DNA from: Moheibacter lacus
GTDB taxonomy: Bacteria; Bacteroidota; Bacteroidia; Flavobacteriales; Weeksellaceae
Assembly: GCF_014042165.1 (NCBI RefSeq)
Contig: NZ_JACDZE010000001.1
Location: forward strand, 704,595-768,594
Direction: 5' to 3'
DNA length: 64,000 nucleotides
Of the stretch, positions 1-64,000 are shown piece by piece (position 1 is the first letter of the stretch; every line of letters starts with the position of its first letter). The translations under genes and the position numbers were made by a program. A model generated the notes under the pieces. It was not told where the DNA came from. It worked only from the letters and a program-made list of their open reading frames with translations, and did no database searches.

Positions 1-2
1 AC

Positions 3-1823
3 AGCATCCCACCAGCAATCATTGAAAGAATAGAAGTTTACAAAGGTGTGGTCCCTGGATATTTGGCAGATGATGCACTCGGCGGTGCTATCAACGTTAT
101 TTTGAAAAAAGGTGCTAAAAACAGATTGAATGCTTCTATTTCTTATGGTTCTTTTAACACCACTCAGAGCAATGTCAATGGATTGTACCGAGATGAAAAA
201 TCGGGTCTGACATTTAAAGCTTCAGCTTTTATGAATTATTCCGACAATGATTATGAAGTTTGGGGTGATAAAATTTACAATATTTTACCAAATGGTCAAT
301 ACGAATACATCACAGCCAAAAGATTTAACGATGCTTTTCGTTCCAACGGAAGTGTAGTTGAATTAGGTTTTACAGAGATGAGTTGGGCCGATAATTTTTT
401 TATCGGTTATACAAGGTCAGAATTATACAATGAAATCCAACACGGACAATTCATGACCATCCCTTACAAAGGACGATTTAACAGAGCCAACAACGATGCT
501 TTCAGTTTGACTTATAATAAAAAAGACTTATTTACCAAAGGTTTAAACTTCAATGTTCATACGGTATATGGTGAAAGAAACACTGAAACAGTAGACACGG
601 TAAAATGGAATTATAATTGGAATGGTGAAATCACATTGGATTTGAACGGGAATCCTATATTAAGGCCAAACGGTGCGCAGCAAGGAGCCCCTACGATGGC
701 CAACATCAACCGGAAAAACACTTCTATCCGAGCAGGAATTAATTATGAAATCAATAAAAATCATCGGGTTTTTCTAGACCATTCCTTTAACAATGTCGAT
801 CGCGTGGACGATGATTTGATCAGAACGGTTCTGGAAAGAAATTACATGGCAACCAGAGAAATGCAAAAAAACATTTCCTCATTGACTTATGAATTCAGGG
901 CATTTCAAGACAAATTAAAACTCACTGCATTTGGTAAATATTATGACCAAACTTTGTCCAGGATGAATCCCACAAATCAACTCATAGACGGTGTACCGAC
1001 CAGAGTAGAAGACGTAAAAAGTCGGAATATCAATACAACGGGTTATGGTGGTGCAATTTCCTATTTGGTAGCACCAGCGGTAAGTATTTTGACTTCAGCA
1101 GAAAGAGCAGTTCGATTGCCTTCTGAGAACGAAGTCTTTGGAGATCCATCTGAAAACATAGAAGAGAACGTAAACCTAAAACCGGAAATCAGCAACAATT
1201 TCAATTTAGGATTTAAAATAGGTCCTTATAAATTATCCAATCATAAAATCGCCTTATCAGCCAATGGTTTCATACGAGATACAAGAGACAGAATTGCACC
1301 ACAAGTTCAGTCCAGTTTAAATTCTAACTTACAAACACTTCCTTTTGAAAACCAAGGAAAGACAAAGTCCATAGGATTTGATGCTGAACTAAATTACACG
1401 TTTAAAAGAAACCTGAATATCATCCTAAATGCAACCAAATTCGACCTGACTTATAACAGTTCTGTTGACAAAAGAAAGGTCCCAAATGAACCGACTTTTG
1501 TGCTCAATGGTAACGCCCAATATTCATTCAAAAACCTGATCGGAAAAGGATCTCAGTTAAATCTATATTATCATGTGATGTGGGTTGACAGTTTTCTTTA
1601 TTTACAAAAACCTTATGAAAATGTAAGCGGATATGACCGGTTTTATATTCCGGAACAATTCATCAATGACGCAGGTTTGAGCTATGTATTTCCAAACAAG
1701 AAATTCATACTAAGTTTTGATGCTAAAAACATCTTCAACCAACAAGCTTTTGACAACATGGCTGTTCAAAAACCCAATAGAGCATTTTATCTGAAACTAA
1801 ACTATCAATTAAATAATTTATAA
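3..1823 (+). CDS. TonB-dependent receptor, 5' end outside window
   Basis: Outer-membrane ligand-gated channel that takes up a substrate using TonB energy. The reading frame is open from base 3, so the gene begins before the window. The first residues read SIPPAIIERIEVYKG and then LGGAINVILKKG, the typical end of the TonB plug domain. The rest is a beta-barrel rich in alternating aromatic strands, with the receptor motif around LPSENEVFG and LKPEISNNFNLGFK and a terminal strand ending FYLKLNYQLNNL. The N-terminal plug, TonB box and any carboxypeptidase-like domain are missing. The next gene follows after 16 bases and encodes a DUF4374-type lipoprotein, a pairing often seen with siderophore or metal-chelate receptors. 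Family is certain; the substrate is not known. Confidence 0.93.
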   Translation, partial: SIPPAIIERIEVYKGVVPGYLADDALGGAINVILKKGAKNRLNASISYGSFNTTQSNVNGLYRDEKSGLTFKASAFMNYSDNDYEVWGDKIYNILPNGQYEYITAKRFNDAFRSNGSVVELGFTEMSWADNFFIGYTRSELYNEIQHGQFMTIPYKGRFNRANNDAFSLTYNKKDLFTKGLNFNVHTVYGERNTETVDTVKWNYNWNGEITLDLNGNPILRPNGAQQGAPTMANINRKNTSIRAGINYEINKNHRVFLDHSFNNVDRVDDDLIRTVLERNYMATREMQKNISSLTYEFRAFQDKLKLTAFGKYYDQTLSRMNPTNQLIDGVPTRVEDVKSRNINTTGYGGAISYLVAPAVSILTSAERAVRLPSENEVFGDPSENIEENVNLKPEISNNFNLGFKIGPYKLSNHKIALSANGFIRDTRDRIAPQVQSSLNSNLQTLPFENQGKTKSIGFDAELNYTFKRNLNIILNATKFDLTYNSSVDKRKVPNEPTFVLNGNAQYSFKNLIGKGSQLNLYYHVMWVDSFLYLQKPYENVSGYDRFYIPEQFINDAGLSYVFPNKKFILSFDAKNIFNQQAFDNMAVQKPNRAFYLKLNYQLNNL

Positions 1824-1839
1824 AATCAAAAGGCACATC

Positions 1840-3192
1840 ATGAAAAAAAATCTTTTTAGAATTCTAAATTGCACTTTTGTTGCAGGGTTTATAGCATTGG
1901 CCGTAAGTTGTAGTGATGACGACAATGGAAATGCAACCATAGAACCACCTATCACGGAAGGAAGATGGATCACCATAGCCGGAGCAGTTCACGATGAAAC
2001 ACCGGGCGACGGAAACGGAGGAACTATCCTTTATGCCATCAGCAAAGAAAACGCAAAAGACCCTTCAAAATCTTACAATGTTTTTGAAAATGGTCATGCA
2101 GTAAACTCATTTAGAACCGCTCGTTTACAATCTTCATTAGATGGAACTACGATCTTCAACGTAGCCTATGGTGGTGATAATGGTGGCGAATTTTACAAAT
2201 ACCAAGTAAATGGAGGACAAAACTTCGTTCAAACAGGCGGTGTTGTGAATATTTCTCAGTACGTAGGAACTGCGCCAAGATGGGTAAAATTAATAGACGA
2301 TGACCAAACCGGAGTTGCAGGAACGATTGCCAACGCAGAAGTGGTTACCAATATAGATGGTTCTTATGCTTACACAAGAGGAACAGCTACAGTTGTGAGC
2401 ATCGATATGGAAAACGTATTGATTTCAAATACAGGATCTTTTGAAGTTCCATTGACACCAGAAGAAGAAGCTTTGGGTCACTACATTTGGAGAATCGATG
2501 GTAGTACTTTGAACCAAGCAGGAAACAAAATCATCATCGGTACTTGGATGCGTAAAACCGATCCGGCAACCGGACAAAATGATACAAGCGAATTCCAAAA
2601 ATTGGGTGCAAAATCAATCGTTTTGGATTATCCTTCATTGAGCAATCCACAAGTGATTACCTCTACCCAAGGATTTGGTGATACTTCCGGATACCGTTAT
2701 TGTAACAACATTTTAGCAAATGACGGATACGTTTACCAATCTACACAAAGAGAAAGAACTGGTGGTTCAAAAATCATCAGAATCAATTCAAATAACCAAT
2801 ATGACAATTCTTATGTATTCAGTTTGGATCAGGCATTGGGCATTACCAATTCTTATATTGAAAATTGGAAATACGTCGGAAACGGAATCGCTTTGGTGAT
2901 GTATTCTCATGAAGGTTCTGTTGTTTCAGCAGCTTCTGGACAACCACAGAGCTTTTTGGCACGCGTAGACCTAAATGCAAAAACGGCTACTCAATTGCCA
3001 TTGGATTATGACGTGGACATGTATTTCTTCCAGTACCAAGGATTTGTAGTGGATGGATTTGACGTGTATGTAGCTGGAGCTCCGGTTGGAAAAGACGGAT
3101 TTATCTACATCATCAACAGCCAAACAGGTGCAGTAACCAAAGGTGCAAAATTGATCAACACGCCAGGAAACCACTTCATGGGCGCTTTCTAA
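1840..3192 (+). CDS. DUF4374-type lipoprotein, receptor partner
   Basis: Predicted surface or periplasmic lipoprotein of 450 residues. A lipoprotein signal ends at LAVSC (Cys24), followed by SDDD. Acidic residues right after the Cys are the Bacteroidota signal for export to the cell surface. The body looks like a beta-propeller-type fold with repeated glycine-rich strands, and I assign it by resemblance to DUF4374. It lies 16 bases after the receptor and is followed by a strong terminator, so the two form the end of one operon. DUF4374 genes commonly sit beside TonB-dependent receptors for iron chelates; a role in binding or releasing the substrate is inferred from context only. Confidence 0.82.
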   Translation: MKKNLFRILNCTFVAGFIALAVSCSDDDNGNATIEPPITEGRWITIAGAVHDETPGDGNGGTILYAISKENAKDPSKSYNVFENGHAVNSFRTARLQSSLDGTTIFNVAYGGDNGGEFYKYQVNGGQNFVQTGGVVNISQYVGTAPRWVKLIDDDQTGVAGTIANAEVVTNIDGSYAYTRGTATVVSIDMENVLISNTGSFEVPLTPEEEALGHYIWRIDGSTLNQAGNKIIIGTWMRKTDPATGQNDTSEFQKLGAKSIVLDYPSLSNPQVITSTQGFGDTSGYRYCNNILANDGYVYQSTQRERTGGSKIIRINSNNQYDNSYVFSLDQALGITNSYIENWKYVGNGIALVMYSHEGSVVSAASGQPQSFLARVDLNAKTATQLPLDYDVDMYFFQYQGFVVDGFDVYVAGAPVGKDGFIYIINSQTGAVTKGAKLINTPGNHFMGAF

Positions 3193-3213
3193 ATAGTTGA
3201 AATAGAAATAATT

Positions 3214-3247
3214 AAAAAGGAACTGATCTGATCGGTTCCTTTTTTTA
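3214..3247. terminator. Bidirectional intrinsic terminator
   Basis: Hairpin aaggaactgat / atcggttcctt with a 3-base loop, preceded by an A run and followed by TTTTTTT. It can end both the rightward receptor operon and the leftward dxs transcript, which converge here. Confidence 0.85.
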
Positions 3248-3276
3248 TTTAGTAATATTTAAATAAAGATTTGTAA

Positions 3277-5040
3277 TTAAATCAAGCCCAATAATAACTC
3301 CAAAATCCCCTCTTCATCCAAACCAATTTCCTGTTCCAATTCTTCTATGGAAGCATGTTCGATAAACTCATCAGGATAACCTTTTCTGATGATTTTTCCT
3401 TTAAAATCCTTTTCCTGTGCATATTCCAAAACTGCATCGCCAAATCCGCCGTTCAGGATTCCGTCTTCAAAAGTGATGATAGTTTGATATTGACTAAATA
3501 TTTGGTCGAGCATTGATTTGTCGAACGGTTTACAAAAAAGGAATTTGTAATGACCATATTTTTCTTTAAAGCTTATTTCACCCAAAACATTTTGAATTCT
3601 TTGGCCTATAGTTCCGAAAGTCAGAATGGCGACTTCATTTCCTTTTTTTAACTCAATTGCTCTTCCGATTTCAATTTTCTCAAAGTTAAATCGGCTGCTG
3701 AGCTCTGTCGAAACATCGGCATCAGAATTCCCTTTCGGGAAACGAATGGAAAAAGGCGATTCGGTAAATTGAGCTGTATAAAGTAAATTCTGAAAATCTT
3801 TGTCATCCATAGGTGCGGAAACGATCATATTGGGAATGCTTCGCAAAAATGCAATATCAAAATAACCGTGATGCGTCGCACCGTCTGTTCCGACCAATCC
3901 GGCGCGGTCGATGCAAAAAACAACGGGCAAATTTTGCAAAGCCACATCATGAATCACCTGATCGTAAGCACGTTGCAAAAAAGTCGAATAAATCGCCATA
4001 TAAGGAACCATTCCCTGAGTCGCCAAACCGGCAGCAAAAGTCACAGCGTGTTGTTCTGCAATTCCAACGTCGATGACACGCTTTGGAAATTCAATTTTTG
4101 CTTTTACCAAATTGCTCCCCGTGAGCATCGCAGGCGTGATTGCCAGGATATTCGGGTTTTCTCGCATCAAATCAGCAATCGTTTCACCAAATATTTGTTG
4201 GAATGAAATTTTGTTTTGTACGGATTTAGAAATTTCTCCGGTTGCTTTGTTAAATTTCCCCGGCGCATGCCATTTGACCTGATCAGCTTCTGCTTGCGTA
4301 TATCCTTTTCCTTTTGTGGTTTTGATATGAAGAATTTTTGGGCGTCGGATTTGTTCCAATTCTTCAAAAGCTTTGAACAATTGATCAAAATCATGACCAT
4401 CCACTACGCCTTTATAATGCAGTCCGAAATCTTCAAAAACCGAATGATTTCCCCCATTTTCCAATTGAAAAAAATGTTCTTTCAACGCACCAACCGATGG
4501 ATCGATCCCGATCGAATTGTCATTCAAAATGATCAAAACATCCAAATCTGTACTTCCCAAATGATTCAAACCTTCTAACGCCATTCCCGACACGATGGAT
4601 GCATCTCCGATGACCGCAATGTGTTGGTTTAGATTTCCTTGTAATTGATCGGCAATCGCCATTCCTATAATGGCTGAAATAGAAGTCGAAGAATGACCAA
4701 CTCCAAAAACATCAAATTTACTTTCAGTTCGAGTGGGGAATCCGGCGATTCCATCCAATTGGCGAAGCGAATCAAAATGATCTTTTCTTCCGGTCAGAAT
4801 TTTATGCGGATAACATTGATGACCTACATCCCAAATCAATAAATCTTCGGGTGTTTGGAAAAAATAATGCAATGCGATGGTCAATTCTACAACGCCCAAA
4901 CCCGCACCCAGATGTCCGGGTTTGGCAGAAAGAGTTTCGAGAATGAATTCGCGCAGCTCCACCGCCAACTGCGGCAAAACTTCTTTGGGTAAGCTACGTA
5001 AATCTTCAGGAGATTGAATCTTTGGTAAAACTGGTTTCAT
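3277..5040 (-). CDS. dxs: 1-deoxy-D-xylulose-5-phosphate synthase
   Basis: Condenses pyruvate and glyceraldehyde-3-phosphate, using thiamine diphosphate, as the first step of the MEP isoprenoid pathway; DXP also feeds thiamine and pyridoxal synthesis. Visible motifs: WDVGHQCYPHKILTGR near residue 70, the thiamine-diphosphate site GDASIVSGMALEGLNH with NDNSIGI, the catalytic Glu in GIAEQHAVTFAAGLA, the DGATHHG loop, and the C-terminal transketolase domain. At 587 residues it is somewhat shorter than the 620-640 of the E. coli type. It starts at ATG and is divergent from the DUF3109 gene with a 70-base gap; it converges on the receptor operon at a shared terminator. Confidence 0.96.
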   Translation of the reverse strand: MKPVLPKIQSPEDLRSLPKEVLPQLAVELREFILETLSAKPGHLGAGLGVVELTIALHYFFQTPEDLLIWDVGHQCYPHKILTGRKDHFDSLRQLDGIAGFPTRTESKFDVFGVGHSSTSISAIIGMAIADQLQGNLNQHIAVIGDASIVSGMALEGLNHLGSTDLDVLIILNDNSIGIDPSVGALKEHFFQLENGGNHSVFEDFGLHYKGVVDGHDFDQLFKAFEELEQIRRPKILHIKTTKGKGYTQAEADQVKWHAPGKFNKATGEISKSVQNKISFQQIFGETIADLMRENPNILAITPAMLTGSNLVKAKIEFPKRVIDVGIAEQHAVTFAAGLATQGMVPYMAIYSTFLQRAYDQVIHDVALQNLPVVFCIDRAGLVGTDGATHHGYFDIAFLRSIPNMIVSAPMDDKDFQNLLYTAQFTESPFSIRFPKGNSDADVSTELSSRFNFEKIEIGRAIELKKGNEVAILTFGTIGQRIQNVLGEISFKEKYGHYKFLFCKPFDKSMLDQIFSQYQTIITFEDGILNGGFGDAVLEYAQEKDFKGKIIRKGYPDEFIEHASIEELEQEIGLDEEGILELLLGLI

Positions 5041-5080
5041 TATGAAATTGTAAAATTACACAAAACCCAAATAAACGACT

Positions 5081-5088
5081 TATATTTG
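5081..5088 (+). promoter_or_regulatory. Bacteroidota -7 box TATATTTG
   Basis: Exact match to TAnnTTTG, 22 bases before the start of the DUF3109 gene. No clear -33 TTG lies at the usual distance. Confidence 0.6.
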
Positions 5089-5110
5089 TGCGTCAATAAA
5101 AACGAAATTT

Positions 5111-5704
5111 ATGTTTCAAATTGGCAATACCCTTATTTCTGAAGAAATTCTTTCTGAAGAATTTGTCTGCAACCTGAGTAAATGCAAGGGAATTTGTTGT
5201 GTGGAAGGTGACGCCGGAGCGCCACTAAATGATGACGAATTGCCCATTTTAGATGATATTTATGAAGATATCAAACCTTATCTGCGTCCGGAAGGCATAG
5301 CTGCTATTGAAAATTCAGGAAAATATGAACGCGATGTGGATGGCGAATGGGTAACTCCGCTGGTAAATGGAAAAGAATGTGCTTATGTCATTTTTGATGA
5401 AAAAGGCATTACCAAATGTGGGATAGAAAAGGCCTATGAAGATGGTGTTGTAGATTATAAAAAACCGATTTCATGCCATCTCTATCCGGTCAGGATCAAA
5501 GAGTACAAAAAATTTACTGCCGTCAATTACCATGTTTGGAGTATTTGTTCAGATGCATGTGTATTTGGAAAAGAACTGAAAGTAAATGTGGCTCATTTCC
5601 TGAAAGATGCTTTGGTGAGAAAATTTGGACAAGAATGGTATGATGACCTTTTAAAAATAGACCAAGAATACCAAGAGCGAAAGAAAAAGAAAAAATGGTT
5701 TTAA
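5111..5704 (+). CDS. DUF3109 family protein, cysteine-cluster
   Basis: Protein of 197 residues in a conserved family of unknown function. The N-terminal cluster has Cys20, Cys25, Cys29 and Cys30 (CNLSKCKGICC), with more cysteines in ECAYV, KCGIE, ISCHLYP and WSICSDACVFG. The arrangement resembles YkgJ-type zinc- or iron-sulfur-binding cysteine proteins, so metal binding is likely but not shown. The C-terminus is lysine-rich. It has its own promoter box, and the next gene starts 23 bases downstream, so co-transcription is probable. No enzymatic role can be given. Confidence 0.88.
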   Translation: MFQIGNTLISEEILSEEFVCNLSKCKGICCVEGDAGAPLNDDELPILDDIYEDIKPYLRPEGIAAIENSGKYERDVDGEWVTPLVNGKECAYVIFDEKGITKCGIEKAYEDGVVDYKKPISCHLYPVRIKEYKKFTAVNYHVWSICSDACVFGKELKVNVAHFLKDALVRKFGQEWYDDLLKIDQEYQERKKKKKWF

Positions 5705-5727
5705 CCTTACTTAAATTATACTAAAAT

Positions 5728-7401
5728 ATGATTCAAAATATAACCCGAGCTAGACAATCAACTACAGCCATCGACCGACTATACATCACCATGCGGCATA
5801 TGTTTCACCGCGGAAACTATCGCCCAACCGGTCATTCCGGCAAAATGATTCAAGATTTATTGTTACAATTAAATCCTGAGATTTACGGCACCATGGCCGA
5901 CCAGGAAAAAGTAGAACTCAATGGATTGCTTTATGTGCTAGACAGGCTTCCAGATGGGATTACAGAAACGCCCTATATCAATTTCACATCCAATGAAGGT
6001 GTAGATTTCACCAAATTCAAACCCATCATTCCTCCTAAAAGAAGAAGGGTCTGTTATCGGGTGGACGAAGACCAAATGAACATCGAAGTCACGCGTGGAC
6101 GATCTGAAATTTATGATACCATGACGCATTTGACCTTTTTGTACAATGAGTCTGATAAAATACGTGCCAAATCTTTCCACAAACAAACCCAGAAACCCAA
6201 TCGGGTTTGGGGAAAAATTGAACAAATTGCGCTGAGCGAAAGCAAATTATCTGTTAAAGACAGAGATATAGCTTTGATGCATCTTTCCACTATTTTGGGC
6301 AGGTCTTATAACGAAACCCAAATCGCCTATAAATATTTCAGCACTGAAACGGACAAAGACAAATTCTTCAAAATCATCTATTGGATGGGCAAAACCTCAC
6401 AAGAAGATTTGCTCGGTATCAAAAGAAGAGAAATCATGTTCTCACCCATTTTACGCGAAAGAATCGGACACCATATCGTAGGAGAAAAATGGGCCAATAC
6501 GATCAAAAAGGCATTGGTCGAACAGAATTTGATCCATCGACCACTGCACATCATCAGCGCCAATATGCACAGTGTTTCCAATATGCTCTATGCTTTTGAT
6601 GCGCTAGAAAAGAATTTTTCCACTTCAGAAGAATTTGATTTGTATAAAGCCCTTTCATCCAGTAAAAGCAAATCGCTCAGAGAAACGGTTCAGAATTATT
6701 CTCATAAAAATGGACTGACTTTTATTCCGGACTCATCAGGAACCAACATCGACGTCCAAATCATCGATCTAGAAAACGTAAAATTGAAGAACACCGCTTT
6801 TTCAGATGTCAAAGCAAGTTCAGGAGATGTCATTTTGGTGATGGATTATGCTTTTGGCGAACAAGCTTTTGAGAGCATGGACGAATTATTAAAACCTTAT
6901 AAAACCAAAAGCTCCAGCATCATGATGAATGTCGCTTCTGTTTCCATCATGGGGAAAGCCGGGATACTTTGTGGTAAAAAAGGAGATATCATGATCCCAA
7001 CTTCACACATCGTGGAAGGACCCACAGATAATTATGTCATTAAAAATGAATTCAAAACAGAAGATTTCAAAGGAAATCGTTTGGGAGTTTTTGAAGGACC
7101 AATGGTGACCGTTTTGGGAACTTCACTCCAAAACAAAGATGTTCTGGAATATTTTAAAAACTCATCATGGAAAGCCATAGGACTGGAAATGGAAGGTGGT
7201 CACTACCAAAAAGCCATTCAAATCGCGTCACAAATTCGTCATCATATTTCTCCTGATGTAAAAGTGATGTATGCTTATTATGCTTCTGACAACCCATTGG
7301 AAACCGGTAGCACCTTGGCTTCAGGCGGTTTAGGTTTGACAGGCGTAAAACCCACCTACTTGATCACAAAAATGATTTTAAAGAAAATCTTAAACGCTTA
7401 A
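5728..7401 (+). CDS. Uncharacterised Bacteroidota protein with phosphorylase-like C-terminus
   Basis: Cytosolic-looking protein of 557 residues without signal peptide or membrane segment. I recognise it as a conserved family of Flavobacteriia without assigned function (possibly DUF6909, from memory). The C-terminal ~150 residues carry KKGDIMIPTSHIVEGPTDNY near 415-435 and GLEMEGGHYQKAI with Glu487 and Glu489. These resemble the phosphate/ribose-side and purine-side motifs of NP-I nucleoside phosphorylases. The N-terminal 380 residues are basic and helical with no motif I know. It follows the DUF3109 gene by 23 bases and its stop overlaps the stop of the convergent His-rich gene by 4 bases. 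The phosphorylase link is inferred from motif pattern. Confidence 0.7.
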   Translation: MIQNITRARQSTTAIDRLYITMRHMFHRGNYRPTGHSGKMIQDLLLQLNPEIYGTMADQEKVELNGLLYVLDRLPDGITETPYINFTSNEGVDFTKFKPIIPPKRRRVCYRVDEDQMNIEVTRGRSEIYDTMTHLTFLYNESDKIRAKSFHKQTQKPNRVWGKIEQIALSESKLSVKDRDIALMHLSTILGRSYNETQIAYKYFSTETDKDKFFKIIYWMGKTSQEDLLGIKRREIMFSPILRERIGHHIVGEKWANTIKKALVEQNLIHRPLHIISANMHSVSNMLYAFDALEKNFSTSEEFDLYKALSSSKSKSLRETVQNYSHKNGLTFIPDSSGTNIDVQIIDLENVKLKNTAFSDVKASSGDVILVMDYAFGEQAFESMDELLKPYKTKSSSIMMNVASVSIMGKAGILCGKKGDIMIPTSHIVEGPTDNYVIKNEFKTEDFKGNRLGVFEGPMVTVLGTSLQNKDVLEYFKNSSWKAIGLEMEGGHYQKAIQIASQIRHHISPDVKVMYAYYASDNPLETGSTLASGGLGLTGVKPTYLITKMILKKILNA

Positions 7402-7652
7402 TGGAGGTGTTTTTTCTTTTGTCCGGGCGCATGGCGTTTGGCTGATTTTTCGCCATGATGTTTTTTCACATGACCGGGCGGATGATGTCCAAGACGTTTG
7501 TCGTGATGTCCATCTGACCTATGGTGCGGATCATGTTTGGAATGAGGTGGTTTGGGATGTTTCGGATGATGTGGAGGACGTCTGTGCGGTGCGCATGCGG
7601 TCAACAAAACGGCCACTAAAAACAATCCCAAAATTGATTGTAATTTTTTCAT
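7398..7652 (-). CDS. Small histidine-rich lipoprotein
   Basis: Lipoprotein of 84 residues. The signal peptide ends with lipobox LLTAC (Cys20). The mature part is almost only His, Pro, Lys, Arg and Gly, with 18 histidines in about 64 residues, many as HH pairs. This predicts an unstructured, strongly basic, metal-chelating tail held in a membrane; binding of zinc, nickel or copper is possible but unproven. It converges on and overlaps by 4 bases the preceding gene. No exact promoter box is seen upstream. The clear lipoprotein signal supports it being real, and the low complexity prevents family assignment. Confidence 0.72.
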   Translation of the reverse strand: MKKLQSILGLFLVAVLLTACAPHRRPPHHPKHPKPPHSKHDPHHRSDGHHDKRLGHHPPGHVKKHHGEKSAKRHAPGQKKKHLH

Positions 7653-7710
7653 ACTGAATAAATTTACATAATCTTTCGAAAAATTGTGCCAAAATTTTAA
7701 CGAAGCCTTT

Positions 7711-7718
7711 TACCTTTG
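7711..7718 (+). promoter_or_regulatory. Bacteroidota -7 box TACCTTTG
   Basis: Exact TAnnTTTG match 17 bases before the S1/P1 nuclease start codon. A TTG at 7684-7686 lies roughly where a -33 element would be, though slightly far. Confidence 0.6.
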
Positions 7719-7735
7719 TTGGAATTTTTTACCAA

Positions 7736-8524
7736 ATGAAATCAATACCATTTTATTTCGCTATTTTGTTTATTCTAATTTCAACTCCGGCATTTGGATG
7801 GGGAACGACCGGACACCGCATCGTTGCAGAAATTGCGGAAAATCATTTGAACTGCAAAGCCAAACGGCAAATTCATAAAATCATCGGCGAACAAAAATTG
7901 GCTTATTGGGCCAATTGGCCTGATTTTATAAAATCAGATCCCAACTGGAAAATGGCAGATTCATGGCATTATATCAACTTTCCGGGCGGTATGAATAGAA
8001 ATCAATTTGATTTGGAATTAAAAAATTCTTCCGATGAAAATTTATACAAACGGACGCTAATTCTTTTAGACGAATTAAAAAACCACCAAAATCTTTCTTT
8101 GGAGAAAAAACAGGAAAACCTGTATTTCTTGCTTCACCTCATCGGCGATGCGCATCAACCACTTCACATAGGGAGAGAAGAGGATTTGGGTGGAAATAAA
8201 ATCGAAATCGAATGGTTCAGAAATCAGACCAATCTTCATTCGCTTTGGGACACAAAACTCATCGACCATCAGCAATACAGTTATACGGAATATGCTGAGG
8301 TTCTGGATGTTTATGATAAGAAATTCAATGAAAATCTGATAGAAGGAGATTTAGGAGATTGGTTGTTTGATTCCTATCAAAAGTCGCAAATAATTTATTC
8401 GGATGTAAAATCAGGTGATAAACTTTGGTACAATTACAACTACGAAAATCTGTCGATTTTAGAAAATCAATTGTTAAAAGGCGGACTTCGGTTGGCAAAA
8501 GTTTTGAATGAGGTTTTTGGATAA
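7736..8524 (+). CDS. S1/P1 family zinc-dependent nuclease
   Basis: Secreted single-strand nuclease/3'-nucleotidase of 262 residues. A signal peptide is cleaved after STPAFG, leaving Trp as the first mature residue (WGTTGHR). In the P1 family this N-terminal Trp ligates the tri-zinc centre. The other ligands are visible: His in GHRIVAE, Asp in NWPDFI, His in SWHYINF, HLIGDAHQPLHIG, and LHSLWDT. Length fits the family. It would degrade extracellular or periplasmic RNA and DNA for nucleotide salvage. It is followed 56 bases later by tdk, a functional match with nucleoside salvage, although tdk has its own promoter box. Confidence 0.93.
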   Translation: MKSIPFYFAILFILISTPAFGWGTTGHRIVAEIAENHLNCKAKRQIHKIIGEQKLAYWANWPDFIKSDPNWKMADSWHYINFPGGMNRNQFDLELKNSSDENLYKRTLILLDELKNHQNLSLEKKQENLYFLLHLIGDAHQPLHIGREEDLGGNKIEIEWFRNQTNLHSLWDTKLIDHQQYSYTEYAEVLDVYDKKFNENLIEGDLGDWLFDSYQKSQIIYSDVKSGDKLWYNYNYENLSILENQLLKGGLRLAKVLNEVFG

Positions 8525-8565
8525 ATTTATGGAGTTGAAATAAAAAAATCTCCATTCTAATTGTC

Positions 8566-8573
8566 TAACTTTG
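8566..8573 (+). promoter_or_regulatory. -7 box TAACTTTG directly before tdk
   Basis: Exact TAnnTTTG match ending only 7 bases before the tdk ATG, so the transcript would have a leader of a few bases or none. Confidence 0.6.
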
Positions 8574-8580
8574 CTTTTCT

Positions 8581-9162
8581 ATGTTTTTAGAAAACACCAT
8601 CAATCATACCAAACAAAGCGGATGGATCGAAGTCATCTGCGGTTCCATGTTTTCCGGAAAAACGGAAGAACTCATCCGTAGGATCAACCGTGCAAAATTC
8701 GCCAAACAAAAAGTAGAAATCTTCAAACCTGCGATTGACACTAGATACGACGAAGAAGAAGTCGTTTCCCATAACCAAAACACCATCGGTGCGACGCCGG
8801 TAGAATCTGCTTATAATATTTTAATTTTAGCGACGGCTTGTGATGTAGTTGGCATAGACGAAGCCCAGTTTTTTGATGATGGCATCGTCGATGTCGCCAA
8901 TCAATTGGCCAATGCCGGAAAACGCGTCATCATCGCCGGACTGGACATGGATTTTAAAGGTCGTCCATTTGGACCGATGCCCTATTTAATGGCAACTGCC
9001 GAATACGTCACAAAAGTTCATGCAATCTGTAGTAAAACCGGAAATCTTGCCCATTATTCTCATCGGAAAATCAAAAGTGACAAATTGGTAGAATTGGGAG
9101 AAAAAGAAGAATATGAACCACTGAGCAGAGCCGCTTATTGGGAAGAAATGAAAAAAATTTAA
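8581..9162 (+). CDS. tdk: Thymidine kinase
   Basis: Type II thymidine kinase of 193 residues that phosphorylates thymidine in the salvage pathway. The P-loop [10 protein letters not shown] (about 21-30), the DEAQFF Walker B motif and the lasso region with YSHRK are present. The usual structural zinc cysteines (CxxC plus CxxC/H) are reduced to a single Cys in HAICSKTGN, and the C-terminal cysteine motif is replaced by [15 protein letters not shown]. The zinc site therefore appears lost, as I recall for other Bacteroidota enzymes. The stop codon TAA (9160-9162) is formed at the junction with an inverted repeat beginning at 9161. A decayed copy of the tdk 3' end lies 600 bases downstream. Confidence 0.95.
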
Positions 9163-9266
9163 CCACATAGTAACAGTAGTTTTTAAATTGAAATCAGCAA
9201 ACATAAAGAAACAATAGTTGAAGTTTCACTTCTATTTTATTCAATCAAAACAATGTTAAACCTCTT

Positions 9267-9674
9267 ATGATTACTAAAAAACAACTTGATGAATTGACTT
9301 ATGAAATTATAGGTTCAGCTATTGAAGTTCAAAAAACAATGGGTCGAGGACTATTAGAGATCATTTATTTAAATTGCCTAAAAATAGAACTGAGCAATCG
9401 AAACATAAATTTTTGCTCAGAAATGACTATTCCAGTTTTTTACAAAGAAAAAAAATTAGAAATTGACTTAAGATGTGATTTGTTTGTAGAAGGTTGTTTG
9501 GTAATCGAACTAAAAGCTGTAAATGATTTTACGAATATTTTTGAGGCTCAATTATTAACTTATATGAAAATCTTAAAAGCCCCAAAGGGAATTCTCATTA
9601 ATTTTAATAGCTCAAATATTTTTTATGAAGGTCAAAAAACTTTTGTAAATGAATATTTTAATAAACTAAACTGA
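9267..9674 (+). CDS. GxxExxY family protein
   Basis: Protein of 135 residues named after its conserved motif, seen here as GLLEIIY within GRGLLEIIYLNCL. The second half has LRCDLFVEGCLVIELKAV, which fits the D-(x)n-ExK core of a PD-(D/E)xK nuclease fold. The family is widespread in Bacteroidota, often in repeat-rich accessory spots, and its function is unknown. Here it is alone inside an inverted-repeat cassette between tdk and murF-alr, with base composition more AT-rich than its neighbours. A nuclease or element-maintenance role is inference. Confidence 0.9.
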   Translation: MITKKQLDELTYEIIGSAIEVQKTMGRGLLEIIYLNCLKIELSNRNINFCSEMTIPVFYKEKKLEIDLRCDLFVEGCLVIELKAVNDFTNIFEAQLLTYMKILKAPKGILINFNSSNIFYEGQKTFVNEYFNKLN

Positions 9675-9726
9675 AAAACTATACTGCTAAAAGCAGACTA
9701 TATCAACTTAAACAACCTGAATAACT

Positions 9727-9747
9727 ATGAAACTATGTGGTTTAAAA
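9727..9747 (+). repeat. 21-bp direct repeat, copy 1
   Basis: ATGAAACTATGTGGTTTAAA plus one A; identical to 9862-9882, 135 bases further on. Its core is also the inverse of the cassette's left end. Confidence 0.9.
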
Positions 9748-9807
9748 TTAGTAGAAATAATTTCTGAAGAGAAGAATATAAGCCGCTTATCGGGAAGAAA
9801 TGAAAAA
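9745..9807 (+). pseudogene. Decayed copy of the tdk 3' end
   Basis: Aligns with tdk 9082-9155: both share AAATT(A/G)GTAGAA, then GAAGAATAT, then a 26-base block (9130-9155 against 9782-9807) with one mismatch. The copy lacks about 14 bases coding for EPLSR and cannot encode protein. It is followed by unrelated sequence. Confidence 0.72.
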
Positions 9808-9861
9808 TCAGAATTCTTTACCACCAAAATGGACTAGTTTAACTGCTGCATAGACAAAGCG

Positions 9862-9882
9862 ATGAAACTATGTGGTTTAAAA
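9862..9882 (+). repeat. 21-bp direct repeat, copy 2
   Basis: Identical to 9727-9747. It lies 13 bases before the TTG start of murF-alr, so the insertion reaches that gene's translation start region. Confidence 0.9.
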
Positions 9883-9895
9883 AATTAAATTTAAT

Positions 9896-12358
9896 TTGAA
9901 ACCTTATCATATAAAAAATTTAGCGGAAATCCTTTCTGCAGAAATCAAAGGAAAAAAAGACGGAATCGTCGAAGAAATTTACATCGACACCCGTACCATT
10001 TTCCAGCCCAACAATGGCATTTTCTTTGCCTTTAACGAATTTCAAAAAAATGGTGCGCCCTTTTTAAAAGATGCCCATCAAAAAGGAATTCGGGTATTTG
10101 TATGCGCAGAAGTCGGGGAGAAATTGGACAATTCCGTTTACTTAATTGTCAAATCACCGCTTGAAGCCTTACAAAAATGGGCGAAATTTCATCGAAATTC
10201 TTTTCAAATTCCCGTAATCGGCATAACCGGAAGCAATGGAAAAACGATCGTAAAAGAATGGTTGAACCAATTACTTTGGAACGATTTCTCAATCGTCAGA
10301 AGCCCAAAAAGTTATAATTCACAAATCGGCGTCCCACTTTCCATCCTCCAAATCCAAGACGAAAATAACCTCGGAATTTTTGAAGCCGGAATTTCTCTTC
10401 CAGGTGAAATGGATAAATTGGAAGATATCATCCAACCGAACATTGGCGTTTTGACGCATTTGGGTTCTGCTCATCTGGAGAATTTCAAACACAAACACGA
10501 ACTCATTTTAGAAAAAATAAAATTATTCAGAAAAGTAAAAAAAATCGTTTTTAACGCTGAAAATGAAGACGTTAATTTACTTTTACACGAAATCTATTCA
10601 TCTGAAAACTTCCAGTTTTTCACCTTTGGTACACATGAAACCAATACGCTCCAAATTCTTTCCGCAACAGAAACCGAGTCTGGAAAAGAAATTAATTTCA
10701 AATACAAATCAGCAATTTATCAAATCCAAATTCCTTTTAAAGACACAGCTTCAGCGGAAAATATTTTAACGGCTTTGACCACTTTGGCTGCTTTAGATTT
10801 GGATTTGGAAAAATACCTATCCCAAACCAAAAACCTACTTCCCATAGAAATGCGCTTGGAAATCAAAGAAGCCATCCGGGACAGCATTTTGATTAACGAT
10901 ACATTCAATTCCGATTTACATTCGGTAAAAGTCGCTTTGGATGTTTTGGCTCAACAAGCATTTCCGCGGAAAAGTTTGGTGCTAACAGATGTTTTGCAAA
11001 GCAATTTAAACAAGGACGAACTTTACAAAAAAGTAGCGGAATTGGTCAATGCTTATCAGATCGATGATTTGGTTCTGATCGGAGAATTCATTCCGAAATA
11101 CAAAAATTTATTTAAAACAGAAGCAAGGACTTTTGACAATACTGATGATTTCCTGAAAACGCTGAGCTTAAAAAATGTGCACAATGAAGCCATACTTTTA
11201 AAAGGTGCACGACCATTTCAACTGGAGAAAATTTCGTCTATTTTAGAAAAAAAATCCCATGATACCGTTCTGGAAATCAATTTAAATGCTTTGGTTCAAA
11301 ATCTTAAATTTTATAAAAGCCAATTAAAACCGGGTGTAAAATTGATGGCCATGATCAAAGCCAATAGTTATGGAACCGGAAGTTTCGAAATATCCCAAAC
11401 CCTTGAACATCAACACATCAACTATTTAGGCGCAGCTTATGCTGATGAAGGTGTGGAACTCAGAAAAGCTGGTATCACGCTACCGATCATCGTGATGAAT
11501 CCGGAACAAAGCAGTTATTCGTCCATCATCGATTACAAATTGGAACCTGAAATTTATAGTTTGCGGGTTTTGGCGTTATTTCTTCAAAAGTTAAAAGAAA
11601 AATCCATCACAGATCCTTTTCCCATTCACATCAAAATAGATTCGGGCATGAACCGATTGGGATTTAGACCGGATGAATTGGATGAATTGATTCAAAGTCT
11701 AAAACAGGAAAAATCCGTTGTGATCAAATCTATATTTACGCATTTGGCAACGGCCGATATACCGGAAGAAAAGGAATTTGCTCTGCAACAATTGAAAATA
11801 TTTGATGAGGCTTACCAACGCATCGCCGAGGAATTGGAAATTCAACCTTTGAAACATGCGTTAAATTCACCTGGAATTATTCACTTCCCGGAAAACCAAT
11901 ATGATATGGTGAGATTAGGAATCGGGATGTATGGAATTGCGGATGAAGAATCGGTTCAAAAACAATTGAAAAATGTGGCGACTTTTAAAACCGTGATTTC
12001 GCGCATTTCAGAAATCCAGCCTGGAGAAACGGTCAGTTACGGAAGAAGATTCAGAGCAGAAAAACAAACGAGGATCGCAACCATTCCGGTCGGCTATGCA
12101 GATGGCATCAGAAGATCGTATGGAAATGGAGTGGGAAAAGTCTCTATCCATGGCCATTTGGCACCGATAGTCGGGACGATTTGTATGGACATGATGATGC
12201 TGGATGTGACCGAAATCCAATGCAATGAAGGAGATGAAGTGATTTTATTTGGTGATAATTTGAGTATTTCTGAAGTAGCCGAAAAAATGGGAACCATTCC
12301 TTATGAGGTTTTGACTTCGATTTCCAGTCGGGTGAAAAGGGTGTATTATCGTGAGTGA
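9896..12358 (+). CDS. murF-alr: MurF ligase-alanine racemase fusion
   Basis: Bifunctional 820-residue enzyme. The N-terminal half (about 1-450) is UDP-N-acetylmuramoyl-tripeptide:D-Ala-D-Ala ligase with ATP loop GITGSNGKT (109-117). The C-terminal half is PLP-dependent alanine racemase with Lys488 in MIKANSYG, HIKIDSGMNRLGF, RLGIGMYG, the catalytic Tyr734 in GYADG, and VGTICMDM. It thus makes D-Ala and adds the dipeptide to the peptidoglycan precursor. The fusion is usual in Bacteroidota. The start is TTG because no in-frame ATG lies nearby; the region just before it is the 21-bp repeat, so the native leader may have been replaced. It overlaps recX by 8 bases. Confidence 0.95.
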   Translation: MKPYHIKNLAEILSAEIKGKKDGIVEEIYIDTRTIFQPNNGIFFAFNEFQKNGAPFLKDAHQKGIRVFVCAEVGEKLDNSVYLIVKSPLEALQKWAKFHRNSFQIPVIGITGSNGKTIVKEWLNQLLWNDFSIVRSPKSYNSQIGVPLSILQIQDENNLGIFEAGISLPGEMDKLEDIIQPNIGVLTHLGSAHLENFKHKHELILEKIKLFRKVKKIVFNAENEDVNLLLHEIYSSENFQFFTFGTHETNTLQILSATETESGKEINFKYKSAIYQIQIPFKDTASAENILTALTTLAALDLDLEKYLSQTKNLLPIEMRLEIKEAIRDSILINDTFNSDLHSVKVALDVLAQQAFPRKSLVLTDVLQSNLNKDELYKKVAELVNAYQIDDLVLIGEFIPKYKNLFKTEARTFDNTDDFLKTLSLKNVHNEAILLKGARPFQLEKISSILEKKSHDTVLEINLNALVQNLKFYKSQLKPGVKLMAMIKANSYGTGSFEISQTLEHQHINYLGAAYADEGVELRKAGITLPIIVMNPEQSSYSSIIDYKLEPEIYSLRVLALFLQKLKEKSITDPFPIHIKIDSGMNRLGFRPDELDELIQSLKQEKSVVIKSIFTHLATADIPEEKEFALQQLKIFDEAYQRIAEELEIQPLKHALNSPGIIHFPENQYDMVRLGIGMYGIADEESVQKQLKNVATFKTVISRISEIQPGETVSYGRRFRAEKQTRIATIPVGYADGIRRSYGNGVGKVSIHGHLAPIVGTICMDMMMLDVTEIQCNEGDEVILFGDNLSISEVAEKMGTIPYEVLTSISSRVKRVYYRE

Positions 12359-12815
12359 GAAAAAATCCTATACCGTCAACGAAATCCGTGATAAAATGGC
12401 CAAATACTGCGCTTATCAGGACCGATGTCAATGGGAAGTAGAGCAAAAGTTTTATGATTTCAACCTCATCCCGGAAGCCCGAGATGAAATCATGATTTAT
12501 TTGATTCAACAAAATTTCTTGAACGAAGAACGTTTTGCCAAAAGTTTTGCCCGTGGGAAATTTTACCAAAAAAATTGGGGGCGAATTAAAATTAGAATCG
12601 AATTAAAGAAAAGAAAAATTCCGGAAAAATTGATTCAAGTTGGGCTGAATGAAATTGATGAAAAAGATTATTTAACAACGCTGAATCAATTGTTTGAAAA
12701 GAAAAAAGCCTCCCTCAAATCCGAACGGGAAAGTTTCAAGAAAAAAGCCAAAATCAGAAATTATTTGTTACAAAAAGGATTTGAATCTGAATTCATTACA
12801 GACTTAATCCGCTAA
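12351..12815 (+). CDS. recX: Regulatory protein RecX
   Basis: Protein of 154 residues that modulates RecA filament growth. It shows the three-helix repeats of RecX: CAYQDRCQWEVEQKF, then LIQQNFLNEERFAKSFARGKF, YQKNWGRIKIRIELKKRKI and the C-terminal KIRNYLLQKGFESEFI. The GTG start overlaps the end of murF-alr by 8 bases, so expression is coupled translationally. RecA is not in the window. Confidence 0.9.
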   Translation: MSEKKSYTVNEIRDKMAKYCAYQDRCQWEVEQKFYDFNLIPEARDEIMIYLIQQNFLNEERFAKSFARGKFYQKNWGRIKIRIELKKRKIPEKLIQVGLNEIDEKDYLTTLNQLFEKKKASLKSERESFKKKAKIRNYLLQKGFESEFITDLIR

Positions 12816-12879
12816 ATTATGTTAATCTCAGATGATAAATTTTGATATTTTTTAAAATAGCTTAATTTTATCGGAAATA

Positions 12880-13416
12880 ATGAAACACATGAAAAAAATT
12901 GCGTTTGCACTAAGCTTAATTTCAACTATTTGCTTGATTTCCTGTGATCCTTGGGAAGATGATAGTTACCATGAAACTGTACAGACAGGAGAAAATGTGG
13001 AGATTCCAGGCAATTGGAAATTGACTTCCATCCTACTTGAGGAAGCTTTTGATTTTAATGGAGATGGAAATGCAACCAATAATCTGATGACAGAAACCAA
13101 TTGTTATGCAAATGAACTGATGGCTTTCAATGCAGATTTTTCCGGAGTTGCGACATCGAATTCTTATGCAAATGTAATCGTAAACGGCGATACCTATATC
13201 ACAGAATGTGTCCCGGAGGTTGAAGAAACACCATTTGCATGGGCACAAACCCAGACCACTGTTTCTCTGACCATTGACACTCAAATCGTCAATGCCACCT
13301 TATCAGGTGATACTTTGACCTTTACGATTCCGGAAGGATTTTCAGCAAATGATGGACAGCCCGGCGGATATACCATCACGCAAGACATCATCATGACTTA
13401 CCAAAAATTACCGTAA
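12880..13416 (+). CDS. Lipocalin-like lipoprotein, function unknown
   Basis: Lipoprotein of about 175-178 residues. The signal ends at LISC; the start may be the fourth residue (MKKIAFAL), which gives a more normal signal peptide. The mature protein has an acidic linker (DPWEDD), then GNWKLTSILLEE and alternating strands ending ITQDIIMTYQKLP. This is the pattern of small Bacteroidota lipocalin-like domains. It is a single gene with a one-mismatch -7 box (TAATTTTA, 12863-12870) and a strong terminator behind it. No specific role can be stated. Confidence 0.7.
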   Translation: MKHMKKIAFALSLISTICLISCDPWEDDSYHETVQTGENVEIPGNWKLTSILLEEAFDFNGDGNATNNLMTETNCYANELMAFNADFSGVATSNSYANVIVNGDTYITECVPEVEETPFAWAQTQTTVSLTIDTQIVNATLSGDTLTFTIPEGFSANDGQPGGYTITQDIIMTYQKLP

Positions 13417-13432
13417 AAATAAGTTCATATAG

Positions 13433-13464
13433 AAAAAGCCGTTTCTCATACAAACGGCTTTTTT
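13433..13464 (+). terminator. Intrinsic terminator
   Basis: 12-base stem AAAAAGCCGTTT / AAACGGCTTTTT with 7-base loop and a T run; ends the lipoprotein transcript. Confidence 0.9.
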
Positions 13465-13477
13465 AATGGACAGTTCG

Positions 13478-13485
13478 TATCTTTG
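13478..13485 (+). promoter_or_regulatory. Bacteroidota -7 box TATCTTTG
   Basis: Exact TAnnTTTG match between the terminator and the thioesterase gene. It rules out a translation start at 13466 and supports the ATG at 13502. Confidence 0.65.
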
Positions 13486-13501
13486 CCCAAAATTTTTTAG
13501 A

Positions 13502-14002
13502 ATGTTTTACGCTGAAACCATTGTTCGATGGTCCGATTTGGATGCTAATATGCACCTTGCCAATGCTTCTTATATGAATTTTACGAGTTTTGCACGAATT
13601 CAGTTTTTAAGACATTGCGGCATCAAACTTTCAGATTTAGCAAAACACAACATCGGTCCGGCAGTTTTACGAGAAGAGTTTTCATTTTTCCGCGAGGCAC
13701 ATGAAGGACAAGAAATCATGATTTCGGTTGTGGTTTCCGGAAATTCTGAAAACGGAGAAATCTTTGAATTTGAACATAATTTATATGACAAATCAACCGG
13801 AACACATTTGGCTTATTCGCGTGTTTTTGGCGTTTGGTTTTCTACTGCCGAAAGAAAAAAAACACCTCCTCCTGCAGAATTATTGGAGAAATTAAATGCG
13901 AACATCGATCCAAATTCAGTTCGAATTTTATCTTTAAATGACATAAAAAACTTACCGGTTCAACCCAAAAATATCGACCCAAAATCTTTTTCATCATGCT
14001 AG
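13502..14002 (+). CDS. Hotdog-fold acyl-CoA thioesterase
   Basis: 4HBT-type protein of 166 residues. The motif RWSDLDANMHLANASYMNF holds the catalytic Asp and the HLxNxxY pattern of the 4-hydroxybenzoyl-CoA/YbgC-like thioesterases. I start it at ATG 13502 because an in-frame start at 13466 lies upstream of the promoter box and next to the previous gene's terminator. The last 7 bases overlap thiL, so the two are co-transcribed. Substrate unknown; release of fatty acyl groups from CoA or ACP is the family expectation. Confidence 0.85.
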   Translation: MFYAETIVRWSDLDANMHLANASYMNFTSFARIQFLRHCGIKLSDLAKHNIGPAVLREEFSFFREAHEGQEIMISVVVSGNSENGEIFEFEHNLYDKSTGTHLAYSRVFGVWFSTAERKKTPPPAELLEKLNANIDPNSVRILSLNDIKNLPVQPKNIDPKSFSSC

Positions 14003-15048
14003 ACGACAAACAACCTCAATTGACTTCGCTGGACAAATTAGGTGAATTTGGACTAATTGACCATTTGACCAATTCCATTGAAATTCAAAACGATACGACA
14101 GAAAAAGGCATTGGTGATGATGCTGCCGTTTTGAATTTAGGAGAATTGGAAACGGTCGTTACGACCGATATGCTCGTTGAAGGCGTTCATTTCAATTTGG
14201 CTTATGTTCCGTTAAAACATTTGGGTTATAAATCGGTCATGGTCAACTTGAGTGATGTTTACGCCATGAATGCCGTTCCTTCCCAAATTTTGGTTTCCAT
14301 AGCGGTTTCAAGCCGATTTCCGGTAGAAGCTTTGGAAGAATTATACGAAGGAATTAAAATCGCTTGTAAAAATTATAAAGTCGATTTGGTGGGAGGTGAT
14401 ACGACTTCATCTACCAGTGGATTGATCATCAGCATCACAGCCATTGGAACTGCCAAAAAACAAGAAATCGTTTACCGTGATGGTGCAAATGAAAATGATT
14501 TATTGGTCGTGAGTGGTGATTTGGGTGGAGCTTATTTGGGATTACAAGTTTTAGAACGAGAAAACGAAGTCTTCAAAGTCAATCCAAATGTTCAGCCCGA
14601 TTTGGCACAATACGATTATTTAGTTGGAAGACAATTAAAACCCGAAGCACGAAAAGACATCGTTCAATTACTAAAAGATTTGGAGGTAAAACCGACTTCG
14701 ATGATCGACATTTCGGATGGACTTTCGTCTGAAATTCTCCATCTATCGAAACAGAGCGGATATGGATTTAAAATCTATGAGGAAAAAATCCCATTGGATC
14801 CATCGGTGATCAAAACTGCAGAAGAATTCAGCATCAATCCGGTGACTTGTGCTTTAAATGGTGGTGAGGATTATGAATTATTGTTTACCATTTCGCAGGA
14901 AGATTATCCGAAAATCAAAGGAAATCCAAACTTGACGGTCATCGGACATACGACCGAACAAAATGCTGAAAATTATCTGATGTTGCAAGGAAGCGAATCA
15001 GCAGTTCCACTTTCAGCTCAGGGATGGAATTCATTTGAAGGCGAATAA
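13996..15048 (+). CDS. thiL: Thiamine-monophosphate kinase
   Basis: Phosphorylates thiamine monophosphate to the active diphosphate cofactor. The 350-residue protein shows GIGDDAAVL (ATP/Mg site), TTDMLVEGVHFN, the conserved VDLVGGDTTSS, MIDISDGL and NGGEDYELLFT, in family order. It overlaps the thioesterase by 7 bases. The cofactor it makes is required by Dxs elsewhere in this window. Confidence 0.95.
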   Translation: MLDDKQPQLTSLDKLGEFGLIDHLTNSIEIQNDTTEKGIGDDAAVLNLGELETVVTTDMLVEGVHFNLAYVPLKHLGYKSVMVNLSDVYAMNAVPSQILVSIAVSSRFPVEALEELYEGIKIACKNYKVDLVGGDTTSSTSGLIISITAIGTAKKQEIVYRDGANENDLLVVSGDLGGAYLGLQVLERENEVFKVNPNVQPDLAQYDYLVGRQLKPEARKDIVQLLKDLEVKPTSMIDISDGLSSEILHLSKQSGYGFKIYEEKIPLDPSVIKTAEEFSINPVTCALNGGEDYELLFTISQEDYPKIKGNPNLTVIGHTTEQNAENYLMLQGSESAVPLSAQGWNSFEGE

Positions 15049-15050
15049 TT

Positions 15051-15067
15051 TCCCTCCTTTGGAGGGA
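15051..15067. repeat. REP-like palindrome
   Basis: TCCCTCC TTT GGAGGGA, a perfect 7-bp stem between the convergent thiL and lepA genes. No T run follows. It may act as a weak bidirectional terminator or be a dispersed intergenic repeat. Confidence 0.6.
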
Positions 15068-15079
15068 TTAAGGGAAGCT

Positions 15080-16876
15080 TTAATCATTCAACTTCAAAAC
15101 CGCTAGGAAAGCCGACTGCGGCACTTCTACCCGACCGATTTGGCGCATCTTTTTCTTACCTGCTTTTTGTTTTTCCAGCAATTTACGTTTACGCGAAATA
15201 TCCCCACCGTAACATTTGGCCGTTACGTCTTTACGCAATGCTTTGATGGTTTCACGGGCGATGATTTTTGCACCGATTGCCGCTTGAATCGGAATGTCAA
15301 ACTGTTGTCTCGGAATCAATTCCTTTAATTTTTCACACATTTTTTTCCCGATTCCATAGGCATTATCCACATGTATCAAAGCAGAAAGCGCATCGACCGG
15401 TTCAGCATTGATTAAAATGTCCACCTTCACCAATTTCGAAGCACGCATGTCCAACGGCTGATAATCAAAGGAAGCATATCCTTTTGAAATTGATTTCAAT
15501 CGGTCATAAAAGTCAAAAACGACTTCGGCCAAAGGCAATTCGAATATCAATTCGACTCTATGTTGGGTCAAATAATTTTGATTGATCAAAATTCCACGCT
15601 TCTCGATACAGAGCGTCATAACTTGTCCTACGAAATCTGATTTCGTGATGATAGAAGCACGGATGTAAGGTTCTTCCACTCGGTTCAATCCGGATGGATC
15701 GGGCAATTCTGAAGGATTGTTGACCAAAATCATTTTGTCCGGATATTTTTCCGTAAACGCATGATAGGAAACGTTTGGAACGGTTGTAATCACGTTCATG
15801 TCAAATTCACGCTCCAATCGTTCTTGAATAATTTCCAAATGCAGCATCCCAAGAAATCCACATCGGAATCCAAATCCCAAAGCAGCGGAAGATTCCGGCT
15901 CAAAAGTAAGCGAAGCATCATTTAACCTTAATTTCTCGATGGAATATCTTAATTCTTCATAATCTTCTGTATCTACCGGATAAATTCCCGCAAAGACCAT
16001 CGGCTTTACTTCCTCAAACCCAGCAATCGCCTCTTTTGCCGGATTCTCAACTGAAGTAATCGTATCCCCGACTTTTACTTCACTTGCGTCTTTAATTCCA
16101 GAAATGATATACCCAACATCTCCGGTAGAAATGAGTTTTTTCTCGACTTGTTTTAACTTCAAAGTTCCGACTTCATCGGCACCGTATTTCTTTCCGGTCG
16201 CCATGAATTTCACTTCTTGCCCCTTTTTGATTTGACCGTTTACCACTTTGTAAAAAGCTTCGATTCCACGAAACGGATTGTAAACGGAATCAAAAATCAA
16301 GGCTTGAAGTGGCGCTTCAGGATCACCTTGCGGCGCAGGAACTTTTTCGATGATAGTATGCAACAAATGCTCAACTCCTTCACCTGTTTTTCCACTCACG
16401 CGCAAAACTTCTTCCGGTTTGCATCCCAAAAGATCGACGATATCATCGGTTACTTCTTCCGGATTGGCACTTGGCAAATCGATTTTATTCAATACCGGAA
16501 TGATTTCCAAATCATTTTCCAATGCCAAATATAAATTAGAAATCGTCTGTGCCTGAATGCTTTGCGCCGCATCTACAATTAAAAGTGCACCTTCACAAGC
16601 AGCAATGGAACGGGAAACTTCATATGAAAAATCCACGTGACCCGGAGTGTCGATAAGATTGAGAATATAATTCTGACCATCCAACTCATATTCCATCTGG
16701 ATGGCGTGTGATTTTATGGTAATTCCTTTTTCACGTTCTAGATCCATGTCATCTAAAACCTGATTTTGCAGTTCACGTTCTGTAACCGTATTGGTGATCT
16801 GCAAAAGCCTGTCAGCCAAAGTACTCTTTCCGTGGTCTATATGCGCAATGATGCAAAAGTTCCGAATGTTCTTCAT
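15080..16876 (-). CDS. lepA: Elongation factor 4 (LepA)
   Basis: Ribosome-bound GTPase of 598 residues, the normal length. GTPase motifs are AHIDHGKST (G1), GITIKS (G2), DTPGH (G3) and NKIDLP (G4); then EF-G-like domains with [12 protein letters not shown], and the LepA-specific C-terminus ending [21 protein letters not shown]. It is thought to act on stalled or back-translocating ribosomes or in subunit biogenesis. It has its own promoter box upstream. Confidence 0.97.
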
Positions 16877-16893
16877 CGATTCAATTAAGTCTG

Positions 16894-16901
16894 CAAAAAT
16901 A
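16894..16901 (-). promoter_or_regulatory. -7 box TATTTTTG for lepA
   Basis: Reverse-strand TAnnTTTG match, 17 bases before the lepA ATG. Confidence 0.55.
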
Positions 16902-16949
16902 CGTTTTTTCTTCTCAGAAATAAAGGAATAATTTCGTTGTTCTAAAGAA

Positions 16950-17720
16950 TTATGAAATCAAAGTAAACTCATCTTTATCCTTCAAAAACCCAAAATTCTT
17001 TCGGTAATCTTTTACAGTTTGAAGCGAAATTTCTGTTTGCAATAAATGTTTGTTTTTGATTTTGGGTTTTAATTCCGTTCCAATTGGATCAAAAACTTTG
17101 GAATTTCCATTGTACACCAAATCGTAATCATCTGTCCCGATTCGGTTTACACCGATCGTATACGCCATATTTTCAATCGCTCGAGCTTTTAAAAGTGCTT
17201 TCCAAGGCTCTACCCGAACGGCAGGCCAATTGGCCACGCAAATAAGCGCATCATAATCATCCGTATTTCTACACCAAACCGGAAAACGTACATCATAACA
17301 AGTAATCAGCCGGAATTTCCAACCTCGAAATTCAACAGAAACGATTTCATTTCCGGAGGAATATGCTTCCGTTTCTTTTCCATATCCAAACAAATGTTTT
17401 TTATCGTAAACCGTTGTATTTTCTGGCGTCACAAAATAGAATCGGTTGTAAAACTTTCCATTTTCTATGGTCGAAATACTTCCAGATACTGCGCAATTTC
17501 CTTTTTCAGCAACGGATTTCATCCATTGATAAGATTTCCCAAATGGCTTTTCTGCGATTTGTTTGACGTTCATGGAAAAACCGGTGGTAAACATTTCGGG
17601 AAGAATGATGAGATCGGATTGATGGTTTTCCAGCAAATCATCCAGGAATTCAAGATTGGCTTGTGGATTTTCCCATTCGATATCATATTGAGCTAAACTG
17701 ATTTTGAGGAATTCTTTCAT
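16950..17720 (-). CDS. Nitrilase-family omega-amidase (Nit2/YafV-like)
   Basis: Carbon-nitrogen hydrolase of 256 residues with the Glu-Lys-Cys triad: [10 protein letters not shown] (Glu), YDKKHLF (Lys) and ITCYDVRFP (Cys). Length, GNCAVSGS and [10 protein letters not shown] resemble YafV/Nit2, which hydrolyse alpha-ketoglutaramate or deaminated glutathione as metabolite repair. The exact substrate is not fixed by sequence. It is transcribed alone or with lepA downstream after a 73-base gap. Confidence 0.88.
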
Positions 17721-17769
17721 TTAGTCGTAAATGTAAGAAGACTTGGATGGAATTAAAAATGAAAGGAAT

Positions 17770-18429
17770 TTATTTAACCGGAATGATTTTTCGGTCCAAT
17801 TTATCATTGGAACATTCCCAAATCAAATAATAGCCTAAAATGGCAAAAAACAAACCGAGCATGCTTCCACCGATGGTATCAATCACGAAATGTTTAGAGA
17901 GATAAACTCTACCTATCGCAACCAATCCCATTAAAAAACAAATCACGACTTGTAACCATTTGTTTTTTGCTTGTAAACATAGATAGAAACACAGAATCAC
18001 AGCCAAAACGGTATGACCTGATGGAAAAGTATATGGAATCTGAGATTCAACTCCTTCCACTAATCTCAATTGAACTTGCTTCAATTCAAAATAGTGCGTG
18101 GGTCTATGACCATGAACAAATAAACTTCTCTTGATCAATGAACTGGCGATACTTGACACCAAAGCGGTTCCACCTAAAAACAAAAAATGTCGCCAATTTT
18201 TTTTCCAAATAATAAACAATAAGGTAACGATCAGAACATAAGTTGTCGCTACATCAGTATAATACTTGAAAAATAAGTCTAAAAAACGCGCGTGGAAATG
18301 CTGATTAAAATAAATATGGAGCTCATCTTTCCCGAAATAGGAGATAGCCAAAAGCCCCGTGAAATTGATCACAAAAAAAATCAAAAAGAATGGCCACTGC
18401 CCTCTCAATAAATCTTTCTTCGGCTCCAT
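17770..18429 (-). CDS. PAP2-family membrane phosphatase
   Basis: Integral membrane acid phosphatase of 219 residues with about five or six membrane helices. The three signature motifs are present: KRSLFVHGHRP (C1), PYTFPSGHT (C2) and RVYLSKHFVIDTIGGS (C3, nucleophile His). Family members dephosphorylate undecaprenyl pyrophosphate, phosphatidylglycerol phosphate or lipid A; which one applies here cannot be told. It stands alone between the amidase and RNase G genes on the same strand. Confidence 0.88.
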   Translation of the reverse strand: MEPKKDLLRGQWPFFLIFFVINFTGLLAISYFGKDELHIYFNQHFHARFLDLFFKYYTDVATTYVLIVTLLFIIWKKNWRHFLFLGGTALVSSIASSLIKRSLFVHGHRPTHYFELKQVQLRLVEGVESQIPYTFPSGHTVLAVILCFYLCLQAKNKWLQVVICFLMGLVAIGRVYLSKHFVIDTIGGSMLGLFFAILGYYLIWECSNDKLDRKIIPVK

Positions 18430-18503
18430 TTTAAATTTGTGGCAAATTAACTGAAAAAATAATTCACATTGAAATTAAATACTGGTTTTTATAGAATTTA
18501 GTT

Positions 18504-20081
18504 TCAGTTGGACTCGTTAAACAGGGTATTATTCTTATTTAAGAAATTGAATTGCAAATATTTATAAGAGTCTCTCGGGACAATTTTTATCCATTTTTTA
18601 AACTTAATGTACCATTTTTGACGTATGCTTGGGATTCCTTTCGTGAGATAAGCAGCCACAAACGGATGTACATGCAGAGAAATGTCATTGGCTTTTTTCC
18701 CTTTTGTCTCGATGATGTTCCGTAAAATCTGTTCCATTTTCTCAATTAAAAGAATCGGAGCTTCTACTTCTTCATTTAGCGCGTTTGGATTTTCTTCAGT
18801 TGTGATGATATTCAATTCGGGACGAACTCTTTGTCTGGTAATTTGAATCAACCCAAATTTACTCGGCGGTAATATTTTATGTTTGGCTCTGTCTTTCTGC
18901 ATTTCCGTACGCAGATGTTCATACAGAGCTTTTTTGTTTTCGTTATTGGTCATATCGATGAAATCCACTACGATGATTCCACCCATATCGCGCAATCTTA
19001 ATTGTCTGGCTACTTCTGAAGCCGCTATTTTATTGACTGCAAGTGCAGATTCCTCTTGGTTATTTGAGCTACGTGAAATATTTCCGGAATTTACGTCGAT
19101 CACATGAAGGGCTTCCGTATGTTCAATGACCAAATAAGCACCTTTTGACTGCGGAATGGTAACGTTTTTCCCAAATGAAAATTTGATTTGGCGTTCGATT
19201 CCCATTCTTTCAAAAAGGGGCACTTCCCCATCTGTAGAAACTTTTATAATTCCTGATTTCCCGGGCGCGATGATGTTGAGATATTCGGTCATATCCTCCG
19301 CCAAATCATCATCATCAACGGTAATTTTGACAAAATCCTCATTGAAATTATCTCTTAAAATGGCAGAAGCTCTGTCCATTTCGTTTAATAATTTCATGGG
19401 GACTACTTTTTTCTGGATGTTTTTAAAGACCACTTGCCATTTGTTCATCAAATAATTCAAATCGGCATGCAGTTCCGCTACTTTTTTCCCTTCGGCAACG
19501 GTTCTGATGATGATCCCAAAACCTTCCGGTTTGATGCTTTCTACCAATGCGACCAATCGATCTTTCTCCGCTTTGGATTTAATTTTTTGAGAAACCGAAA
19601 CCTTATCGGAAAACGGCGTTAAAATTAAAAACCTTCCGGCGATGGAAATTTCAGATGTGATTCTCGGCCCTTTTGTATGGATGGGCTCTTTGGTAATTTG
19701 GATGACAATACTGTCTCCGGCAGAAAGAACTTGATCGATAGTACCATCCTTTTTGATCATTTCTTCTTTGCGAAATGATTTCAAATTGGGAGATTTGAAC
19801 TTTCCACTGCTAACGAGCTGTGTATAGGTTTTTAAGGATTTCACATGAGGCCCCAGGTCATGGTAATGCAAAAATGCGTCCTTGGAATATCCAATATCCA
19901 CAAATGCAGCATTTAAACTGGGTGCCAATTTTTTGACTTTACCCAAATACATATCTCCTACAGCAAAATTCAGATCCACATTTTCTTGATGGAGTTCCAT
20001 AAGCCTTCCATCTTCCAACATGGCAATTTGGACAAAATCCTCACCGGTAGATACTACTAATTCTTTATTCAATTGGTTCAA
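18504..20081 (-). CDS. rng: Ribonuclease G/E family
   Basis: Endoribonuclease of 525 residues with N-terminal S1 domain (VGDMYLGKVKKLAPSLNAAFVDIGYSKDAFL), RNase H-like/5'-sensor region, and DNase I-like catalytic part with the metal-binding aspartates in HVIDVNSG and GGIIVVDFIDM. The zinc-link CPxCxG motif of E. coli RNase G/E is absent: ITRQRVRPELNIITTEENPN runs straight on. The protein lacks an RNase E-type scaffold tail. The likely start is TTG at 20081; no ATG is near. A perfect 11-bp hairpin lies 32 bases upstream, after the 30-residue ribosomal-type gene. It matures rRNA and decays mRNA. Confidence 0.92.
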   Translation of the reverse strand: MNQLNKELVVSTGEDFVQIAMLEDGRLMELHQENVDLNFAVGDMYLGKVKKLAPSLNAAFVDIGYSKDAFLHYHDLGPHVKSLKTYTQLVSSGKFKSPNLKSFRKEEMIKKDGTIDQVLSAGDSIVIQITKEPIHTKGPRITSEISIAGRFLILTPFSDKVSVSQKIKSKAEKDRLVALVESIKPEGFGIIIRTVAEGKKVAELHADLNYLMNKWQVVFKNIQKKVVPMKLLNEMDRASAILRDNFNEDFVKITVDDDDLAEDMTEYLNIIAPGKSGIIKVSTDGEVPLFERMGIERQIKFSFGKNVTIPQSKGAYLVIEHTEALHVIDVNSGNISRSSNNQEESALAVNKIAASEVARQLRLRDMGGIIVVDFIDMTNNENKKALYEHLRTEMQKDRAKHKILPPSKFGLIQITRQRVRPELNIITTEENPNALNEEVEAPILLIEKMEQILRNIIETKGKKANDISLHVHPFVAAYLTKGIPSIRQKWYIKFKKWIKIVPRDSYKYLQFNFLNKNNTLFNESN

Positions 20082-20112
20082 TTAAATGAATACTAACAAA
20101 CAACAAAAGCAC

Positions 20113-20138
20113 TTTCCAAAATCCAATGATTTTGGAAA
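20113..20138 (-). promoter_or_regulatory. 11-bp perfect hairpin before RNase G
   Basis: TTTCCAAAATC / GATTTTGGAAA with loop CAAT, between the microprotein stop and the rng start. Only a broken T tract follows on the minus strand, so it could be an attenuator, a weak terminator or a processing site. Confidence 0.6.
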
Positions 20139-20165
20139 ATGCCGGTACTTTACTTATTAAACAGA

Positions 20166-20258
20166 TTACTTTTTCTTTTTGTGTCTGTTCAATCTACGTC
20201 TTTTCTTACGTTTGTGCGTTGCTACCTTATGTCTTTTTCTTTTTTTTCCGCTTGGCAT
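20166..20258 (-). CDS. 30-residue COX24/bS22-type ribosomal microprotein
   Basis: Thirty residues beginning MPSGKKRKRHKVATH and ending RLNRHKKKK, with over half Lys/Arg/His. This exact small protein is conserved across Bacteroidota and is annotated as an AURKAIP1/COX24-domain protein, related to mitochondrial mS38 and actinobacterial bS22. It lies 9 bases downstream of HU and is clearly co-transcribed with it, with RNase G after it. A ribosomal small-subunit role is inferred from the homology. Confidence 0.88.
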   Translation of the reverse strand: MPSGKKRKRHKVATHKRKKRRRLNRHKKKK

Positions 20259-20267
20259 AATCTTATC

Positions 20268-20558
20268 TTATTTTACTTTAACTTTCGTTTTTACACTCTC
20301 TACAAATGTTTTGGCTGGTTTAAATGCCGGTACATGGTGGGCTGGGATTACAATAGAAGTTCCTTTTGAGATATTGCGCCCTGTTTTGGCCGCTCTTTTT
20401 TTGATCGTAAAAGATCCAAACCCTCTTAAATAAACATTCTCTCCTGTTTCTAAAGAGTTTTTCACCTCCTCCATGAAATGTTCTACCACCTTTTGAGTTT
20501 CATTCTTCTCTAAACCTAATTTAGTAGAAATGTTGCTCACAATTTCTGCTTTCGTCAT
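20268..20558 (-). CDS. HU/IHF-family DNA-binding protein
   Basis: Nucleoid protein of 96 residues that bends DNA as a dimer. The start is ATG 20558 (MTKAEIVSNIS); an in-frame start 12 codons earlier gives a non-conserved extension. The HU signature is YLRGFGSFTIKKRAAKTGRN, with the DNA-intercalating arm containing IVIPAHHVPAFKPAK. It is the first gene of the HU-microprotein-(RNase G) series and probably has a leader of about 130 bases from the promoter box at 20694-20701. Confidence 0.93.
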   Translation of the reverse strand: MTKAEIVSNISTKLGLEKNETQKVVEHFMEEVKNSLETGENVYLRGFGSFTIKKRAAKTGRNISKGTSIVIPAHHVPAFKPAKTFVESVKTKVKVK

Positions 20559-20693
20559 GATTAAATATATTTTGTTGCTAAATTTGCTACCCAAAAAACC
20601 AAATAAATCCTTTAAAATTCAGACTATTAATGGCGCAAATCGAACCAAAAATAAGTTCTAAATAAAATTTATTCAGTTAATTAGAAACGGGTG

Positions 20694-20701
20694 CAAATAT
20701 A
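20694..20701 (-). promoter_or_regulatory. -7 box TATATTTG for the HU operon
   Basis: Reverse-strand exact TAnnTTTG match; it would give HU a leader of about 130 bases. It lies within 10 bases of the divergent mutY start. Confidence 0.5.
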
Positions 20702-20707
20702 ACATTT

Positions 20708-21769
20708 GTGGTAAAACAAAAAAAGAATTCTGATCATATTTATCATTTTAACTCCTTGATATTGATTTGGTTTGATAAAAACAAACGAAATCTGCCCTGG
20801 AGAGCTCAGTCAGATCCTTATAAAATTTGGCTTTCTGAAATCATTTTACAACAAACCCGTGTCGCGCAAGGAACAGATTATTATTTGAAATTCACTCAGC
20901 AATTCCCTAGCATTCAAGATTTAGCAACTGCATCTGAACAAGAAGTGCTGCGATTATGGCAAGGACTTGGTTATTATTCTCGAGCCCGAAATCTTCATTT
21001 TACCGCCAAATGGATCACTCAAGAATTTCATGGTGTTTTTCCGTCAACTTTTAAAGATTTAATCAAACTAAAAGGAGTAGGTGATTATACGGCTGCTGCC
21101 ATTGCGTCCATTGCATTTCACGAGGCCGTCCCGGCAATCGATGGAAATGCTTTCCGGGTTTTTGCAAGATACTTTAATATCGATCTGGACATTTCAATTC
21201 CGAAAACCAAAAAATATTTCTTTGAGCTAGGAAAAGAAATCATCGACCCTGATCGTCCCGGAGATTTCAACCAAGCCGTTATGGAATTGGGTGCGACGAT
21301 TTGTTTGCCCAAAAATCCAAAATGTGAAATCTGTCCTGTAAATGAATCTTGTGAAGGTTTGGCTAGAAAAACAGTCGATCAACTTCCCGTAAAATCAAAA
21401 AAAGTAAAGGTAACACATCGGTTTTTTCATTTTTTGGAAATTACTGATGGAAAAAATTATTTGATGGTGAAACGCGTGAAAAAAGATGTCTGGCTAAATC
21501 TTTTTACTTTCCCTATGATCGAAACCTCTGACACGGAACTTTTAATTTCAGACGCGGAATTATCAGAAATTCCTTTTCAAAAAACCCATGAGATGCGTCA
21601 TCTCCTTACGCACCAAAGATTGCACATCTTTTTTTGGCGTGCCAAAATAAATCAGAAGCAATTCATTTCACTTTCCAATTCTTTAAAAACAGAAATTTAT
21701 AGGGCAGAAGATTTAAATGAGTTGCCGCTTCCTAAACCCATGGAAAAATATTTGGATTTGAAAATATAA
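20708..21769 (+). CDS. mutY: A/G-specific adenine glycosylase MutY
   Basis: Removes adenine mispaired with 8-oxoguanine. The 353-residue protein has RNLPWR, the catalytic Glu in LSEIILQQTRV, the helix-hairpin-helix LKGVGDYTAAAIASIAF, the catalytic Asp in VPAIDGN, and the 4Fe-4S ligands CLPKNPKCEICPVNESC. The C-terminal NUDIX-like domain (FLEITDG...HLLTHQRLHIFFW) recognises 8-oxoG. The GTG start at 20708 sits on top of a near -7 box (AACATTTG), so translation may instead begin at a TTG about 16 codons later. It heads the mutY-ssb-gldD cluster typical of flavobacteria. Confidence 0.95.
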   Translation: MVKQKKNSDHIYHFNSLILIWFDKNKRNLPWRAQSDPYKIWLSEIILQQTRVAQGTDYYLKFTQQFPSIQDLATASEQEVLRLWQGLGYYSRARNLHFTAKWITQEFHGVFPSTFKDLIKLKGVGDYTAAAIASIAFHEAVPAIDGNAFRVFARYFNIDLDISIPKTKKYFFELGKEIIDPDRPGDFNQAVMELGATICLPKNPKCEICPVNESCEGLARKTVDQLPVKSKKVKVTHRFFHFLEITDGKNYLMVKRVKKDVWLNLFTFPMIETSDTELLISDAELSEIPFQKTHEMRHLLTHQRLHIFFWRAKINQKQFISLSNSLKTEIYRAEDLNELPLPKPMEKYLDLKI

Positions 21770-21791
21770 ATCTACCCTCTTCGTTATTTTG

Positions 21792-21799
21792 TATATTTG
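21792..21799 (+). promoter_or_regulatory. -7 box TATATTTG for ssb
   Basis: Exact TAnnTTTG match 21 bases before the ssb ATG. It excludes the in-frame TTG at 21797 as the start. Confidence 0.65.
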
Positions 21800-21820
21800 A
21801 ATGAAGAAAAAACAAGAACC

Positions 21821-22264
21821 ATGAATGGAACGCTCAATAAGGTAATATTAATAGGGAATGTAGGCGATGATGTGAAAATCCATCAATTTGATGACCAAAA
21901 TAAAATCGGCAGATTTCCACTAGCAACCAGTGAAACCTATACTTCAAGAGATTCCGGTGAAAAGATAACCCAAACGGAATGGCATTATATCGTCGTGAGA
22001 AATAAGTTGGCCGAAATCTTCGAGAAATATGTAAAAAAAGGAGATAAATTGTATTTAGAAGGAAAATTAAAAACCAGAAAATGGCAAGACCAAAACAACC
22101 AAGATCGCTATACCACCGAGATCCATGTCAATGAATTTACTTTTTTAACGCCAAAAGGATCTGAATCAAACGCTTCTTCTGACTATTCCAACCAAAGTTA
22201 TACTCCACAAAAAGAAGAACCATCAACCGAGGCGAATGAAGAGCCGGATGATTTGCCTTTCTAA
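21821..22264 (+). CDS. ssb: Single-stranded DNA-binding protein
   Basis: Protein of 147 residues. The OB fold begins MNGTLNKVILIGNVGDDVKI and continues with GRFPLATSETY, TEWHYIVVRNKLAEI and GDKLYLEGKLKTRKWQD. An unstructured Ser/Gln/Glu-rich tail ends with the acidic tip EEPDDLPF, the docking site for partner proteins. Its start is placed after its own promoter box. gldD begins 18 bases downstream. Confidence 0.95.
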   Translation: MNGTLNKVILIGNVGDDVKIHQFDDQNKIGRFPLATSETYTSRDSGEKITQTEWHYIVVRNKLAEIFEKYVKKGDKLYLEGKLKTRKWQDQNNQDRYTTEIHVNEFTFLTPKGSESNASSDYSNQSYTPQKEEPSTEANEEPDDLPF

Positions 22265-22282
22265 TCCTGATTTTTGAATTTT

Positions 22283-22840
22283 ATGAAATATTTTATCGCT
22301 CTTTTAGGCCTATTGACGTTTCTGGCTTGTAAAGATGATTATACCATCAAACCCATTGGTCATGTCCGTTTGGAATATCCAGAACCAAACTATAAATCAT
22401 TTATATCTGATTGTGATTTTACATTTGAATATTCTGATTTAGCAGAAAAAAGAGACAAGGAAAATCCTTGTTGGTTTGTTTTGCATTATCCCGATATGAA
22501 GGCCAATATTTATTTGACTTATTTTCCGATCCAAAGTCAAGAAGATTTAGCGATTAAGATCAAAGACAGTGAAAAATTGGTACAGGAACAAACGGTAAAA
22601 GCGAGTTATATCGCGCCGAGAGAATTTATTTTTGAAAAAAAGAAAGTCTATGGAACCCTGTTCGAACTGGGCGGCGAGTCGGCCATCAATCTACAATTTC
22701 ATGCGACTGATAGTCTGAAAAACCTCATCAGTGGCTCGGTTTACTTCTCTACGCCACCACAATATGATTCACTCCAGCCTGCCATACAATACATGAAAAA
22801 AGATGTGATGCACCTGATCGAAACACTGGAATGGAAATAG
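22283..22840 (+). CDS. gldD: Gliding motility lipoprotein GldD
   Basis: Lipoprotein of 185 residues; the signal ends FLAC (Cys16). I place the start at ATG 22283 rather than the TTG three codons earlier. The conserved GldD features PIGHVRLEYPEPNYKSF, CDFTFEYSD, PCWFVLHYPDMKANIYLTYF and the C-terminal SVYFSTPPQYDSLQPAIQYMKKDVMHLIETL are present. GldD supports gliding and T9SS-related functions in Flavobacterium. In F. johnsoniae gldE sits next to gldD; here ssb is directly adjacent and gldE is missing from the locus. Confidence 0.92.
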   Translation: MKYFIALLGLLTFLACKDDYTIKPIGHVRLEYPEPNYKSFISDCDFTFEYSDLAEKRDKENPCWFVLHYPDMKANIYLTYFPIQSQEDLAIKIKDSEKLVQEQTVKASYIAPREFIFEKKKVYGTLFELGGESAINLQFHATDSLKNLISGSVYFSTPPQYDSLQPAIQYMKKDVMHLIETLEWK

Positions 22841-22862
22841 TTTCCAAACCGATGATTTATTG

Positions 22863-22870
22863 TACTTTTG
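22863..22870 (+). promoter_or_regulatory. -7 box TACTTTTG for rseP
   Basis: Exact TAnnTTTG match 24 bases before the rseP ATG. Confidence 0.6.
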
Positions 22871-22894
22871 CCAATCAAAAATTATTACTGATTA

Positions 22895-24235
22895 ATGGAA
22901 ATTTTAGTAAAACTGGGACAGATGATCTTGATGCTGTCCATTTTAGTTACACTTCACGAATTAGGTCACTTTATACCCGCCAAATACTTTAAAACCAAAG
23001 TCGAGAAATTTTATTTGTTTTTCGATCCTTGGTTTTCAATATTTAAAAAGAAAATTGGTGAAACAACTTATGGAATCGGATGGTTGCCGATGGGTGGTTA
23101 TGTGAAAATCGCCGGAATGATCGACGAAAGCATGGATACAGATCAAATGAAATCCGAACCTAAACCTTGGGAATTCAGAAGTAAACCAGCTTGGCAAAGA
23201 TTAATCATCATGTTGGGTGGAATCACGGTGAACGTATTATTAGCATGGTTGATTTATGCCATCATGTTTACGACCAATGGCATTTCTTATTTGTCGCTCG
23301 ACAAAGCTCAAGCGCAAAATGGATTGGAATTCAGTCAATTAGGAAAAGAAATTGGATTTCAAGATGGTGACAAAATCATCAGTGTAGACGGAAAGAAACA
23401 AGATAATTTCAGAAGATTGACACTGGATGTCATGCTAAGTGAAGAAATCGTAGTAGACCGAAATGGTGAAAACGTAAAACTACGCATAAAAGACGAACAA
23501 ATCAAAGAAATCCTTTCCAAAGAAGGACGGGACAATTTTGTTTACCCAAAAACTGAGGGAATCATAGTAGGACAAATCGTTCCAGGACAAGATGCTGAAA
23601 AGGCCGGACTTAAATCTGGCGATAAAATTTTGGCATTTTCAGGACAACCTGTCAATGTATTTACGGTTCAGGAAACTTTGGAAAAGTTTAAAAATTCAGA
23701 TGTGAATTTGACCGTAGAAAGAAACAACAGAAAAGAATTGGTCAAATTATCTGTTCCAGATTCTGCTAAAATCGGAATCGGTTTTGGTGCAAATATTCCG
23801 GAATCCATGGTTGTTCATAAAGAATTTAACTTCTTCAGCGCAATACCTGAAGCGATCAAAGAATCTTTCACTATCTTAAATTACAACATCAAAAACCTAA
23901 AACTCATCATCAAACCCAAAACCGAAGCTTACAAACAAGTTGCGGGACCTATCGGAATTGCACGTCAGTTGCCTTCTACTTGGGACTGGAATTTCTTTTG
24001 GAGTTTTACGGCGATGTTTTCCATGTGGTTGGCCTTTGTGAACTTACTTCCGATTCCCGGTTTAGATGGTGGTCATGCGCTTTTCACCATTGCAGAAATG
24101 GTTACGGGAAGAACTTTAGGAGATAAAGCGATGGGAATTGTTCAAACAATCGGGATGGTTATCCTATTGAGTTTGATGGCGTTAATCTTCGGGAAAGATA
24201 TTTATGATTGGATAATGGATAAATTTGTGTTTTAA
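22895..24235 (+). CDS. rseP: Site-2 protease RseP
   Basis: Inner-membrane zinc protease of 446 residues that cuts within membrane helices of anti-sigma factors and leftover signal peptides. The zinc motif HELGH lies in the first helix, followed by WLPMGGYVKIAGM. Two PDZ-like regions are in the middle (LGKEIGFQDGDKIISVDGK and QDAEKAGLKSGDKILAFSG). The third metal ligand is in NLLPIPGLDGGHALF near the C-terminus. It has its own promoter box and is the last protein gene before tRNA-Asn. Confidence 0.95.
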   Translation: MEILVKLGQMILMLSILVTLHELGHFIPAKYFKTKVEKFYLFFDPWFSIFKKKIGETTYGIGWLPMGGYVKIAGMIDESMDTDQMKSEPKPWEFRSKPAWQRLIIMLGGITVNVLLAWLIYAIMFTTNGISYLSLDKAQAQNGLEFSQLGKEIGFQDGDKIISVDGKKQDNFRRLTLDVMLSEEIVVDRNGENVKLRIKDEQIKEILSKEGRDNFVYPKTEGIIVGQIVPGQDAEKAGLKSGDKILAFSGQPVNVFTVQETLEKFKNSDVNLTVERNNRKELVKLSVPDSAKIGIGFGANIPESMVVHKEFNFFSAIPEAIKESFTILNYNIKNLKLIIKPKTEAYKQVAGPIGIARQLPSTWDWNFFWSFTAMFSMWLAFVNLLPIPGLDGGHALFTIAEMVTGRTLGDKAMGIVQTIGMVILLSLMALIFGKDIYDWIMDKFVF

Positions 24236-24262
24236 AATTTGGTTGATTCAAATAAAACACAT

Positions 24263-24270
24263 TATATTTG
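24263..24270 (+). promoter_or_regulatory. -7 box TATATTTG for tRNA-Asn
   Basis: Exact TAnnTTTG match 19 bases before the mature tRNA 5' end. Confidence 0.6.
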
Positions 24271-24289
24271 CCGTCCAATTAGGAAACAC

Positions 24290-24363
24290 TCCTCCTTAGC
24301 TCAGTTGGTTAGAGCATCTGACTGTTAATCAGAGGGTCCTTGGTTCGAGCCCAAGAGGGGGAG
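24290..24363 (+). tRNA. tRNA-Asn (GTT)
   Basis: 74-base cloverleaf: acceptor TCCTCCT / AGGGGGA (one G-U), D arm GCTC / GAGC, anticodon arm TCTGA-CTGTTAA-TCAGA with anticodon GTT at 24324-24326, and T arm CTTGG-TTCGAGC-CCAAG. The discriminator is G; CCA is not fully encoded. Confidence 0.97.
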
Positions 24364-24372
24364 CAAAACAAC

Positions 24373-24403
24373 AACCACTTATAGAAATGTAGGTGGTTTT
24401 TTT
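24373..24403 (+). terminator. Intrinsic terminator after tRNA-Asn
   Basis: AACCACTTAT / ATGTAGGTGGTT hairpin followed by TTTTTTTG. Confidence 0.75.
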
Positions 24404-24446
24404 GTGGAGAAAATTCTACTTAAATTGGGTCAAACTTCTCATTATC

Positions 24447-25640
24447 ATGGCCAAATTCAAATATCCTAGTGTTTATGTAGAAGAATCCTCCAACTTCTCT
24501 TTCCAAATTACAGAAAAAGCTTCAACCGTTCCTGCTTTTATCGGTTATACCGCAATAACCAATGATAATGGTAAAAACCTTTTATTTCAAGCCTTTAAAA
24601 TTCAATCCATAATTGAATTTGATAGCCTATTTGAATCAGATGAAAATCCTCCACAGGGTCACAGCGGATTTTATTTGCGGGATTCTGTCCAATTATTTTT
24701 CCAAAATGGCGGAACCATTTGTTACATCGTCCCGATCGGCAACTATGATCAAAATCCATCCCAAATTGATTTTAATAAAGGTCTGGACTGTCTGGATGAC
24801 TCAAAAAAAATCACAGTCTATCTTTTTCCAGATGCCGTTTTATTAAATGAATTCGAATTAGGAGAAGTTCAAAGATATGCTTTGGCGAAATGCCGAGAAT
24901 TTCCCAATCGGTTTTGTATTTTGGACATGAAAAATATAGCCGATAACCAAGACATTTACCAACCGATCAAAATCTTTCGAAACCATATGGGAACTGAAAA
25001 TCTAAAATTTGGCGCAGCTTATACGCCTTGGCTAAAAATCCCTTCAACTGATGGTCTCCTCGAAATCCCAGCTTCTGGCGCCATCGCCGGAATCTATGTA
25101 AAAACATTATCCCAAAAAGGAATTTGGAAGGCGCCTGCAAACGTTTCTTTAAACGGCGTAGTTGACCTTACATATGATTATTCGACTATTGACCAAGAAT
25201 TTTTAACCCTAGATCTTGTTCAAGGGAAGTCCATAAACGCCATACGGAAATTCCCGGGAAGAGGAATTCTGGTTTGGGGTGCAAGAACGCTGGCTGGAAA
25301 TGATGGTGAATGGAGATATGTCAACATGGTTCGATTTCAAAATCATCTGATAGCTTCAATAAAAAATTCGCTCGAAAAAGTGGTATTTGAACCCAATGAT
25401 GCCAATTTGTGGATGACGCTAAAAGTTGTAATTGAGACTTATTTATACGGATATTGGAGAAATGGTGCATTTCCGGGAAGGAAAACAGAAGAAGCTTATT
25501 TTATAAAATGTGGATTGGGATCAACCATGACATCCCAAGATTTGGCAGAAGGGAAATTAATCATTTGGATCGGAATGGCTACAATGCAGCCGGCAGAATT
25601 CAGTTTATTTAAACTTGAATTTCAAATGGTTTCAGATTAA
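24447..25640 (+). CDS. Orphan contractile tail sheath protein
   Basis: Tail sheath of 397 residues. The N-terminus KYPSVYVEESSNFSF...STVPAFIGYT matches the start of sheaths from contractile injection systems of Bacteroidota. The C-terminal domain has PGRGILVWGARTLAGND, EWRYVNMVRFQNHL, IKNSLEKVVFEPND and EEAYFIKCG, the core that interlocks sheath subunits. The start is ATG 24447; an earlier in-frame start lies inside the tRNA terminator. The protein looks complete, without a large surface domain. No tube, baseplate, spike, AAA+ or effector gene lies in the window: upstream is tRNA-Asn, downstream a secreted protease. It may be a remnant, a dispersed paralogue or a repurposed sheath. Confidence 0.88.
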   Translation: MAKFKYPSVYVEESSNFSFQITEKASTVPAFIGYTAITNDNGKNLLFQAFKIQSIIEFDSLFESDENPPQGHSGFYLRDSVQLFFQNGGTICYIVPIGNYDQNPSQIDFNKGLDCLDDSKKITVYLFPDAVLLNEFELGEVQRYALAKCREFPNRFCILDMKNIADNQDIYQPIKIFRNHMGTENLKFGAAYTPWLKIPSTDGLLEIPASGAIAGIYVKTLSQKGIWKAPANVSLNGVVDLTYDYSTIDQEFLTLDLVQGKSINAIRKFPGRGILVWGARTLAGNDGEWRYVNMVRFQNHLIASIKNSLEKVVFEPNDANLWMTLKVVIETYLYGYWRNGAFPGRKTEEAYFIKCGLGSTMTSQDLAEGKLIIWIGMATMQPAEFSLFKLEFQMVSD

Positions 25641-25766
25641 TTGAAATAAAAACTGCAGGCAAAATATTTCAATTCTTCCTAAGAAAATTTATTATCTATT
25701 TAAAGATTAACGAATTCATATTGAATTTTTGGGTAATTTAGTGCATCTTAAAAATTATTTAACATC

Positions 25767-28700
25767 ATGATGAAACATTTATTCAATCTAAAACTTTTAG
25801 GATTGATGGTATTGGGAAGTGGATTACTGGCGCAGGTCTCCAACAGACCGAGCGACCAAGTGGTCACCCAAGCTTTACAAAAATCTGAAAAAGGGAAAAA
25901 TCTTCTTGCAGAAGACCTATCTTTTGAACTTACTGATTTCCATTCTAGCAAACAGAGTGGAGCTCAGCACATTTATTTGCGCCAAACGTTTAATGGCATC
26001 GAAATAATTGGAACTGAATCCTCGATTCATATTTTGGGAACCGGAGAAGTATCTTCAGTTAAATCCAGCTTTTTAAATAGTTTAGAAAAGCGCGGACACA
26101 AGGCTTCTGCTTCTCCGCAAATTAATGCAGTACAAGCTGCCAATGCCGCCTTTGTGCATTTAGGGTATACAGCTTCAACACCTATTTCGGTGGTATCACA
26201 GGAGTTTACACCCAACCATAAAACCACACTTAGCAATGGAGGTTTTGCGAAAAGAAATATTCCTGCCGAATTGGCCTATGTGATCAATGAGGAAGGAAAT
26301 TTAGTTTTAGCATGGACTTTAAGCATAGATGCCATGCAGAAATCTGAATATTATGAAGTACGTGTAAATGCCGCCACAGGTCAAATTATCAACAAAGGAA
26401 GTTATGTAAACACTTGTGAATTTGGACATGTGCATGAAGAAAATTCTGATGACCACTGGCAGTACCACACCGTTTCTAAAGAAGACAAAAACGAAAACCT
26501 GTTGCTAACCGGTGCCTATCGGGTTTTTGCAATGCCTTTAGAAAGCCCATATTATGGGACAAGAACATTGGTTTCAGCTGATGACGCAGTAAATTTAACT
26601 GCATCACCATTTGGTTGGCATGATACAAATGGCTCTTCTGGACCGGAATACACTACAACTCGTGGAAATAATGTCAATGCGTATGAAGATGGTAACAATC
26701 CTGGATTTCAGCCAAATGCAGGCGCTCCACTTGTTTTTGATTATCCATTTGATCAAAATTATTCGACTGCAACTCCTTACGAAGAAGCTGCGATTACGAA
26801 TTTATTTTATTGGAACAACATCATTCACGATGTGATGTACCAATATGGATTTGATGAAGCCAGTGGTAATTTTCAAGAAAACAATTATGGAAATGGGGGT
26901 GCCGGCGGCGACTCCGTAAATGCTGAAGCCCAAGACGGAAGTGGTACTTGTAACGCCAACTTCGGGACACCAAGTGATGGTGGAAATCCTACCATGCAGA
27001 TGTATGTTTGTGGAAACAAAGATGGAGATTTTGACAATTTGGTAATTGTACATGAATATGGTCATGGAATTTCCAATCGTTTAACAGGAGGACCTAGCCA
27101 ATCCGGATGTTTATGGAATGGCGAGCAAATGGGCGAAGGATGGAGTGATTGGTATGGTTTGATGTTTACAATGGACGCAGATGACGAGGGGACAGACGGA
27201 AGAGGAATCGGGACTTATCTATTTGGCGAAGGACCAAATGGAGATGGAATTCGAACTTACAAATACTCTACAGATATGTCTATTAATCCTCATACTTACG
27301 ATGACATTAAAACCGTTTTTGGACCGCACCCGATTGGAAGTGTTTGGTGTGCGATGCTATGGGATTTAACCTGGGCACTCATTGATGAATACGGGTATGA
27401 CGAAGACATTTATAACGGAACTGGTGGAAATAATATCGCCATGCAATTGGTTACAGAAGGTTTAAAACTTCAACCTTGTAGTCCCGGATTTGTAGATGGC
27501 CGTGATGCGATTTTGGAAGCAGATCAAATTTTATATGGAGGCGCCAATCAATGTTTAATTTGGGATGTTTTTGCAAGAAGAGGATTAGGAGTAAGTGCAT
27601 CACAAGGTTCTTCAAGCAGCAATACAGACGGAACCGAAGCTTTTGACACACCTTCTTCAGTTGCAGAATTTTCTGCTCCCGGAGATGTTTGTATAGACGT
27701 TGATGTGATGACCGGATTATCAGGTGGATCTCCATTTGGAGGTGTCTACAGCGGCCCTGGTGTTACAGATGACGGGAATGGAACAACTTATACTTTCAAT
27801 CCGCAAACAGCTGGTGTTGGTGTTCACACCATTACTTATGCAGTTCCTGCAACGGATTGTGCACCTGCTTCTTCTGACACAGATCAAATCGAAGTTACAG
27901 AAGGTTTGATGGTGGATTGCCCGGATGACATCGTGGTGAACACAAGTGGCTCGTCCTGTTCTGCAATCGTAAACTATACGACACCTGTGGGTATGACTAC
28001 TTGTGCTTTTACAAATGGGGAAAACTTTGATATGGCAGGTGTTCCCAATTTACCGGACGGATGGACTACGACCAATGAAACTGGCGGAAGCAACCCTTGG
28101 GTAACTTCAAGTGCCCAATCTTCTTCTACTCCAAATTCAGCTTTTGGTGTCGATGTTTCTTCTGTAAGTTTGAACTCTTTGGTTTCTCCTGTATTCGAAA
28201 TCGACAGTCAAAATGCAAAATTGTTCTTCGATATTTATTACAATACAGAGACCGGATATGATGGTGCAGTTCTGGAATATTCTACCAATAATGGATCTTC
28301 ATGGAGTGACATTCTATCTGGAGGCGGAACTTTTGTGACAGGAGCTTATAACGACGACTTAAGCACCGGATGGCAAAATCCACTTCCAGGACGAAATGCA
28401 TGGTCAGGAAATTCCAATGGATTCATTCCTGTAGAAATCAATTTAAGTTCATCTTTCGATGGGCAAGATTTAATGTTCCGCTGGAGAATGGGATGTGATA
28501 GTGTTGGAAGCGCTACAGGTGTTTGGATAGACAACATAGAGGTTGAAGGCGTATTTATCCCAACTCCGGTAGTTACCCAAACCGCAGGTCTTCCTTCAGG
28601 GAGCGAATTCCCAGTTGGTACTACAACCAATACTTTTGAAGTGAACGATGGTACCAGTACTGCTGTTTGTTCATTTGACGTTACCGTAAACGATGGAGTA

Positions 28701-29216
28701 GATCCTGAAATCAACTGTCCTGCAGATGCTACAGTTGAAGTTGAAATAGGAGAAACCTATACTTTACCTGATTATTGGGCAGATGGCGATGTAACGGCAA
28801 CTGACAACTGTTCTGCAGTTTCAAACCAAACACAATCTCCTGCTGCCGGAACGGAACTTGGAATAGGGGTTCATACCATTGAATTTACCGTTCAAGACAG
28901 TTCTGGAAATACTGCAACTTGTAGTTTTGAATTGACGGTAGACGAATTAATGGGTACAGGCGATTTAGGAATGAACAATTTGATCAGTTTATATCCAAAT
29001 CCTGCTGATAATCAAGTGATCATTTCCAACCAAACCAAACAATCCATCGTAAAAGTGGTGATTTTGGATATGAGTGGAAAAATGATCAAAGAAATCGGTT
29101 TAAACAATGCACTTGTTGAAAACCCAATTTCGATCAACCATTTACCAAGCGGAACGTATATGATCCAAATCATCGGTGAAAAACAAACCGTTATCAAAAA
29201 ATTGGTAAAAAAATAA
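25767..29216 (+). CDS. T9SS-secreted M36 (fungalysin) metallopeptidase
   Basis: Very large secreted zinc protease, 1149 residues. Order: signal peptide (cleaved near SGLLA-Q); fungalysin/thermolysin-type propeptide (about 45-210); M36 catalytic domain with zinc motif HEYGH (429-433) and third ligand Glu457 in GEGWSDWYG; a jelly-roll/MAM-like region (about 745-930); an HYR/Ig-like domain (DPEINCPADATV...GNTATCSFELTV); and a T9SS type A sorting domain from LYPNPADNQVIISN to the end. It would pass the outer membrane by T9SS and be anchored or released at the surface to digest proteins. ATG is doubled at 25767/25770. A one-mismatch -7 box (TAATTTAG) lies 26 bases upstream. Confidence 0.95.
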   Translation: MMKHLFNLKLLGLMVLGSGLLAQVSNRPSDQVVTQALQKSEKGKNLLAEDLSFELTDFHSSKQSGAQHIYLRQTFNGIEIIGTESSIHILGTGEVSSVKSSFLNSLEKRGHKASASPQINAVQAANAAFVHLGYTASTPISVVSQEFTPNHKTTLSNGGFAKRNIPAELAYVINEEGNLVLAWTLSIDAMQKSEYYEVRVNAATGQIINKGSYVNTCEFGHVHEENSDDHWQYHTVSKEDKNENLLLTGAYRVFAMPLESPYYGTRTLVSADDAVNLTASPFGWHDTNGSSGPEYTTTRGNNVNAYEDGNNPGFQPNAGAPLVFDYPFDQNYSTATPYEEAAITNLFYWNNIIHDVMYQYGFDEASGNFQENNYGNGGAGGDSVNAEAQDGSGTCNANFGTPSDGGNPTMQMYVCGNKDGDFDNLVIVHEYGHGISNRLTGGPSQSGCLWNGEQMGEGWSDWYGLMFTMDADDEGTDGRGIGTYLFGEGPNGDGIRTYKYSTDMSINPHTYDDIKTVFGPHPIGSVWCAMLWDLTWALIDEYGYDEDIYNGTGGNNIAMQLVTEGLKLQPCSPGFVDGRDAILEADQILYGGANQCLIWDVFARRGLGVSASQGSSSSNTDGTEAFDTPSSVAEFSAPGDVCIDVDVMTGLSGGSPFGGVYSGPGVTDDGNGTTYTFNPQTAGVGVHTITYAVPATDCAPASSDTDQIEVTEGLMVDCPDDIVVNTSGSSCSAIVNYTTPVGMTTCAFTNGENFDMAGVPNLPDGWTTTNETGGSNPWVTSSAQSSSTPNSAFGVDVSSVSLNSLVSPVFEIDSQNAKLFFDIYYNTETGYDGAVLEYSTNNGSSWSDILSGGGTFVTGAYNDDLSTGWQNPLPGRNAWSGNSNGFIPVEINLSSSFDGQDLMFRWRMGCDSVGSATGVWIDNIEVEGVFIPTPVVTQTAGLPSGSEFPVGTTTNTFEVNDGTSTAVCSFDVTVNDGVDPEINCPADATVEVEIGETYTLPDYWADGDVTATDNCSAVSNQTQSPAAGTELGIGVHTIEFTVQDSSGNTATCSFELTVDELMGTGDLGMNNLISLYPNPADNQVIISNQTKQSIVKVVILDMSGKMIKEIGLNNALVENPISINHLPSGTYMIQIIGEKQTVIKKLVKK

Positions 29217-29238
29217 TTTAAATTCAAATAGTTGAAGG

Positions 29239-29264
29239 AAGCCGTCCAAATGGGCGGCTTTTTT
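29239..29264 (+). terminator. Intrinsic terminator
   Basis: AAGCCGTCC / GGGCGGCTT, 9-bp stem with one G-U and an AAAT loop, then TTTT. Confidence 0.88.
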
Positions 29265-29583
29265 ATATCAAGAAATCCAGCATACGACAGAGAACATAAC
29301 AAACTGTAATACTAGCAGATAGTTTTTCTCTTATTCATCAGTGTAAATTAGTTAAAATAGTTCCCACTTTTCGTGGAACATAGAATGGCGAAATTAATTT
29401 ACCTACCCCTATACCGCCAAAGGCGGATACTATGAAAACTTAAACATCACCAAAACTCTATTCCTATGTAGTTAAAGTTATTTTTATCAAACATGTACAA
29501 TTTTTGTCGTGTACTACAGCCAAGAAATTCAAATAGCTTTCCTTCAAATTCTAATTTTGATTAAATTGCAGCATATTTTCAAT
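29265..29583. other. Intergenic stretch with two palindromes
   Basis: No supportable gene. It contains a hairpin GTTCCCAC / GTGGAAC (29360-29379) and CCGCC AAA GGCGG (29414-29426), which resembles dispersed REP-like sequences. A -7 box for the next gene was not found. Confidence 0.5.
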
Positions 29584-31293
29584 ATGCGATTTTTACTCCC
29601 TTTTTTATGTTTATGGTTGGTCTGCTCATGCGCAAGACAAGGAACGCCTTCCGGAGGACCTAAGGACACAGAAGCACCTCAATATTTAGGATCAAACCCT
29701 GATACTTTATCCCTAAATGTTTCTACCGATCTAAAGGAAATCAAAATCGAATTTGATGAATTTGTCATCCTAAAAGACCACACCCAAAACATCGTGGTTT
29801 CACCACCTTTTGGGAGTTCAGCTACTTTCCTGCCAGTAGGATCGGCCAGTAAAACAGTAAGAATCAAATTGGAAGAACCACTTCAAGCCAATACGACCTA
29901 CAACATCAATTTTGGGAATGCGATTCAGGACAACAATGAAGGAAATAAACTATCCTATTTCCAATTTGTTTTTTCAACTGGATCCTATATAGATTCACTT
30001 GAAATTACAGGAAAAGCCAGTATTCCGACGCTCAGAAAGCAATCTGAAAATCTATTGGTCGCACTTTATAAAATCGATTCTACTTATAACGACAGTTTGG
30101 TGTTGAAACAAAAACCTTTTTATATTTCAAGACTGGATACAGTTGGGAATTACAAATTGAATTATTTACGTCCCGGAAAATACCAAATGGTGGCTTTTGA
30201 TGACGAAGTTCAGAACATGCAATTTGACATAGGAAAAGAAAAATTTGGCTTTATAGAAAAACCTATAGAATTATCTGAAAATCAGAATTTTAACTTAGAA
30301 TTATTTGATCAAATCCCACCATATAAAGCGGAAAAAGCAGAACAAAAAGGCTATGGACATATCGTTTTCAGATTCAAAGGACAACCTGAGGAAGTTGAAA
30401 TTGATCCGATTGATTTTGAGTTTTCAACATCAAAAATTTCTTATACACCCAGAAGTGATTCTTTGAATTTTTGGTTCCAACCTTCAGTTGACTCTATTGC
30501 AGAAAACGCCAAACGCATCCATTTTTCAGTTAAACATAAAGATCAGACTGATACTCTTTCAGCCGTTTATTCAAACCTGACGAAGCATTCGCTTTCATTG
30601 GATAGGAAAAGCAAATTGGATCATGCGCCGGGTAGACCCATCAATTTTACAGCCAATTATCCCATTCAAAATTTAGATTCAACTTATGTTTTGGTTCAAA
30701 AAGACAGCATTCAACTTCCTGTTAAATTGATCCCAGATGCAAAAGATGAAAATAGTTTTACGCTAGATTTCCCTATAGAACTTTCTACCAATTATCGAGT
30801 TGAACTTTTACCAAACGCAGTGACAGATTATTTTGGAAAAACCAATGATACGATTCAATTTGATGTGCGCATCAAAACCAGAAATGATTTTGGAAATCTT
30901 CTTCTAAAATTGGAAAATAAACCGGTTCATCCTTTTTGGATCCAATTGTTAAATGAAAAGGATGAAATTTTGGATGAACAATTGTCTACAGATTCTACTT
31001 TTGAATACAAATATTTACCTGCCGGAAAATATTATTTCAAAATATTAGTCGATGAGAATGAAAACGGTTTTTGGGACACAGGAGATTTCTTTTTGAAAAA
31101 ACAAACGGAACCATCTTATGTATACCCATCTACCATTAATGTCCGGGTTTTATGGGACATGGACGAAACTTGGGTTTTACCTTCCTCAGTTGAAGATGTT
31201 GATAATACAATTGATCCGGATCAAAATGAATCAATCGAGGAAACAGAAGAAAATGAAAAATCCCCTTCCGAAACAGAAGAGGATTCTCTATAG
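29584..31293 (+). CDS. Ig-like domain lipoprotein
   Basis: Lipoprotein of 569 residues; the start is ATG 29584, giving a compact signal with LVCSC (Cys16). An in-frame GTG 25 codons earlier gives no sensible signal. After a Gly/Pro linker (TPSGGPKDTEAPQ), residues about 30-130 form a bacterial Ig-like domain (FDEFVILKDHTQNIVVSPP...NTTYNINFGNAIQDNNEGN). Later parts look like further beta-sandwich modules, e.g. a prealbumin-like segment LPAGKYYFKILVDENENGFWDTGD. The acidic C-terminus is rich in Glu. Found widely in Flavobacteriia; function unknown. It is convergent with glmS with only 16 bases between stops. Confidence 0.82.
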   Translation: MRFLLPFLCLWLVCSCARQGTPSGGPKDTEAPQYLGSNPDTLSLNVSTDLKEIKIEFDEFVILKDHTQNIVVSPPFGSSATFLPVGSASKTVRIKLEEPLQANTTYNINFGNAIQDNNEGNKLSYFQFVFSTGSYIDSLEITGKASIPTLRKQSENLLVALYKIDSTYNDSLVLKQKPFYISRLDTVGNYKLNYLRPGKYQMVAFDDEVQNMQFDIGKEKFGFIEKPIELSENQNFNLELFDQIPPYKAEKAEQKGYGHIVFRFKGQPEEVEIDPIDFEFSTSKISYTPRSDSLNFWFQPSVDSIAENAKRIHFSVKHKDQTDTLSAVYSNLTKHSLSLDRKSKLDHAPGRPINFTANYPIQNLDSTYVLVQKDSIQLPVKLIPDAKDENSFTLDFPIELSTNYRVELLPNAVTDYFGKTNDTIQFDVRIKTRNDFGNLLLKLENKPVHPFWIQLLNEKDEILDEQLSTDSTFEYKYLPAGKYYFKILVDENENGFWDTGDFFLKKQTEPSYVYPSTINVRVLWDMDETWVLPSSVEDVDNTIDPDQNESIEETEENEKSPSETEEDSL

Positions 31294-31309
31294 ATATTTT
31301 CAAATTCGA

Positions 31310-33157
31310 TTATTCTACGGTAACTGATTTCGCCAAATTTCTTGGTTGATCTACGTTTCTGTCTAATTTAACCGCAATATAATAAGACAATAATTGCAAT
31401 GGAATGGCCGCCAAAATCGGGCTAAATTCTTCTGAAGAATTTGGAATTTCGATGATATGGTCTGCTATTTTTCTAATTTCATTATCTCCTTTGTTCACCA
31501 CTGCGATGATTTGACCTTTACGGGCTTTGATTTCTTGCGCATTACTGACCACTTTTTCATAATGACCTGTTTTGGTTGCAATGATCACAACCGGCATATT
31601 CTCGTCGATTAACGCAATCGGTCCATGTTTCATCTCAGCAGCAGGATAACCTTCTGCATGGATATAGGAAATTTCTTTTAGTTTTAATGCACCTTCCAGT
31701 GCGGACGGATAATTATATCCTCGTCCTAAATACAGTGCATTGGTCGCATCTTTGTATTTATCAGAAATTGCAATTACATTTTCTGCTGTAGATTCTAGTG
31801 TTTCTTCAACCAATTCCGGGATTCCATCCAATTCACTGATGAGTGCATTGAATCTTTCATTGCTTAAAGTTCCATTGTGTTTACCCAATTTGATCGCAAT
31901 CAGAGACAAAACTGTCAACTGCGCTGTAAAAGCTTTGGTTGAAGCAACTCCGATTTCCGGTCCGGCATGTGTATAGGAACCTGCGTCCGTTATTCTTGCA
32001 ATGGATGAGCCTACTACGTTATTGACTCCATATATAAATGCACCATTTTCTTTCGCTAATTTCAAAGCAGCAAGTGTATCGGCTGTTTCTCCGGATTGGG
32101 AAATGGCGATGACGATGTCATTTTTCTTGATGATAGGATTTCGGTAGCGGAATTCAGAGGCATATTCGACCTCTACCGGAATTCTCGCCAAATCTTCAAT
32201 CAAATATTCTGCAACTAATCCGGCATGATAAGAAGTTCCACAAGCTACAATGATGATGCGTTTGGCTTTTAAAAATCTTTCTTGATGGTCCCAAACTCCG
32301 GCCATTTTGATGATTCCTTCGTCCACCAACAATCTTCCACGCATGGTATCACGGATAGATTTTGGTTGCTCATAGATTTCTTTTAGCATGAAATGATCAT
32401 AACCTCCTTTTTCAATTTCTTCTAAATTCAATTGAAGTTCTTGAACAGCAAGTGTTACCGGCAAATTATCTTTGATTTTACGGATGTCTACATTTTCGCC
32501 CAATTTGATCGTGGCCATTTCACCATCATCTAGATAAACGGCTTCTTTGGTGAATTGTAAAAATGGAGAAGCATCTGAAGCGATGAAAAACTCGTTTTCT
32601 CCAATTCCGATCGCCAATGGACTTCCCAATCTTCCTACGACGATTTCATCTGGAATACTTTTGTCCAAAACGGCAATGGCATAAGCGCCAATCACTTCAT
32701 TTAGTGCGTAACGAACTGCATCGGTCAAATTTAAATTTTCAGAATCTTTGAAAAACTGAATCAAATTGATCAAAACCTCTGTGTCAGTATCACTGTGAAA
32801 TTCAAATCCTTTTTGAGACAATTCGGTTTTAATGGTATCATAATTTTCAATAATCCCGTTGTGTACAATTACCAAATTTCCATCATTGGATAAATGTGGA
32901 TGAGAATTCACGTCATTTGGAACACCATGCGTTGCCCAACGTGTATGACCAACTCCGATGACCGCTCCATTGTTCAACGATTTTGACTTTTCTTCTAAAT
33001 CAGAGACTTTTCCTTTTGTTTTGACCAGTCCGAAATCATCGTTTTCAATGATGACCAAACCGGCACTGTCATACCCTCTGTACTCCAGTCTTTTTAAACC
33101 ATTGATGATAATGGGATAAGCTTCTCTATGACCTAAATATCCAACGATTCCACACAT
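31310..33157 (-). CDS. glmS: Glutamine-fructose-6-phosphate aminotransferase
   Basis: Makes glucosamine-6-phosphate, the entry to peptidoglycan and LPS amino sugars. The 615-residue protein starts MCGIVGYLGHREAY with nucleophile Cys2, has HTRWATHG and HNGIIENY of the glutaminase domain, then two SIS domains (IIVACGTSYHAGLVAEYLIE, AISQSGETADTLAALKLAK) and ends in the conserved QPRNLAKSVTVE. It is the last gene of the GT5-like/DUF4270/glmS operon, 9 bases after DUF4270. Confidence 0.97.
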   Translation of the reverse strand: MCGIVGYLGHREAYPIIINGLKRLEYRGYDSAGLVIIENDDFGLVKTKGKVSDLEEKSKSLNNGAVIGVGHTRWATHGVPNDVNSHPHLSNDGNLVIVHNGIIENYDTIKTELSQKGFEFHSDTDTEVLINLIQFFKDSENLNLTDAVRYALNEVIGAYAIAVLDKSIPDEIVVGRLGSPLAIGIGENEFFIASDASPFLQFTKEAVYLDDGEMATIKLGENVDIRKIKDNLPVTLAVQELQLNLEEIEKGGYDHFMLKEIYEQPKSIRDTMRGRLLVDEGIIKMAGVWDHQERFLKAKRIIIVACGTSYHAGLVAEYLIEDLARIPVEVEYASEFRYRNPIIKKNDIVIAISQSGETADTLAALKLAKENGAFIYGVNNVVGSSIARITDAGSYTHAGPEIGVASTKAFTAQLTVLSLIAIKLGKHNGTLSNERFNALISELDGIPELVEETLESTAENVIAISDKYKDATNALYLGRGYNYPSALEGALKLKEISYIHAEGYPAAEMKHGPIALIDENMPVVIIATKTGHYEKVVSNAQEIKARKGQIIAVVNKGDNEIRKIADHIIEIPNSSEEFSPILAAIPLQLLSYYIAVKLDRNVDQPRNLAKSVTVE

Positions 33158-33166
33158 AGATTTGAA

Positions 33167-34816
33167 TTATTTTTGGGTATAATATACTTTTAATTTCAAT
33201 TTTTTATCCTGATTCTCAGAATTACTTCCGTGTAAAACCACTCTATATGGGTTAAAACTACGGTTATTAAAAAACGGATCTGTATTGCTTAAAACAGTGG
33301 TATAAGTACTGGATGGACTCAATAAGAAATTCCCAAGACTCAAAATGACAGAGCCATCTTCAAAAACCTCATTTTGTTCGACTATACTTTTGATATAATC
33401 TGTAATTCTGATGGTATACATTTTATTGTCCTCTTCATAATCATACATCGGATTAAATTGAACCGAAATCGGATAACTATTATAAAAAGTATAAACATCC
33501 GGGAAATTGATGTTTTTCCATTCATCTTCATCTCTGTAATTGTTCCAAGCAAACAAATAAGGAGGTTTTTTCAAGTTTTGACTTTCGTCTAAATAAATAT
33601 TCAACTCCGCTCCAACTATGGCCCAGTCGTTATTCAAAACATTTTCACGGATTTCGTTCAATTGTTCTTGATTGATTTTAATTACAGCTTTTGTTCCATC
33701 CAATCCTGCCAAATACAATCGCGGATCTCCTTCTGTCATATTGGGATTGGTATAAGCATTCACAAATTGTGTACTGCGGTTACTGTGTTCGAACTGACTG
33801 ACTTGAACATTAAACGCCGAATTTTCAGACCAAAAACTCAAGAAATTCAAACCATAACTCCCTGCTAATCTTGCTTCATAATCCGTGTCTCCATCTTCTT
33901 GTTCTTCAGGATTATCATAATGATAATGCATGACCAAAGCGAATTCAGATGAAGCCGGTCTGAAGTTGAATAGAAACCCTTGGTCCTCTGCGACACTTAA
34001 TTCTATCCCTCTAAAGAAATTTCGGATAAAAGCTGCATTGTCATTTAGATCGGATGAATTCTGGTTATCTATAAATTTTTGTTTGAAATAATCTTTGTCC
34101 AATTTGATTTGAAATGCAATGGGTGGAACCGAAGCGGTTGTTTCGTTTTGTTGTTTGACTTGATAAGTAGTCAATTTATTTTTGATTTCACCCGTACCTA
34201 AAATCGTTGGGAAAACATCTATTTGATTGGTATTGGGACATTCTGCACAAGGAGCTAAATTAGCATTTGAAAAATGTTTAACATCTCTTGCACCCATGTA
34301 CTCCGCCACTTCTCTCACTTGGAGATTCATGGTCATGTCCGTATTTCCATAAATTGAATCGAGTTTATAGGTTCTCGCAATTCGAATAGTTGCAGTATCA
34401 GATGGTTCTTCTCCCTCTGCTAAATACAAATAAGTTGTATCAATCTCTATATCATCTTCATCTGAGTGATGAATAATCGGAACATACAAAATAACCGAAT
34501 CCATCTCTGCATTTTCACCAAAATCAGGATTGGCTCCACTCATTCTCGCTTGCGAATAAAACTTGGCTTTGGTTCGCCCAAAAACCGGTTCTTCAAACAC
34601 ACCTAGAACAGCATTTTGTAAAACCTGTTCATCAGAACGAATAGAGTCATTATTGGTATTGTAAGAAATTAAATCTACATATTTCACATTGGCAGTTGAA
34701 CCACCGTCTACCAATCCACTTCCTACAGCTGAAACTTCATCTTCACAAGAAAAAACTGTAAATGCAGTTGTACACAAAACAATTGCGCCAACCCAATTGA
34801 AAAATCTCTTCATCAA
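33167..34816 (-). CDS. DUF4270 lipoprotein
   Basis: Lipoprotein of 549 residues with signal ending FTVFSC (Cys24) and EDE after it, which favours surface export. The region DSVILYVPIIH, then VLGVFEEPVFGRTKAKFYSQ near the N-terminus, and the late beta-rich part (YRVVLHGSNS) fit the DUF4270 family, found almost only in Bacteroidota. It lies between the GT5-like gene (6 bases) and glmS (9 bases). That constant neighbourhood suggests a link to envelope or polysaccharide, but no function is established. Confidence 0.85.
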   Translation of the reverse strand: MMKRFFNWVGAIVLCTTAFTVFSCEDEVSAVGSGLVDGGSTANVKYVDLISYNTNNDSIRSDEQVLQNAVLGVFEEPVFGRTKAKFYSQARMSGANPDFGENAEMDSVILYVPIIHHSDEDDIEIDTTYLYLAEGEEPSDTATIRIARTYKLDSIYGNTDMTMNLQVREVAEYMGARDVKHFSNANLAPCAECPNTNQIDVFPTILGTGEIKNKLTTYQVKQQNETTASVPPIAFQIKLDKDYFKQKFIDNQNSSDLNDNAAFIRNFFRGIELSVAEDQGFLFNFRPASSEFALVMHYHYDNPEEQEDGDTDYEARLAGSYGLNFLSFWSENSAFNVQVSQFEHSNRSTQFVNAYTNPNMTEGDPRLYLAGLDGTKAVIKINQEQLNEIRENVLNNDWAIVGAELNIYLDESQNLKKPPYLFAWNNYRDEDEWKNINFPDVYTFYNSYPISVQFNPMYDYEEDNKMYTIRITDYIKSIVEQNEVFEDGSVILSLGNFLLSPSSTYTTVLSNTDPFFNNRSFNPYRVVLHGSNSENQDKKLKLKVYYTQK

Positions 34817-34822
34817 ATCTCT

Positions 34823-35638
34823 TTAATTTTCATTCATTAATTCTTCAGCGTAGAAGATTTTATACGCCTCACTGATTCCCTCTACCGGACAATATTCCAT
34901 AACGGGAATGTTTTCGGATTGCAAATATTTGTTGATAGCCTCCGGAATAAATTCCTCGCCCTTTACCGCTGCATCCGCATAACGAAGCGCCGAAAGGTTC
35001 ATGGCCTCAAAATCAGGTTTTTGTAAATAATCTGAAATAGCTCCATCGATTCCATCAAAAGACAGTTTTTTAGAAATTTCAGCATTTAATTCTCCTTCAA
35101 ATGAATTATCAAACAAAGAAACCACCACCTTAGCTTCGTTAAAAAATGAATCCTCGGCATAATATTCTTTCACATAAGCCGGAACCATACTGGACATCCA
35201 TCCTAAAACGTGCACCACATCTGGTTTCCAGTTTAGTTTTTTCACCGTTTCCAAAACTCCTTTTGCAAAGAAAATGGCTCGTTCGTCATTGTCATCAAAC
35301 ATCTTCCCCTCTTTGTCAGTGTAAACAGATTTTCTTTTAAAATACTCTTCGTTATCTATAAAGTAAACCTGCAAACGCTCACTGGGAACAGACGCTACTT
35401 TTATGATCAATGGCTGATCCATATCATTGATGATCAAATTCATTCCTGATAACCGAATAACTTCATGCAACTGATGCCTTCTCTCGTTGATCACCCCAAA
35501 CCTCGGCATGAAAATGCGTACATCAGCTCCTTTATCGCTCATGGCTTTAGGAATCCTTAACGACTGCAAAGACATCGGGGTTTCAGGAAAGTAAGGAATC
35601 ATTTCTGTAGTTACATACAATATGCGCTTTCCATCCAT
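34823..35638 (-). CDS. GT5-like protein, glycogen synthase N-terminal domain only
   Basis: Protein of 271 residues resembling the first Rossmann domain of glycogen/starch synthase: KRILYVTTEMIPYFPETPMSLQSLRIPKAMSDKGADVRIFMPRFGVINERRHQLHEV is the ADP-glucose-side start, and VVHVLGWMSSMVPAYVKEY matches the HxHDW region. Here HGW/LGW replaces the usual HDW pattern. The C-terminal nucleotide-binding domain is absent, so it is about half the length of GlgA (about 480). Catalytic activity is doubtful. It is the first gene of the operon with DUF4270 and glmS and is divergent from panC. Confidence 0.85.
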   Translation of the reverse strand: MDGKRILYVTTEMIPYFPETPMSLQSLRIPKAMSDKGADVRIFMPRFGVINERRHQLHEVIRLSGMNLIINDMDQPLIIKVASVPSERLQVYFIDNEEYFKRKSVYTDKEGKMFDDNDERAIFFAKGVLETVKKLNWKPDVVHVLGWMSSMVPAYVKEYYAEDSFFNEAKVVVSLFDNSFEGELNAEISKKLSFDGIDGAISDYLQKPDFEAMNLSALRYADAAVKGEEFIPEAINKYLQSENIPVMEYCPVEGISEAYKIFYAEELMNEN

Positions 35639-35670
35639 TTTCTAACTCATTAATTACTTGAAATAGTGCA

Positions 35671-35678
35671 CAAAGATA
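35671..35678 (-). promoter_or_regulatory. -7 box TATCTTTG for GT5-like/DUF4270/glmS operon
   Basis: Reverse-strand exact TAnnTTTG match 32 bases before the first start codon. Confidence 0.6.
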
Positions 35679-35710
35679 CGAATTTTCTACGAGATGTGAA
35701 CCACATATCT

Positions 35711-35718
35711 TACTTTTG
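35711..35718 (+). promoter_or_regulatory. -7 box TACTTTTG for panC
   Basis: Exact TAnnTTTG match 30 bases before the panC ATG; divergent from the box at 35671-35678. Confidence 0.6.
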
Positions 35719-35748
35719 CCTTGTTTTTGATTAATTTAACACGGATTA

Positions 35749-36591
35749 ATGATAATTTTAAGAGAATCAATAGAAATAAAAAATTGGGTCGAATCCCAAA
35801 GAAATTCAGGTCAAACGATTGGGTTTGCACCTACTATGGGCGCACTACACCAAGGCCATATTTCTCTCGTAAACCAATCCAAACAAGAAAACGACCTTAC
35901 GATTGTCAGTATATTTGTCAACCCAACCCAATTCAATAATCTTCAGGATCTCAAAAAATATCCTAGAACTGAAAAAAAAGACGCAGAAATGCTTGAAGAA
36001 GCAGGCGTTGACGTCTTATTTCTTCCTACCGTTGAAGAAATGTATCCGCAGGAAACTGAATCCCAGCCCTTTGATTTTGAAGGATTGGAAAATCAAATGG
36101 AAGGGAAGTTTCGTCCGGGGCATTTTGATGGAGTGGCAACTATCGTCCGTAAATTCTTCGAAATCATCCAACCCAATCGAGCCTATTTCGGAGAAAAAGA
36201 CTTTCAACAACTCCGCATTATAGAAGAATTAGCCTTAAAAATCCCTTTCAACATCGAAATTATCCCTGTTGAAATCATGCGCGAATTGGATGGATTGGCG
36301 ATGAGTTCCAGAAACGTTAGACTGTCAGAAGAAATGAGACTAGAAGCACCAAAAATCTATCGGATACTGAAAAATGCCAAACGTTATTTCGAAGACAATT
36401 CCATAGAGGCTACTGAAAAATTTGTCATGGAAGCTTTTGCTCAAACCAAATTAAAGTTGGAATACTTTGAAATTGCGGATGAAAAAACCCTTATTTCAAT
36501 GACAGAAAAATCAAAAGATAAAAAACCCAGGGCTTTCGTAGCTGCATTTGCAGACGAAATCAGGCTGATCGATAACTTAGGATTATATTAA
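35749..36591 (+). CDS. panC: Pantothenate synthetase
   Basis: Joins pantoate and beta-alanine with ATP. The 280-residue protein has the nucleotidyltransferase motif PTMGALHQGHISLV, IFVNPTQFN, the GHFDGVATIVRKFF core, YFGEKDFQQL and the KMSKS-like MSSRNVRLSEE. Length is normal. panD follows 39 bases later with its own promoter box, so the two enzymes and the supply of beta-alanine are adjacent. Confidence 0.97.
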   Translation: MIILRESIEIKNWVESQRNSGQTIGFAPTMGALHQGHISLVNQSKQENDLTIVSIFVNPTQFNNLQDLKKYPRTEKKDAEMLEEAGVDVLFLPTVEEMYPQETESQPFDFEGLENQMEGKFRPGHFDGVATIVRKFFEIIQPNRAYFGEKDFQQLRIIEELALKIPFNIEIIPVEIMRELDGLAMSSRNVRLSEEMRLEAPKIYRILKNAKRYFEDNSIEATEKFVMEAFAQTKLKLEYFEIADEKTLISMTEKSKDKKPRAFVAAFADEIRLIDNLGLY

Positions 36592-36614
36592 TACTCCTTT
36601 ATCATAAAACTCCT

Positions 36615-36622
36615 TACCTTTG
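36615..36622 (+). promoter_or_regulatory. -7 box TACCTTTG directly before panD
   Basis: Exact TAnnTTTG match ending 8 bases before the panD ATG, so the leader would be nearly absent. Confidence 0.6.
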
Positions 36623-36630
36623 CCGACGTT

Positions 36631-36981
36631 ATGATGATACAAATAGTCCGATCCAAAATTCACCGTGTAAAAGTTACCGGAGCCGAGTTAAATTACATAG
36701 GCAGCATCACCATCGATGAAGATCTTCTGGAAGCCGCCAACATGATCATAGGAGAACGCGTGCAGATTGTAAACATTCAAAATGGACAACGTTTTGAAAC
36801 CTATACCATTCCCGGAAAAAGAGGTTCAGGAGAGATTACTTTAAATGGTCCGGCAGCTCGGTTGGTTCAAGTTGGTGACACCATCATCATCATTGGATAT
36901 GGCCTGGCCTCAATTGAAGAAGCCAAAACCTTTCAACCTACCATCATCTTTCCAAACGAAGAAACCAATCGCCTGGATTGA
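36631..36981 (+). CDS. panD: Aspartate 1-decarboxylase
   Basis: Pyruvoyl enzyme making beta-alanine for pantothenate. In this 116-residue proenzyme the self-cleavage site is the Gly-Ser of [16 protein letters not shown], which yields the pyruvoyl group. [10 protein letters not shown] and [10 protein letters not shown] are also diagnostic. Two adjacent ATG codons (36631, 36634) are possible starts. The stop TGA overlaps the next ATG by one base, coupling it to the flippase-like gene. Confidence 0.96.
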
Positions 36982-37970
36982 TGAAATCCAAAATCACCAA
37001 TTTAATTCTAACCATTTTAGCTATAGGCTTGGCTGCTTTTTTTATTGTCCTAACTTTAAAACAAACAGACTTTGAGGTACTCAAATCAGCAGCAAAAAGA
37101 GCGAATTATTTTTGGTTCATCCTATCCATGGCCATCAGTATTTTTTCCTATTGGCTAAGGGCCGCCCGATGGAAATTATTGTTAAAACCTTTGGGACACG
37201 ACATCGAAGTAAAAAGTGCATTTTGGTCCGTTTCGCTTGGCTATTTTATGAATTTGGTGATTCCAAGAAGCGGAGAAATCTCTCGTGCAACTTCACTTTA
37301 CAAAATGGAAAAAGTTCCTGCCGATAAATCATTGGGTACCATCGTTTTTGAAAGGGTGATTGATGTGTTTTTCTTATTGTTATTTTTATGTCTAACTTTT
37401 CTTTTCAATGCCCAAACACTTGCTTCATTTCTCTCCTTTAGTGAAAAACCATCATTAGGAAAATATGCCTTTATAATGGGAATAGCTATCCTTTTATTCA
37501 TCGTCATTTTGGCATTCAGAAAAAAACTAAAAGGATTTTCCATTTACCGAAGAATTGAATTATTTCTACTCGGAATATGGGAAGGTTTTAAATCCATTTT
37601 ACATTTAAAAGAACGCGGAAAGTTCATTGCTTATTCCTTCGGAATTTGGTTTTGTTATTTTTTGATGACCTATTTGGTTTTATTTGCATTTCCTGAAACC
37701 TCTCATTATGGATTGGGAGAAGGATTTTTCTTAATTGTTGCCGGAGCTTTAGGGATGATTATGCCGGCGGTCGGCGGTTTGGGATATCCTTATGCCATGA
37801 GTTTGGCTTTTTCTGCGATTTATTTGTCACAAGGAAATTCGGCTGATGAAGGAAAAATGGTCGGAAATTATTTCGGATTGATGTTGTATTTTGCCCAAAT
37901 TATTTCGATTATCATTTTTGGAATGCTTTCCTTTTATTTCATCGCAAAAATTGATAGGAAAAAAGATTAA
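36981..37970 (+). CDS. Flippase-like / LPG-synthase TM-domain membrane protein
   Basis: Polytopic inner-membrane protein of 329 residues with about eight helices. It belongs to the lysylphosphatidylglycerol-synthase transmembrane (UPF0104) superfamily: WLRAARWKLLLKPLG, FWSVSLGYFMNLVIPRSGEISRA, KSLGTIVFERVIDVFFLL and the GLGYPYAMSLAF region are typical. There is no aminoacyl-transferase domain, so it resembles the lipid flippase part. Its start overlaps the panD stop by one base. Substrate unknown. Confidence 0.85.
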   Translation: MKSKITNLILTILAIGLAAFFIVLTLKQTDFEVLKSAAKRANYFWFILSMAISIFSYWLRAARWKLLLKPLGHDIEVKSAFWSVSLGYFMNLVIPRSGEISRATSLYKMEKVPADKSLGTIVFERVIDVFFLLLFLCLTFLFNAQTLASFLSFSEKPSLGKYAFIMGIAILLFIVILAFRKKLKGFSIYRRIELFLLGIWEGFKSILHLKERGKFIAYSFGIWFCYFLMTYLVLFAFPETSHYGLGEGFFLIVAGALGMIMPAVGGLGYPYAMSLAFSAIYLSQGNSADEGKMVGNYFGLMLYFAQIISIIIFGMLSFYFIAKIDRKKD

Positions 37971-37990
37971 TTTTGAGCAAACGAAATGAA

Positions 37991-39346
37991 ATGCCCAAAA
38001 CAAAAACTTCCTTTTTCTGTCAAAACTGCGGCACCCAATTCAGCCAATGGATGGGACAATGCAAAGCCTGCGGCGAATGGAACACAATTGTAGAAGAAAT
38101 CATCGACAAAGGCGAAGAAAAAAAAGCTTGGAAATCAGATGATTCCAAAAAGGTTTCAATCCAAAATATTAAAGATGTTTCTGAGGTTGGAGAAATCAGA
38201 ATCGATACAAAAAACGATGAATTGAATCGAGTTTTAGGTGGTGGGATCGTCAATGGTTCGGTAACTTTAATCGGTGGCGAGCCGGGAATCGGGAAATCGA
38301 CATTGATGTTGCAAATCGCCCTACATCTACCATCTGTAAAGGTTTTGTATGTTTCAGGAGAAGAATCGGCTTCGCAAATTAAATTACGAGCGGAAAGAAT
38401 CGGAATTCAGTCTGAACAATGTTTCATCCTGACGGAAACCAATACCCAAAAAATATTCAAACACGCACAAGAAATCCTTCCTGAATTGATCGTCATCGAT
38501 TCGATTCAGACTTTGCATACCCAATTTGTGGAATCATCGCCGGGCAGTATTTCCCAAATCAGAGAAACGACTTCTGAACTGATCAAATATGCAAAAGAAA
38601 CCGGTGTTCCTATCGTTTTAATCGGACACATCACCAAAGAAGGCGTCATCGCCGGACCGAAAATCCTGGAACACATGGTCGATGTGGTTCTACAATTTGA
38701 AGGCGATCGGAATCACATTTATCGATTGTTGCGCGCCAACAAAAACCGATTTGGTTCTACGTCCGAATTGGGGATTTACGAAATGCAGGGAAGTGGACTC
38801 AGAGAAGTTAAAAATCCGTCTGAAGTTTTGATTTCAAAAAAAGATGAACCGTTGAGTGGAAATGCAATTGCGGCGACTTTGGAAGGAATTCGCCCGATGT
38901 TGATTGAAATTCAGGCATTGGTGAGCTCGGCGGTTTATGGAACGCCGCAGCGCTCTGCGACCGGATTTGACACAAAACGATTGAATATGCTTTTGGCAGT
39001 TTTGGAAAAACGCGCCGGATTTCAATTGGGTGCAAAAGATGTTTTTCTGAACATTACAGGCGGAATCCGAGTGGATGATCCGGCGATTGATTTGGCGGTG
39101 ATTTCTGCAATTTTATCATCGAGTATGGATGTGGCTTTACCGGACAATTGTTGTTTTGCGGGCGAAGTCGGACTAAGTGGAGAAATCAGAGCGGTAAATC
39201 GTGTAGAACAAAGGATTCTGGAAGCAGAAAAGTTGGGATACGATGTGATTTTCATTTCGAAGTACAATAAAATCAAAACTTCTGATTATCAAATCCGAGT
39301 GGAATTGGTTTCAAAAGTTGGAGATTTGGTAAGGATTTTGTTTTAG
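37991..39346 (+). CDS. radA: DNA repair ATPase RadA
   Basis: RecA-like helicase of 451 residues that aids branch migration. It has a C4 zinc finger (CQNCGTQFSQWMGQCKACGEWNT), Walker A GGEPGIGKST, the RadA-specific KNRFGS motif and a Lon-like C-terminal domain (CCFAGEVGLSGEIRAV). I start it at ATG 37991 (MPKTKTSFF), which gives the conserved N-terminus; a TTG six codons earlier is less likely. It follows the flippase-like gene by 20 bases. Confidence 0.95.
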   Translation: MPKTKTSFFCQNCGTQFSQWMGQCKACGEWNTIVEEIIDKGEEKKAWKSDDSKKVSIQNIKDVSEVGEIRIDTKNDELNRVLGGGIVNGSVTLIGGEPGIGKSTLMLQIALHLPSVKVLYVSGEESASQIKLRAERIGIQSEQCFILTETNTQKIFKHAQEILPELIVIDSIQTLHTQFVESSPGSISQIRETTSELIKYAKETGVPIVLIGHITKEGVIAGPKILEHMVDVVLQFEGDRNHIYRLLRANKNRFGSTSELGIYEMQGSGLREVKNPSEVLISKKDEPLSGNAIAATLEGIRPMLIEIQALVSSAVYGTPQRSATGFDTKRLNMLLAVLEKRAGFQLGAKDVFLNITGGIRVDDPAIDLAVISAILSSSMDVALPDNCCFAGEVGLSGEIRAVNRVEQRILEAEKLGYDVIFISKYNKIKTSDYQIRVELVSKVGDLVRILF

Positions 39347-39349
39347 AGC

Positions 39350-39784
39350 ATGATTTCAAAATCGGATTTCGAACAACCAAAAAAATTAAATATGCGCTTT
39401 CACACCAGAAAATGGGTAAAACCTGAAGATTTAAATCCAAATAAAACTTTGTTTGGAGGGACTTTGTTAGCATGGATTGATGAAGAAGCGGCTTTGTATT
39501 CCATCATCCAGTTAGAAAGTCCACATGTGGTCACCAAATACATTTCGGAAATCAATTTCATGAGTTCTGCTAGACAAGGCGACATCGTGGAAATCGGAAT
39601 CGAGGTAGTGAAATTTGGAAAGAGTTCATTGGTTTTAAAATGTGAAGTCCGCAATAAGATGACGCATGAAACCATCATCACTGTTGACAATATCACGATG
39701 GTAAATTTGGATGAAAATGGAAAACCAAAACCACATGGGAAAACGGAAATTGAATTTGTAAAAGACCGTTTAGCAAAAGGTTAA
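39350..39784 (+). CDS. YciA/BACH-like acyl-CoA thioesterase
   Basis: Hotdog-fold protein of 144 residues. PNKTLFGGTLLAWIDEEAALYSI carries the GGxxxxxxD active-site pattern of YciA-type acyl-CoA hydrolases, with SARQGDIVEIGIEVVKFGKSSLVLKCEV as the second half. It starts 3 bases after radA and is likely its last operon partner. A ~100-bp intergenic repeat follows downstream. Confidence 0.88.
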   Translation: MISKSDFEQPKKLNMRFHTRKWVKPEDLNPNKTLFGGTLLAWIDEEAALYSIIQLESPHVVTKYISEINFMSSARQGDIVEIGIEVVKFGKSSLVLKCEVRNKMTHETIITVDNITMVNLDENGKPKPHGKTEIEFVKDRLAKG

Positions 39785-39905
39785 TTCTAAAGCAGTTGGA
39801 TTTAAGGAATTGACTTAATTGATTCACTATAAGACAAATACCAATAAACATGAAGTTAATTAAGAAATGAATTGAATCAAAAAGTTTAGAAAGGTATCAT
39901 AAATG

Positions 39906-40008
39906 ATTAAAGTTTTCTATTCTTACATCAACTTGTTGATTTCTTAAAAGACCTTAATAATTTGAAATAATCCGAATCGACTTAACGCTTAATGTTTTAA
40001 TATATTGA
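39906..40008. repeat. ~100-bp intergenic repeat, copy A
   Basis: Aligns along its length with 56592-56695. Shared landmarks: TTCTATTC, a small palindrome (ATCAAC TT GTTGAT), TTAAAA and CTTAATGTTTT. It lies between convergent genes. Confidence 0.68.
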
Positions 40009-40028
40009 GTTCAGCTTAATTTTAAGAA

Positions 40029-40628
40029 TTAATTCATGATAATTCCCAGGTGCATGGCTTTTTTGATCAATTCGGAAATGGTTTTGACATCGAGTTTGAG
40101 GTAGATATTTTTTTTGTGGGTTTCTACTGTGTAATAACTTAAAAAAAACTTCTCGGCGATTTGTTCGGAAGAAAGTCCATTCCCAATTTCAATTACAATT
40201 TCTCTTTCCCTTTTTGATAAATTATGGTAATTTCCGGTGGAAGAAGCATATTGACTTTTTGGTTTTTGTTGGAGAATTTTCTTGACGGATTCCAGTATCG
40301 TTTTACTGGAAGATTCTTTTAAAATGTAGCCATCTATATCGTCTTCACTGATCAAATCCGTTTTGTACATACTGAGCACCATGATTTTAATTTTCGGGTG
40401 AAGTGCTCTTATTTTTTGGACGAATTCGGCGCCGTTCATTTCGGGCATGGCAACATCTGTAATGACCAAATCCACCGGCTTTTTCTCCATTAACTCCAAT
40501 GCTTTTTTTGCGGAGTTTTGTACAAATTCGATTTTAAAATTTTCTTCTGAACTCAATAGTTTTTCTAAACCATCCAAAATCATTTGGTGGTCATCGACAA
40601 TTCCTATCCTAACTGTTTCCTTTTCCAT
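40029..40628 (-). CDS. NarL/LuxR-type response regulator
   Basis: Two-component regulator of 199 residues. The receiver domain has IVDDH, phospho-acceptor Asp58 in LVITDVAMPEMNG, and Lys in YILKESS; the C-terminal LuxR helix-turn-helix has LSKREREIVIEIGNGLSSEQIAEKFFLSYYTVETHKKNI. Its start overlaps the end of the histidine kinase by 20 bases, so they are a cognate pair. Targets are unknown; no clear operator is seen. Confidence 0.95.
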   Translation of the reverse strand: MEKETVRIGIVDDHQMILDGLEKLLSSEENFKIEFVQNSAKKALELMEKKPVDLVITDVAMPEMNGAEFVQKIRALHPKIKIMVLSMYKTDLISEDDIDGYILKESSSKTILESVKKILQQKPKSQYASSTGNYHNLSKREREIVIEIGNGLSSEQIAEKFFLSYYTVETHKKNIYLKLDVKTISELIKKAMHLGIIMN

Positions 40629-42519
40629 CCTGGGGGATTTCGATTATAAAAGTTGAACCTCTTCCTATTGCTGAATCTATAAAAAGACTGCCATTTAATG
40701 ATTGAACCCGTTTGTATAGATTTGAAATTCCCATTCCTTTTTTTACTTTTTCTACATCAAACCCTTTCCCATCATCATCTACGATAATTCTGTACATCGT
40801 ATCAAAAGTGCAGTCTATGTTTATATTTTCGGCTTCGGCATATTTTAAGCAGTTGGATAGTATTTCCTGAATAGTTCTGTATAAATAATGTTTTGCAACA
40901 CCATCGATTTCCTGAAATTTTGATTCCGGAAAAATATTCAGATGAATTTCGCCAGTAAAATAAAACCTATAGTCTTTTACCAATTGAAGCAATAAATGTA
41001 CAAAATTTATTTTATCTCTATTATTTTCATTGAGTTCATGGGAAATGACACGAATTTCTTTGGCAGTTTCTTGTAATTGGTTGATGCACTCTTCCAATTC
41101 AGGATCTTTTATCGAAGTTGTGTTCAATTGATCCATTTTGATTTTAATCGCCGAAAGCCGGCCTCCCACACCATCATGAAGCTCTGTTGCGATTCTTTTC
41201 CGTTCCAAATTTTGACCTTCCAATAAATTTTTGGTACGGGTCGTTTCAATTTCCTTTTCAAATATCAATTTTTCTTGTACTGAAATGGTTTCTTGGTATT
41301 TCATGCGTTTCCGATAAAATATCGCTAAAATTAATAAAGAAATGATTGCCAAAAAGGAACCGGTAAAAATGAGTTGGTTCTGACCTTTTTGGATTTGTTT
41401 TTCTTTGTTCAATAACTGAATTTGGTTGTTTTTGCGCTCAACATCAAATTTGGTTTGGGCTTCATGAAATTGTTTGTTTTTTTCGACACTGAAAATACTG
41501 TCTTGAAGTTTGTGCTGAGTTTTTTCAAAACCATAAGCCTCTTTATAATTCCCTAATTTAGAATGAACACGGGAAAGACTTTTATAAAGCTCAATCGCAT
41601 AATCGTTTTTGAATCCTTTCCTTAAAACCTCATTGGCTTGATTGTAATAAAAAAGTGCTTGTTGAAGATTTGACTCAGCCTGTTCATAGTATTTTCCAAA
41701 GTAAAAATAACTGAAAAACTCTGCCTCCAGATTCCCAATCGCTTTGCTTAATTTTAAAGATTCTTCTAAATATTCAAAAGATTTTTGATAGTCGTCTTTT
41801 GATTTGAAATTTAAATAGGTAGAAACCAAATTGAGTTGGCTCATGATTTGCCCATAAATACTATGGTTTTCTTTTTGGATCTGAAGGGATTTGTTGAGAT
41901 AAAATTCGGTGCTGTCTTTATTGGTTTTCATATAAGAAACAGCCAAATTATTATAAACGATATCAAGATGTTTCCTTTCATCATCTCTTTCTCCTATTTT
42001 TTGGGCTTGATGATAATAGTTCCTTGCGCTCAGCGTATCACTTTGTAAAATATAGAGATCCGCTAGATTGGACAAAACAGCAATGGTATTGTCATTGAGT
42101 TCTTCTTTTCCTTCCGAAATTTTTAAGGATTTATGGTAATTGACCAATGCGTTTTTTACGTCATTTTCAACCGCATAAATTTGACCGATTTGGTTATATG
42201 CTTTACTCAGCACATTGAAATCCTGAGCAACATTAGCATAACGAATGGCTTGTTTGAAATAATCATGGGCCGTTCTGAAATCATTTTTGATGTAATGGGT
42301 ATATCCCATCCCATAAGCGATGCGGGCATTCCAATTTTCATCCTCCAATTGCTGATTGAGTTTTTTGGCTTTTGCCAAATACAACAATGCCGAGTCCGGT
42401 TTTACCTCAACATTTTCCCTGTATTTCTGATAATGATATTCAATATCGCCCTCTTTGATTTGACTCAAAATCAAAAAAGGGGCTAAAATTAACGATAAAA
42501 TCAATAAATTTCTCATCAA
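40609..42519 (-). CDS. TPR-containing sensor histidine kinase (HisKA_3)
   Basis: Sensor kinase of 636 residues: N-terminal signal, about six to eight tetratricopeptide repeats (about 30-340) outside the membrane, a short coiled coil, one membrane helix (about 383-402), HisKA_3 phosphorylation site ATELHDGVGGRL with His near 448, and an ATPase domain with SNCLKYAEA, DDGKGFD and GMGISNLYKR. The periplasmic TPR sensor architecture is common in Bacteroidota; the signal is unknown. The protein sits upstream of its response regulator with a 20-base overlap. Confidence 0.95.
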   Translation of the reverse strand: MMRNLLILSLILAPFLILSQIKEGDIEYHYQKYRENVEVKPDSALLYLAKAKKLNQQLEDENWNARIAYGMGYTHYIKNDFRTAHDYFKQAIRYANVAQDFNVLSKAYNQIGQIYAVENDVKNALVNYHKSLKISEGKEELNDNTIAVLSNLADLYILQSDTLSARNYYHQAQKIGERDDERKHLDIVYNNLAVSYMKTNKDSTEFYLNKSLQIQKENHSIYGQIMSQLNLVSTYLNFKSKDDYQKSFEYLEESLKLSKAIGNLEAEFFSYFYFGKYYEQAESNLQQALFYYNQANEVLRKGFKNDYAIELYKSLSRVHSKLGNYKEAYGFEKTQHKLQDSIFSVEKNKQFHEAQTKFDVERKNNQIQLLNKEKQIQKGQNQLIFTGSFLAIISLLILAIFYRKRMKYQETISVQEKLIFEKEIETTRTKNLLEGQNLERKRIATELHDGVGGRLSAIKIKMDQLNTTSIKDPELEECINQLQETAKEIRVISHELNENNRDKINFVHLLLQLVKDYRFYFTGEIHLNIFPESKFQEIDGVAKHYLYRTIQEILSNCLKYAEAENINIDCTFDTMYRIIVDDDGKGFDVEKVKKGMGISNLYKRVQSLNGSLFIDSAIGRGSTFIIEIPQDGKGNS

Positions 42520-42569
42520 TGGGGTAAAAATACCAAAATCTTGGTAGGTAATAATTATAAAAGACTAAA

Positions 42570-42577
42570 TAACTTTG
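42570..42577 (+). promoter_or_regulatory. -7 box TAACTTTG directly before the sorting-domain gene
   Basis: Exact TAnnTTTG match ending 7 bases before the ATG at 42585, again implying almost no leader. Confidence 0.6.
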
Positions 42578-42584
42578 TCTCATT

Positions 42585-42923
42585 ATGAAACACACACTTT
42601 TTATATTTTTATTTGCATTTGCATTTGGCTTTGCAGCAGCTCAATTGAACAACGGAATCCGCATAGGTGCCGGAAGCAGTGGGAAAACTTTCTCGCCAGA
42701 ATTCTCTTCAATTTCTACCAATGAAATCGAAATAAAGTCTGATGGAGAGAGAATCTCAGGATTGGAAATTTTTGATGTAGAAGGTGGATTAGTAGGCGCA
42801 GCCACTATTGCTCAAGAAGAAAAGACATCAATCAATATAAACGGACTTCAACAGGGAATTTATCATGTTGTCGTTATTTCAGAAAGCGGTCAAGAACAGT
42901 TTAACACATTTTCGAAGGATTAA
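42585..42923 (+). CDS. Minimal secreted protein resembling a T9SS sorting domain
   Basis: Protein of 112 residues: signal peptide cleaved near FGFAAA-Q, a ~17-residue linker, then a beta-sandwich segment (about 40-112) with ISGLEIFDVEGGLV, INGLQQGIYHVVVISESGQEQFNTFSKD. The last part has the pattern of the T9SS type A C-terminal domain (GLxxGxYxVxV, then a basic end), but the opening YPNP motif is replaced by FSSISTNEIEI. There is no cargo domain between signal and sorting domain. It is a single gene, divergent from the kinase operon. Role unknown. Confidence 0.72.
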   Translation: MKHTLFIFLFAFAFGFAAAQLNNGIRIGAGSSGKTFSPEFSSISTNEIEIKSDGERISGLEIFDVEGGLVGAATIAQEEKTSININGLQQGIYHVVVISESGQEQFNTFSKD

Positions 42924-43070
42924 TTAATTTTTAATTATTCTATAATTTACAAGTTTTATTATAACATTTCGGGGATCGAAATTTTAGGTGAGAATAAACA
43001 TTTAGATCCTCATTGGAAGAAATCTTCAGTTGTAGAAGAGATTAGTTTAGGTAGCACTACATTGTAGTAA

Positions 43071-43100
43071 AAAAGCAAGTGTAACAACTTGCTTTTTTTT
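43071..43100. terminator. Bidirectional intrinsic terminator
   Basis: AAAAGCAAGT / ACTTGCTTTT, 10-bp stem, loop GTAACA, with A and T runs on the two sides, between two convergent genes. Confidence 0.88.
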
Positions 43101-43118
43101 ATTTCAATCAGAATTCTT

Positions 43119-43727
43119 TTATTTCTTTCCTCGCAAAACAGGATTTAATTCTTCATCATTATACATTTTCATCTGTTTGTAGACTTTCATGTACTTTTTC
43201 CCTGAAGCGATATCTTGAATCAATTCTTCTATGGCCGTGGAAAGGTCTTGATGTTGTTCCAACAACGTATTTAATTTGGTTTGACATTGAGAAATATGTT
43301 CAGATGAAGCATCTGTACGATTGGCTTCTTCTCGCATATGATAAATCTTTAACGCCAAAATTGAAAAACGATCAACTGCCCAAGCAGGACTTTCCGTATT
43401 GATTTTCGCACCTGAAGCAACTTGCACATCAGCATATTTCTGCAAGAACCAACTGTCTATGTATTCCACCATATCCGTCCGCTCCTGATTGGATTGATCT
43501 ATCCATCTTTTGATACGAAGCGCTTCAACCGGATCAATTTCTGGATCGCGGATGATGTCTTCCAAATGCCACTGAACCGTATCGATCCAATTCTTTTTGT
43601 ACAACAAATGTGCGATCAAATCACTTTCATCATAAGGATTCTGAATTTCTGCATTCACATCATTGGAAACATGATAATCTGCAATGCTCCTGTTAAAAAT
43701 CTCCCAAGCTTTTTCTGTAAAGTTCAT
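43119..43727 (-). CDS. DUF4254 family protein
   Basis: Cytosolic all-helical protein of 202 residues in a Bacteroidota/Planctomycetes family of unknown function. Recognisable parts are LIAHLLYKKNWIDTVQWHLEDIIRDP, RIDQSNQERTDMVEYIDSW-like text and the C-terminal LIQDIASGKKYMKVYKQMKMYNDEELNPVL. It lies behind the terminator of the flippase-to-tatA operon on the same strand, so it may receive read-through. Confidence 0.88.
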   Translation of the reverse strand: MNFTEKAWEIFNRSIADYHVSNDVNAEIQNPYDESDLIAHLLYKKNWIDTVQWHLEDIIRDPEIDPVEALRIKRWIDQSNQERTDMVEYIDSWFLQKYADVQVASGAKINTESPAWAVDRFSILALKIYHMREEANRTDASSEHISQCQTKLNTLLEQHQDLSTAIEELIQDIASGKKYMKVYKQMKMYNDEELNPVLRGKK

Positions 43728-43743
43728 ATATGGAAATAAAAAG

Positions 43744-43770
43744 AAAGGTAGAAATCTCTACCTTTTTGTT
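43744..43770 (-). terminator. Terminator of the envelope operon
   Basis: AAAGGTAGA / TCTACCTTT with loop AATC and T-rich sequence on the minus-strand 3' side; ends the transcript after tatA. Confidence 0.78.
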
Positions 43771-43789
43771 TGAATAATTATGCTAAATC

Positions 43790-43969
43790 TTACTGTGGGC
43801 TATCGGTTTTATTTTCCGCCTTTTTCCCTTCTTCATCTTTCGTCGCATCCTTGAATTCTTTGATGCCGGAACCCAATCCTCTCATCAATTCAGGAATTTT
43901 TCTGCCTCCAAATAAAAGTAGAATTACTAAAACGATAATCAGTATTTCCCATCCACCTAATTTTCCCAT
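43790..43969 (-). CDS. tatA: Twin-arginine translocase subunit TatA
   Basis: Protein of 59 residues starting [20 protein letters not shown]: a single membrane helix, then the [21 protein letters not shown] hinge and amphipathic helix typical of TatA/E, and a charged tail. It forms the pore for export of folded proteins. It lies 34 bases after the EnvC-like gene on the same strand and before a terminator. tatC is not in the window. Confidence 0.93.
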
Positions 43970-44003
43970 GACTAATATTTTAATGGTACAAATTTACTTA
44001 TTT

Positions 44004-45611
44004 TTAATTAGCTCCAAGCCAAGATTCCGGATTTTGTTTATCTGAACCATTTCTCACCTGAAAATTCAAAATCGTATTTCCGGTTTCATCTGTATAAATC
44101 CTCCCTAAATCCTGTCCACGCTTTACTTTATCTCCTTTTTTTACGGACACAAAAGATAAATTATTATAAACTGTATAATAATTCCCATGTCGCAACAAAA
44201 CGGTTCTATTTCCTCCCGGTATCGCGATAACTTGTGAAACCTCTCCTTCAAAAACCGCACGAGCATTCACGCCTTTATTGGTCGCGATGTCGACGCCATC
44301 ATTTGTAACCGGCAATCCTAAAATAGGGTGTGTCCCGGGACCAAATTTACCTACAATTTGCCCTCTGCTTACCGGCCAAGGCAATCTTCCTCTGTTGCTG
44401 GCAAACTCGCCCGATAATTCGGCCGAATTACTCTTCGTCTCATATACTTTTGTGACCACATCCGGCTTCGGATTTTCCACCGGCTTTGGTTTCTCCACTT
44501 CTTTTACCACTACTTCTTCCACAGGTTTATTTGCAGCCAATGCTTCTCTTTCCGCTTTTTCTTTGGCCAATCGCGCCTCTTCTTCAGCAGCTTCAAATTT
44601 AGAAATTTCGGTTCTAGCGGTAGAAGCAAACTGACCTTGTGGGAAGTTTTTTAAATAAGTTTGATAAGCTGACTTTGTGTGATTCCCACGAGCCGTCTGC
44701 CAACCTTTATTGTCCGCCTCAAGAAGTTGTATGTTTTTTCGTGCAGAATTGGAATAATCTCCGTTGGGCCATTCATTCAAATAAGTTTGGAATGATGCAA
44801 TCGTATTGGTTTTTGCTGCTGCGTCCCAAGCTTTTTTATCTTTTTCGGCTCTGATTTTAGCCAACCGTATTTCTTCCTCGATGATGTTCTTGATTTCAGC
44901 ATCGATTTGTCTTTGTTCTTTTTGTTTGGCGGCAATTTGATTGGAAATCACACCCGCGTTTTTCTTGAATTCCTCTATAACTTTTTGCTTCGCAATTTTT
45001 TCATTTTCCAATTCATCTACCACAACTGATTGTTGTGCCAATACGGCTTCTTTTTCTTGTTTCGACTTTTCACGCGCCGCTTTTTCACGTTCGATATCTT
45101 TGGTTTTGGCCAAAATTTCATCCGCTTTACCTAATTGGTATTCGGAATATTTCTCCAAATATTTGATGCGTCGGAAAGCTTGCGTCAAACTCTCTGATGA
45201 AAGCACAAATAACAATTTGTTTTCGACCGATTTGTTTTTATAGGCTTTGACCAAAATCTCTTTGTACTCTTTTCTCAACTCGACCAACTCCCGACTTAAT
45301 TTATTGATTTCCAATTGCGTCAAGTAGATTTCGTCTTCGATATATCTTTTCTCTTTGGCAAGTCCATTGACCAATTTGGTCTGAGCAGTAATTTTACTGG
45401 AGAGATTTTGAACATAGAGCAACGAGGTTTTGGACTCGCTTTGGTTGCGTTGTAAATCTTTGTTCAACTGCGAAATGTCCTTTTTTAATGCGCTGTTTTG
45501 TTTCTGTAATCTCTCTTTTTGCTCTTTTAATTCTTGCTCGGTTATCTGCCCAGCTGCAATTCCGGCAAAAATAAAAGTGAACAAAAAAGTGAAAAACAGT
45601 TGTTTTCTCAT
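44004..45611 (-). CDS. EnvC-like murein hydrolase activator (degenerate M23)
   Basis: Periplasmic protein of 535 residues: signal peptide (GIAAG-Q), long coiled coil (about 25-250), a tetratricopeptide-like middle (FQTYLNEWPNGDYS and AYQTYLKNFPQGQFAS), a Glu/Lys/Pro linker, then an M23/LytM domain. In that domain the metal ligands are changed: NDGVD instead of HxGxD, YNNLS instead of the catalytic His region, and ILNFQVR instead of HxHF. It should therefore not cut peptidoglycan itself but activate amidases in cell separation, as EnvC does. It overlaps DUF4292 by 4 bases. Confidence 0.9.
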   Translation of the reverse strand: MRKQLFFTFLFTFIFAGIAAGQITEQELKEQKERLQKQNSALKKDISQLNKDLQRNQSESKTSLLYVQNLSSKITAQTKLVNGLAKEKRYIEDEIYLTQLEINKLSRELVELRKEYKEILVKAYKNKSVENKLLFVLSSESLTQAFRRIKYLEKYSEYQLGKADEILAKTKDIEREKAAREKSKQEKEAVLAQQSVVVDELENEKIAKQKVIEEFKKNAGVISNQIAAKQKEQRQIDAEIKNIIEEEIRLAKIRAEKDKKAWDAAAKTNTIASFQTYLNEWPNGDYSNSARKNIQLLEADNKGWQTARGNHTKSAYQTYLKNFPQGQFASTARTEISKFEAAEEEARLAKEKAEREALAANKPVEEVVVKEVEKPKPVENPKPDVVTKVYETKSNSAELSGEFASNRGRLPWPVSRGQIVGKFGPGTHPILGLPVTNDGVDIATNKGVNARAVFEGEVSQVIAIPGGNRTVLLRHGNYYTVYNNLSFVSVKKGDKVKRGQDLGRIYTDETGNTILNFQVRNGSDKQNPESWLGAN

Positions 45612-46411
45612 TTTAGCAATTTGTTGGGTTCGTAACCGGAAGGGATTTCAAAAGGTGTTTGGCTTTCTTCAAAAGTAAAATTATTGTATTCCAAGTCTAC
45701 TTTTTGCGTTTTTTTATCTTTTACCAAAACTTTAACAGTTTTAGGAAAAAACTGCGTTCCTACCTTTTGCCAGTCAGCATATGCGATGTTCAATTCCATT
45801 TTTGATTTTGGATCTTTTAAATAGGCATTTTTCAACCGAAACTCCGAATCAAAATTATAAATCTGGAAATACTTTCCTTCCTTTGGATTCTGAAGTATTT
45901 CTTCGTTCTTTTCATAGCGCAGAACATATTCATTACCCACAACTTCTGATTCAAAATCCGCAGCTTTCATGTCTACAAAAATTTGTCCCAACAAAAGATT
46001 TTGCAGTTTTTCATAATCGATGAAATTGACTTTCAACAAATTATTGAAATAAGAAAAATCCCCATCTATATAGGTCCTGTCCAATTTTTCATAAGCCTGA
46101 AATCCGTCTGGGGTAATGAGTGCTCTTGCAGCATTGATCCCAAATTTGGAAACATTGACCCATATCTTTTTTCCATCCTGGATGTAGATTTTTCCGTTTA
46201 GTCCAACTGAAGTATCGTCAATGTCTGCATTGATTTTTGATGAAATCGTCAAATGCACAAACTTTGGTTTTTGCGCCATTGCAGTTTTGATGATTCCAGC
46301 TGTTTTTAAATCTTCTACACTTCCGGCTGAAACACTCTTTTGTGTGCTACAAGAAGCCACCACAAAAAGAATAACCATCAAAAACCCAATTTTTCTTTTA
46401 CCTAAATTCAC
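45608..46411 (-). CDS. DUF4292 lipoprotein
   Basis: Lipoprotein of 267 residues, signal ending VVASC (Cys21). The body is LolA/LolB-like in pattern: VHLTISSKINADIDDTSVGLNGKIYIQDGKKIWVNVSKFGINAARALITPDGFQAYEK with long antiparallel strands. I assign it to DUF4292. It overlaps the nucleotidyltransferase by 1 base and the EnvC-like gene by 4, a tight operon. A role in outer-membrane lipid or lipoprotein handling is suggested by the fold but unproven. Confidence 0.87.
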   Translation of the reverse strand: MNLGKRKIGFLMVILFVVASCSTQKSVSAGSVEDLKTAGIIKTAMAQKPKFVHLTISSKINADIDDTSVGLNGKIYIQDGKKIWVNVSKFGINAARALITPDGFQAYEKLDRTYIDGDFSYFNNLLKVNFIDYEKLQNLLLGQIFVDMKAADFESEVVGNEYVLRYEKNEEILQNPKEGKYFQIYNFDSEFRLKNAYLKDPKSKMELNIAYADWQKVGTQFFPKTVKVLVKDKKTQKVDLEYNNFTFEESQTPFEIPSGYEPNKLLK

Positions 46412-47433
46412 TAATCCTTATTTTTAAAATCCAGCACAGAATAATCTCCCAAACTGATGTTACGCGAAACGCCGTAATATTCGGCATGATTCCCGATCAT
46501 GGAACCTGTCAAATTCCCATGTTCTATGAGACATTTTTCCTGAATTAAACTATTGTCTATGTTGCTATTTACAACTTTTGTGCCGTTGCCTAACGAAACA
46601 TAAGGGCCGATTTTTGAGTTTTCAATCACGACATTTTCACCTATAAAACAAGGTGGAATGATCAAAGAATTGGTGATTTTAGCAGAATTTGGAATATCAG
46701 CGAATTCTTCTTTTTCAAAAGCCAAAATTTTTCCGTTGGTTTGAACGGTAACCGATTTATTTCCACAATCCATCCATTCGTCCACCGGACCCAATGTGAA
46801 TTTATTTCCTTTTGCACGCATGTTTTCCAGCGCATCGGTCAGTTGGTATTCGCCACCATTTCCACGGATATTATTTTCCATGATATGTTGGATTTCGCTA
46901 CGCAAATTCTCCCCATCTTTGAAAAAATAAATTCCAATGATTGCCAAATCAGAAACAAATTGCTTAGGTTTTTCTACGAAATCTTCAATCACGCCATAAG
47001 CATCCAATTTCACCACACCAAAGGCACTTGGGTCATCTACTTTCTTTACCCAAACCACTCCGTCCGAATTCGTATCCAAATGGAAATTGGCCCTGAACAA
47101 AGTGTCTGCAAATGCCACCACAACAGGACCTGAAAGAGAATCTTTGGCCATCCAAATCGCATGTGCAGTTCCTAGCGGTTCATCTTGATGATAAATCGTC
47201 CCTTTTGCGCCCAATTTCTCCGCGATTTCCAAAAGTTGCGCTTCGACTTCCACTCCAAAATCTCCAATGATAAAGGCGATTTCATCAATTTTCTGATCAG
47301 AAAGTTTGGTGATATCTTCCGCCAAACGCTGAACAATCGGTTTTCCACCGATTGGAATAAGTGGTTTTGGAACGGTCAATGTATGTGGTCGTAATCGGGA
47401 ACCTCTTCCCGCCATAGGTATGATTATCTTCAT
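46411..47433 (-). CDS. Sugar-phosphate nucleotidyltransferase
   Basis: Makes an NDP-sugar from a sugar-1-phosphate. The 340-residue protein has PMAGRGSRLRPHTLTVPKPLIPI (the GxGxRLxPxT-PKP nucleotide site), DEPLGTAHAIW, VVAFADTLF and a C-terminal left-handed beta-helix-like tail (SKIGPYVSLGNGTKVVNSNIDNSLIQEKC). It resembles glucose-1-phosphate thymidylyl- or uridylyltransferases of the long type; the base and sugar cannot be assigned. It sits between the flippase (29 bases) and DUF4292 (1-base overlap), so it probably serves a surface polysaccharide. Confidence 0.9.
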   Translation of the reverse strand: MKIIIPMAGRGSRLRPHTLTVPKPLIPIGGKPIVQRLAEDITKLSDQKIDEIAFIIGDFGVEVEAQLLEIAEKLGAKGTIYHQDEPLGTAHAIWMAKDSLSGPVVVAFADTLFRANFHLDTNSDGVVWVKKVDDPSAFGVVKLDAYGVIEDFVEKPKQFVSDLAIIGIYFFKDGENLRSEIQHIMENNIRGNGGEYQLTDALENMRAKGNKFTLGPVDEWMDCGNKSVTVQTNGKILAFEKEEFADIPNSAKITNSLIIPPCFIGENVVIENSKIGPYVSLGNGTKVVNSNIDNSLIQEKCLIEHGNLTGSMIGNHAEYYGVSRNISLGDYSVLDFKNKD

Positions 47434-47462
47434 CTTTTATTTGATTTGCTAAATAGTTGATT

Positions 47463-48881
47463 TTATTTTTTCTCTAATTTTAAACTCGATTTTTCAATAA
47501 AAATTGCGAGCGCAATATAAATCATTACGCATAAATTCCCTACCCAAAAATTGTTATCCAAAACATTATAAGCCAATATCCCCAATCCTATACTCAAAAT
47601 CATGTAGAATAGAATTTTTCTCGATTTATAGGGAATCTTATAACTTTTTTGCCCCCAAAAATAAGAAATCACCATCATGCTTCCATATGCAATAAGCGTA
47701 GCCCAAGCCGACGCCATGAATCCTATTATCGGAATTAAAATTAAATTCAAAACGATGGTCAAACCTGCTCCAATCCATGAAACCACAGTCCCAACATAGG
47801 TTTTATCGGTGACTTTGTACCAAGTCGATAAATTATAATAAATACCAAAGAAAAAGTTGGCAATCACGATAATCGGGACAATTTTTATCGCTACCCAATA
47901 CTCTTCATTTCGTATCAAAAGTGATTTGATCCATGATAAATTTCCGATCAAAGCCACCACTGCAAATCCGCAAAAAATCACAAAATAAAGCATAATGTCC
48001 GCATAGGTTTTCTTGGCATTTTCTTCCTGTGCTTTTTTGAAAAAGAACGGCTCGATTCCAAGTCGGTAAGCCGTCACCATCAGAATCATCAAAGTAGCAA
48101 TTTTATAACATCCGGCATAAGCTCCCGCTTCTTCATCACTGATCATACCTCTTAGCACCAATTTATCCAAATTCTCATTGGTCGTAAACGCCAATCCCGC
48201 CAACATGATCGGAAATGCATAGCGGAACATGGTTTTAAACAAATCCCAATTGAAATAAAAACGAACTTGTTTGAGGATGGGCGATAACAATAATATTCCG
48301 GAAAAAGCCGCAATCACATTGGCTACAAACGGATAGGAAACTTTTTCTGTCAATCCAATTTTTTGAAGGATATTTTCAGGAACCAAATAGAAAAATGCCA
48401 AAATGATCAGCGTCTGAAAAACACCTTGGAATACTTTAATCGCCGAATATTTAATCGGTTTATTGGTAAAGCGCAAAAATGCAAAAGGCACCATGCAAAT
48501 CGCATCAAAAAATGCAACCCAAGCAAAATAATTCAGGTATTCCGGATGGTTTTGATAATCAAATAATTTGGCGATCGGAACATTGAAAATATGCATCCCG
48601 ATTAAAAAAACCAAAGCATTTACAAATACAAACCAAAAGGAGGTGTGAAATACTTTTCCAGACAAATTTTTATCGGCCGAATACCGAAAATACGCAGTCT
48701 CAAATCCGCAAGTCAAAACAATATTGACAAAAGCGACCAATGCATACAACTGTGCAAACATGGCGAATTCTTCTGTATCAATTTTGTCGGTATAAAGTGG
48801 AATCAACGCAAAATTGATCAATCTTGGTAAAATTGAGCCAATTCCATAAATGACCGTTTCGCTTAAAAGTTTTTTATACAA
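47463..48881 (-). CDS. Oligosaccharide flippase (Wzx/MOP superfamily)
   Basis: Membrane protein of 472 residues with about 12-14 helices, a member of the MOP/polysaccharide exporter superfamily: starts LLSETVIYGIGSILPRLINFALIPLYT, has MLAGLAFTTNENLDKLVLRGMISDEEAGAYAGCYKIA, and ends with a basic tail. It should move lipid-linked sugars across the inner membrane. It is the first gene of the leftward envelope operon; upstream lies a 325-base region with an inverted-repeat element. Confidence 0.9.
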   Translation of the reverse strand: MYKKLLSETVIYGIGSILPRLINFALIPLYTDKIDTEEFAMFAQLYALVAFVNIVLTCGFETAYFRYSADKNLSGKVFHTSFWFVFVNALVFLIGMHIFNVPIAKLFDYQNHPEYLNYFAWVAFFDAICMVPFAFLRFTNKPIKYSAIKVFQGVFQTLIILAFFYLVPENILQKIGLTEKVSYPFVANVIAAFSGILLLSPILKQVRFYFNWDLFKTMFRYAFPIMLAGLAFTTNENLDKLVLRGMISDEEAGAYAGCYKIATLMILMVTAYRLGIEPFFFKKAQEENAKKTYADIMLYFVIFCGFAVVALIGNLSWIKSLLIRNEEYWVAIKIVPIIVIANFFFGIYYNLSTWYKVTDKTYVGTVVSWIGAGLTIVLNLILIPIIGFMASAWATLIAYGSMMVISYFWGQKSYKIPYKSRKILFYMILSIGLGILAYNVLDNNFWVGNLCVMIYIALAIFIEKSSLKLEKK

Positions 48882-48946
48882 TCCTTTGGATTTAGTTCTG
48901 ACAAAATTCCGTTTTCTTTTTCAATTGAAAAAATGTTTTGGAATTC

Positions 48947-49110
48947 AGAGCCTGACTAAAATTAATATTTTAGAATTATTATAGCGTATTTTTAGCCGAA
49001 ATGAGGCAATTTTTGTAGTCGAAATTGGGAATATTCGGCGAAAAAATTAACGATATTGCAGGTAAAAAAGACGCATAATAAAATAAATAGGTGAAATTTA
49101 ATCAGGCTCT
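48947..49110. repeat. MITE-like inverted-repeat element
   Basis: Ends AGAGCCTGACTAAAATT and AAATTTAATCAGGCTCT are inverse copies with a few mismatches; further in, TTATTATAGCGTATTTTT has a partly matching inverse (AAAAAAGACGCATAATAA). An inner pair CCGAA / TTCGG is also present. About 165 bases, no coding capacity. Confidence 0.6.
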
Positions 49111-49172
49111 CAACTTAAAACGATAAAAAGCAAAGAATATTGAAATTTAAATCGCTTCCATCGTATTTTTAT

Positions 49173-49180
49173 TAATTTTG
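49173..49180 (+). promoter_or_regulatory. -7 box TAATTTTG for gpsA
   Basis: Exact TAnnTTTG match 26 bases before the gpsA ATG. Confidence 0.55.
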
Positions 49181-49206
49181 AGCCGTTAAGCAAAACAAAT
49201 CAAATC

Positions 49207-50199
49207 ATGTCAAAGCCAAAAGTAGGATTGGTAGGTGGCGGAAGCTGGGCGACGGCCATCGCTAAAATGCTTTGTAAAAACCATGAAACCATCCATTGGT
49301 GGGTTCGAAATGAATACACCAAAGAATACATTTTAAAACACAAACACAATCCCAATTATCTGACAGCTGTAGCGTTTAGTCCTACTCAACTCCTTTTGAC
49401 CACAGACATCAACGAGTTGGTTGAAAATTCAGATTGGATCATCATGGCGACTCCATCTATACATTTGGAGGCTTGTTTGGAAAATCTAACGACTTCGATT
49501 GAAAATAAATTGATCGTCTCTGCCATCAAAGGAATTGTTCCGGGTCATTTGAAAATTGTGGGCGAATATTTACATGATGAATTCCAAATGAATTATGAAA
49601 ATTTCGGTGTCATCAGCGGACCTTGTCATGCAGAGGAAGTTGCCTTGGAAAGACTTTCTTATCTGACCATCGCTGCGCAGGATAAGAAAAAAGCCAAATT
49701 GGTTGCTGATGGACTCGCTTGTAGTTTTATCAAAACCACGGTTTCTGAAGATATTTTTGGGACGGAATACGCGGCGGTTTTGAAAAATATTTATGCAATC
49801 GCAGCCGGAATTGCGCATGGACTGGGCTATGGTGATAATTTCCAAGCGGTTTTGATGAGCAATGCGACGCGTGAAATGAACCGCATCACACAGCATATTT
49901 CTCCGATCAAACGAGATGTGAAAGAGTCTGCCTATTTGGGCGATTTACTGGTTACGGGATATTCTAATTTCTCCCGAAACCGTATGTTTGGAAACATGAT
50001 TGGGAAAGGTTATACCGTGAAATCGGCTATTTTAGAGATGAATATGGTCGCTGAAGGATATTATGCAACCCAAAGTGTTTACCAATTGAAAAAAATACTC
50101 GAAGTAAAAGCACCGATTTTGGCGGCGGTTTATAAAACTTTGTATGCCGGAAAAGAGCCCAAAAAGGTATTTGCGCGTTTGGCCAATAAATTAAATTAA
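49207..50199 (+). CDS. gpsA: Glycerol-3-phosphate dehydrogenase [NAD(P)+]
   Basis: Reduces dihydroxyacetone phosphate to sn-glycerol-3-phosphate for phospholipids. The 330-residue protein has the dinucleotide loop GLVGGGSWATAIAKML, WWVRN, the VSAIKGI and GPCHAEEV motifs, catalytic Lys in EYAAVLKNIYAIAAGIAHGLGYGDN, and GDLLVTGYS. It starts at ATG and leads three small unknown genes that follow almost without gaps. Confidence 0.96.
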   Translation: MSKPKVGLVGGGSWATAIAKMLCKNHETIHWWVRNEYTKEYILKHKHNPNYLTAVAFSPTQLLLTTDINELVENSDWIIMATPSIHLEACLENLTTSIENKLIVSAIKGIVPGHLKIVGEYLHDEFQMNYENFGVISGPCHAEEVALERLSYLTIAAQDKKKAKLVADGLACSFIKTTVSEDIFGTEYAAVLKNIYAIAAGIAHGLGYGDNFQAVLMSNATREMNRITQHISPIKRDVKESAYLGDLLVTGYSNFSRNRMFGNMIGKGYTVKSAILEMNMVAEGYYATQSVYQLKKILEVKAPILAAVYKTLYAGKEPKKVFARLANKLN

Positions 50200-50200
50200 A

Positions 50201-50404
50201 ATGAAAATTTCTCCTTCTATATTGGTAGGGCTTATCATCATCATCCTAGGTTTGGTGTTGGTGATTGCAGGGGCTGTATTGAAAATCAATCAATATTCTG
50301 ATGGTTGGATTACCGGAAATAATTTGATCATCATAGGAATGGCAGTGGAACTCATCGGTATTTTCATTGCGGTTTCACTTTTCACAAAAAGTTTAAAGAA
50401 ATAA
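50201..50404 (+). CDS. Small two-helix membrane protein
   Basis: Protein of 67 residues with two hydrophobic helices (ILVGLIIIILGLVLVIAGAVL and LIIIGMAVELIGIFIAVSLF) joined by a short polar loop, and a basic end. It starts 1 base after the gpsA stop and ends directly at the next ATG, so it belongs to the gpsA transcript. No family recognised. Confidence 0.72.
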   Translation: MKISPSILVGLIIIILGLVLVIAGAVLKINQYSDGWITGNNLIIIGMAVELIGIFIAVSLFTKSLKK

Positions 50405-50812
50405 ATGCTTCGCCGGGATTTCATCTCCAAAATCATCGAACAAATGGTCAATGCCGTAGCGAGATTGATCAAAATCGACATCGAAAACGACCAAGAGAAA
50501 TTTTTGGAAAATTTTGAAGAATTTCTTTCTACTTATTTTCAAATTTCTGATAAGAATTTAACCAAATTATTGGAAGAAAATGAAGAACGCGATGCATTTT
50601 TACTCGATGAAAAACTGAAAAACCAATTGATGCTTTTGTTTGTCCAAGCCGGTATAGTTTTTCAAAAATCCAATCAAACAGAAAAGGCAAAATCTTGTGT
50701 AAAAATCATCGAACGCATTCAAAATCAACATTCCGATATTTATGAATTTCCGAGCGAGGAAAGTGAAAAGTTGGGAGAGAAAATGGAGAAATTGAAATCT
50801 TTATTATCTTAA
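50405..50812 (+). CDS. Helical cytosolic protein, family uncertain
   Basis: Protein of 135 residues, nearly all helix, rich in Glu and Lys: RRDFISKIIEQMVNAVARLIKIDI at the start, then FEEFLSTYFQISDKNLTKLL and two further helices like a TPR-type bundle. The N-terminus resembles DUF6483-type proteins, but I am not sure. It follows the small membrane protein without a gap and precedes the next gene by 4 bases. Confidence 0.68.
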   Translation: MLRRDFISKIIEQMVNAVARLIKIDIENDQEKFLENFEEFLSTYFQISDKNLTKLLEENEERDAFLLDEKLKNQLMLLFVQAGIVFQKSNQTEKAKSCVKIIERIQNQHSDIYEFPSEESEKLGEKMEKLKSLLS

Positions 50813-50816
50813 TCCT

Positions 50817-51800
50817 ATGAAATTCCAATTCCGAACCCTAAAAGAAGATTATACAAAATCCTTAAATGGAATTTTTATTTATTATCTATATCCTTCTTTG
50901 TTTTTTTCCGTTCTTTTTGGATTAATTTTAAGTTTAAGTATTGCAAATCCCAACCATGAAAATTCCAATTTCAATTGGGTACGATTCTTAGTATCCTTTC
51001 CTATCATCACTGCATTATTTCTTTTTTTATCATGGGGAAGAAAGTACCTGAAATCAATAAAAGATTTTAAAAAGAAAAAAGAGAAAATTTCAGATTCCGT
51101 TCTATCCATTGAAGTAGTTGAAAATGGAATTCAATATAAAACATTAATTTCCGATAAAGACGTTTTCAAACCTTGGAGTGGGTTTAAACAAGTTTATGAA
51201 TCAAAAAATTTCAATTATTTCATTTTTAATGACGGCCAATATCTTTTCCTAAACAATTTTAACAACTCAAAAGAGAGTATCCATGAGTTTACAACACTAG
51301 TCAAAGAAAAAATTAAACCTTTTCAACATAAAATTTCCAAAGGAATAATTTGGTCGAGTTTTATACCCGTATTAGGATTGATTTTTGGCTTTGTCATTTT
51401 TATAAGAGGAATTTCTGAGAGAAATTTAAACTACTTTTCAATCGGAATCCTAAGCTTTGTAGCTACAGTTGTTGGTTGGATCGTATTTGGAATTTTTATG
51501 GATGCTACTGAAAAAAATTCAGGTTCCAATAAATTTAGCACCAAAAATAATTTGAATCAAATCGTAAAAGAATTGGCTTATTACAAACTTAAAAACGGTG
51601 AATTCCCGGAGAATTTAGATTCTTTGCGTTTGCAAAATCAGTTTCTGAGTATTTACGAAACTGATTTTAAGATGAGTCCATTTTCTGAAAGTAAGTTTCG
51701 GGAATTTTACTATGAAAATCAGGACACTACTTATATTTTAAGAGCAATTGGTCCGGATGAAAAACCTTTTACGGAAGATGATATTTTGCCGGATTATTAG
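50817..51800 (+). CDS. Membrane protein with YcxB-like and pilin-GspG-like parts
   Basis: Protein of 327 residues. An N-terminal pair of membrane helices (YYLYPSLFFSVLFGLILSLSI and WVRFLVSFPIITALFLFLSW) is followed by a YcxB-like soluble segment (VVENGIQYKTLISDKDVFKPWSGFKQVYESKNFNYFIFND). Then come two more helices and a C-terminal ~85 residues (LNQIVKELAYYKLKNGEFPENLDSL...YILRAIGPDEKPFTEDDILPDY) that resemble the soluble domain of type II secretion pseudopilin GspG. The combination is unusual. Function unknown. Confidence 0.7.
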   Translation: MKFQFRTLKEDYTKSLNGIFIYYLYPSLFFSVLFGLILSLSIANPNHENSNFNWVRFLVSFPIITALFLFLSWGRKYLKSIKDFKKKKEKISDSVLSIEVVENGIQYKTLISDKDVFKPWSGFKQVYESKNFNYFIFNDGQYLFLNNFNNSKESIHEFTTLVKEKIKPFQHKISKGIIWSSFIPVLGLIFGFVIFIRGISERNLNYFSIGILSFVATVVGWIVFGIFMDATEKNSGSNKFSTKNNLNQIVKELAYYKLKNGEFPENLDSLRLQNQFLSIYETDFKMSPFSESKFREFYYENQDTTYILRAIGPDEKPFTEDDILPDY

Positions 51801-52336
51801 ATTTCCACCTTCAAATCATAATTTTCCACCAAAAACTGAATGGATTTTTCAGACGTAAAATCCGTTTTTACTTCGATGTTTTCACGGGTTTTGCGGAATT
51901 GGATACGGTTGATACTGTTGTAAAAACGTCTTATTTCTTCTTCGTTTTTTAAAATCAATCGCGGCACTTTTACCGGAAAGCCTTCCTTTTTTGCGACCAT
52001 CGTGAAATAAGAAGAATTGCAATGTTTGACCACATCAGTTTGGATGTTTTGCGCTTCCACGCGGATGCCGATGACCATCGACGAATTTCCTACATAATTG
52101 ATGGAGGATTTTAAAGTCACCAATTCTCCGACTTCGATCGGATTTAAAAAATCAACTCGATCCACAGATGCAGTCACACAATAGGATCCACTGAATTTTG
52201 AAGCGCTCGCAAAAGCGATTTGATCCATGAGGTTTAATAGGAATCCACCGTGAATTTTTCCATCAAAATTGGAATGAGAGGGCAACATCAATTGCGATAA
52301 AACGACTTCTGAATCTTTAACAGTTTTGTACATCAT
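51797..52336 (-). CDS. Hotdog-fold acyl-CoA thioesterase
   Basis: Protein of 179 residues. NFDGKIHGGFLLNLMDQIAFASASKFSGSYCVTASVDRVDFLNPI is the active-site region (HGGxxxxxxD) of the acyl-CoA hydrolase/BACH family, followed by the second strand set VGNSSMVIGIRVEAQNI. The C-terminal 55 residues are extra and rich in charged residues. It follows pabC by 7 bases and converges on the YcxB-like gene with a 4-base overlap. Confidence 0.87.
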   Translation of the reverse strand: MMYKTVKDSEVVLSQLMLPSHSNFDGKIHGGFLLNLMDQIAFASASKFSGSYCVTASVDRVDFLNPIEVGELVTLKSSINYVGNSSMVIGIRVEAQNIQTDVVKHCNSSYFTMVAKKEGFPVKVPRLILKNEEEIRRFYNSINRIQFRKTRENIEVKTDFTSEKSIQFLVENYDLKVEI

Positions 52337-52343
52337 TTCAAAT

Positions 52344-52937
52344 TTAAGAAATTATCGAAATAGGCAACTCCGGACTTTCTTCCAAATCCATCATCGCATT
52401 GATCAATTTAAACGAAAAAAAACGGTTGAAATCTTTTGGATTCACTTCTTCTTCCACTATTTTACCTAATTCTAAAAGCGATTGCCGCATGGTTCCATTT
52501 AGTAAATAAGAAGTCGGTGTAATCCAATTCTCGCCATCAAAAAACACCAAATTCGAATAGGAAGTATCGGTAATCTGGCCATTTTTCAGGATGATGATTT
52601 CGTCCTCGGTAATGGAATCTTTCATCAATTCAAATGCTGTTCTGTCTTCTGATTTGAAGCGATATTCGATGGTGTTGTTTTCCACCAATTTGATCGAATT
52701 GATTTTTCTAATTTCGTAAGGAAGCATTTCAATTTGCTCAATCTTTTCGGTGTATAAAATTCTGCATTTGAATTTACCCGTCAATTGATTTTCTGAAATA
52801 ATAATATGATTGCTTAAATCCAATTCATCGGTCAAACCGAAATTTTTATATCGGGTTTTAGTAAATCTTTCTTGATGAAATTCCAAATTGCGGATTTCGC
52901 CGTTTTGGATACAGATGGTTTCAATGAATCGGGACAT
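52344..52937 (-). CDS. pabC: Aminodeoxychorismate lyase-like class IV aminotransferase
   Basis: PLP-dependent fold-type IV protein of 197 residues that would release 4-aminobenzoate and pyruvate from aminodeoxychorismate. The PLP Lys is in EYRFKSEDR, with the loop ILKNGQITDTSYSNLVFFDG and TSYLLNGTMRQSLLE behind it. It is shorter than the ~270 of E. coli PabC, mainly at the N-terminus. Its start overlaps the pabB end by 17 bases, which supports the folate assignment. Confidence 0.88.
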   Translation of the reverse strand: MSRFIETICIQNGEIRNLEFHQERFTKTRYKNFGLTDELDLSNHIIISENQLTGKFKCRILYTEKIEQIEMLPYEIRKINSIKLVENNTIEYRFKSEDRTAFELMKDSITEDEIIILKNGQITDTSYSNLVFFDGENWITPTSYLLNGTMRQSLLELGKIVEEEVNPKDFNRFFSFKLINAMMDLEESPELPISIIS

Positions 52938-53877
52938 AGACTTTTTGAATCATTTCGTTGAATTCGTTTTCAGCATTACTTTGATGCGTGATTCCGCCAC
53001 CGCTTTTAAAAACTTTTCCTTTTGGAGTTTGTTCGATAAATCGGATCATCACAGCCGAATCTACATCATTTCCATCAAAAACCCCAAAAACACCCGTATA
53101 AAATCCTCTTTTATAAGATTCTGCCTTGCAAATGATCTCAATGGTTTTTTCTTTGGGCGCACCACAAATCGAGCCTGCCGGTAGCAATTTTTCAAAAATC
53201 GACCCGAGATTTTCAGCATAATTTTCAGGCAATTCACCTGAAATTTCTGAGCTGACTTGAAGCAGATTCTTATCGTTGGTTTGGATTTCATCGATAAATC
53301 GGAATCTGGGAACGGAGACTTTTTTTGCCACACGACTCAAATCATTTCGGATCAAATCCACAATGGTATAATGTTCAGCCATTTCCTTTTGATCTGAAAG
53401 GATTTTCTCCTTGGCATTTTCAATGGAAGCGTCGATGGTTCCTTTCATCGGATAGGAAAAAATTTTTCCATCCTTAATTTTCACAAAAGTTTCAGGTGAA
53501 AAACAAACGAATTGATCTTTCCAGTAGAATTTGTATTTGGCTTCTGAGAATTGATAAATTTCTTCCAGACTCAAATTGATTTCGATGGGCGTTTCACAGG
53601 TTAAATTGGTCAAAAAAGAATTGCCATAATGTAGATTTTGATGCACAATTTCAAATTCTTTTTGATATGTTTCAAATGAAATCGGGTATTTTTTTAGTTC
53701 AACTTTATCTTTGAATTCTTCCGAAATCGAGTCAATTTGAAATTGAATTTCATCGGTCAATTCTTCTAAAGGAATAACTTTTCCCTTTTCTTTTAAAAAG
53801 TCGATGACAAATAGAAAAGGAACTTGACGAGTGCCAAGTTCGTTCATCCTTTCAAAAATTTGATCCTGAAACAACAT
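52921..53877 (-). CDS. pabB: Aminodeoxychorismate synthase component I
   Basis: Chorismate-binding enzyme of 318 residues. Motifs: FSPETFVKI, PMKGTIDASIENA, EHYTIVDLIRNDLSRVAK, LPAGSICGAPKEKTIEII and FYTGVFGVFDG. The KGT (rather than AGT) pattern is typical of PabB over anthranilate synthase. No N-terminal glutaminase partner (PabA) is in the window. Overlaps pabC; the thioesterase follows. Confidence 0.92.
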   Translation of the reverse strand: MLFQDQIFERMNELGTRQVPFLFVIDFLKEKGKVIPLEELTDEIQFQIDSISEEFKDKVELKKYPISFETYQKEFEIVHQNLHYGNSFLTNLTCETPIEINLSLEEIYQFSEAKYKFYWKDQFVCFSPETFVKIKDGKIFSYPMKGTIDASIENAKEKILSDQKEMAEHYTIVDLIRNDLSRVAKKVSVPRFRFIDEIQTNDKNLLQVSSEISGELPENYAENLGSIFEKLLPAGSICGAPKEKTIEIICKAESYKRGFYTGVFGVFDGNDVDSAVMIRFIEQTPKGKVFKSGGGITHQSNAENEFNEMIQKVYVPIH

Positions 53878-53881
53878 GAAA

Positions 53882-54637
53882 TTAAATCCCTGGATTTCCG
53901 ATTTGGTCGATTTCCGAATAGGTAGATTGCATCAAAACATCTTTTACCATGGCATATTGCATCAAATAACCGGCAGCCATCGAAGCAAAAACACCGATGA
54001 AACAAGCGATGTATCCTACACTTGATAACAGTCCTATGACCAAGACAAATAACAAAATCATGATCCATTGCTTCTTAAAAACTTTATAGGAAGTCTTTAT
54101 CGCATCCATCCCCGAATAACCACCATAATGAATCAAATAAGGTGCGAATATCATGGAGCCCTGAATAAAAAAAATTGCGACATAGAAAATTAAATAATAG
54201 AAAACCATGAAAATTCCCATGACCGCTCCCACAGCATTGGCATCACCATAACCGGAACTTAAATCCATCAAAACAATGAATAGAATCATAGGAATATACA
54301 AAATGATAAAAAAGGCCATCAAACACAATGTGAGAATCGCATGCTTATCATAGTTTTTAAAAGCACCAAAAAAGTCCTTAAATTCGAGCGGCTCTCCTCT
54401 TTCTACTTTTTCAGCTGCAACCGAATAGCCCAACATCAGCGGAAATAAAAAAAAGAAAGCACCTATGATAGTCATTAATGATAAGGTAATCAAAAAAAGA
54501 GAAACCAATCCATAAAGGCTAAACATCAGCCATTCTTTTTTAAATATTTCAAATCCATCGGTGATGTATTTCCCGAAATCAAATTGATATCCGGATGTTA
54601 TTTTTTGGTTCACGGTTGCTACTTCTATTCGGCTCAT
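53882..54637 (-). CDS. Integral membrane protein, function unknown
   Basis: Protein of 251 residues with about six helices; a soluble start (VNQKITSGYQFDFGKYITDGFEIFKKEWLMF) leads into the membrane. The repeat-like GYSVAAEKVERGEPLEFKDFFGAFKNYDKHAIL and YSGMDAIKTSYKVFKKQWIMILL segments resemble the DUF975/GDPD-membrane-type proteins common in Bacteroidota. The stop lies 4 bases before the pabB start, so it probably opens the pab operon. Confidence 0.75.
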   Translation of the reverse strand: MSRIEVATVNQKITSGYQFDFGKYITDGFEIFKKEWLMFSLYGLVSLFLITLSLMTIIGAFFFLFPLMLGYSVAAEKVERGEPLEFKDFFGAFKNYDKHAILTLCLMAFFIILYIPMILFIVLMDLSSGYGDANAVGAVMGIFMVFYYLIFYVAIFFIQGSMIFAPYLIHYGGYSGMDAIKTSYKVFKKQWIMILLFVLVIGLLSSVGYIACFIGVFASMAAGYLMQYAMVKDVLMQSTYSEIDQIGNPGI

Positions 54638-54660
54638 TTCGCTAATCGGTTTTTGTGGGT

Positions 54661-54668
54661 TACATTTG
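54661..54668 (+). promoter_or_regulatory. -7 box TACATTTG for the nitroreductase
   Basis: Exact TAnnTTTG match 19 bases before the ATG. Confidence 0.55.
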
Positions 54669-54669
54669 T

Positions 54670-54677
54670 CAAAAATA
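54670..54677 (-). promoter_or_regulatory. -7 box TATTTTTG for the membrane protein/pab operon
   Basis: Reverse-strand TAnnTTTG match 32 bases before the gene start, placed back to back with the opposite-facing box. Confidence 0.5.
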
Positions 54678-54687
54678 AACTTTTAAG

Positions 54688-55257
54688 ATGAATCCAGAAG
54701 AATTATTCAACATAATCAAAACACGCCGTTCAGTGATGCCAACGGTTTATAGTGAAGTAGAAATTGGTCAAGAAGAATTGGAAAAGATATTGGAATCTGC
54801 CAATTGGGCACCCAATCATAAACGAACAGAGCCATGGCGATTTAAAATCATCGAAGGAAAAGGGAAACAAAGATTTGCAGATTTCATGCTGGAAAAGCAT
54901 TTGGAGATCACACCACCTGAGGCTCAAAGTGAGAGAAAGAAAGCCGCAATTGTCGATAAATGTTTACTATCAGATAAAATCATATTGATTTGTATGAAAA
55001 CTTCGCATCAATTACCGGAATGGGAAGAATTGGCGGCAACAGCAATGGCGGTCCAAAACATGTGGTTGATGTGTACGGCGATGGAGATTGGTGCTTATTG
55101 GTCTTCTCCTAGTGCGATTACCAAAATGGGTGAATTTGTGGAATTAGAAGAGGATGAAAATTGTTTTGGTATTTTTTATATGGGAAAAAGAAAAGAACCT
55201 TTGCATGAAAGTACGAGGAAACCAATTGTAGAAAAAATTGAATTTATCCGCTCATAA
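54688..55257 (+). CDS. Nitroreductase-family oxidoreductase
   Basis: FMN-dependent enzyme of 189 residues, like YdjA/nitroreductase. Motifs: IIKTRRSVMPTVYSEVEIGQEELEKILESANWAPNHKRTEPWRF (FMN phosphate site), and the later TAMAVQNMWLMCTAMEIGAYWSSP. The usual role is NAD(P)H-dependent reduction of quinones, enones or nitro-compounds; substrate not defined. Single gene. Confidence 0.9.
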   Translation: MNPEELFNIIKTRRSVMPTVYSEVEIGQEELEKILESANWAPNHKRTEPWRFKIIEGKGKQRFADFMLEKHLEITPPEAQSERKKAAIVDKCLLSDKIILICMKTSHQLPEWEELAATAMAVQNMWLMCTAMEIGAYWSSPSAITKMGEFVELEEDENCFGIFYMGKRKEPLHESTRKPIVEKIEFIRS

Positions 55258-55325
55258 TTTAGCCCGAAAATATTATAATATTTAATTTTACGCGGAATTT
55301 AACTTTAAGTAAAATTGAAATCGAA

Positions 55326-56504
55326 ATGAAAAAACTTATCTGTTTCATCTTCCTTTCGGGATTTTTTATCTCAAATGCACAAACCGTCGACAGCAATGGT
55401 AATCTTCAATACAATAGTCATCGGTATTTAAAAGCCAGACCCAATGCGGACCGACTTCAAGGTTGGTACATTTCCGGCACCAATAGTTTGCAATTTAACC
55501 AAGCCGCATTTTCAAATTGGATAGCTGGTGGTGTGAATTCTTATGCTTTGACTGCCAATGTAGATTATGAATTTAATTTGACAAGAGGTCGTCATATTTG
55601 GGACAACCGTATTTTATTGAATTATGGCGTTTTAAGGAATGAAGGAGAAGATTATAGAAAGTCCAATGATGTGATAGACCTGAGTTCTTCTTATGGTTAT
55701 GAATTTATCCGTCATTTTTATTTGAAGGCTGCTACCAATTTCAAAACTCAATTTTCTGAAGGTTTGGATTATGCAATTCAAGACAGCATCACGGGTGATT
55801 ACAAAAAGATTTCCAACTTTATGGCACCGGCCTATTGGTCCATGGGTCTTGGTATTGACTATAAACCCAATGAAAATTTTCAGGTGAACTTTCATCCTTT
55901 AACTTCCCGATTTACTTTTGTAATGGATGAGGATTTACAAACGAAAGGTAATTTCGGATTAAAAGCAGATGGAGACAAATATTTTCATGAATTTGGTGCT
56001 TATTTGGGCGCTCGATATAAAATTAATTTCCTGAAAACGATGTCTTATGACAGTAGATTGGGCATCTACTCTAATTATAAGGATGAACCATTTAATATGG
56101 ACATTGCTTACCAAGGCGTTCTGGACATGAAAATCAACAGTTTTTTAGGTGCACAGGCTACCATTAATTTATATTATGATGAGGATCAAATTAAGAAAAC
56201 ACAGTTGAAACAAACACTGGGAGTAGGATTGGCTTATAAATTCAATAATTCTGAAAAATTGAAATTAAGAGTGGAAAATTTACCACCTCCTCCGACTTTG
56301 GAAGAACTAAACAAAGCAGTGATCGATGCGCAAAACGATGTGATCAAAGCCAATGAAAAATTAAAAGATGCCCAACAAAAAGTGGATGAGGCTACTCAAG
56401 AAGTGAAAGAAGCAACAGAAAATCTGGAAGTAATCACGGAAGAAATTGAAGGCACGCTTCCTCCTCCTCCTCCTGCACCACCGGTGCCTTCAGAAAACGA
56501 TTGA
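55326..56504 (+). CDS. DUF3078 outer-membrane protein with coiled-coil, polyproline tail
   Basis: Protein of 392 residues. Signal peptide (FFISNAQ), then a DUF3078-type beta-barrel-like body starting GWYISGTNSLQFNQAAFSNWIAGGVNSYALTANVDYEF, with many alternating aromatic strands. Unusually it continues, after LPPPPTLEELNKAV, with a ~60-residue heptad-like coiled coil (AQNDVIKANEKLKDAQQKV...) and a polyproline end PPPPPAPPVPSEND. The core of the family is probably an outer-membrane barrel; the tail may bind periplasmic or peptidoglycan partners. A one-mismatch -7 box (TAACTTTA) lies 18 bases upstream. Confidence 0.85.
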   Translation: MKKLICFIFLSGFFISNAQTVDSNGNLQYNSHRYLKARPNADRLQGWYISGTNSLQFNQAAFSNWIAGGVNSYALTANVDYEFNLTRGRHIWDNRILLNYGVLRNEGEDYRKSNDVIDLSSSYGYEFIRHFYLKAATNFKTQFSEGLDYAIQDSITGDYKKISNFMAPAYWSMGLGIDYKPNENFQVNFHPLTSRFTFVMDEDLQTKGNFGLKADGDKYFHEFGAYLGARYKINFLKTMSYDSRLGIYSNYKDEPFNMDIAYQGVLDMKINSFLGAQATINLYYDEDQIKKTQLKQTLGVGLAYKFNNSEKLKLRVENLPPPPTLEELNKAVIDAQNDVIKANEKLKDAQQKVDEATQEVKEATENLEVITEEIEGTLPPPPPAPPVPSEND

Positions 56505-56525
56505 TCAATTCATGATAAATGATTT

Positions 56526-56554
56526 AAGGACAGCTTTCAGGCTGTCCTTTTTTA
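56526..56554 (+). terminator. Intrinsic terminator
   Basis: AAGGACAGC / GCTGTCCTT, 9-bp stem, loop TTTCAG, followed by TTTTT. Confidence 0.9.
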
Positions 56555-56591
56555 TTGTTCGTTAACCTCTAAGATTGATTCATTTTAGTTT

Positions 56592-56695
56592 GATTTAAGT
56601 CTTCTATTCCTAAATCAAATTCTTGATTTTTTAAAAAAAACTTATCAAATTGAATGAATTCAGATCGATCTTAAATCTTAATGTTTTTATATCGA
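56592..56695. repeat. ~100-bp intergenic repeat, copy B
   Basis: Second copy of the element at 39906-40008, again between convergent genes; its palindrome is AATCAA ATTC TTGATT. The rest of this 321-base gap holds two terminators. Confidence 0.68.
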
Positions 56696-56773
56696 ACGTT
56701 AAAGTGGAATCTGACTTGGAACGCTAAAAGATAATTTTTCATTCAGATTAGACTTGGATGTCAAAAAATAGAT

Positions 56774-56804
56774 AGCAAAAAGCCACCTCGATTGAGATGG
56801 CTTT
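56774..56804 (-). terminator. Terminator of the atp operon
   Basis: AAAGCCATCTC / GAGGTGGCTTT read on the minus strand, loop AATC, followed by TTTTGC. Confidence 0.78.
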
Positions 56805-56825
56805 CCCTTCATTTTAAATTTTATT

Positions 56826-57698
56826 TTAAGCATCCAAAGCTTCTGCTCCACCCACGATTTCGAGGATCTCGTTAGTGATGGCTGCTTGACGCTCTTTGTT
56901 GTATTGTAATACCAGTTCTTTACGAAGTGCATCTGCGTTGTCCGTTGCTTTGTGCATTGCCGTCATACGCGCTCCATGTTCAGCTGCATTGGAATCCAAA
57001 AGCGCTTTGTACAATTGGGTTTTCAATGTTTGAGGAATCAAATCGGTTACGATTTTTTCTTTCGATGGTTCGAAGATGTAATCGACTGATGAACTTGTAG
57101 ATTCGACATTTTCCGTTTGGATTTGAACCGGAAGATACTGCTCGTCCATCACGATTTGAGTCGCCGCATTTTTGAATTGGTTGTAGACAATTCGTACTTG
57201 GTCAAATTCGCCCGAAGCAAATTTCTCCGTGATTTCTTCCGAAATCAAAGCGATTTCATCAAAACTCAAATTGTCCCAAATCGATGAACTGTTTTTGTAA
57301 ACCGTAGCTTGTTTGCGCAACAAATCATGTCCTTTTTTTCCGATGCTCAACACCGAAATATCAATTCCTCTATCTTTAGATTCGGAAATAATGGCATTGG
57401 CTTTTTTGATGATATTTGAATTAAAAGCACCCGCCAAACCACGGTTGGAAGTAACTACGACCAACAATAGTTTTTTCACCTCGCGCTGAACCGTCAATTC
57501 TCCTCCGGCACTTGCGTCCAAAGTGGAACTGATGTTAGAAAGGATATCGCGTAATTTGTTTGCATACGGACGAAGCTGTGTTACCGCATCTTGAGCACGT
57601 TTCAATTTAGCAGCCGAAACCATTTTCATGGCACTCGTAATCTGCATCGTTGATCCGACCGAGGTAATCCTGCTTCGTATTTCTTTTAAGTTTGCCAT
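56826..57698 (-). CDS. atpG: ATP synthase gamma subunit
   Basis: Central rotor shaft of F1, 290 residues. Starts MANLKEIRSRITSVGSTMQITSAMKMVSAAKLKRA and ends ARMTAMHKATDNADALRKELVLQYNKERQAAITNEILEIVGGAEAL, the two helices that turn within the alpha/beta ring. It is the last gene of the operon; atpD and atpC do not follow, which is usual in Bacteroidota. Confidence 0.97.
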   Translation of the reverse strand: MANLKEIRSRITSVGSTMQITSAMKMVSAAKLKRAQDAVTQLRPYANKLRDILSNISSTLDASAGGELTVQREVKKLLLVVVTSNRGLAGAFNSNIIKKANAIISESKDRGIDISVLSIGKKGHDLLRKQATVYKNSSSIWDNLSFDEIALISEEITEKFASGEFDQVRIVYNQFKNAATQIVMDEQYLPVQIQTENVESTSSSVDYIFEPSKEKIVTDLIPQTLKTQLYKALLDSNAAEHGARMTAMHKATDNADALRKELVLQYNKERQAAITNEILEIVGGAEALDA

Positions 57699-57770
57699 TC
57701 TTTAATGTATAATGTACAATGACTTATAGTTTATGAACCCTCTCAAGGAAAGGGTTCATATTTATTCTGA

Positions 57771-59348
57771 TTAATTATAAGGTGCAGTCGTATCGTTGAT
57801 AATTGTTTTCAATTTATCTACGATTTCGTCTGAATATTTTCCTTGTCTCAATTCGGCCAACAAATCACCGTATTGACTTCTCAATAACGATAAGAAGTTA
57901 TCCTGCCATTCTTTTACTTTCCCAACCGGAACGTTTTTCAACATACCGTTTGTTCCTGCCATAATGATGGCTACTTGTTCTTCTACCGGAATTGGTGAAT
58001 TTACGTTTTGCTTCAAAATCTCCACGTTGCGCTCTCCTTTCCCGATTACCGACATCGTAGCCGCATCCAAATCAGAACCGAATTTTGCAAAGGCTTCCAG
58101 TTCACGGTATTGCGCTTGGTCTAATTTCAAGGTTCCCGAAACTTTTTTCATCGGTTTGGTTTGTGCATTACCACCCACACGCGATACGGAAATACCTACG
58201 TTAATCGCCGGACGGATACCCGAGTTAAACAAATCGGACTCCAAGAAAATCTGACCGTCTGTAATCGAAATCACGTTGGTTGGGATATAAGCCGATACGT
58301 CACCTGCTTGGGTTTCGATGATTGGAAGGGCAGTTAAAGAACCTCCCCCTTTTACGATTCCTTTCAAAGACTCCGGTAAGTCGTTCATTTCAGCAGCTAC
58401 TTTATCGTCACCGATTACTTTTGCCGCACGCTCCAACAAACGAGAGTGCAAGTAGAAAACGTCACCCGGATATGCCTCACGTCCCGGTGGACGACGTAAC
58501 AACAAGGAAACCTCACGGTAAGCTACCGCTTGTTTGGATAAATCATCGTATACTACCAAAGCCGGACGACCTGTATCACGGAAGAATTCTCCGATCGCAG
58601 CACCTGCCATTGGCGCATAAACCTGCATAGGAGCCGGGTCAGAAGCGTTAGCCGCTACAACAACTGTATATTTATCGGCTCCGTGTGCTTGTAATGTATT
58701 TAAAATTTGTGCAACGGTAGAGCCTTTTTGTCCAACTGCAACATAGATACAGTAAACAGGCTCCCCTCTGTCGTAAAATTCTTTTTGATTCAAAATGGCA
58801 TCCAATGCAACCGAAGTCTTACCTGTTTGACGGTCACCGATGATCAACTCACGCTGTCCACGTCCGATCGGAATCATCGAGTCAATCGCCACGATACCTG
58901 TTTGCAAAGGTTCGTTTACCGGTTGACGATAGATAACTCCCGGTGCTTTACGCTCGATTGGCATTTCATAAAGTTGTCCTTCGATCGGTCCTTTTCCATC
59001 GATTGGGTTACCCAACATATCGACCACACGACCTAGCATTCCTTCTCCTACGCGGATGGATGTAATTCGGTTGGTGCGTTTTACGGTATCACCTTCTTTG
59101 ATTTCTTTGGATTGACCTAGCAAAACGACCCCAACGTTGTCCTCTTCCAAGTTCAAAACCATTCCTTCTAGACCATTGGAAAATTCGACTAACTCACCCA
59201 TTTGAGCATTGTCAAGTCCGTAAACACGGGCAATACCGTCTCCAACACTAAGTACAGTTCCTACTTCAGACATTTCTACATTTACGTCAAAGTTGGAAAG
59301 TTGTTGCTTTAAGATCGCTGAAACTTCAGCCGGTTTTATTTCTGCCAT
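57771..59348 (-). CDS. atpA: ATP synthase alpha subunit
   Basis: Non-catalytic nucleotide-binding subunit of F1, 525 residues. P-loop [58 protein letters not shown] and the C-terminal domain are canonical. atpG starts 72 bases downstream and atpH ends 70 bases upstream. Confidence 0.98.
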
Positions 59349-59418
59349 TTTAATTTGTTTAAAAATTAATTTTCAAGTTTATAAAGTACTTGCAACTTAT
59401 TATTTGATTGCTAAATCT

Positions 59419-59979
59419 TTAGATTTTAGCAACGTAATCGTTTATTTCAAATTCTTTTTTCAGTTTGTTCAATCTCGATCTTACGCTGGTGTCGATTTGT
59501 TTGTCTCCCACACGTAAAATGAAACCGCCTATCAAATCCGGATTGATTTTGTTTTCAATTTTATAGGTGAAATTTTCACCCATCGTGGATTTGGCTTTGC
59601 TCAAAATATCCTGAACCAATCCATCATTTAATTCAGTTGCCGTAATCACTTCAGCAGTACGAACATTATTGGATTTGTCATAGATTTCGTTGAATTGTGT
59701 AGCGATTTGTTTTAACATTCCTTCTCTTCTTTGGTCGATGACCAATTTGATGAAGTTTTGGGAAGCAGGCGAAAAGTCTTTGAACAATTCTTTTGCAATC
59801 GCATTTTTCTTTCTCGAATCCAAAACGGGAGAACTTAAAAACTGCGCCAATTCACGACTGGATTGAATCGAATTTTTCAAATCTTCCATTTCCTGGTTGA
59901 TTTCAGCCCCTTTTCCGGTTTCGGTTGCGAACTGCATCAAACCTTTTGCGTATCGTTTAGCTGCGCGAAATCCTGCCAT
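59419..59979 (-). CDS. atpH: ATP synthase delta subunit
   Basis: Peripheral-stalk cap of 186 residues joining F1 to the b dimer. Typical start RAAKRYAKGLMQFATETG and C-terminal NPDLIGGFILRVGDKQIDTSVRSRLNKLKKEF. It follows atpF by 1 base. Confidence 0.94.
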   Translation of the reverse strand: MAGFRAAKRYAKGLMQFATETGKGAEINQEMEDLKNSIQSSRELAQFLSSPVLDSRKKNAIAKELFKDFSPASQNFIKLVIDQRREGMLKQIATQFNEIYDKSNNVRTAEVITATELNDGLVQDILSKAKSTMGENFTYKIENKINPDLIGGFILRVGDKQIDTSVRSRLNKLKKEFEINDYVAKI

Positions 59980-59980
59980 T

Positions 59981-60481
59981 TTAGTTCAATTTTGCGTCGT
60001 TAATGATTTCTTTCGCCAAAGCTTCTTGAGCTGATTTGTCGCTCAATTCTTTTCTCAATACTTTTTCCGCTACATCGATTGACAATTGCGCCACTTGATT
60101 TTTCAAATCGGTCATTGCAGCTGCTTTTTCGTTATTGATTGCAATTTTTGCGTTTTCCACCAATCGGTCAGCAGAAGCTTGGGCCGTTTCTTTAGCTTGA
60201 GCGATGATGCTGTCTTTTGCTTCTCTCGCTTCTTTTAAAATAGAATCACGTTCGATTTTGGCTTCTTTTAAAATTTTATCGTTTTCCGCTTTTAAAAGTG
60301 CCATTTCTTCGCGTGCTTTTTTTGCTTCATTTAAAGCATCCTCGATGGATTTCTCTCTTTCATTAACTGCATTTAAAATCGGCTTCCAAGCAAATTTCTT
60401 CATGAGAATGATCAATGCCAAGAATAGCAAAGTCTGCCAGAAGAATAGTCCGAACGAAAAATCATTGATTAATTTTTCCAT
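59981..60481 (-). CDS. atpF: ATP synthase b subunit
   Basis: Peripheral-stalk protein of 166 residues: an N-terminal membrane helix (FFWQTLLFLALIILMKKF) followed by a long charged helix (AVNEREKSIEDALNEAKKAREEMALLKAEND...). It anchors delta to Fo. Short gap to atpE upstream (89 bases). Confidence 0.95.
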   Translation of the reverse strand: MEKLINDFSFGLFFWQTLLFLALIILMKKFAWKPILNAVNEREKSIEDALNEAKKAREEMALLKAENDKILKEAKIERDSILKEAREAKDSIIAQAKETAQASADRLVENAKIAINNEKAAAMTDLKNQVAQLSIDVAEKVLRKELSDKSAQEALAKEIINDAKLN

Positions 60482-60570
60482 TTTATAATATCTTAATTTA
60501 TTTTACAAATAGTTTAATTTGAAAAACCTGCTGTAACCAACCGTTACAGCAGAATTTCATTTTTGTCTGA

Positions 60571-60780
<210 letters not shown>

Positions 60781-60809
60781 TTAAACTAAAAATTAATTTC
60801 TCTTTTTAA

Positions 60810-62027
60810 TTAATGCGCCTCTTCGTGCTCGTGTGCATGCTCTGCAGATGCAAATCCGAAATATAACGCAGACAACATCGTAAAGATATAAGCCTGCAAT
60901 AAGGCTACTAATACTTTAATCAACACGATCACAAATGTCAATGCAAATGAAAGTGTTCCTCCTATCCAACTTTGGAATATAAAAATCAATCCAATCAAAC
61001 TCATCAAAACGATGTGTCCCGCAGCCATATTGGCATAAAGACGAATCAATAATGAAAATGGCTTGATGAAAATCCCTAAAATTTCAATCGGAATCAAAAT
61101 GATATACAAAGGCACTTTTGCGTACCAAGGCATCGAATCTCCTAGTGGATCAAAAATATGCAACCAATAGTCTTTCTTTCCTGTGAAATTGGTGATCAAA
61201 AATGTCATGATCGCCAAAGCAAATGTAAAAGCGATGTTTCCCGTCACGTTTACTCCTAGCGGCGTCAATCCAAACATGTTCAAAATCCAAATGAAGAAAA
61301 ACACGGTCAATAAAAATGGCATGTATTTTTTATAATGCTTCTCACCGATGTTTGGAACGGCGATTTCATCTTTAATGTACATGACAATTGGCTCGAAAAA
61401 TCTTCCAACTCCTTTCGGAACTCCGCCTGTTTTAGCATAAGATTTCGCTAAGCTCCCAAATAACCAAAGCATTAAAAGTCCAGTTAGGATAATCATTACA
61501 ACGTTTTTAGTAATTGACATATCCAATGGTTTTTCATTGGTAATTACTTTTTCAGGATTTCCTTTTGCATCTTTTTTGATTACAACTTCACCAGTAGTTT
61601 TATCTTTCAAAGGCTCTCCAAACATCCCGAACATTCCTTCTTTTACAACTTTATCTACCTTATCAATCGTTCCGGCAGCATCAGTTTTATAAATTTTCCC
61701 ATGATACAATTTGTAGTAAGAACCATCTTTTTCAACTACATTTTTACCATGGTCAAATTCTGAAGAGCTAAAAATCTTCAATCCATTGTCGAACAAAATC
61801 ACAGGTAAAGGAAATCCATAGTAATGACCTTCCTTATCTCCTAAAAATGTAAAATCGTGAGAATCCATCAAGTGATGCCCTATCACTTCTTTGACTTCCT
61901 TCCTCATCGACTCTTTCTCACTCAACTGCCCGTCAGCAACTTCATGTCCATTTGGCGAAGCAAATGCAAACATTTGAAAAACCAAAACAAAGCAAAGCGT
62001 AAATAATTGGCGCATAGGATTTATCAT
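60810..62027 (-). CDS. atpB: ATP synthase a subunit with long exported N-terminus
   Basis: Stator channel of Fo, 405 residues versus about 270 in E. coli. A signal-peptide-like start (LFTLCFVLVFQMFAFAS) and about 150 polar residues precede the membrane part, which has the essential Arg in FSLLIRLYANMAAGHIVL and the last helices ending HAHEHEEAH. The extra N-terminal domain is typical of Bacteroidota; its task on the periplasmic side is unknown. atpE follows 47 bases downstream. Confidence 0.95.
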   Translation of the reverse strand: MINPMRQLFTLCFVLVFQMFAFASPNGHEVADGQLSEKESMRKEVKEVIGHHLMDSHDFTFLGDKEGHYYGFPLPVILFDNGLKIFSSSEFDHGKNVVEKDGSYYKLYHGKIYKTDAAGTIDKVDKVVKEGMFGMFGEPLKDKTTGEVVIKKDAKGNPEKVITNEKPLDMSITKNVVMIILTGLLMLWLFGSLAKSYAKTGGVPKGVGRFFEPIVMYIKDEIAVPNIGEKHYKKYMPFLLTVFFFIWILNMFGLTPLGVNVTGNIAFTFALAIMTFLITNFTGKKDYWLHIFDPLGDSMPWYAKVPLYIILIPIEILGIFIKPFSLLIRLYANMAAGHIVLMSLIGLIFIFQSWIGGTLSFALTFVIVLIKVLVALLQAYIFTMLSALYFGFASAEHAHEHEEAH

Positions 62028-62069
62028 TAACCTCTTTTTTGTGGCGCAAACTTAAGATAAGTTTCCCAA

Positions 62070-62468
62070 TTAACGAAACCTATTTTTCTGCTTTTCGTCA
62101 TCTTTTTCTTTTAATAATTTTTTTGCGACAAACCACGTAATTAAAATTAAACTAATAAGATACAAAACTAAGAAAGAAAATTTAAACTCGTTTTCCCTCC
62201 AATTCACAAAGCTATTCATGAATAATTTAGCCGAAAACAACTTTAAAACCACAATTATCAAAAATATATATCCTAAAAATTCTCTGTATTTTTTTTCCAA
62301 TAACTCAATGACCGTCATGGTAATCATCAATACCAGAAAGGTGAATACATAAATAGAAATGAAATAGGGCTTATGAATTTTAAATACCCATTCCATCAAT
62401 AGGTAATGGGACAAAATACAAACCAGTAAAATGATCATGGCAGTAAAAGCATTCTTTGTCAACCTCAT
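62070..62468 (-). CDS. Four-helix membrane protein in the AtpI position
   Basis: Protein of 132 residues with four hydrophobic helices (AMIILLVCILSHYLLMEWVF, FISIYVFTFLVLMITMTVIEL, FLGYIFLIIVVLKLFSA, FLVLYLISLILITWFVA) and a basic Lys/Arg/Asp end. I start it at ATG 62468, which overlaps the atpZ stop as ATGA; a longer in-frame start inside atpZ is improbable. Position between atpZ and atpB suggests a factor helping c-ring or Fo assembly, as AtpI does elsewhere. Confidence 0.8.
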   Translation of the reverse strand: MRLTKNAFTAMIILLVCILSHYLLMEWVFKIHKPYFISIYVFTFLVLMITMTVIELLEKKYREFLGYIFLIIVVLKLFSAKLFMNSFVNWRENEFKFSFLVLYLISLILITWFVAKKLLKEKDDEKQKNRFR

Positions 62469-62683
62469 TTTACTTGCTTTAATTGTTTTAACACCAAATA
62501 AAGAGAAGCGCCCAATCCAATTAAGCTTCCGAGTGCAGTGAAATAGCTTTTCTCGGTTTCGAAATGCCCATCTGCCCATTTACCGATCCAGACAAACACA
62601 AAAATCACTGCCATCATCTGAAAACCTAAACTCGTCAGGTGCACGTATTTATTAACAGATTTGTTTTTAGGTTCTTCTGCCAT
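62465..62683 (-). CDS. AtpZ/AtpI family protein
   Basis: Two-helix membrane protein of 72 residues: VHLTSLGFQMMAVIFVFVWIGKWADGHFETEKSYFTALGSLIGLGASLYLVLKQL is the AtpZ pattern. It is the first gene of the atp operon; its stop overlaps the start of the next gene as ATGA. Family members form a magnesium/calcium channel with AtpI and assist ATP synthase assembly. Confidence 0.88.
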   Translation of the reverse strand: MAEEPKNKSVNKYVHLTSLGFQMMAVIFVFVWIGKWADGHFETEKSYFTALGSLIGLGASLYLVLKQLKQVK

Positions 62684-62691
62684 AGGATTTG

Positions 62692-62699
62692 TAACTTTG
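62692..62699 (+). promoter_or_regulatory. -7 box TAACTTTG for dusB
   Basis: Exact TAnnTTTG match 13 bases before the TTG start of dusB. Confidence 0.55.
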
Positions 62700-62712
62700 C
62701 AAAAAATTAGAT

Positions 62713-63702
62713 TTGGTAAAGATAGGAAACATAAGCTTACCGGAATTCCCTTTGTTGCTTGCGCCGATGGAAGATGTGAGCGATCCGCCGTTTCGCCGAT
62801 TGTGCAAAATGCATGGTGCAGATTTGATGTATTCGGAATTCATTTCGTCCGAAGGACTGATCAGAGATGCAATCAAAAGCCGGATGAAATTGGATATTTT
62901 TGATTATGAACGTCCTGTTGGGATTCAAATTTTCGGTGGCGATGAGGAAGCTATGGCGATGTCTGCCAAAATCGTGGAAACCGTTCAACCTGATTTGGTA
63001 GATATTAATTTTGGATGTCCTGTAAAAAAAGTCGTTTGTAAAGGTGCGGGAGCTGGCGTTTTAAAAGACATCGATTTGATGGTCAGATTGACCAAAGCCG
63101 TTATCGAAAGCACACATCTCCCGGTTACCGTAAAAACCCGATTGGGCTGGGATACAGATTCCATCAATATCCAAGAAGTGGCGGAAAGACTGCAAGAAGT
63201 CGGGATCAAAGCTTTATCGATTCATGGTCGCACGCGTTCTCAAATGTACAAAGGCGAAGCCGACTGGACAGAAATCGCCAAAGTAAAAGCCAATCCGAAC
63301 ATCGAAATTCCGATTTTCGGGAATGGCGACATCGATTCTCCTGAAAAAGCAGTTGCTTACAAAGCTGAATATGGCGTGGATGGCGTGATGATCGGTCGTG
63401 CTGCAATCGGGAATCCATGGATCTTTAACCAAATCAAACATTATGTAAAAACTGGAGAGCATCTACCAGAACCGACTTTGGCCGAACGTGCTGAAGCCGC
63501 AAAAAGTCATTTGACTTGGGCTTGCGAATGGAAAGGTGAGCGCACCGGAATCCTGGAGACGCGCATGCATTATTCCAATTATTTTAGAGGAATTCCGCAT
63601 TTTAAACCGTATCGTCAACGATTGGTGACTTCAGATGATTTACAGGAGTTGTTTGGAATTTTGGAGGAAGTTTCTTCACAAGTTTTGAGTTTAGAGTCTT
63701 AA
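62713..63702 (+). CDS. dusB: tRNA-dihydrouridine synthase
   Basis: FMN enzyme reducing uridine in the tRNA D loop, 329 residues. Motifs: LAPMEDVSDPPFRRLC, MYSEFISSEGL, DINFGCPVKKVVCKGAGAGVLKD with catalytic Cys, TVKTRLGWD, SIHGRTRSQMYKGEADW and GNGDIDSPEKA, GVMIGRAAIGNPWIF. The start is TTG (MVKIGNISLPEFPLL), as no ATG fits. Divergent from the atp operon. Confidence 0.95.
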   Translation: MVKIGNISLPEFPLLLAPMEDVSDPPFRRLCKMHGADLMYSEFISSEGLIRDAIKSRMKLDIFDYERPVGIQIFGGDEEAMAMSAKIVETVQPDLVDINFGCPVKKVVCKGAGAGVLKDIDLMVRLTKAVIESTHLPVTVKTRLGWDTDSINIQEVAERLQEVGIKALSIHGRTRSQMYKGEADWTEIAKVKANPNIEIPIFGNGDIDSPEKAVAYKAEYGVDGVMIGRAAIGNPWIFNQIKHYVKTGEHLPEPTLAERAEAAKSHLTWACEWKGERTGILETRMHYSNYFRGIPHFKPYRQRLVTSDDLQELFGILEEVSSQVLSLES

Positions 63703-63723
63703 GTTTTGCGTTAAATTAATCAA

Positions 63724-64000
63724 ATGCTTATCCACGAAAAAGAAATCCTCATCACAGAAGAATTCATCGATCAAAATAACCATGTGAACAATGTTCAATT
63801 TGTCCATTGGGTAGAAATGATGGCGGCTGAGCATTGGGATTTATGGAAACACAAAAGCCAATATGCCGAAAATGTTTGGTTTCTGGTCGATCATCATATC
63901 CAATACAAACAACAGGTTTATTTGGGTGAAAACCTTTTAGTCAGAACTTATCCTGAGAATCCGGAAGGAATTCGTCAACCACGGAAAGTTGAATTTTACA
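63724..64000 (+). CDS. Hotdog-fold thioesterase, 3' end outside window
   Basis: First 92 residues are visible: MLIHEKEILITEEFIDQNNH, then VNNVQFVHWVEMMAAEHWDLW and QYKQQVYLGENLLVRTYPENP. The DxNNHVNNxxFVHW pattern is that of the acyl-CoA/acyl-ACP thioesterase (4HBT) family, with Asp/His at the active site. It starts at ATG 21 bases after dusB and continues past the window end. Confidence 0.85.
   Translation, partial: MLIHEKEILITEEFIDQNNHVNNVQFVHWVEMMAAEHWDLWKHKSQYAENVWFLVDHHIQYKQQVYLGENLLVRTYPENPEGIRQPRKVEFY

Follow-up and report, generated by a model that had tools for sequence, protein, structure and literature searches.

The window that we analysed, a stretch of 64,000 nucleotides, contains an intact open reading frame whose 557-residue product is a member of the Pfam family DUF6909 (PF21850), matching its model with 208.5 bits, above the curated cut-off of 27 bits (Table 1). 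The first-pass annotation had called this product an unknown Bacteroidota protein carrying motifs in the order found in NP-I phosphorylases. Both motifs were located in the frame, GDIMIPTSHIVEG at residues 419–431 and GLEMEGGH at residues 485–492, and that description holds insofar as the Pfam entry has no assigned function, although the family itself was already described. The gene is present in a single copy in its own genome (13 contigs, 2.77 Mb), in which the two matched stretches represent one frame. Genes for an S1/P1 nuclease (PF02265) and tdk (PF00265) adjoin it in the window. Its end overlaps by 4 bases with an 84-residue open reading frame on the opposite strand (7398–7652, −) that has no Pfam match and whose product, which may bind metal, has a lipoprotein-like signal and a tail rich in His, Pro and Lys. 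Following tdk is a gene for a 135-residue PDDEXK_3 protein (PF13366; 9267–9674, +).

Table 1. Features of the DUF6909 gene and its product, with positions in the window and the basis of each assignment.
Feature	Positions	Strand	Basis and remarks
DUF6909 gene	5728..7401	+	557 aa, ATG to TAA; open reading frame and Pfam PF21850, E 1.9e-61
N-terminal domain, residues 1–249, alpha/beta	5728..6474	+	No convincing PDB fold match; 43/249 columns invariant
NP-I-fold domain (predicted), residues 250–557	6475..7398	+	VIA-align Z 19.7; Foldseek; 91/308 columns invariant
H248-H249-I-V-G252	6469..6483	+	Proposed counterpart of Amn H188/Y189 (RHYTG); by eye; H249 and G252 in 127/127 rows
N279	6562..6564	+	Proposed counterpart of Amn N205, end of first strand; by eye; 127/127 rows
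G409-K410-A411-G412, former phosphate loop	6952..6963	+	hhalign; DeoD Arg87 -> I407 (I or V), Ser90 -> K410
E430-G-P-T-D-N-Y436 (family consensus EGTADNY)	7015..7035	+	hhalign to EGTSNDY of AMN-like proteins
Q468-N469-K470	7129..7137	+	Position 470 always basic (81 K, 46 R); near Amn R381; hhalign
E487-M488-E489, putative ribose-binding motif	7186..7194	+	Aligned with DeoD E179-M180-E181 and Amn D403-M404-E405
S520-D521-N-P523-L524	7285..7299	+	D521 aligned with DeoD D204/Amn D428, purine N7 acid; SDxPL/M shared with Amn and AMN-like proteins

Relatives of the gene are numerous. A pattern search of genome contigs gave 590 matched stretches, 584 of which encode a DUF6909 relative, and the best 80 of those 584 were retained. 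The family alignment comprises 127 rows (122 distinct and five duplicates) with 50–68% identity to the window protein, and conservation across them is far beyond chance, with 134 invariant columns that include G409–G412, E430–G431, E487–G490 and S520–L524. DUF6909 was found in 56 of 395 genomes sampled from the same phylum, the Bacteroidota, in 72 of 196 from the same order and in none of 14 control genomes. Among the matches listed, it is present in all genomes of f1 and f2, the two flavobacterial families that are largest in the sample, a figure that describes the listed genomes and not universality, as genomes without a match are only partly represented there. A plasmid search found the gene in two Persicobacter records, which are plasmids or secondary replicons, and the family therefore extends to the Cytophagales; a phage search gave no match to it. 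Against the PF21850 model the window protein reaches no more than 208 bits across 535 positions, an indication that the family has more distant members elsewhere.

Models of known nucleosidases did not recognise the protein. No NCBIfam family matched it at E <= 1, and hence none of TIGR01717, TIGR01721 and NF005500, and at the same threshold it had no match to the Pfam families PNP_UDP_1 (PF01048) and AMNp_N (PF10423). PF01048 has only two loci in the window's genome, both other than the DUF6909 gene, and AMNp_N is absent from the whole genome at E <= 10. Judged by these models, the DUF6909 protein lies outside the described AMP nucleosidase families. PDB sequence searches with the protein and with a 60-row profile returned chance matches only, and PADLOC and PHROGs yielded nothing useful for it. 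In the literature collection searched, no paper was found under DUF6909 or PF21850, and searches for AMP nucleosidase in Bacteroidetes, Bacteroides thetaiotaomicron or Flavobacterium returned none on the subject, as judged by titles and abstracts.

An AlphaFold2 model of the full-length protein, built from a 60-row alignment, had a mean pLDDT of 86.0 and a pTM of 0.81. At E <= 0.001, Foldseek matched 232 PDB chains to it, and the 50 of these that were listed are uridine phosphorylases, purine nucleoside phosphorylases, MTA phosphorylase, MTA/SAH nucleosidases and AMP nucleosidases. The best VIA-align match was Bacillus anthracis DeoD, with an rmsd of 2.6 over 213 aligned residues at 13% identity (model range 253–556), and a search of viral models matched three nucleoside phosphorylases over the same C-terminal domain. 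AlphaFold2, Foldseek and VIA-align thus agree that residues ~250–557 have a predicted NP-I fold, as the motifs had led the first-pass annotation to expect, and an unrelated fold was not what emerged. The layout proposed there, ~380 unmatched residues followed by a C-terminal third, requires redrawing: an unmatched domain and an NP-I part are both present, but the model divides the protein into ~250 unmatched residues and an NP-I domain of ~308. We set the start of the latter at ~250 because its first strand (273–277) and helix (280–293) lie there; residues 295–366, which are poorly conserved (5 of 72 columns invariant), form an insertion within it. Since the top 50 VIA-align entries span Z scores of 19.7–18.3, structure by itself cannot separate the NP-I families.

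The N-terminal domain is also confidently predicted, residues 1–251 modelled alone having a pLDDT of 89.9 and a pTM of 0.88. Its comparison with the PDB revealed no convincing relative (best Foldseek E 0.47; best VIA-align Z 3.0 over 96 residues), although such weak matches, in a search that covered the PDB, fall short of proof of a new fold. Many of its invariant columns are basic (R23, H24, R28, R73, R105, R107, R111 and H134). It was never seen alone, as every listed match to the N-terminal part of PF21850 in the phylum sample shares its frame with a match to the C-terminal part. Confidently predicted yet unmatched, this domain would repay determination of its structure.

The residue equivalences in Table 1 were anchored by hhalign alignments of DUF6909 with a mixed NP-I profile and with the short AMN-like AMP nucleosidases of Bacteroidota (TIGR01721/NF005500), which agree on G409–G412 and E487–E489. 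DeoD-type purine nucleoside phosphorylase is the best structural match of the C-terminal domain, and in it we take Arg24, Arg87 and Ser90 to form the phosphate site, E179/M180/E181 to contact the ribose and D204 to be the purine acid. DUF6909 has equivalents of the ribose residues and of the acid, and each of the 127 rows has M488, E489 and D521; D521 (YASDNPL) was matched by its SD motif, with which the low-confidence tail of the AMN-like hhalign alignment concurs. The phosphate residues, in contrast, are not kept, with S282 at the position of Arg24 (placed by eye), isoleucine or valine at 407 for Arg87 and K410 for Ser90. The presence of phosphate- and ribose-binding residues, on which the first-pass annotation had suggested a check, is therefore answered in two ways: those for ribose and base are there, but the phosphate site is altered. 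Purine and ribose residues that are kept, together with a phosphorylase arginine that is lost, would point to a hydrolase rather than a phosphorylase.

The comparison with Escherichia coli Amn is less straightforward. PMC9584410 names N205, W383, M404, E405 and D428 as the base and sugar residues of Amn, and R381 and K436, plus H188 and Y189 from the other chain, as its phosphate ligands; these residue letters were confirmed on the E. coli sequence. Full-length Amn (484 residues, TIGR01717) resembles DUF6909 in having an extra N-terminal domain ahead of a C-terminal NP-I domain, equivalents of M404, E405 and D428, and an SDKPL motif. It differs in that its N-terminal domain is AMNp_N, whose profile finds no match in DUF6909, and in that K436 and W383 are not conserved, there being no lysine in S520–L530 of DUF6909 to match K436 (K217 of the AMN-like proteins). 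For the other phosphate ligands, K/R470 (for R381) and H249 (for H188/Y189) are candidates only, as the alignment is uncertain at these positions.

Profile comparisons place the AMN-like AMP nucleosidase nearest to DUF6909 among the NP-I families compared. The C-terminal domain of DUF6909 scored 27.2 in hhalign against 38 AMN-like sequences, a value that none of 200 column shuffles of the AMN-like alignment reached (mean 16.2, sd 2.9, maximum 23.7; reversed alignment 14.5). Scores against other NP-I families were 17.5 for DeoD, 20.3 for Mtn and 17.2 for Udp-like proteins, and full-length E. coli Amn alone, at 15.9, scored no higher than the shuffles. Small single-family NP-I profiles, aligned locally and globally, gave nothing above chance except AMN-like, and profile depth does not account for this signal since 20 random subsets of five AMN-like sequences scored 24.8–28.6. 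Because the probability assigned by hhalign itself is low (5.5% against AMN-like; 10.2%, with the same motifs aligned, against the mixed NP-I profile, which has 18 rows, one of them AMN-like), the case for kinship rests jointly on the shuffles, the contrast between families and the fold.

Both families belong to the NP-I class, lack the phosphorylase arginine and have a GKxG loop (GKCGG in AMN-like) with the lysine equivalent to K410, and they have in common the blocks GDxxxP...EGTxxxY, [ED]ME[GT] and SDxP[LM] (SDQPM in AMN-like). The AMN-like proteins differ in being 258 residues long, without the N-terminal domain, and in their own phosphate residues (NRRxW and GVKT), which are not kept as such in DUF6909. 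They are called AMP nucleosidases by homology, TIGR01721 being a hypothetical equivalog. Frames of ~400 residues in one family (f24; for example G054:C16:148568-149320) match TIGR01721 with ~150 bits and perhaps represent another AMP-nucleosidase-like architecture. Gene fusions suggested by long frames (910 residues in G430, 643 in G564, and 697–700 with AMN-like in g218) were not convincing at the three loci read (L205, L206 and L203). At L203 (1765–3441), from a genome of family f60, AMN-like is a separate open reading frame directly after a gene that reads like FtsY; other genomes of the genus show the same long frame.

The two families have complementary distributions among genomes. AMN-like was scored by TIGR01721 at E <= 1e-10, a threshold at which 97 of the 155 positive phylum genomes lie below the curated cut-off, and the matches below it include those of ~150 bits in ~400-residue frames, a score of the kind expected for E. 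coli Amn. In the phylum sample, AMN-like was present in 155 of 390 genomes and DUF6909 in 56 of 395 (the AMN-like search covered five fewer), with none shared where 22.3 were expected (hypergeometric P 2.4e-14), and in the order sample the corresponding counts were 33 and 72 of 196, again with none shared and 12.1 expected (P 4.4e-8), both P values being inflated by kinship among the genomes. The same pattern was found within single families. Family f60 has DUF6909 in 11 of 88 genomes, AMN-like in 61, neither in 16 and both in none (7.6 expected; P 4.1e-7), and by genus the counts are 6, 12, 1 and 0 of 19 (P 2.6e-4), with kinship inflating these values also; exactly one of the two genes was present in 51 of its 56 well-assembled genomes. 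Two further mixed families in the phylum sample showed no overlap (three DUF6909 versus two AMN-like genomes in f5, and four versus four in f8). MTA/SAH nucleosidase served as a control and was found together with DUF6909 in 3 genomes, with 2.8 expected; that family is rare (20 of 395 phylum genomes), and with its overlap at chance we rejected DUF6909 as its replacement. Neither DUF6909 nor AMN-like was found in 179 of 390 phylum genomes and 91 of 196 order genomes, so many genomes either do without the function or fulfil it by other means. Overall, the exclusion supports a functional replacement of AMN-like by DUF6909 to a moderate to good degree.

The gene neighbourhood, in contrast to what the first-pass annotation had drawn from it, is of little help. 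The comparison comprised 96 loci (the window and 95 of 112 + 15, with the short-flank loci L001, L002 and L083–L112 excluded), and the S1/P1 nuclease and tdk, real neighbours in the window, did not recur beside DUF6909 in any of the 95 related loci. We consequently rejected this setting as a clue to nucleotide salvage, and the context says little on the substrate. Even the three nearest relatives (L003–L005) share only a dxs-like gene and DUF3109 with the window. More commonly, a GH3-like gene lies upstream (70 of 96 loci) and an M23 peptidase gene further upstream (67 of 96), and a gene of one family without a Pfam match is found just downstream on the same strand (71 of 96). An MsrA gene is upstream in four loci of one other family. 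In L007, L009 and most Flavobacteriaceae loci, DUF6909 is part of a same-strand run with the M23 peptidase, GH3-like and sugar-nucleotide genes, an unexpected setting for a nucleotide enzyme. Apart from single matches, the 38 AMN-like loci are not in a neighbourhood of the DUF6909 type; a tdk relative lies near the AMN-like gene in two of them (L168 and L173, two genomes of one genus), a number too small to bear on the question and probably a product of chance.

Proceeding from what was observed directly, namely the open reading frame, its conservation, the confident NP-I model, the profile similarity to AMN-like and the exclusion in the genome samples, we propose that DUF6909 may be a two-domain enzyme that hydrolyses AMP, or an adenine nucleotide related to it, and stands in for AMP nucleosidase, a reading to which we give an even chance. 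It would be an N-ribosyl hydrolase of NP-I fold whose C-terminal domain (~250–557) binds a purine nucleotide, most likely AMP, with M488 and E489 holding the ribose and D521 protonating the base. As the phosphorylase phosphate site has lost its arginine, we infer that the attacking group is water and not phosphate, and the products would be adenine and ribose 5-phosphate. Adenine could be reused, since the window's genome encodes an adenine phosphoribosyltransferase. The 5'-phosphate may be held by K410, K/R470 and H249 of a neighbouring subunit, which presupposes an oligomer, and the N-terminal domain (1–249) might complete or regulate the site, a part that the extra domain of proteobacterial Amn, although unrelated, may also play. 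In Bacteroidota of the Flavobacteriales type and in some others, DUF6909 would substitute for the short AMN-like AMP nucleosidase. An extended form of this proposal, which we hold only tentatively, is of a non-orthologous replacement in which the N-terminal domain, of unsolved fold, either responds to a nucleotide signal or alters the site so that it accepts a larger adenine nucleotide.

Other explanations compete with this proposal. It is possible, if somewhat doubtful, that the protein is an NP-I nucleosidase or phosphorylase for another purine compound, such as 5'-substituted adenosines, an NMN/NAD-type compound or a modified nucleotide, with the N-terminal domain shaping the pocket. Base and ribose residues that are invariant while the Amn phosphate lysine is not conserved would be compatible with such a specificity, as would an N-terminal domain rich in invariant basic residues that could bind a larger anionic substrate; a shared role is nevertheless favoured by the exclusion of AMN-like and the AMN-like signal in the sequence, and MTA/SAH nucleosidase, which acts as a comparison here, shows no exclusion. 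A nucleotide sensor or regulator of NP-I fold without catalysis, an option that the first-pass annotation had also raised, would fit the large conserved extra domain and the conserved operon-like placement, seen at most Flavobacteriaceae loci, with cell-envelope rather than salvage genes. We consider it improbable because the catalytic-type residues M488, E489 and D521 are invariant, which is unusual in a fold no longer used for catalysis, and the family with which DUF6909 excludes itself is one of enzymes.

The exclusion could itself have arisen by lineage sorting rather than replacement, the roles of DUF6909 and AMN-like being unrelated. Two large families of a single order do account for most DUF6909 genomes, and the many genomes with neither gene are in keeping with this. 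Such an origin seems unlikely to us, however, given that three families (f5, f8 and f60) contain genomes of both kinds with zero overlap.

Assigning an enzyme activity to DUF6909 would close a gap in purine nucleotide metabolism for a very large group of bacteria, and its strict exclusion with AMN-like would stand as a clear example of one enzyme replacing another. If the extended form of the proposal is true, adenylate breakdown within a single phylum is governed by two unrelated control designs, and no genome contains both.
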